IMG/VR virus record: IMGVR_UViG_3300037507_002131
Span: 1-20,749 of that record
DNA from: a virus
Reading direction: 5' to 3' (one strand)
Length of the DNA stretch: 20,749 nucleotides
Below the pieces are notes generated by a model that saw only the letters and a list, made by a program, of their open reading frames with translations, did not search any database and was not told where the DNA came from. The translations under genes were made by a program, and so were the position numbers. How positions within the stretch are numbered: the stretch's first letter is position 1; each line of letters opens with the position of its first letter. Positions 1 to 20,749 of the stretch are shown piece by piece.

Positions 1-1
1 A

Positions 2-652
2 ATCCGCACGATTGCCAGCAACACGGGCACCGTGCTGACGACCTCGTCGGCGTGGACGACGCAGCCCGATGCCACGAGCGTGTACAACATCGAAGGGAAC
101 GACGACTTCATCTACTACATGGGCAGCAACGCCGTCACGTTGTACCGCTACAGCATCAGCGGCGGCACGTGGACGACGCTCTCGCCCACAGCGGCGCGTG
201 CGGCGGCGCCCGGCGCCGGGATGTCGGGGCATTGGGTGTGGGAAGCGACCGACTCGGCATGGACGAACGAGAGCGCCATCCTCAACGGGCGGTACATCTA
301 CAGCTTCAGAGGTGGCGCTGGTGCGGTCCTCGACCGCTACGACATCGCGCTCAACACGTGGGCCAGCGCGTTGACCTACGCCCCCGCGACCGAAGTGTTC
401 GGCGCAGGCACCAAGTACGTCTATCGCAACGACAGCATCTACGCGCAGAAGGACGCCACGGGCCGCTGGCTCCGCTTTAACGTCGTCACGAGCGAGCAGG
501 ACGGGTGGTCGACGATGACGTACACGCAAGGCGCGGCCATCGCGGGCGACACGGCGTTCGACGTGCACTATTCCGACGGCGCGACTGAGATCGACTACGT
601 GTACATGATCCTGAACACCAGCACCGTGATGCTGCGCGCGATGGTGATCTAA
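2..652 (+). CDS. Kelch/beta-propeller-like phage tail protein (5' end outside window)
   Basis: The frame is open to the left edge, so the N-terminus is missing; the GTG at 32 is only an internal in-frame codon. The visible part, about 216 residues, shows repeated blade-like segments: a W-T-T-L strand, NGRYIYSF followed by a Gly-Gly turn, DRYDIALNTW, then YVYRNDSIYAQ and RWLRFNV. Aromatic/Gly strands ending in 'Y-D/N-x-x-x-x-x-W' are typical of kelch-type propellers. Such proteins occur as tail or receptor-facing virion proteins in phages, but the exact role is inferred. It ends 2 nt before the next small gene and heads the run of late structural genes. Confidence is good for coding and phage origin, moderate for the fold. 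Confidence 0.75.
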   Translation: MRTIASNTGTVLTTSSAWTTQPDATSVYNIEGNDDFIYYMGSNAVTLYRYSISGGTWTTLSPTAARAAAPGAGMSGHWVWEATDSAWTNESAILNGRYIYSFRGGAGAVLDRYDIALNTWASALTYAPATEVFGAGTKYVYRNDSIYAQKDATGRWLRFNVVTSEQDGWSTMTYTQGAAIAGDTAFDVHYSDGATEIDYVYMILNTSTVMLRAMVI

Positions 653-654
653 CC

Positions 655-822
655 ATGACCATCGCCCAACTCATCGAGATGGCGCAGAAGCGCCTGACGT
701 ATCTGTCGCAACTGCGCGCCTCGGCCCAGTCGATCGGCGATGTGGTGGCCGAAGCGCGCTGCGCCGAGGAGATCGCACAGACCGAAAGCACGCTGGCGGC
801 GCTGCTCACGCTGCCTAACTAA
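655..822 (+). CDS. Small helical phage protein (55 aa)
   Basis: An ATG 2 nt after the upstream stop opens a 55-codon frame, MTIAQLIEMAQKRLTYLSQ... ending LLTLPN. It is almost entirely predicted helix: Ala/Leu/Glu rich, with heptad-like spacing of Leu and Ala and one Cys in the middle. No domain is recognised by eye. Tight packing between two structural genes suggests a virion or tail-associated accessory protein, but that is inference from position only. Codon use (GC-rich third positions) matches its neighbours, which supports real coding despite the short length. Confidence 0.65.
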   Translation: MTIAQLIEMAQKRLTYLSQLRASAQSIGDVVAEARCAEEIAQTESTLAALLTLPN

Positions 823-828
823 CGCGCG

Positions 829-1503
829 ATGTCCTTGCTGCTGCTGTTCCCGACGGCGCCCGCTGGTGGGGGCGTAGTCGGCGCGTCGTCGGTCACGCTG
901 ACGCTGACCGGCACGGCCGAGGGCACCGTCACGGGCATCATCGGCACGTCGTCCGTCACGCTCGACCTCACGGGCAGCGCCACGGGCACCGTGGCGGTAC
1001 AGGGCGCGTCGGCCGTCACGCTCGCGATCACGGGCACGGCCGCCGGCACGGTCAGCGGAGGCGCCATCGTCGGCGCATCCGCCGTCACGCTGGCGTTGAC
1101 CGGCAGCGCGACCGGCACCGTCGCGGTGCAAGGCGCGTCCACGGCGACCCTTGCGATCACCGGCGCGGCCGCCGGCGCGGTGGCTGTCCGCGGCGCCTCG
1201 TCGATCACGCTGGATCTCACGGGCAGCGCGGCCGGCGCGGTCCTCGTCCAAGGCGCGTCAAGTGCGACGCTCGCCCTCACCGCCACGGCCACCGGCACCG
1301 TCGTCGCGGCGGGCGTCTCGGGATTCAGTGTCGTCACGCTGACGCTCACTGGAGCGGCCACGGGCACGGTCACATCGCCCGCCGCTCGAGCGGTCACGCT
1401 CACCATCACCATGATCCCGCGCGCCGCCCTCGTGGCGCAGACCGCGTCCCGTCGCACGACCCTCACGTCGCAGACCCCTCGCACCACGGTGACCTATGTC
1501 TGA
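829..1503 (+). CDS. Tandem-repeat beta-rich structural protein
   Basis: This 224-residue protein begins with a short hydrophobic Leu stretch and a Gly-rich turn (MSLLLLFPTAPAGGG). About eight tandem copies of a 20-23 residue unit follow, consensus G-A-S-x-V-T-L-x-L-T-G-x-A-x-G-T-V, spanning roughly residues 17-190. Alternating Val/Thr/Leu and Gly/Thr turns predict short beta strands, as in a beta-solenoid or stacked hairpins. The C-terminus (after residue 200) is Arg/Thr rich. It sits between tail genes and overlaps the next start by 8 nt. It is probably a tail-fibre or decoration component; no family is assigned. The DNA repeats (about 60 bp) make copy-number change by recombination or slippage plausible. 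Confidence 0.75.
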   Translation: MSLLLLFPTAPAGGGVVGASSVTLTLTGTAEGTVTGIIGTSSVTLDLTGSATGTVAVQGASAVTLAITGTAAGTVSGGAIVGASAVTLALTGSATGTVAVQGASTATLAITGAAAGAVAVRGASSITLDLTGSAAGAVLVQGASSATLALTATATGTVVAAGVSGFSVVTLTLTGAATGTVTSPAARAVTLTITMIPRAALVAQTASRRTTLTSQTPRTTVTYV

Positions 1504-1849
1504 CTTTGTCGGTGATCCGATCTTACGCGCCGAGGATACCATCGTTCGCGTCACGGGCCGCGAACGCCAGGTGAACCCGACCACGGGCGCGCTCGACGAG
1601 TCCGCGTTTGCTGCCGGCACCGGCACGGCGCATCTCGCCATGACCCGCGACGGCGCGGCGCTCGCGGGCACCACGCTGACGCTGACCGAAGCGGCCGACG
1701 GCGGCACGTACTACGGCACGTGGACGCAGGCCGCGATCACGGCCGCGCTCGCGGGGGTCGCCAACGGCGCCACGGTCTACCGCGTCGTGACCTTCGCGAG
1801 CGTCGCCCCGGTCGCTACGGCGCTGACGTGGCAGACGGTGACCCCGTGA
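1496..1849 (+). CDS. Phage structural-region protein of unknown function (117 aa)
   Basis: The start ATG lies inside the end of the repeat-protein gene (8-nt overlap), the usual packing here. The product begins MSDFVGDPILRAEDTIVR and carries alternating Thr/Ala/Leu beta-type segments such as TLTLTEAADGGTYYGTW and VYRVVTFASV. This resembles an Ig-like or beta-sandwich domain of the kind found in small tail/baseplate accessory proteins. No signal peptide or membrane segment is visible. It ends in a GTGA overlap with a small zinc-ribbon gene. The function is unknown; the virion link is inferred from location. Confidence 0.7.
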   Translation: MSDFVGDPILRAEDTIVRVTGRERQVNPTTGALDESAFAAGTGTAHLAMTRDGAALAGTTLTLTEAADGGTYYGTWTQAAITAALAGVANGATVYRVVTFASVAPVATALTWQTVTP

Positions 1850-1986
1850 CCACGCCGCCGTCCACGTCGCCGCGGCGCTGTGCGACCTGCAAGGAGTGGG
1901 GGACCGCCGACGCGGACGGGCACTGTCGGCACTGTGGGGATCGCTTTGTGCCGGCCGAGCTGGTGGGACTGCCGAGAGGCGCCTAG
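1846..1986 (+). CDS. Small zinc-ribbon protein (46 aa)
   Basis: A GTG start overlaps the upstream TGA (GTGA), and the stop TAG shares its last base with the next GTG start. The 46-residue product has two Cys pairs, RRCATCKEW at about residues 12-15 and HCRHCGDRF about 16 residues later. The CxxC-x(n)-CxxC spacing fits a single zinc ribbon (rubredoxin-like knuckle). It could be a nucleic-acid or protein-binding accessory. Coupled overlaps on both sides support expression; the function is not recognised. Confidence 0.65.
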   Translation: MTTPPSTSPRRCATCKEWGTADADGHCRHCGDRFVPAELVGLPRGA

Positions 1987-3368
1987 TGAGTCCCCGACCG
2001 CACGGCAGCGGCGTGCTTGGCATCCACGCGACGCGACGAGCGCCGTTCACGCAGCGCGACGACGACATTATCCGGCAATTGCGTCGCGAAAATCGATCGA
2101 TCGTGGAGTGCGCGATCGCCACCGGCCGGTCGTTTTCCAGCGTCGAGAACTACGTGGTGCGGAAGCGCATCCCGCTGGGCGGCGGCGATCCAGTGCCCGC
2201 CCCAGTGCCCACCCCGGCGGTGCTACCGCCGACGCGCAGCGAGTGGTCCGAGTCGGGCGAGTCGGCCAGTCTACTGTTCACGACCCATGAACCGGTGCGG
2301 ACGCTCGAGCAGTTGATCGTCGTCTGTGAGATCGACACGGCGGTCTGGGAAGTCAGCGAGTGGAAGGCGAACACGTGGGAAGCGTCCGCGCGGAACGCCG
2401 AGGGTACGCTCGTACCCAAAACGCTGTACCAAGTCACGGCGCGGCTCAAGCGCAAAGCGTGGAACCCGTCCGCGGTGGCCGACGGGATGCTCGACGCCAT
2501 CAAGGCGCACGTGCGCCCCTTGCGCCCGGCGGTGCGGCGTCCAAGCGCGAGCGGCTATCTGTACGTGGCGACGATCGGCGAGCCGCACTTGGGCAAGCTG
2601 GCATGGGCGCCGGAGACGGGCGAGAGCTACGACCTCGACATCGCCATTGGCCGCGTCCGCGCGTCGCACCGCCATCTGATGCAACGGGCCGCGGTGCTGG
2701 CGCCCGAGAAGGTGGCGCTGGTCATCGGCGACGACTTCTTCACCGCGGACGGACCGACGAACACGACCACGGCCGGCACGCCGCAGGAAGTCGATGGCCG
2801 CTACCGGAAAGTGTTCCGCGCCGGCGTGGCGCTCTGCCGCGAGATCATCGAGGGCTGGCGGCAGTTGGCGCCGGTCGAGGTCTGGATCAAGGTCGGCAAC
2901 CACGACCAGACGATCACGTGGCACGCCGGCGAAGTGCTCGCCGCGATGTACGCGCCGACGCCCGACGTGACCGTGGTGAACCCCGACCGCTTGCGGCACT
3001 ACCAGCGGTGGGGCACGTGCCTGATCGGCCTGACGCACGGCGATAAGGAGAAGGACGACAAGCTGCCCATGCTCATGGCGCACGAGGCCAAGGCCGATTG
3101 GGCCGACACCACGTGCCGCGTCTGGCTGACGGGGCATCTCCACACGCTCAAGGCCAAGACGCAGCGCGCCGTGGTGCAGCCGATGCTGTCCGATGTCCAC
3201 GAGGAGATGGGCGTGGTCATCCGGCGGTGTCGAAGCCTGAGCGGCACCGACGCCTGGCATCACCAGCTCGGGTACGTCGGCAACATCAAGGCGGCCGAAG
3301 GCTTCGCGTTCCACGCAACGCTCGGCGAAACGGACATTCACACGGGCGTCATTGTGGAGGCGGCGTGA
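1986..3368 (+). CDS. Phage metallophosphoesterase with N-terminal HTH
   Basis: The GTG at 1986 shares a base with the upstream TAG and is preferred over an upstream in-frame ATG at 1896, which would overlap the zinc-ribbon gene. Residues about 20-62 (QRDDDIIRQLRRENRSIVEC...VRKRIPLG) look like a homeodomain-like HTH. A Pro-rich linker follows. From about residue 190 come calcineurin-type phosphoesterase motifs: GEPHLGK (E199, H201), GDDFF (D249), GNHD (N305, H306), THGD (H351) and TGHLH (H384, H386). The DxH aspartate appears replaced by Glu. The family normally cleaves phosphomonoesters or phosphodiesters with two metal ions, and phage versions are common in late or accessory positions. The target is unknown. 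It overlaps the downstream zincin gene by 4 nt. Confidence 0.8.
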   Translation: MSPRPHGSGVLGIHATRRAPFTQRDDDIIRQLRRENRSIVECAIATGRSFSSVENYVVRKRIPLGGGDPVPAPVPTPAVLPPTRSEWSESGESASLLFTTHEPVRTLEQLIVVCEIDTAVWEVSEWKANTWEASARNAEGTLVPKTLYQVTARLKRKAWNPSAVADGMLDAIKAHVRPLRPAVRRPSASGYLYVATIGEPHLGKLAWAPETGESYDLDIAIGRVRASHRHLMQRAAVLAPEKVALVIGDDFFTADGPTNTTTAGTPQEVDGRYRKVFRAGVALCREIIEGWRQLAPVEVWIKVGNHDQTITWHAGEVLAAMYAPTPDVTVVNPDRLRHYQRWGTCLIGLTHGDKEKDDKLPMLMAHEAKADWADTTCRVWLTGHLHTLKAKTQRAVVQPMLSDVHEEMGVVIRRCRSLSGTDAWHHQLGYVGNIKAAEGFAFHATLGETDIHTGVIVEAA

Positions 3369-3667
3369 AGTACCCGCCCCTGCCGGCGACGGTGGAGGCG
3401 CCGGGCGGCACGATCACGGTCATCCTCAAGCCGACATTACGGCACCCGGACGGGACCGAGTGCTGGGGGATGTTCGACATCGCCAACCGCACCATTGAGA
3501 TCGCCACGGCAACAGCCACCAAACGGCACCAGTGGCGCACACTGTTCCACGAGCTCTGCCATGCCGCGCTGGACGACGCGGGGATCAGCCAAGGGATGAC
3601 CGACGCGATGCAGGAGACGCTGTGCGAGGCGCTGGCGACGGCCCGGATGCGCGAGAAGTTCGGCTAG
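3365..3667 (+). CDS. HExxH zincin-like protein (100 aa)
   Basis: A GTG start in a GTGA overlap with the phosphoesterase gene. The 100-residue product has an N-terminal beta segment (TITVILKPTLRH), a FDIANRTIEIAT strand pair, then LFHELCHAAL (HExxH, about residues 60-64) and a helix QETLCEALATARM supplying a Glu/Cys-rich third element. This is the minimal M78/ImmA-like metallopeptidase layout often seen in phages. ImmA-type enzymes cleave repressors, while other zincins of this size have no known substrate. The phage repressor lies about 200 bp downstream on the other strand, so a regulatory link is possible but speculative. The gene ends the late-gene run. Confidence 0.7.
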   Translation: MKYPPLPATVEAPGGTITVILKPTLRHPDGTECWGMFDIANRTIEIATATATKRHQWRTLFHELCHAALDDAGISQGMTDAMQETLCEALATARMREKFG

Positions 3668-3704
3668 GCACACTGTCAGGCCCTTCGGTATATTTTCGGA
3701 CCCT

Positions 3705-3968
3705 ATGCTGCCTGCGCCATCCATTGCCTGCCTTGTCCTTCGGCCATTTATGGCGCCGATCCCCGCGAACGCTGGGGAGATGCTGATCGTGTGGCCGGGG
3801 CACCCAACGCTGACGTTGTGCGTCGTGACACGCGACGGCCGCGAGATCATTCGCGAGGCTCACTGTCCCGATGGCGTGCTGTATGGGGCGCTGCTCGACT
3901 TGTACCTCGACGCGAAGATTCGGTGCCTGTCGGATCAGTCGGAGCAAGCGTTGCTGCGAACTGGGTGA
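3705..3968 (+). CDS. Small protein of unknown function convergent with repressor
   Basis: An 87-codon frame from ATG 3705. Internal ATGs at 3750 and 3780 are alternative starts; the one at 3780 follows GGGGAG very closely. The body, MLIVWPGHPTLTLCVVTRDG followed by REIIREAHCPDGVLYGALLD, reads like a compact alpha/beta protein with GC-rich codon use. A TATATT box (3689-3694) lies about 11 nt before the first ATG, so a separate, perhaps leaderless, transcript is conceivable. Its last 122 bp overlap the 3' end of the minus-strand repressor gene, a convergent overlap. No family is recognised. Confidence 0.5.
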   Translation: MLPAPSIACLVLRPFMAPIPANAGEMLIVWPGHPTLTLCVVTRDGREIIREAHCPDGVLYGALLDLYLDAKIRCLSDQSEQALLRTG

Positions 3969-4290
3969 CAAGGCGCCGTTCGGTCTCGTTCGCCTCACGG
4001 GCCTGTTTCAGCAGGTCCGCGACGGTCTGTGCCATGACTTCGGCCGCGAACAAGACGCCGCGCCAGTAGTCCGACGGCACCACCACGGGCGGCACGGGCG
4101 GCGGCTCGGGGCGATCGGCCACGGTCTGCGCCCACGCCAGCAGCTTCTCGCGACTCTTGCCCGTGGGCGTCCCTCCCGACTTCCACCGCGTCACCGCGTC
4201 CCGAGGCACCCCGATGCGCTTCGCTACCTGCGACTGCGAACTGCGCGCCGCCTCTTGGGCCACCAGCGCCAACGCCTTTGGCACATCCAT
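3847..4290 (-). CDS. HTH phage repressor-like protein
   Basis: The start is ATG at 4290 on the minus strand, preceded by GGAGG with an 8-nt spacer; an upstream in-frame ATG at 4314 has no such site. Of 147 residues, 1-55 form a Cro/CI-type HTH: MDVPKALALVAQEAARSSQS, then QVAKRIGVPRDAVTRWKSGG (turn-helix with R/W/K recognition positions). A Pro-rich linker (PEPPPVPP) leads to a helical region that may mediate oligomerisation. No S24/LexA peptidase motif is visible, so RecA-type autocleavage is unlikely. The last 40 residues overlap the convergent + gene and are low in conservation signals. It is divergent from a ribbon-helix-helix gene across a 105-nt spacer, the classic lysogeny-switch position. 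Confidence 0.75.
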   Translation of the reverse strand: MDVPKALALVAQEAARSSQSQVAKRIGVPRDAVTRWKSGGTPTGKSREKLLAWAQTVADRPEPPPVPPVVVPSDYWRGVLFAAEVMAQTVADLLKQAREANETERRLVTQFAATLAPTDPTGTESSRRGTSRAAPHTARHRDSEPRE

Positions 4291-4316
4291 AGCGGATTCC
4301 TCCAGAACAAACAAAA

Positions 4317-4378
4317 ACAGACTACCGCCCTTGCGCGGGGTCTGTCTGTCGGGTATTGTCTGACACGTAGCGAATACT
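4317..4378. promoter_or_regulatory. Operator-like repeats in divergent repressor/RHH spacer
   Basis: The 105-nt gap between the divergent starts (4291-4395) is more AT-rich than its surroundings. It holds ACAGAC (4317-4322) facing GTCTGT (4340-4345), another GTCTGTC (4344-4350), and the near-perfect dyad TGTC-T-GACA (4357-4365). A TTGCGC box (4331-4336) and TATTGT (4354-4359) stand 17 nt apart and could be a weak sigma70-type promoter for the + direction, overlapping the repeats. Repeated GTCTG/CAGAC half-sites fit binding by the adjacent HTH or RHH protein. The promoter call is tentative. Confidence 0.5.
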
Positions 4379-4395
4379 CACTAACTGCGCCGACG

Positions 4396-4590
4396 ATGCC
4401 ACAACCTACACCACGCCAGCTCAAACTGCGCACCTCTCCGCTGTCGGTCAGCTTCTCGCGCCCCGAGCGCGATCTGGTCGTGCAGGCGGCCGAGGAGCAG
4501 GGCGACACCGTCTCCGGCTTCATCCGGGACGCCGCGGTCAAGGCCGCGATCCGCAAGCTCAACGCCACGTCTCGGGCGAAGGCGGCCTGA
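4396..4590 (+). CDS. Ribbon-helix-helix DNA-binding protein (64 aa)
   Basis: ATG 4396 begins MPQPTPRQLKLRTSPLSVSF; the frame is open further upstream, but this is the first ATG after the divergent control region. Residues about 16-22 (LSVSFSR) give the beta ribbon. RPERDLVVQAAEEQGDTVSG gives helix A and the turn, and FIRDAAVKAAIRKL gives helix B, the DUF1778/Arc-MetJ pattern. RHH proteins bind operators as dimers. Here it faces an HTH repressor and is the first gene before the early operon, so a Cro- or Arc-like antirepressor role is likely. No toxin gene is adjacent, arguing against an antitoxin. Confidence 0.7.
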   Translation: MPQPTPRQLKLRTSPLSVSFSRPERDLVVQAAEEQGDTVSGFIRDAAVKAAIRKLNATSRAKAA

Positions 4591-4597
4591 GCGTTCT

Positions 4598-4657
4598 GTG
4601 CGCCAGACTCGCTGGCGCACGTACAACGCCCCGACCATCGCGCCAACGATGCCGGGG
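4598..4657 (+). other. Two consecutive stem-loops in early-operon leader
   Basis: In the 92-nt gap after the RHH gene, GTGCGCCAG (4598-4606) pairs perfectly with CTGGCGCAC (4612-4620) around a 5-nt loop. Nine nt later a two-part stem forms: CCCCG (4629-4633) with CGGGG (4653-4657), and CATCG (4636-4640) with CGATG (4647-4651), around a 6-nt loop. No T-run follows either stem, so neither is a normal intrinsic terminator. They could be attenuator, antiterminator-loading or mRNA-stabilising structures ahead of the early operon. Confidence 0.55.
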
Positions 4658-4682
4658 CCGGTCACCACAAAGGAGAAGTGAC

Positions 4683-4904
4683 ATGGACAAGATAACACCG
4701 CGCCGGCGCCTGTTCGCCAGCGGCCGCATCGCGCCCAAGGGCACCACGGCGCCGATCACGCACCTCGCCGCGCGCATCGACGGCGCCGCGCTGCGCATCA
4801 GCTCCACGATGATCCCGCAGGTCGACGCTGGCGGCTTCCTCGTGCAACTGGAAGCGGCCGCGCTGCGTCACGAAATGCAGCGGGCGATTCAGGAGGCCGC
4901 GTGA
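4683..4904 (+). CDS. Early-operon protein of unknown function (73 aa)
   Basis: A strong ribosome-binding site (AAGGAGAAG, about 6 nt before the ATG) marks this start, the best in the region, fitting the first gene of a long polycistronic early transcript. The product has a basic N-terminus (MDKITPRRRLFASGRIAPKG) then two helices, THLAARIDGAALRISS and LVQLEAAALRHEMQRAIQEA. No domain is recognised. It ends in a GTGA overlap with the next gene. Coding is well supported, function unknown. Confidence 0.7.
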   Translation: MDKITPRRRLFASGRIAPKGTTAPITHLAARIDGAALRISSTMIPQVDAGGFLVQLEAAALRHEMQRAIQEAA

Positions 4905-5206
4905 GCCGCCGCGAGTATGGGATGCCCGACGAGCCGCACCTCATTCGGACCCTGCGCGAGAAGCGCGAAGCCGCCGAGCGGGCGAAGCGCGACTACGAGC
5001 GGGGCCGCGATAACGCCGCGTGGAGCTACGACTTTCTGAAGCTGCACAAGGCCCGTGTGGTGATCACCGTCGGCGGCGTGTCGTTCGAGTCGTCGGGCGA
5101 CGATCTGGACGACGTGATCACGCAGGCGCGGTTGCGCTTGTACGAACTGAAGCAGGCCGAGGCCGATGCGGCGGCCAAGCAGCGCGCCTTGTCGTGGGGG
5201 ACCTGA
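4901..5206 (+). CDS. Coiled-coil early protein of unknown function (101 aa)
   Basis: A GTG start in the GTGA overlap. Residues about 15-40 (IRTLREKREAAERAKRDYER) form a highly charged helix, probable coiled coil. A small beta segment RVVITVGGVSFESSGDDLDD follows, then another charged helix to the C-terminus. The strand-Asp-rich turn-helix pattern recurs in small phage early proteins, but I cannot assign a family. It is followed 2 nt later by the next ATG. Confidence 0.65.
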   Translation: MSRREYGMPDEPHLIRTLREKREAAERAKRDYERGRDNAAWSYDFLKLHKARVVITVGGVSFESSGDDLDDVITQARLRLYELKQAEADAAAKQRALSWGT

Positions 5207-5208
5207 CC

Positions 5209-5499
5209 ATGAGCCATACCCGAATCGTGCGCGCGGCCGAGCAGCTCGTGGCCGACGCGCAGGCCCTTCACCCGACCGACCGCGTCAAGCAGTGCGTGTT
5301 CATCATCGGCCGGCGCGGCTCGTGGACCGATGCGTTCGCACAGGCCGAGCGCGACGTGGCGTTCGACCGCGTGTTCCGCGACATGACCGACGAGGAAGTA
5401 CATGTCTGGGCCAACTACTGCCTCCACCAGGACGTGCCCGCGATGGCGCGCGGCCGGATGTGGCGGGCGACACATTCACTGACGGAGCGTGCGGCATGA
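5209..5499 (+). CDS. Early protein of unknown function (96 aa)
   Basis: The ATG lies 2 nt after the upstream stop; frames extending further 5' overlap the preceding gene and are not used. The product is mostly helical with several aromatic residues: VFIIGRRGSWTDAFAQAERD, then FRDMTDEEVHVWANYCLHQD and a C-terminal MARGRMWRATH. 'MTDEEVHVW' looks like a helix cap in a small four-helix or HTH-type fold. It overlaps the RecT-like gene (ATGA at 5496-5499), so the two are probably co-translated and it may be an accessory to recombination. Confidence 0.65.
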   Translation: MSHTRIVRAAEQLVADAQALHPTDRVKQCVFIIGRRGSWTDAFAQAERDVAFDRVFRDMTDEEVHVWANYCLHQDVPAMARGRMWRATHSLTERAA

Positions 5500-6350
5500 G
5501 TACCGCGATGGTGACCACACGACGCGGAGCGGTGGTAACGACCGACAACGCGCTGCCCGAACTCTCGTTCGCGGCGATGATGCAGATGGGGCAGGCCTTG
5601 GTCGGCACCGGGTTCCTGCCGGATCACATCAAGAACGGCCCGCAGGCGGCGGCGATCATCCTCGCCGGCCGTGAACTGGGCATGGAGCCGATGCGGGCGC
5701 TGCGCTCGCTGTCGCTGGTGAAGGGCAAGATCACCGAGGCCGCGGACAGTCAGTTGGCGCGGTTCAAGTCGGACGGGGGCCGCGCGGTGTTCTCGGAGCT
5801 CTCCGAGACGGCTGCCGTGCTGTCGCTGACGCACCCGAACGGCGACAAGCACACCGAGACGTTCACGCTGGACGACGCACGGAAGGCGGGGCTGTTGTCG
5901 TCGGGGATGTATGCCAAGTTCCCGAAGGCGATGCTGCGCTCGAGGGCGATCACGGCCGCGCTCAAGAGCATCGGATGGGAAGGCGGGTCCGGCGTGTACG
6001 ACCCGTCTGAACTGGCGGCGGAACCGACGCCGGAACCGGCACGGCAGTACGCGGCCCCAACGAATCCCGTGGTGGAGGTACCTGCATACACCGCCGGCCC
6101 CGATGCACCCGCTGCCCGTTTTGGCATGACGTTGGAGCAGGCCGAGAACGTGATGGTCGGCAAGGGCGAGAAGCGCGTCCGGTTGGGCGATACGCGCACC
6201 GAACGGCTCAAGAGCCTTGAGGAGTATTACGCCGAGCGGGGCGACGAGTCGCGGCTGTCGGCCGTGCAGATCGTGCTGGCGTCGCGCGAGGACGAGGACC
6301 AGACCGAGGCGCTGGTGGACGTGCTGTTCACGAAGGAGGCGGCCGCGTGA
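5496..6350 (+). CDS. RecT-like single-strand annealing protein
   Basis: 284 residues from the ATG in the ATGA overlap. Residues about 25-165 carry a recognisable phage RecT-like pattern: FAAMMQMGQALVGTGFLPDH, a region beginning AAAIILAGRELGMEPM and RALRSLSLVKGKITEAADSQ, later FTLDDARKAGL, and KFPKAMLRSRAITAALKS. The 'FTxxDAxxAGL...YPxxMLxxRAI' signature is shared by annealing proteins of many phages. The C-terminal third is Pro-rich then helical, variable in the family. Such proteins anneal complementary single strands at broken or replicating ends, usually with an exonuclease; none is recognisable beside it, so a host or distant nuclease may serve. It belongs to the early operon upstream of int. 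Confidence 0.7.
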   Translation: MSTAMVTTRRGAVVTTDNALPELSFAAMMQMGQALVGTGFLPDHIKNGPQAAAIILAGRELGMEPMRALRSLSLVKGKITEAADSQLARFKSDGGRAVFSELSETAAVLSLTHPNGDKHTETFTLDDARKAGLLSSGMYAKFPKAMLRSRAITAALKSIGWEGGSGVYDPSELAAEPTPEPARQYAAPTNPVVEVPAYTAGPDAPAARFGMTLEQAENVMVGKGEKRVRLGDTRTERLKSLEEYYAERGDESRLSAVQIVLASREDEDQTEALVDVLFTKEAAA

Positions 6351-6448
6351 TTCACTACCACGGAGGTCCAATTACGCCGCTGACCGCTGCCGACGCGGCC
6401 AGTGTAGCACCCAGTGCTACAGATGTGCTGTTTCCGGGGGCCGCGTAA
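6347..6448 (+). CDS. Very small protein (33 aa), possibly truncated family member
   Basis: A GTG in a GTGA overlap opens 33 codons, beginning MIHYHGGPITPLTAADAASV and ending VLFPGAA; its TAA shares a base with the following ATG (TAATG). Coupling on both sides is the main support. The N-terminal H-Y-H-G-x-P-I-T-P resembles the start of longer phage proteins that begin Y-H-G-x-P-I, so this may be a C-terminally truncated relative, but that comparison is from memory. A perfect 8-bp hairpin lies in the middle of the frame. Confidence 0.45.
   Translation: MIHYHGGPITPLTAADAASVAPSATDVLFPGAA
6403..6421. repeat. Perfect 8-bp inverted repeat with 3-nt loop
   Basis: TGTAGCAC (6403-6410) and GTGCTACA (6414-6421) flank CCA. 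The dyad lies inside the 33-codon gene, about 27 nt before the next ATG, where an RNA hairpin could affect translation of the downstream 67-aa protein, or the DNA dyad could bind a regulator. Confidence 0.6.
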
Positions 6449-6651
6449 TGGTCTCCTACACAGAACCCATGTTCACGTCATCGACGCTCGAAGGCATCGC
6501 GCCACGCCTTATCGTGGTGCATCAGTCGGAGCGGAAGCACGTCACCGACAAGGATGTGGCGCGGCTGGAGTCGCAAGGCTTCGTCGTGCTGTTCGTGGAG
6601 TATGTCAGCAAGGTGCGCGAGATTGCCGCCGACGCGGGGGATGGAGAGTGA
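6448..6651 (+). CDS. Small early protein of unknown function (67 aa)
   Basis: The ATG overlaps the upstream TAA by one base (TAATG, termination-reinitiation coupling). The product has an alpha/beta alternation: PRLIVVHQSERKHVTDKDVA gives a strand and a helix, then RLESQGFVVLFVEYVSKVRE gives a second strand and helix. Hydrophobic strands (LIVV, VVLFV) and charged helices suggest a compact cytosolic fold such as a half-Rossmann unit. No family assignment. It ends in a GTGA overlap with the HTH gene. Confidence 0.6.
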   Translation: MVSYTEPMFTSSTLEGIAPRLIVVHQSERKHVTDKDVARLESQGFVVLFVEYVSKVREIAADAGDGE

Positions 6652-6998
6652 GCACGTCAGCCAAGCGTCCTGAATTGCGCCTGGTGCTCGACAATGTGCG
6701 CGCCGACGCCGATGTGCTCAAGCGCAACGGGCAGGCCGTGCTCGCGTCGTCCATGCTCTCCATCGTGTCGGCGGTGTCCGACGCGACTGAGGAGTATGAC
6801 ACGTGGCTCGGGGAGCTTGCCTGCGCGCAGCGGTCGGGCTGGACGCCGGAAACGGTGCGCCGGTGGGCGCGGAAGTTTGGCGAGTCCCCGCACGTGCGCT
6901 ACACCAAGGGCGTCGGCTACGAGCTGCGCGCGTGCTTGGTGCCGCGCCGGGTGGAGGCGTCCCTGCTGATCGCGTCGGCGCACCGGGCGTCGGCGTGA
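6648..6998 (+). CDS. HTH protein next to integrase, possible excisionase
   Basis: 116 residues from the GTG in the GTGA overlap. The N-terminal 60 residues are helical (RADADVLKRNGQAVLASSML and onward). A winged-helix/MerR-like segment follows: LACAQRSGWTPETVRRWARK, then FGESPHVRYTKGVGYEL, where W-T-P-E-T-V-R-R-W is the helix-turn-helix and the following beta-like part the wing. Small winged HTH proteins immediately upstream of int are often excisionases (Xis) or their regulators; here the stop overlaps the integrase start, so they are translated together. The excisionase role is inferred from position and fold only. Confidence 0.6.
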   Translation: MSTSAKRPELRLVLDNVRADADVLKRNGQAVLASSMLSIVSAVSDATEEYDTWLGELACAQRSGWTPETVRRWARKFGESPHVRYTKGVGYELRACLVPRRVEASLLIASAHRASA

Positions 6999-8263
6999 CC
7001 ACGAAGCGTACGACCATCGCCTCCGAGGGCGCGCACGGCACGACCGTCCACGTGTTCGCCGATACGCTCAACGGCGAGCCGGTGGCACGGGTCGAGTGGC
7101 GCGAACTCGTGGGCATGGTCAAGCGCCGCAAGACGGAAACGTTTCGCGGCGCCAAGCGGGACCGCGAAGCCGCGGCCAAGGTGTTCGCCAAGGCCAAGGG
7201 CGAGTATCTGAAAGGCACGCCCGTGGGCGAACGGAAGCGGTACACCGTGGCCGACCTATGGGAGGCGTACGTGACCGCGAACACGGCCGACTGGCGCCCC
7301 AAGACGGCGAAGCTCAACGCGAGCCGCTGGAAGGTGTTCGTCGGCCCCGACGCGCTGGACCCGTACACGTTTGCGGATCTCGTGACGCCGGAAACGCTGG
7401 ACAGCTTCCGTCTGCGGCTGCTGTCGGTGGAGCGGGAAAAGACGGGCGTGGTGATGGCGCGCAACCAAGTGGCACACCACATCCAGTTGGTCAAGTCCGT
7501 GTGGCGACACGCCAGGGCGCGCAAGCTGCTCGCCGAGAACGTGCTGGCCGACTACGCGGTGCGGAAAGGGCGGGACTATGGCGCGCTCGAGGTGCCGGAG
7601 TTCTCGCCGGCCGACTGGTCGCTGATCCTGAGCCAAGCGGACTATCGCTCGGCGCTTCGGTGGCGGGCATGGGCCGCCATTGCGCTGGACGGGCTGCTGG
7701 CGCCGCGGTCCAACGCGCTGCTGCACCTCACGTGGGCCGATGTCGACCTGACGGCGCGGCTGGTCACGTGGCCGACCGAGACGGACAAGCTGGGCAAGCG
7801 GCGGGTGCAGCCGCTGCCACGGGCGGCGGTGTTCGCGTTGCGCGTGGCGAAGGTGTGGGCGGCGCGGGACGGCTACACGGGACCGTATGTGTTCTACGGC
7901 GCGCAGGACCGGAGCCGCCACAAGGCGTGGACGTACTCGGCCCTGAACGCGGCGCTGGCCCAGCTCTGCACCGAGGCGGGCGTGACGCGGGCCAAGTATC
8001 AGTCGATGCACAGCCTGCGGCGGATGCGCGGCAAGTCGGTGCTCGAAGCGACCGGCGACATCACCAAGGTGGGCGCCTGGCTGGGCGACTCGGACGTGCG
8101 GGTGCTGACGCGGAGCTACCTGCGGAACCGCCCGGACGACCTCAAACACGTGGTCTCGGGGCTGTCGCTGCCGGCGCGCACCGAACCAAAGACGAACACA
8201 GATGGCAATGAAACGGCAACGGCAACCACCAAGGGTCGCCGCGCCAAACCTTCAACCCGTTGA
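6995..8263 (+). CDS. int: Tyrosine recombinase (phage integrase)
   Basis: 422 residues from the GTG in a GTGA overlap. An N-terminal arm-binding region (about 1-75) and a SAM-like core-binding domain (about 80-200, YTVADLWEAYV...) precede the catalytic domain. Visible catalytic positions are R238 in LAPRSNALLHLTW, a Lys in TDKLGKRRVQPLP, H339-x-x-R342 in MHSLRRM, and Tyr375 in TRSYLRN. The usual second His of LGH is Asp365 (AWLGDSD), a variation tolerated in some integrases. The enzyme would recombine attP with a host tRNA gene through a covalent Tyr-DNA intermediate. Its 3' end carries one arm-type repeat and the candidate attP lies just 18 nt beyond, the normal int-attP order. The C-terminal tail (TNTDGNETATATTKGRR) is encoded by the arm-repeat DNA. 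Confidence 0.92.
   Translation: MTTKRTTIASEGAHGTTVHVFADTLNGEPVARVEWRELVGMVKRRKTETFRGAKRDREAAAKVFAKAKGEYLKGTPVGERKRYTVADLWEAYVTANTADWRPKTAKLNASRWKVFVGPDALDPYTFADLVTPETLDSFRLRLLSVEREKTGVVMARNQVAHHIQLVKSVWRHARARKLLAENVLADYAVRKGRDYGALEVPEFSPADWSLILSQADYRSALRWRAWAAIALDGLLAPRSNALLHLTWADVDLTARLVTWPTETDKLGKRRVQPLPRAAVFALRVAKVWAARDGYTGPYVFYGAQDRSRHKAWTYSALNAALAQLCTEAGVTRAKYQSMHSLRRMRGKSVLEATGDITKVGAWLGDSDVRVLTRSYLRNRPDDLKHVVSGLSLPARTEPKTNTDGNETATATTKGRRAKPSTR
8202..8222 (+). repeat. Left 21-bp direct repeat, candidate integrase arm site
   Basis: The 21-bp segment here matches 8422-8442 at 20 of 21 positions (C at 8214, T at 8434). Each copy holds two GGCAA cores 11 bp apart, about one helical turn, as expected for tandem integrase protomer binding; a third GGCAAC follows at 8221. 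It lies inside the end of int, about 60 bp left of the tRNA-like core. Confidence 0.7.
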
Positions 8264-8280
8264 GGGACAACGAGTTATGA

Positions 8281-8331
8281 AAGAGCCACAGATCGGGATT
8301 GAACCGATGACCGCACGGCTTGTGAAGCCGT
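8281..8331 (-). other. attP: Candidate attP core: 3' half of a tRNA gene (Val-CAC-like)
   Basis: Read on the minus strand, 8331-8315 gives an anticodon arm: stem ACGGC/GCCGT with loop TTCACAA, anticodon CAC. A 6-nt variable region follows. Then comes a perfect T arm (stem ATCGG/CCGAT, loop TTCAATC, 8308-8292), the 3' acceptor strand CTGTGGC (8291-8285) and a discriminator T at 8284. The 5' half is absent: no D arm and no matching GCCACAG upstream. A tRNA fragment running from the anticodon stem to the 3' end, beside int, is the hallmark of an attP that restores the host tRNA on integration. The exact crossover edges cannot be set without the host. Confidence 0.8.
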
Positions 8332-8421
8332 CCGTGCGCCGTGTTCCCTCTGAAACGCAGTCTGTCACAATCGCGGGACGAGGGCAAGCCCCTGTCCGCA
8401 GCGCGCAAACGCGCCGCGCAA

Positions 8422-8442
8422 ATGGCAATGAAATGGCAACGG
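8422..8442 (+). repeat. Right 21-bp direct repeat, candidate integrase arm site
   Basis: Partner of the repeat at 8202-8222, same orientation, 220 bp away, with the tRNA-like core between them. It overlaps the presumed start codon (8433) of the following HNH-like gene, so integrase binding here could also affect that gene. Confidence 0.7.
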
Positions 8443-8819
8443 AGAAGCGGTGCCCTCGCTGCACCGAGACGCTGCCGCGCACGGCGTTCGGCCGGCGTGG
8501 CGCAAACGGTGTCCAGCCGTACTGCCGCCCGTGCAGCACGCTGAACGTGGCCGACTGGCTCCAGCGTCCCGGCAACCGCGAACGCCACAACGCCAACATC
8601 GTCGCCAGCAAGCAGCGGACGCCAGAGCGCACGGCGGCGCGGAAGGTCGTGAGCAATGCGCTCGCCACTGGCCGGATGGTTCGCGGCGCGTGCGTGGTGG
8701 GGTCGGAGTGCGCCGGCCAAGTGCAGGCGCACCACGACGACTACAGCCAGCCGCTCGCCGTGCGCTGGCTCTGCCGCAAGCACCACGAAGCATTGCACCA
8801 CACGGAGGTGGCTGCATGA
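8433..8819 (+). CDS. HNH-like zinc protein
   Basis: The chosen start is ATG 8433. An in-frame ATG at 8202 would translate the attP tRNA fragment, giving the tell-tale I-G-I-E-P-M-T, and is rejected. The 128-residue product begins MATEKRCPRCTETLPRTAFG with a CxxC ribbon (residues 7 and 10) completed by YCRPC. A helical middle follows, then a C-terminal QAHHDDYSQPLAVRWLCRKH segment with more His. This zinc-ribbon plus H-H-D-D-Y...W-L-C-x-x-H layout is common in phage HNH/endonuclease VII-like proteins. A true HNH would nick or cut DNA; the helix-3 Asn/His is uncertain here. The ribosome site is weak. It starts a five-gene overlapping run ending in the methyltransferase. Confidence 0.65.
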   Translation: MATEKRCPRCTETLPRTAFGRRGANGVQPYCRPCSTLNVADWLQRPGNRERHNANIVASKQRTPERTAARKVVSNALATGRMVRGACVVGSECAGQVQAHHDDYSQPLAVRWLCRKHHEALHHTEVAA

Positions 8820-8965
8820 GCGCGCCCGCCGAAGGCTTCCAGCTCGCCCCTTTCTGGCTGGGCTACCTCATCGCCCTCGCCATCTGCGTCGGCTGGGCGT
8901 GGCGCCTGTCCCGCGAAGCGAAGCAGCGGGACGCCGAGACGACGGATCGGGAGGGCGGCGTATGA
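8816..8965 (+). CDS. Small single-pass membrane protein (49 aa)
   Basis: ATG in an ATGA overlap. After a short polar start (MSAPAEGFQLAP), FWLGYLIALAICVGWAW forms one transmembrane helix, followed by a charged tail RLSREAKQRDAETTDREGG. Size and topology (N-out or N-in, charged C-terminus) resemble small phage membrane proteins such as holin-like, Rz-like or superinfection-related products, but lysis genes would be unusual at this early position, so no role is assigned. The frame ends in an overlap with the next ATG. Confidence 0.6.
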   Translation: MSAPAEGFQLAPFWLGYLIALAICVGWAWRLSREAKQRDAETTDREGGV

Positions 8966-9288
8966 CGGACGCGACGTGCAAGTTCTGTGGGGCCGAGAGC
9001 CACGACCACCCTGCGATCTCGTGTATCCGAAATCTCGTGTCGCAGCGGGACGAGGCGCGGGTGGAGCTCCGTGACCTCAACGAAGCATTCTGTGTGTTGA
9101 ATGATTCGCACATCGCACTCCGCGCCGAGCGGGACGAGGCGAGGGAACGCATTGCCAGTGCGCTCGCTGTCCGCTTATCGCCGTTGTGCTGTGATGGCGA
9201 AAACAACGGAGAGGTCGCGGCATACGAGGACGGCTACCGCGAAGCATTGTCCGATGTACGCGCCGCCCTCTCGGAGGCCACGCCATGA
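8962..9288 (+). CDS. Zinc-knuckle/coiled-coil protein of unknown function (108 aa)
   Basis: ATG overlaps the upstream TGA. The N-terminus TCKFCGAESHDHPAISCIRN has a CxxC followed by His and Cys residues able to bind zinc. A heptad-type helix QRDEARVELRDLNEA and a second, HIALRAERDEARERIASALA, form a probable coiled coil. A C-terminal EDGYREALSDVRAALSEA helix ends the protein. Similar 'zinc knuckle then coiled coil' small proteins are frequent in phage early regions, function unknown. Confidence 0.65.
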   Translation: MTDATCKFCGAESHDHPAISCIRNLVSQRDEARVELRDLNEAFCVLNDSHIALRAERDEARERIASALAVRLSPLCCDGENNGEVAAYEDGYREALSDVRAALSEATP

Positions 9289-9506
9289 CGGCCCCTGTCT
9301 ACTGCGAACGCTGCGAATTCATGACGCATCCGACCTTGCCGCACTCCTGCTTCTCGGCGGCGACGCTGCGGGCGCACAAAGAAGCTGAACGGGCGGTGAT
9401 TGCGGCGGCGAAGGCGTATGTGGACACGCCGAGGACGTGGCCTCCGCGCGCGCGGCAGATCGTCGACGCCGTCGCCGCCCTCCGTGCGCTGGAGGAGGAG
9501 GTATGA
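9285..9506 (+). CDS. Small Cys-rich protein (73 aa)
   Basis: ATG in an ATGA overlap. MTAPVYCERCEFMTHPTLPH then SC gives CxxC at residues 7-10 and a His/Cys pair about 12 residues later, enough for a zinc knuckle. The remainder is one long helix (AATLRAHKEAERAVIAAAKA...) and a C-terminal IVDAVAALRALEEEV helix. The zinc knuckle plus helix plan parallels the preceding gene, so the two may be divergent paralogues, but alignment would be needed. Unknown function. Confidence 0.6.
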   Translation: MTAPVYCERCEFMTHPTLPHSCFSAATLRAHKEAERAVIAAAKAYVDTPRTWPPRARQIVDAVAALRALEEEV

Positions 9507-9646
9507 CGCACCCCGACCACCTCTGGGCCGTGATCCCCGCTGCGGCGTACTGCCTTCTCTGCCTCGACATCTATACCCGTGACCTCGGACGGGTGTGTGC
9601 GTGGGTGCTGGCACGGGTGCTGCGGGTGGGGGCGACGTGGCGATGA
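9503..9646 (+). CDS. Small hydrophobic protein (47 aa)
   Basis: ATG in an ATGA overlap; the stop in turn overlaps the methyltransferase ATG. The product has one hydrophobic helix, AVIPAAAYCLLCLDIYT, followed by an amphipathic, basic stretch RDLGRVCAWVLARVLRVGA. It is a candidate single-pass or membrane-associated protein with three Cys. No family is recognised; coupling on both sides supports expression. Confidence 0.55.
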   Translation: MTHPDHLWAVIPAAAYCLLCLDIYTRDLGRVCAWVLARVLRVGATWR

Positions 9647-11304
9647 CCTACGCCGAGTTGTTCGCTGGGGCCGGTGGCCTGTCGCTGGGGCTAGACGCCG
9701 CCGGATTCCACGCGGCGGCTCACGCTGAGATCGAAGTCCATGCACGGGCCGTCCTTCGCTACCGCTGGCCCGAGACGCGGCTGGACGGCGATGTGACCAA
9801 GATCGACGGCGCGGACTACGCGGGCATCACGCTGCTGTCGGGCGGTTCGCCGTGCCAGGACTTGTCCGTCGCCGGCAAACGGGCAGGGCTGACGGAAGGC
9901 AGCGGCACGCGCTCATCGCTGTTTTTTGAGCAAGTGCGTATCTGGAACGAGTCCAGAGCGCCGTACCTTCTCTGGGAGAACGTGGCCGGTGCCTTCTCAT
10001 CCAACAACGGCCGGGATTTCGCCGCCGTCCTATCAGCCCTCGTGGGCAGTACCGTCGATGTTCCCCGAGACGGTTGGCGCGGAGGCGGTGGTGTGGTTGC
10101 AGGCCGTGACGCCGTGGCCGCGTTCCGCGTGCTCGACCTGCAACACTTCGGACCTCCCCAGCGCCGCGTGCGCGTCTTTGTCCTCGCTGCTCGAGCCGGC
10201 GGCGTCGATCCCGCCGAAGTACTGGCTCTCTCGGAAGGCGTGTGCGGGCATCCTTCGCCGCGCCAACAGTCGCGGGAAGGCGCTGCCGCCCGCGCTCGAG
10301 GCGGCGCTGAAGGCGGCGTAACCGCGTGCAACAGCTATCAGCGCACGGTTGAGGAAGTTGTCTCTGGTGTACGCGTCAACAGCAGTTCCGAAGCGGGCGT
10401 CATCGCGTGGGACAACGAACTGAACGCGAGCACGGAGGCCCACGGGCCATCAATGGCCCGTGGCAAGAGCGGCGGGGATCGCAACGGCGTTATTGCTTTT
10501 GAAGCGACGGGCGGCAGTTGGGGGGTGAACGAAGGCGACACGTCACCGCCGATCAAGATCGGGACGGGTCTGGGGATTTCGTCACCGCCGGCGGTGGTCA
10601 GCTTCTACGCAAAGCTAGGGACGCAGGCCGGCGGCGTTGGGGAGCATGGCGTGACGCCCACGATGAAGGTGGAGAACCATATGGCCGTTCTGGCGTTCTC
10701 GCTCATGCCGCAGAACAGCGGCAAGGACTACACGGGCCGCGAAGTCGAGGTGCTGCAACCGCTCCACACGGGCGGCACGGGGGCCGGAAGCAACCAAGGC
10801 GGCGACGTGATTGTCTGCACCACCGGCGACATCACGCACGCGCTGACGCACAAAGGGGCCGACGCGAGCGAGGGTGGCACGGGGCGGGGGACGCCGATTG
10901 TGGTGAGTCGCGCCGGCCATCAGACGTGGGCCACGTCTGATGGCGCCACTGGGTCGTTGTGTGCGCGAGATGGGAAGGACGCGAGCACGTTGGTGCTGCC
11001 CACGCTCGCAATGGGCGCCCACACGGCAGGGCCAGGAGGAAACGGGCAGGATGCGTTGCAAGTCCAACAGACGCTCGCGTCTGTTGGCGTGGGCCGTCCG
11101 CGGCGTTTGACGCCCGTTGAGTGCGAAAAACTCATGAGCTGGCCGTCAGGATGGACCGCCACAGGCCGCAAGGACGACGGCACCGAGTACGCGCTCTCCG
11201 ACACGGCCCGATACCGCTTGTGCGGCAACGGCGTGGGTAGCGTGTGCGCCGAGTGGATCGGGCGGCGGCTGATGGCCGCGATTACGGCGCAGGAGGCCGC
11301 ATGA
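9643..11304 (+). CDS. C5-cytosine DNA methyltransferase with oversized recognition region
   Basis: 553 residues from the ATG in the ATGA overlap. Motif I is LFAGAGGLSLGL (6-17), motif IV GGSPCQDLS with catalytic Cys71, motif VI WENVAG (E112), and motif VIII PPQRRVRV (171-178). Motif IX begins RRLTPVECEKLMSWP at 487, and motif X is CGNGVGSVCAEWIGRRL (527-543). All core catalytic motifs are present, so the enzyme should methylate cytosine C5 in DNA using AdoMet. Between motifs VIII and IX lie about 300 residues of Gly/Thr-rich repetitive sequence, longer than in most single-specificity enzymes; phage C5 enzymes with long target regions can recognise several sites. No endonuclease is adjacent, so it is likely a solitary, anti-restriction methyltransferase. 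It converges with a minus-strand HTH gene, overlapping by 23 bp. Confidence 0.9.
   Translation: MTYAELFAGAGGLSLGLDAAGFHAAAHAEIEVHARAVLRYRWPETRLDGDVTKIDGADYAGITLLSGGSPCQDLSVAGKRAGLTEGSGTRSSLFFEQVRIWNESRAPYLLWENVAGAFSSNNGRDFAAVLSALVGSTVDVPRDGWRGGGGVVAGRDAVAAFRVLDLQHFGPPQRRVRVFVLAARAGGVDPAEVLALSEGVCGHPSPRQQSREGAAARARGGAEGGVTACNSYQRTVEEVVSGVRVNSSSEAGVIAWDNELNASTEAHGPSMARGKSGGDRNGVIAFEATGGSWGVNEGDTSPPIKIGTGLGISSPPAVVSFYAKLGTQAGGVGEHGVTPTMKVENHMAVLAFSLMPQNSGKDYTGREVEVLQPLHTGGTGAGSNQGGDVIVCTTGDITHALTHKGADASEGGTGRGTPIVVSRAGHQTWATSDGATGSLCARDGKDASTLVLPTLAMGAHTAGPGGNGQDALQVQQTLASVGVGRPRRLTPVECEKLMSWPSGWTATGRKDDGTEYALSDTARYRLCGNGVGSVCAEWIGRRLMAAITAQEAA
10440..11087. repeat. Cluster of perfect dyads inside methyltransferase TRD
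   Basis: Four perfect inverted repeats fall in the target-recognition region: 10440-10463 (11-bp arms, 2-nt centre), 10583-10596 (14-bp palindrome CACCGCCGGCGGTG), 10916-10944 (14-bp arms, 1-nt centre, arm GCCATCAGACGTGG), and 11064-11087 (11-bp arms, 2-nt centre, arm CCAACAGACGC). Arms at 10921 and 11070 share CAGACG. None has a following T-run. I saw no comparably long dyads in the 5' catalytic part of the gene. Confidence 0.75.
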
Positions 11305-11467
11305 CGCGCCGCAACATCTCCAACGACGCCACGGTACGGGCGCTGATGGGCTTGTCGCCGCGCTCCATGCACGCCACGGTGTTGGCGTGCATCCCAATCG
11401 CGTCGGCCAGCGCGGACTGCGTGAGCCCAAGCGACTCACGCAGGGCGCGGAGGTCAGCGGGACGCAT
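11282..11467 (-). CDS. Cro/XRE-type HTH regulator (61 aa)
   Basis: The start is ATG 11467 on the minus strand. Longer in-frame versions run through the upstream gene and are not used. Residues 5-58 form a complete XRE HTH: DLRALRESLGLTQSALADAI, then GMHANTVACMERGDKPISAR, with the classic L-G-L-T-Q-x-x-L-A motif and recognition helix N-T-V-A-C-M-E-R-G. At 61 residues it is a single-domain Cro or R-M controller-like protein. It is last in a four-gene minus-strand operon whose promoter carries an operator dyad. Its 3' end overlaps the convergent methyltransferase gene by 23 bp, so it may repress the divergent promoter and affect methyltransferase expression. Confidence 0.8.
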   Translation of the reverse strand: MRPADLRALRESLGLTQSALADAIGMHANTVACMERGDKPISARTVASLEMLRRVMRPPAP

Positions 11468-11690
11468 TGGCTGCCACGGTGCAGGCGTTGACCACCGACG
11501 CCAGATGGGCGCGCAGTTCGTCGTCGGACAGCAGCGACAGCGCCAGCATCTGGTCGGCATGGCCTTCCAACTCGGCCAAGGTGTATCCGGTCTTGTTCTT
11601 GCCGCTGTCCCGAATCTTCTCGAAACGGCGGCGAAGCGACACGGCGTTGCGGGCGTAGCCGGCGCGGAACTGCTCAATCGTGATCTGCAC
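11454..11690 (-). CDS. Small helical protein of unknown function (78 aa)
   Basis: A GTG start on the minus strand at 11690 with a TTGGAG site 9 nt upstream, 3 nt after the preceding gene's stop. The product, beginning MQITIEQFRAGYARNAVSLR, is largely helical with a charged centre (RRFEKIRDSGKNKTGYTLAE) and a C-terminal helix LLSDDELRAHLASVVNA. Its end overlaps the XRE gene start by 14 nt, indicating coupled translation. No family recognised; cotranscription with the regulator suggests a regulatory partner or an accessory lysogeny gene. Confidence 0.65.
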   Translation of the reverse strand: MQITIEQFRAGYARNAVSLRRRFEKIRDSGKNKTGYTLAELEGHADQMLALSLLSDDELRAHLASVVNACTVAANASR

Positions 11691-11693
11691 GGC

Positions 11694-11972
11694 TCACGCT
11701 CCAAGGACGTAGACGCGGCGACCAGACACGGCGGCGAGGGACGCGGCATGACTGCTCTTGTGCTCGGTCCAATCAGACGGCTCGCCGTGCAGGTACTTGG
11801 CGACTCGGGCCAGCTCCTTCGGCGTGGCGACGGTCAAGTAGCCGTTGCCGACCGACCAGACGGGCGCTCCCGTGTGGCCGTAGTGGTAGAGGTAGTGGCT
11901 CATGTCGGCCATGTCCCACCCAAGGGCGGTGGCGGCAATCTCGGGACGACTAATGCGGCGGGTGGTGGGCAT
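11694..11972 (-). CDS. Small protein of unknown function (92 aa)
   Basis: ATG at 11972 (minus strand) with GGAGG 9 nt upstream. Of 92 residues, the middle is rich in aromatics and His (SHYLYHYGHTGAPVWSVGNG), then a strand-helix unit YLTVATPKELARVAKYLHGE and a C-terminal ASLAAVSGRRVYVLGA. No membrane segment. The His/Tyr cluster could be a metal or ligand site, but this is only a compositional remark. It is second in the minus-strand operon, 3 nt from each neighbour. Confidence 0.65.
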   Translation of the reverse strand: MPTTRRISRPEIAATALGWDMADMSHYLYHYGHTGAPVWSVGNGYLTVATPKELARVAKYLHGEPSDWTEHKSSHAASLAAVSGRRVYVLGA

Positions 11973-11975
11973 CGG

Positions 11976-12116
11976 TCAAGCCTCCGTGGGAAGCGCGAGT
12001 TCCACCATTCGCATGGCGGCGCGGAGGCGTTCGGCACGCTTGGCGGTCATCGGCTCATCAAGCGCGAAGCCAGCCTCATTGTACAGGATCGTAAGAGCGG
12101 CGGTGAGGTTGTCCAT
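11976..12116 (-). CDS. First gene of minus-strand operon, small protein (46 aa)
   Basis: ATG at 12116 (minus strand) preceded by CGGAGACGTTC, a usable ribosome site. The 46-residue product starts MDNLTAALTILYNEAGFALD and ends in a helix MRMVELALPTEA. It is two helices with an acidic first half and basic middle, possibly a small regulatory peptide. It is too short for the usual length cut-offs, but the operon order, the ribosome site and the 3-nt spacing to the next gene support it. Confidence 0.6.
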   Translation of the reverse strand: MDNLTAALTILYNEAGFALDEPMTAKRAERLRAAMRMVELALPTEA

Positions 12117-12134
12117 GAACGTCTCCGGTGTGGG

Positions 12135-12689
<555 letters not shown>

Positions 12690-12693
<4 letters not shown>

Positions 12694-13100
12694 CCGACCG
12701 TGACTACGTGACGTACCGTGACACCGTGGTGGACCGCAAGAAGCGCCCACGTCGCCCGTATGGCGCGCTTCCGGTGGCGCTCTTGCACCTGTTGGACGAG
12801 CAGAGTCCCCAGAGCACCACCGCACTGGCGCAGCGCCTACCTGACCATTCGGTCCATCAGATCCGCGTTACGCTCGGGCGCATGACACACGCGCGCACGG
12901 TGGCCCGCTGCGAGGGGGGCTGGCAGATTGGCGCGTGCGCCACGGTCCCGCGGGTGCCGCGCGCCAAGGAGCCGGAATGGACGCCGGTGCCCTGGATACA
13001 TCCTATCCGACGACGCCTGCTCGGACTGCCCGTGGCAGAGGCTCGACGGGACGTTCCCGAAACGGATTTCGGGAACCCCCTTCGGAAGGTGGCCGCATGA
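12690..13100 (+). CDS. Winged-helix-like protein of unknown function (136 aa)
   Basis: ATG 12690 in an ATGA overlap. Residues about 24-75 look like a winged helix: PYGALPVALLHLLDEQSPQS, then TTALAQRLPDHSVHQIRVTL and RMTHARTVARCEGGW, the last two being the recognition helix and wing. The C-terminus is Pro/Arg rich and unstructured. MarR/wHTH folds of this size bind DNA, so a replication or regulatory DNA-binding role is plausible. A perfect 9-bp hairpin lies within its last codons. Confidence 0.65.
13054..13075. repeat. Perfect 9-bp inverted repeat near gene end
   Basis: TTCCCGAAA (13054-13062) and TTTCGGGAA (13067-13075) surround CGGA. It ends 21 nt before the next ATG (13097). No T-run follows. 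It may be an operator, an mRNA hairpin affecting reinitiation, or a tetraloop-like stability element. Confidence 0.6.
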
Positions 13101-13342
13101 TCACCACGAACGGCGAACTCCGCGCCGCGATCACACAGGCCGAGATGTGCGCCGGCCGGCTGACGATGCGCGGCCATCACCTGACCATCGGCGAGCGCAC
13201 CGTGATCGCGCGCCTGCTGACCGATCTCGCGCAGATTGGACGCCGCGCGTTCGATCCGACGGCACGGGTGGACATGACGGCCGAGCCGCGGGCCATCCGA
13301 GACGACGACACGGCGCCGTCGTTGTTTGGGGATGCGGCGTGA
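13097..13342 (+). CDS. Small protein of unknown function (81 aa)
   Basis: ATG 13097 overlaps the upstream TGA (ATGA). The product is MITTNGELRAAITQAEMCAG, then a helix HLTIGERTVIARLLTDLAQI and a polar acidic tail ending in SLFGDAA. The S-L-F-G tail after an acidic stretch resembles a clamp- or partner-binding peptide motif at a disordered C-terminus, a weak suggestion only. It stops in a GTGA with the next frame. Confidence 0.6.
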   Translation: MITTNGELRAAITQAEMCAGRLTMRGHHLTIGERTVIARLLTDLAQIGRRAFDPTARVDMTAEPRAIRDDDTAPSLFGDAA

Positions 13343-13518
13343 AGCGCAATGTTCGGGTTTGGTTCGGCCCGTCGACTTTGGTATTCTCCCTTGTCGGTGT
13401 TGCAGCCACCGACCAGATTCTCGTGGAGCATCAGCGCCCCGAAGTCTCCGTGCCCACCGTGCAAGCGGTGGGGCTGCACACGGAGACTCGGGGCGTTTTG
13501 CGTGAGGTGGTACAATGA
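13339..13518 (+). CDS. Possible small protein overlapping RNA-like hairpins (59 aa)
   Basis: A GTG in a GTGA overlap opens 59 codons (MKRNVRVWFGPSTLVFSLVG... then VAATDQILVEHQRP and VPTVQAVGLHTETRGVLREV) whose stop overlaps the next ATG (ATGA at 13515-13518). Coupled overlaps at both ends, the rule in this operon, argue for coding. The same bases form two strong hairpins with a T-run, arguing that the interval may instead (or also) be a structured RNA. The protein has no recognisable domain. Evidence is balanced; I report both. Confidence 0.4.
   Translation: MKRNVRVWFGPSTLVFSLVGVAATDQILVEHQRPEVSVPTVQAVGLHTETRGVLREVVQ
13359..13387 (+). promoter_or_regulatory. Possible promoter for structured RNA
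   Basis: TTGGTT (13359-13364) and TATTCT (13382-13387) are separated by 17 nt on the + strand, giving a predicted start about 13393-13394, exactly where the first hairpin begins. The boxes are only partial matches (3-4 of 6 each). Confidence 0.4.
13393..13499 (+). ncRNA. Candidate structured small RNA or attenuator with terminator-like hairpin
   Basis: Hairpin 1: GTCGGTG (13393-13399) pairs perfectly with CACCGAC (13407-13413), 7-nt loop. Hairpin 2: CGCCCCGA (13435-13442) pairs with TCGGGGCG (13488-13495); after a one-base bulge, GTCTCCGTG (13444-13452) pairs with CACGGAGAC (13479-13487). An inner stem CCCACCG/CGGTGGG (13453-13459, 13466-13472) has a 6-nt loop and 6-nt bulge. That is 24 base pairs, then TTTT (13496-13499). 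A 5' stem at the predicted start and a 3' GC stem plus T-run are the layout of a terminated small RNA of about 107 nt; alternatively it attenuates the downstream replication genes. It lies just before the Cys-rich gene, helicase and organiser. Confidence 0.55.
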
Positions 13519-13736
13519 ACGGACAGAATATTCCCGCCGATGCGTCGTGCGAGTCGTGCCGCTGGTTTGTGGCCCTCGACAGTGGCGTGCGCGGGTACGT
13601 GGAGACGCACGACGGGCATTGCTCCTTTGCCCCGCCAGTAGTCGTGTGGACGCGGGACGGCAGTACGTACACTGAACGTCCGGAAGTCAACGACACGGAC
13701 CTGTGCGCACAGTGGACTGAGGCGGCGACTGAATGA
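13515..13736 (+). CDS. Small Cys-rich (CxxC) protein (73 aa)
   Basis: ATG 13515 follows GAGGTGG, a good ribosome site, and overlaps the previous frame's stop. MNGQNIPADASCESCRWFVA has CxxC at 12/15; HCSFAPP supplies Cys36 and the C-terminal TDLCAQW supplies Cys64, so four Cys can bind one zinc. The pattern C-x-x-C-R-x-F...G-x-C...P...P-x-V...D-x-C-x-x-W is widespread among small phage and bacterial proteins of unknown function. It directly precedes the helicase (ATGA overlap). Confidence 0.7.
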   Translation: MNGQNIPADASCESCRWFVALDSGVRGYVETHDGHCSFAPPVVVWTRDGSTYTERPEVNDTDLCAQWTEAATE

Positions 13737-14929
13737 CGGCCGATCCATTCGCGCCGACGCTAGACATCCGGAAAGCCCGCGAAGCCCGCGCCGCGTTGGT
13801 GTGCGGATGGTGCGGCGGGCCGGTCGATGTTCCGCAGCCGGGATGGCTCCCCGCATCCGGCGCCACGGCATACTGCACCGCGCACCATGCCATTGAGGGG
13901 CGCCACCCGCTTGGCGTACTCGCGAACGCTTTGGACGGCGCCGAGTGGTTCCACGACATTGGATCCGACGATTTGGTGTTTTGGCCGTGGCAGGCCATGA
14001 ACGACCTTGCGGGACCTCTGGTGCAAGGCCGGATCACCTACCTGCCGGCGTTCCCTGGCGGCGGGAAAACGACGTTCCTGACGCACTGTATTGCGTTTTG
14101 GTTGCAGCAAGGCAAGACGATCACCTATCTGCCGCTAGAAGCGGACGCGTCGGAGGTCGTCGCGCGTCTGGCGTGCTATCGCGTCGGGGTCAGTGCCGAC
14201 GAAACGCTGTCGAAGCGACTTCGGATCCGTGCGGACCGTGGGGACGTGGAAGCGGCGTATCAGTTGGCCGAAGTGAACGCGGAATACCGGCGACTACGCG
14301 AGGATCCGGATATTGGGATGCGGCTCCGTATCGAGCCGATTGAGGCGCTGACAAAAACGTCGTTTCGCAAGGCGATTCACGCCTGCGAGGCGATGGAATC
14401 TCATCTGCTGATCGTCGATCACATCGACCACGTCGAAGCCGACGAAAACGAATCCGGGAACGACATTGCGCTCAGCAATCACCTGCAAAGCGCCGCGCTC
14501 AAAGCGGTCAAGCGGATGGCGATTCCGGCCGTGTTGGCTACGCAGCTCAACAGTTCTAGGACGGGCGGCGATAAGCTCGCGCACTTCCGGCCTCCGCTTA
14601 TGGATTGGATGTATAACAAGGGGAAAAAAGACATGATCGCGGCTGGCGCCTACGGACTGTTTCGCCCGATGGATCCGGACGCGACCGACGAGGAGGTGTC
14701 GAGGGTGACCTCCGGTCGTGCGGATCCGGCGACGATTTTGCTTCCCAATACGATGGGCGTGGCGCGGATGAAAGCCCGCTATGGATCCGGGCTGGCGCAA
14801 CGCTCGGTGTTCTTGGGCTATCATCAGGGGCGCATTACAGACTTGGACGCGACGGAACGGCGGGCGCTGTCGGCGGCCGAAACGGGTGTGCGCACGGGGC
14901 GGTCGGCCTCTGACTTCGGGGGCCGGTAA
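13733..14929 (+). CDS. DnaB-like replicative helicase/ATPase
   Basis: 398 residues from ATG 13733 (ATGA overlap). The N-terminus carries a zinc-ribbon-like CGWCGGP (Cys24, Cys27) and YCTAHH (Cys48, His51/52). The RecA-type core follows: Walker A FPGGGKTT (107-114), LPLEADASEVVARL (motif 1a-like), Walker B LLIVDHIDH (225-233), and a sensor segment AVLATQLNSS (266-275). This is the layout of hexameric DnaB/RepA-type helicases, with a short zinc-bearing N-terminus instead of the usual DnaB N-terminal helical domain. It would unwind duplex DNA at the phage fork; the next gene product probably loads it. The TAA shares a base with the organiser ATG, so the two are translated together. Confidence 0.82.
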   Translation: MTADPFAPTLDIRKAREARAALVCGWCGGPVDVPQPGWLPASGATAYCTAHHAIEGRHPLGVLANALDGAEWFHDIGSDDLVFWPWQAMNDLAGPLVQGRITYLPAFPGGGKTTFLTHCIAFWLQQGKTITYLPLEADASEVVARLACYRVGVSADETLSKRLRIRADRGDVEAAYQLAEVNAEYRRLREDPDIGMRLRIEPIEALTKTSFRKAIHACEAMESHLLIVDHIDHVEADENESGNDIALSNHLQSAALKAVKRMAIPAVLATQLNSSRTGGDKLAHFRPPLMDWMYNKGKKDMIAAGAYGLFRPMDPDATDEEVSRVTSGRADPATILLPNTMGVARMKARYGSGLAQRSVFLGYHQGRITDLDATERRALSAAETGVRTGRSASDFGGR

Positions 14930-15753
14930 TGCCACGTAAACGGTTTGTGTCGCCAGAGTTTTTCACGCACGGCGAGCTGTATGACGCCGAGGTGGCGACG
15001 GGGCTTCCTTTAAGGCTGGCGTACGCCGGCCTTTGGACGGCGTGCGACCGCCGAGGGTTGTTCTGGTGGAAGCCGCGAGAAATGAAGCTCCACATCATGC
15101 CGTACGACGCCGTGGACTTTGAATCGGTGCTCTGGGCGCTCGAGTCCTACGGGTTCGTCGAGGTGTATGTCGTTGATGGCAAACGCTTTGGGCTTGTTCC
15201 GTCATTTGATCGGTGGCAGTCGTTTCATAAGAACGAAATACCGTCCGACGTGCCAGAGCCATCCAATGGCGGGCGTGAGTCATCCAAAGGACGGCGCGAG
15301 CCATCCCCGTCTGTTGCAGTTGCAGTTGCTACCAGTACTGCGGTTGCTACCTCAACCGCAGTTACAACAGGGGGCGACGCTGACGCGCCGCGTCCTGAGA
15401 AAAAGCGCGAGACGTTCTCGCATTTCCCGGACGCGGACCGGGCCGCCGCCCGCGAAATCTGGACTCGGATCCGTGGCCCGATCTCGGCTGAGAAGATCGC
15501 CAAGTGTCTCGGCCCCATATGGCCGAAGCCGGGGCAAGACGATCGACCAACCGGAGCGGATCTGCTCAAGGCGCTCACCACGTACTGTACGCTGGTGAGC
15601 AAGGGCAAATCCGCGCCGTTCGCGAAGATTGAACGAGCTGCCGATCTGCTGGTGCCACTGTGTGGGACGCATACCGAAACCGACCGGATCGCGCGGTACA
15701 ACGCGGCGTTCATGCTGATTCATGGTCACCTGCCGCAAAGGGTGGCGGCATGA
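14929..15753 (+). CDS. Phage replisome organiser / replication initiator
   Basis: 274 residues from ATG 14929 (TAATG overlap with the helicase). The N-terminal 110 residues (MPRKRFVSPEFFTHGELYDA, LPLRLAYAGLWTACDRRGLF, SFDRWQSFHKNEI) match the winged-helix domain of phage replisome-organiser proteins. A disordered linker about 115-150 is Ser/Pro/Ala/Val rich (SPSVAVAVATSTAVATSTAV) and is encoded by the ori-like repeats. The C-terminal half (EIWTRIRGPISAEKIAKCLG...) is helical and may contact the helicase, like the DnaD/DnaI-type or lambda O family plan. It probably binds the phage origin inside its own gene and brings the helicase encoded just upstream. Confidence 0.78.
   Translation: MPRKRFVSPEFFTHGELYDAEVATGLPLRLAYAGLWTACDRRGLFWWKPREMKLHIMPYDAVDFESVLWALESYGFVEVYVVDGKRFGLVPSFDRWQSFHKNEIPSDVPEPSNGGRESSKGRREPSPSVAVAVATSTAVATSTAVTTGGDADAPRPEKKRETFSHFPDADRAAAREIWTRIRGPISAEKIAKCLGPIWPKPGQDDRPTGADLLKALTTYCTLVSKGKSAPFAKIERAADLLVPLCGTHTETDRIARYNAAFMLIHGHLPQRVAA
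15313..15362. other. Candidate replication origin within organiser gene
   Basis: A 50-bp segment in the linker codons is rich in repeats: GTTGCA twice (15313, 15319), GTTGCTACC twice (15325 and 15343, 18 bp apart), and a perfect 10-bp inverted repeat ACTGCGGTTG (15337-15346) / CAACCGCAGT (15353-15362) with a 6-nt centre. Lambda-type phages place initiator-binding iterons in the middle of the initiator gene, which is the layout here. Just upstream (15200-15240) the DNA is locally more AT-rich, a possible unwinding region. No binding evidence. Confidence 0.55.
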
Positions 15754-16415
15754 CGCCCGTGAAACGGCGTGAAACGCCTCACCGTGCCACGAAACCGCGA
15801 AAAGCGACCTCTGGTAGCCTCACGCGCCCCAAAGCCGTGAAAAAGGCCGACACACACGGAGACTCGATGGATCAGGCTGTTTGCGAGTACATGGACCGTC
15901 GCATCGACAAGACGGGGGAGTGTTGGGAGTGGACCGGCAGCGTGTACGGCAACGGTTACGGGCGCCTCCGGTGCGCGCCGAACAATGGCGCCCTGGCGCA
16001 TCGTGTGGCGTATGCCCGATGGGTGGGACCGCTGGTGGATGGCCTGACCATCGACCATCTGTGCCGGAATCGTCGGTGCGTGAACCCCGCCCACCTTGAG
16101 CAGGTCACGATCACCGAGAACGTCCGGCGTAGCAGCCGGTCACAGAGCCAGATGGCCCGCACGCATTGCCCCCAGGGTCACGAATACAGCAAGGCGAACA
16201 CACTGACCTATCGCGGGATGCGGCAGTGCATTACGTGCCGCCAAGCGCACCAATTGCGGTACTTGGCAAAGAATCGAGAAGCCAAGCGGGATGAGTGCCG
16301 GGCACGGTACTACGCCAAGACCGGCCGCCCCGTGCCGGCAGAGCGGAAGGCGTGTGGCCCGCGCTGGGAAGGGAGCAAAATGCAGCGCCTGGTTGACGAG
16401 TTGAAGGCCGCATGA
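15750..16415 (+). CDS. HNH endonuclease with C-terminal zinc motif
   Basis: 221 residues from ATG 15750 (ATGA overlap); ATG 15867 with a GGAG site is an alternative start that would drop a basic 39-residue leader. The core is a typical phage HNH_3 unit: GECWEWTGSVYGNGYG, LAHRVAYARWVGPL, then LTIDHLCRNRRCVNPAHLEQ (His103, Cys105, Cys110, Asn112, His115). A second cluster HCPQGHEYSKANTL (Cys140, His144) with QCITC (Cys160, Cys163) can hold another zinc. HNH proteins nick or cleave DNA and are often homing or replication-linked enzymes in phages; its position in the operon before a DUF1064 nuclease fits recombination/processing. Confidence 0.82.
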   Translation: MTPVKRRETPHRATKPRKATSGSLTRPKAVKKADTHGDSMDQAVCEYMDRRIDKTGECWEWTGSVYGNGYGRLRCAPNNGALAHRVAYARWVGPLVDGLTIDHLCRNRRCVNPAHLEQVTITENVRRSSRSQSQMARTHCPQGHEYSKANTLTYRGMRQCITCRQAHQLRYLAKNREAKRDECRARYYAKTGRPVPAERKACGPRWEGSKMQRLVDELKAA

Positions 16416-16828
16416 GCCGAGCCGTCCCGACCAACCATGTCAGCCGCGCCCGCAACCTGCCGCGAGCGAAGGGCCGCACGACGCCGAAGGTGGTGGAGCG
16501 CATGAACAAGGGGGAGCGCGCCTACGCGGCGGTGCTGGAATCCCGCAAGGCCGCCGGCCATGTCGCGGGCTACTGGTTTGAGTTCGTGTCGATCCGGCTG
16601 GCTGACAGCACGCACTACAAGCCGGACTTCCTCGTGATGCTGGCCGATGGGACGCTCGAGCTGCACGAGGTGAAGGGGCGCAAGAACGGCACGGACGGCA
16701 AGCCGGACTCGTTTTGGGCCGAGGAGGATAGCTGGATCAAGATCAAGGTCAGCGACGACCTTGGCCCGTTCGTGGTGCGGGTCGTGTGGCCGGATCGCAA
16801 CGGTGGATGGTCGGAGCGGGTCGTATGA
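16412..16828 (+). CDS. DUF1064 (PD-(D/E)XK-type) nuclease
   Basis: 138 residues from ATG 16412 (ATGA overlap). The C-terminal 90 residues show the DUF1064 nuclease core: GYWFEFVSIRLADSTHYKPD then FLVMLADGTLELHEVKG, with Asp72, Glu86 and Lys88 forming the D...ExK catalytic pattern, and a WIKIKVSDDLGPFVVRVVW segment. The family is related to T7 endonuclease I-type resolvases and is thought to cut branched DNA, resolving recombination or replication intermediates before packaging. It ends the replication operon, overlapping a tiny 17-codon frame. Confidence 0.8.
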   Translation: MSRAVPTNHVSRARNLPRAKGRTTPKVVERMNKGERAYAAVLESRKAAGHVAGYWFEFVSIRLADSTHYKPDFLVMLADGTLELHEVKGRKNGTDGKPDSFWAEEDSWIKIKVSDDLGPFVVRVVWPDRNGGWSERVV

Positions 16829-16878
16829 CGGCCCGTCTCGTGGTGGATGTGGATAACATGAGGCGGGCCGCGGCGTGA
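16825..16878 (+). CDS. Possible 17-codon micro-ORF
   Basis: ATG in an ATGA overlap with the nuclease gene opens 17 codons (MTARLVVDVDNMRRAAA) ending in a GTGA that would open the next frame. Only the two coupled overlaps support it; it may be a translational bridge or chance. Confidence 0.25.
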   Translation: MTARLVVDVDNMRRAAA

Positions 16879-16984
16879 TATATCAGGCGCACGGCGGCGT
16901 GAGGTTAAATGCGCGCGATTCAACGCCGAGGGTGAATCGCACGGTGGGGAAATGGAAAACGTTGCGGCGTCGCAAAAAACAAAC

Positions 16985-16993
16985 GGGGGGGGG
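16985..16993 (+). repeat. Poly-G (G9) tract at ribosome-binding position
   Basis: Nine consecutive G lie one base before the ATG at 16995, preceded by an A-rich stretch (CAAAAAACAAAC). The tract is where a Shine-Dalgarno sequence would be. If the longer GTG start at 16875 were used it would instead code Gly-Gly-Gly and length changes would frameshift. Such tracts can vary by slippage. Confidence 0.65.
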
Positions 16994-16994
16994 C

Positions 16995-17639
16995 ATGGAC
17001 CTGAAGATCCGAGTGGAAGGCGTCGACGCCATCAAGGCCGCGCTGCGGGACATTGGGGCCAAGGCCCCTCGCGCGTTGACCCTGACGCTCAACAAGCTGG
17101 CCGACGATGGGCAGAAGGCCGTGCAGGATCGGCTCTCGTCAGGCTTCACGCTGCGACGGCCTGACTTCGTCAAGCGCACCATCTACCGCTCAGGCACGGA
17201 CTTCGCCACCAACAGCCGACCGCAGGCCCGATTCGGCGTGAACCCCGCACGGGACCAGCTCGCCAAGTTCGAGGAGAACAGCGTCAAGGCGCCGATCTCG
17301 GGCCGTAACGTGGCGATCCCGCTGTCGGCGGTAAAGCCCACGAACGCGACGGTCGTGCCCAAGCGTCTGCGTCCTGCCGCGCTGCGGGCGAGCGAGCAAG
17401 TCCGAAAGGTGACGACCGCGAACGGCACGTTCCTGGTCAAGAACGTTCAAGGAAAAGGCGTGGGTCGTCGGGTGGGATGGCGTACGGACTTCCTGTACAA
17501 GCTCGTGCCGAACGTTCGGCTCACCGCTCGTCTGCGATTCCACGAAACGGCGAAGAAAGCGATTGACGAGAGCTTCGTACGGACGGCCACAGCCGGCATC
17601 GAGGCGGCACTGGCCGGGTTCACGGGGCGCAAGCTGTGA
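16995..17639 (+). CDS. Minor tail / tail-completion protein (gpZ-like)
   Basis: ATG 16995 is preferred; GTG 16875 in the same frame would add 40 basic, low-signal residues (MIYQAHGGVRLNARDSTPRV...). The 214-residue product starts MDLKIRVEGVDAIKAALRDI with a helix GAKAPRALTLTLNKLADDGQ, then KFEENSVKAPISGRNVAIPL and KLVPNVRLTARLRFHETAKK, ending in helix TATAGIEAALAGF. The short beta-rich middle and terminal Arg/Lys-rich helices match phage minor tail protein Z/HK97-gp10-like tail-completion proteins that join head and tail. It lies before the terminase genes rather than after them, an unusual order, but that is only a location remark. Confidence 0.65.
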   Translation: MDLKIRVEGVDAIKAALRDIGAKAPRALTLTLNKLADDGQKAVQDRLSSGFTLRRPDFVKRTIYRSGTDFATNSRPQARFGVNPARDQLAKFEENSVKAPISGRNVAIPLSAVKPTNATVVPKRLRPAALRASEQVRKVTTANGTFLVKNVQGKGVGRRVGWRTDFLYKLVPNVRLTARLRFHETAKKAIDESFVRTATAGIEAALAGFTGRKL

Positions 17640-18778
17640 CGCATCAACGACTTGGGTCCCCCTCCGTAGCGGGCGGAGGGCGGGAACCGCGCAGCCCAGA
17701 GCACGGGCCAACGACAGATTTTCCAGAATCTGTTGCACTTGCTTTGCCTTATGTTCGCCCTAAACGAACCAAGATCGACGTAGATGAGGCTCGAATTCGC
17801 TACGAATTAGGCGAAAACATCAGCGAGATAGCGAAAAGCTATGGCGTGACGAGTCACGGCATTGCGTACCGCGCCTTGCAGGGTGGATGGCGGCGCCCTC
17901 GCGGTGCATGGAAGACTGAAGCAAGGCGGCGCTATGAGTCTGGCGAAAAGTGCGAGGCAATCGGCGCCGCTCTCGGCATTACGGGAAAGACCGTCGGTGA
18001 AGAGGCGTCCCGCGCAGGGTGGCAGCGCAAGCAAGCGATCTGCTCAAACTGCGGTACCGTTCTCTCCGTAGGGATTGCCGCGAATCGTGCACAGCGGCGC
18101 ACGTGCTGGCCGTGTCGGTACGCGAAAAAGAAACAGAACCCATGCCGTACCAAGGAGGCGAAGCGTGCCTACCGTGAGCGATACACACTACGGGACAAAG
18201 GGCGCCCGCTGCTGACTCCTGAGCAGCTACAGAAACAATGGGAGGATCATCGGAAAAACGCGCCTCGCCGCAAGCGCCCACTGGTCCAGCTTGGACGCTT
18301 CCGTCACTACGGCGAGCAGCCCGCAACCCGCGAGGGAGCACTGGAGATCCTGAAGGCGACACTGGTCAAGCTGCTGGACGTGCGCTGCTCCAGCGAGGGC
18401 ACCAGCCGCGAGGCGGTCGAATACAAGGCCCGATACAGGACCGACGAGGTGTTTCGTCAACGCGAAAAGCTGCGGTCATCCGGCAAGCGATGGGGCAATC
18501 GGGCCGAAGGTCGCGACGACGGCACGCTCACGAAAGAGGTCGTCCGCAAACTGTTCGCCAAGGCAAAGGCGTGCCCGTACTGCTGGCAGCCGATGAAGTC
18601 GCAGGATAAGTCCCTTGATCACATGGAGCCGTTGTCCCTCGGCGGATGGCATAGCATCGACAACGTGATGGTGTGCTGCCTGCGGTGCAACGTGAAGAAG
18701 AACGCCATGCCGTACGCCGAGTGGCTAGAGCGCATTCCCGAACCGTGCCAGCGCAAGCTCACCGAGCGTGCGGCATGA
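17636..18778 (+). CDS. HNH endonuclease with tandem HTH domains, terminase-linked
   Basis: A GTG in a GTGA overlap gives 380 residues. The first 45 are atypical (GC hairpin, little domain signal), so the true start could be further downstream. Residues about 48-90 and 91-131 are two HTH-like repeats: EARIRYELGENISEIAKSYG and EARRRYESGEKCEAIGAALG. A zinc ribbon CSNC...CWPC follows, then a long basic region. The C-terminal HNH has CPYC (313-316), LDHMEPLS (D328, H329), a W-H-S-I-D-N turn (N343) and CLRC (348-351). HNH proteins encoded beside terminases in cos phages are needed for DNA packaging in HK97 and similar phages; that role fits here since both terminase genes follow. Confidence 0.8.
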   Translation: MTHQRLGSPSVAGGGREPRSPEHGPTTDFPESVALALPYVRPKRTKIDVDEARIRYELGENISEIAKSYGVTSHGIAYRALQGGWRRPRGAWKTEARRRYESGEKCEAIGAALGITGKTVGEEASRAGWQRKQAICSNCGTVLSVGIAANRAQRRTCWPCRYAKKKQNPCRTKEAKRAYRERYTLRDKGRPLLTPEQLQKQWEDHRKNAPRRKRPLVQLGRFRHYGEQPATREGALEILKATLVKLLDVRCSSEGTSREAVEYKARYRTDEVFRQREKLRSSGKRWGNRAEGRDDGTLTKEVVRKLFAKAKACPYCWQPMKSQDKSLDHMEPLSLGGWHSIDNVMVCCLRCNVKKNAMPYAEWLERIPEPCQRKLTERAA

Positions 18779-19266
18779 GCCAACGGTGGGTATCCCTCAA
18801 CCAGTTGGCCGAGGAGACGGGCCTCGCGGTGCGGACGCTCCAGTACATCCGGGCGCAGGAACCGGCGGTGCTGGTCACGCGCCAGGGGAAACAGATCGAG
18901 TACCGGCAACCCGACTGCGCGATCGCGTTGCGGAAGCGGGAAGCGGACAAGGCGGTGGTCGACGCCAACCCCGGCGACCTCGACACGGCGCGCACCCGCA
19001 AAGCGAACGCCGAAGCCGAGCTGGCCGAGATCGAGGTGGCGAAAGCTAGGGGCGAAGTGGTCAGCGTGGCCGACTACGAGGCGGCGCTGGCCCGGGTGCT
19101 GGACCGGCTGACCGCGCGACTGCGGGCGATGCCGGTGCGCCTAGCGCACTTGGGGCCAGAGGCCGAGACGGCGGCGGAAACCGAGGCCGAGCGGATCGTG
19201 GTCGAGCTGGCGGCGTTTGACGAGGATGTGGTGGACGACCCCGAACCGGCGAAGGCGGCAGCATGA
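18775..19266 (+). CDS. Terminase small subunit (Nu1-like)
   Basis: 163 residues from ATG 18775 (ATGA overlap). The N-terminal QRWVSLNQLAEETGLAVRTL segment then QYIRAQEPAVLVTRQGKQIE is a winged HTH that would bind the packaging site. RTRKANAEAELAEIEVAKAR, EVVSVADYEAALARVLDRLT and MPVRLAHLGPEAET give the long helix and oligomerisation region typical of lambda Nu1-type small terminases. It should recognise cos or pac DNA and bring in the large subunit. It ends in an ATGA with the large terminase ATG. Confidence 0.82.
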   Translation: MSQRWVSLNQLAEETGLAVRTLQYIRAQEPAVLVTRQGKQIEYRQPDCAIALRKREADKAVVDANPGDLDTARTRKANAEAELAEIEVAKARGEVVSVADYEAALARVLDRLTARLRAMPVRLAHLGPEAETAAETEAERIVVELAAFDEDVVDDPEPAKAAA

Positions 19267-20749
19267 CGCACGCGCTGGGGCGCGAGGCCCTCAACCGCGT
19301 CACCCGCGAGCGGTTCCGCCGGCACTGTCGGCCCCTGCCTCGTCTCACGATGAGCCAGTGGGCCGAGAAGTACCGCGTGCTTAGTCCCGAGGCGACGGCG
19401 AATCATGGGCCGTGGCTCAACGCGATGGTGCCGTACCTGCCCGAGATCATGGACGCCGTGAGCGACCGGACGACGCAGGAGATCGTCGTCGTCAGCCCGT
19501 CGCAGGCCGCGAAGACGGAGCTGATCCTGAACGCCATCGGCTACTTCACGCACCAGGAGCCGTCTCCGATGCTCTGCGTGCAGCCGACCGTCGAGACCGC
19601 GGAATCGTTCAGCAAGGACCGCGTCGCGCCGATGATCCGCGACTGTGGCCCGCTGTCGGCCTTGGTGGCACCGGCGCGCTCTCGGGAAAGCAACAACACG
19701 ATCCTCTCGAAAGCATACCCTGGCGGCCAACTCGACATGACCGGCGCCAACGCGCCCTCGGGCCTCGCGATGCGCCCCAAGCGCGTGGTGCTGCTCGACG
19801 AACGGGACCGGCACCCGCGATCGGCCGGCACCGAGGGCGATGTGAAGGCGATCTCCCGCGCCCGCACGCGGTCGTTCCAGCGGCGGCGCAAGATCGTGGA
19901 AGTGTCCAGCCCGACCAGCGCCGAGGAGTCGCTGATCTGGCCGAGCTACTTGGAAGGCACGCAGGAGGTCTACGAGGTGCCGTGTGCGGACTGTGGGCAC
20001 TGGCAGACGCTGCACTTCGACCGGCTCAAGTGGCAGGTCGACGCGGCGGGCAAGGTGGACCCGGCGTCGGTGGCCTACGAGTGCGCGGCGTGTGAGCACC
20101 GGATGCCGGCGCGCGAAAAAGGGGCGCTCCTGCGCGCGGGGCGCTGGACCGCCACGGCCGATGCGCGGGTGCCACACAAGCGATCGTTCCACATTCACGG
20201 GCTGGTCGCGGCGTTCGCGTTGTGGGAGGAAGTGGCGCAGGAATTCGTGACCGCGAACGGGCAGCGCGACCCCGCGATGCGGGCCGAGATGCTGCGGGCG
20301 TTCTTCAACACGACGCTGGGCGAGTTGTACCGCGACCAGACGGCCGAGACGGTCAAGTCGACGCTGCTCGCGCGAGCCAAGCGGTACGATTCGGCCGACG
20401 AGCTGGCCCCGATCGCGTGGCACGTCCCCCGCGACGCGGCGATCCTGACCGCCGGCGTCGATCTCCAGCACGATCGCGGCGAGATCGTGGTCCGCGCGTG
20501 GGGCGTGGGCGAAACGTCGTGGCTGATCGAGCGCACCATCCTGCGCGGCGACACCAGCCAGCCGGAATGGTGGGCACGGCTTGAGGACTACCGCACGCAG
20601 CGCCGGTGGACGCACGAGAGCGGCGCGCTCATGGCGATTCGGTCGCTCACCATCGACGCTGGCGACGGGACGCATAGCAAGGCCGTGTACACGTACTGCG
20701 CGCCGCGGCTGGCGTTCCACGTCTACGCGATCAAAGGCTCGAGCAACCC
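19263..20749 (+). CDS. Terminase large subunit, GpA family (3' end outside window)
   Basis: The frame runs from ATG 19263 to the right edge, so about 495 residues are seen and the C-terminus is missing. GpA landmarks are clear: an N-terminal MSQWAEKYRVLSPEA, a Walker A variant VVVSPSQAAKTE (75-86), Walker B RVVLLDERDRHP (174-185), zinc-finger Cys pairs CADC (241-244) and CAAC (274-277), and the start of the nuclease domain GVDLQHDRGEIVV (398-410, D400). The ATPase domain powers DNA translocation into the prohead, and the nuclease cuts concatemers. GpA-type terminases, usually cos-type, work with an HNH neighbour, as here. Confidence 0.92.
   Translation, partial: MTHALGREALNRVTRERFRRHCRPLPRLTMSQWAEKYRVLSPEATANHGPWLNAMVPYLPEIMDAVSDRTTQEIVVVSPSQAAKTELILNAIGYFTHQEPSPMLCVQPTVETAESFSKDRVAPMIRDCGPLSALVAPARSRESNNTILSKAYPGGQLDMTGANAPSGLAMRPKRVVLLDERDRHPRSAGTEGDVKAISRARTRSFQRRRKIVEVSSPTSAEESLIWPSYLEGTQEVYEVPCADCGHWQTLHFDRLKWQVDAAGKVDPASVAYECAACEHRMPAREKGALLRAGRWTATADARVPHKRSFHIHGLVAAFALWEEVAQEFVTANGQRDPAMRAEMLRAFFNTTLGELYRDQTAETVKSTLLARAKRYDSADELAPIAWHVPRDAAILTAGVDLQHDRGEIVVRAWGVGETSWLIERTILRGDTSQPEWWARLEDYRTQRRWTHESGALMAIRSLTIDAGDGTHSKAVYTYCAPRLAFHVYAIKGSSN

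Follow-up and report, generated by a model that had tools for sequence, protein, structure and literature searches.

A shared, putative promoter-RNA element, probably a control switch, ahead of three replication modules in uncultivated viruses

The closest published analogue of the element presented here appears to be IsrK of the Gifsy-1 prophage, in which a promoter is followed by a short structured RNA, a leaky intrinsic terminator and read-through into the downstream operon, and the neighboring orf45, which overlaps the next gene, is conserved in its nucleotides but not in its amino acids (PMC4825925). The resemblance, compared by description, is one of layout, i.e. promoter, short RNA and terminator before an operon (PMC4825925), and not of membership. 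IsrK adjoins antiterminator and antirepressor genes, whereas the element precedes replication modules, its open frame covers the RNA itself, and no target in trans is known for it. Another small phage RNA with a link to replication control is lambda OOP, 77 nt in length, the promoter of which matters for the control of DNA replication (PMC12197685); however, OOP is antisense to cII, while the element lies in sense orientation within its operon. Short conserved boundary sequences have been proposed to make mosaic junctions (PMC3029335), and the element resembles these, as well as morons, in being a short conserved join and an insert with promoter and terminator-like parts that is absent from a relative, contig L011. 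In morons, however, promoter and terminator flank a gene, whereas no selected gene is found between the corresponding parts here.

The element was analyzed in a 20,749-base uncultivated virus record (IMGVR_UViG_3300037507_002131; 67% G+C), the whole stretch of which we refer to as the window. Upstream of the element, small genes encode a DUF3310 protein, a protein that gives a weak HTH-like hit and one unknown product; those downstream encode a Cys-rich protein, a DnaB-like helicase and a replication initiation protein, in the following arrangement:

13339..13518, + strand: open 59-codon frame across the element, with GTGA/ATGA overlaps with the genes at both ends
13359..13364, + strand: -35-like hexamer TTGGTT; TTGG invariant and at the same distance in four sequence types
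13382..13387, + strand: -10-like hexamer TATTCT, 17 nt after the -35; T1, A2 and T6 invariant
13393..13413, + strand: hairpin 1, 7 bp with a 7-nt loop TTGNNNC; folds in all members
13414..13434, + strand: linker, 21 nt in all members of the alignment, variable in sequence
13435..13495, + strand: hairpin 2, a two-part stem; stems kept in four sequence types
13496..13499, + strand: T-run TTTT; six T (TTTTTT) in L009, CTTTGTGT in L007
13515..13736, + strand: next gene, a small Cys-rich protein; by tblastn found only in the window among the loci fetched, with no match in related loci
13733..14929, + strand: DnaB-like helicase (PF03796, phrog_19), replication module of the window
14929..15753, + strand: replication initiation or organiser protein (phrog_16167)

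Based on these features and on comparisons to related contigs, we propose that the element probably acts as a common control switch instead of encoding a protein, and we see an even chance that it is a cis-acting RNA control region, namely an attenuator leader or a small RNA, made from its own promoter, that gates the replication operon. RNA polymerase would start at the internal promoter near 13393, and the nascent RNA would form the 5' hairpin at once and later the long terminator-like hairpin. Many transcripts would stop near 13500, yielding a stable product of about 107 nt, and read-through transcripts would express the replication genes. Transcripts from the upstream genes may pass, with ribosomes coupled via the open frame running through the hairpin. 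Initiation, termination, control of read-through and any action in trans are in this scheme our interpretation of the sequence. That a structured RNA or an attenuator precedes the replication genes had been suggested in a preliminary description, and gains support from the conservation of the layout in four sequence types. The parts named there, i.e. a promoter-like pair with 17-nt spacing, a perfect 7-bp hairpin at the predicted start and a two-part stem ending in TTTT, are all present at the positions listed above.

In relatives the -10-like hexamer reads TAGACT, TATGCT or TAGGGT, and T1, A2 and T6 stay invariant although the codons there change. The promoter core, TTG-17-TA...T, is invariant at 6/6 positions in the four sequence types (P 2.4e-4, against a background of 14/48 invariant positions in that stretch), with at most 4/6 in other registers, and this represents a fair test because the core was named before any relative was known. 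The TGG within the -35 doubles as a Trp codon. By consensus the predicted promoter is weak: 7/12 positions of the sigma-70-type consensus are matched at a spacing of 17 nt, which is below the scan threshold, and a simple promoter scan of the window did not flag the TTGGTT/TATTCT site. Only 5 nt separate TATTCT from hairpin 1, which sits at the expected start point, and the transcript start is predicted at or near 13393. In L028, a single C to T change in hairpin 1 preserves a G-U pair. A pairing between one arm of hairpin 1 and the ribosome-binding site of the next gene, seen by eye, was dropped as it fails in L009.

Hairpin 2 consists of an outer stem of 17 pairs with one bulged A and an inner stem of 7-8 pairs closed by a GCAA tetraloop, with a 6-nt bulge on the 3' side; a simple terminator would not usually have conserved bulges of this kind. 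The G+C-rich stem of an intrinsic terminator is present, but the T-run comprises only four residues, compared to about 6-8 typically; it is likewise TTTT in L028, and is interrupted in L007 and L042. A simple terminator scan of the window did not flag hairpin 2 with its T-run. Support for both the promoter and the terminator-like end comes from conservation. The fold itself is pronounced, with -65.3 kcal/mol for 13393-13505 (113 nt) against -43.4 +/- 3.5 for shuffles (z -6.3), and 13431-13500 ranks 1/2068 among the 70-nt windows (z about -7.9; next distinct region -6.3). That second most extreme region, 15331-15400 (z -6.3), is within the organiser gene and arises from a repeated VATSTAVATSTAV coding stretch. 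In coarser scans, the fold of the element ranks only seventh among the 70-nt windows of L007 and falls outside the top seven in L042. None of 2000 synonymous recodings of the frame (0/2000) reaches the native fold, and the fold of hairpin 2 hence does not simply follow from the peptide sequence.

The same structure might serve RNA processing: RNase III would cut at hairpin 2 in an operon transcript that runs through, such that the regulator and replication messages are separated and stabilized and no internal promoter is needed. We regard this as unlikely. The hairpin is intergenic, irregular and about 61 nt long, with the conserved 6-nt 3'-side bulge and a GNRA loop, and with phage T7 early sites as the reference for the stem length that RNase III needs, the lower stem appears long enough; by this analogy, only the shape is compatible. 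The conserved promoter core, the fixed 5-nt gap to hairpin 1 and the T-run would be left unexplained. Two hairpins starting from the predicted transcript start, before early genes, also recall the put RNA of HK022, where two stem-loops directly follow an early promoter, as in putL (PMC9378689). By analogy, the hairpins would load on RNA polymerase as a nascent-RNA antiterminator, such that later terminators in the replication region are passed. This is very unlikely in our estimate, as put spans about 70 nt, with adjacent stem-loops arranged as a V that includes a triplex (PMC9378689), while the element differs in length (112 nt), spacing (21 variable nt between the stems) and fold, and its second stem ends in a T-run that suggests stopping rather than passing of terminators.

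Relatives were reached by a terminase search and by a pattern search. Direct searches of viral contigs with the helicase, organiser, Cys-rich and 59-codon proteins found none, in contrast to the TerL search. In the pattern, the peptide core was specified by its amino acids alone and third positions were left free. Leaving aside L027 and L031, which are unrelated coding matches, its hits nonetheless agree at third positions, with the exception of one Thr codon (ACC or ACG). L027 and L031, together with the DNA pattern hits in L032 and L033-L036, were rejected as chance matches, lying in other contexts and lacking the combination of a promoter and two hairpins. In total, the element is carried by five uncultivated-virus contigs, the window, L028 (= L041), L007, L042 (= L029) and L009, which represent four distinct hairpin sequences, as L007 and L042 do not differ in the hairpins. 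No gaps are needed to align the 112-nt element, and the promoter-hairpin-hairpin layout is common to the four sequence types. With a covariance model, the five carriers score 124-131 bits and nothing comparable occurs in the other 22 contigs searched; four of the five matches belonged to the model's own alignment, and the result is therefore informative on the remaining contigs. Many of the relatives are contig fragments in which absence of the element cannot be read. The core pattern had no match in bacterial genomes or in named phages; a plasmid match of 27 nt at E 0.4 was rejected. At gathering score the element matched no Rfam family; the best of the loose matches had E 0.56, and the loose hits mir-3130 and ssnA were far below their cut-offs. 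The result is a concrete, predicted RNA element with no counterpart found in Rfam, carried by viruses that are represented by metagenomes alone.

Selection acts at the nucleotide level. In the element alignment, 7/64 paired columns vary compared to 24/39 unpaired columns (Fisher P 9e-8). A compensatory change, from A-U to C-G, occurs at pair 51/96, and is the only one; the one-sided changes at 17, 68, 88 and 94 (four) keep a standard pair through G-U. Of the 128 cells, two are non-pairing when read as + strand (2/128) compared to eight as - strand (8/128), and as judged from the sequence, the + strand gives the best reading of the structure. Covariation, which the preliminary description named as a check, is limited to a single compensatory pair and is not significant by shuffling (130/500, four sequences), and neither is the retention of pairs compared to random placement (P 0.14). 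Both are non-significant because most pairs do not vary, and we consequently rely on the contrast between paired and unpaired columns.

Alternatively, the region could be a normal small gene, coupled to its neighbors, with codons that form a fold by chance. The open frame overlaps the upstream gene in the members read, with 52-58% protein identity, but we find this reading highly improbable, as the variable columns are spread evenly over codon positions (8/8/8 unpaired, 2/2/3 paired), in contrast to a third-position share from 47% (the most diverged gene) to 83% in neighboring genes of the same genome pairs. When the 16 codons before the hairpins are included, about 1/3 of the variable columns of the whole frame are third positions by hand tally. 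Between L007 and L009, 7% of four-fold sites differ in hairpin 2, compared to 32-38% in four neighboring genes, and synonymous recoding destroys the fold. An excess of third-position, i.e. silent, changes between relatives, as expected of protein-coding sequence, is hence not observed for the 59-codon frame, and its product matched 0 families in a protein family search. As changes are equal over codon positions and the silent sites of the hairpin are frozen, the frame is unlikely to be a conserved protein; it is probably at most a coupled leader frame, and may matter as a ribosome path. A dual function that includes coding, as suggested earlier, thus remains unsupported. Third-position changes that break the stems would have spoken against the structured RNA; the pattern seen is the reverse, with the silent sites of the hairpins frozen.

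The element is always located directly before replication-region genes, which are of three different types: the Cys-rich gene and DnaB-like helicase in the window, an HNH gene with a D5/P4-type primase further on in L007 and L009, and an HNH-like gene with a prim-pol/DnaB protein in L041 and L042. The proteins of the window and of L041/L042 have a DnaB_C domain in common; tblastn gave no helicase match between them, and the whole modules were not matched. L007 and L042 are 94% identical upstream of and through the element, and the match extends to +111, where the T-run region ends. In L011, the upstream gene shared with the window (80%) is joined directly to a helicase gene of L011 without the element. 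The three modules, the L007/L042 break and the clean absence in L011 identify the element as a discrete unit at the module seam, and are the new observations of this work.

This arrangement would also fit a DNA-level element, i.e. a recombination boundary sequence or a single-strand replication signal, with the fold acting as DNA: homology between L007 and L042 stops at the 3' end of the element, the element is the common join to three replication modules, and it is present in the window where L011 lacks it. We nevertheless judge this quite unlikely, as most changes permit G-U pairing on the + strand and give mismatches on the other, and the promoter core and T-run would be unexplained. The element could be both an RNA signal and, through its identity, a place of recombination. 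More speculatively, and with rather low probability, the RNA switch may be a standard interface, where the same promoter-RNA-terminator is kept within a single virus family and unrelated replication machines are plugged in behind it, such that it controls the operon and provides an identical stretch for exchange. The element also suggests how mosaic phages may swap whole replication modules yet keep control. In contrast to most predictions of this kind, natural variants are available: the element occurs ahead of three modules, L011 lacks it, and one base pair has changed in a compensatory way.

Further observations concern the surroundings. Tandem diverged copies of a small protein precede the element in L007 (2389-3715) and L009 (2389-3772), sharing a C-terminal motif with endings such as YASPLRGAA, YGSPFARGAA and FAHPRGAA; they look like repeated regulator genes, and one related copy is present in the window (12690-13100). 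L020, in which the element was not found, has a strong inverted repeat just after DUF3310 (4069-4138), which was rejected as a copy of the element because its sequence is unrelated. L011 displays a very strong fold of two adjacent hairpins at 14809-14878 (z -8.7, coarse scan). Finally, strong hairpins occur at the corresponding place downstream of terminase in L007 (12265-12334) and L009 (12277-12358), and are possible terminators.
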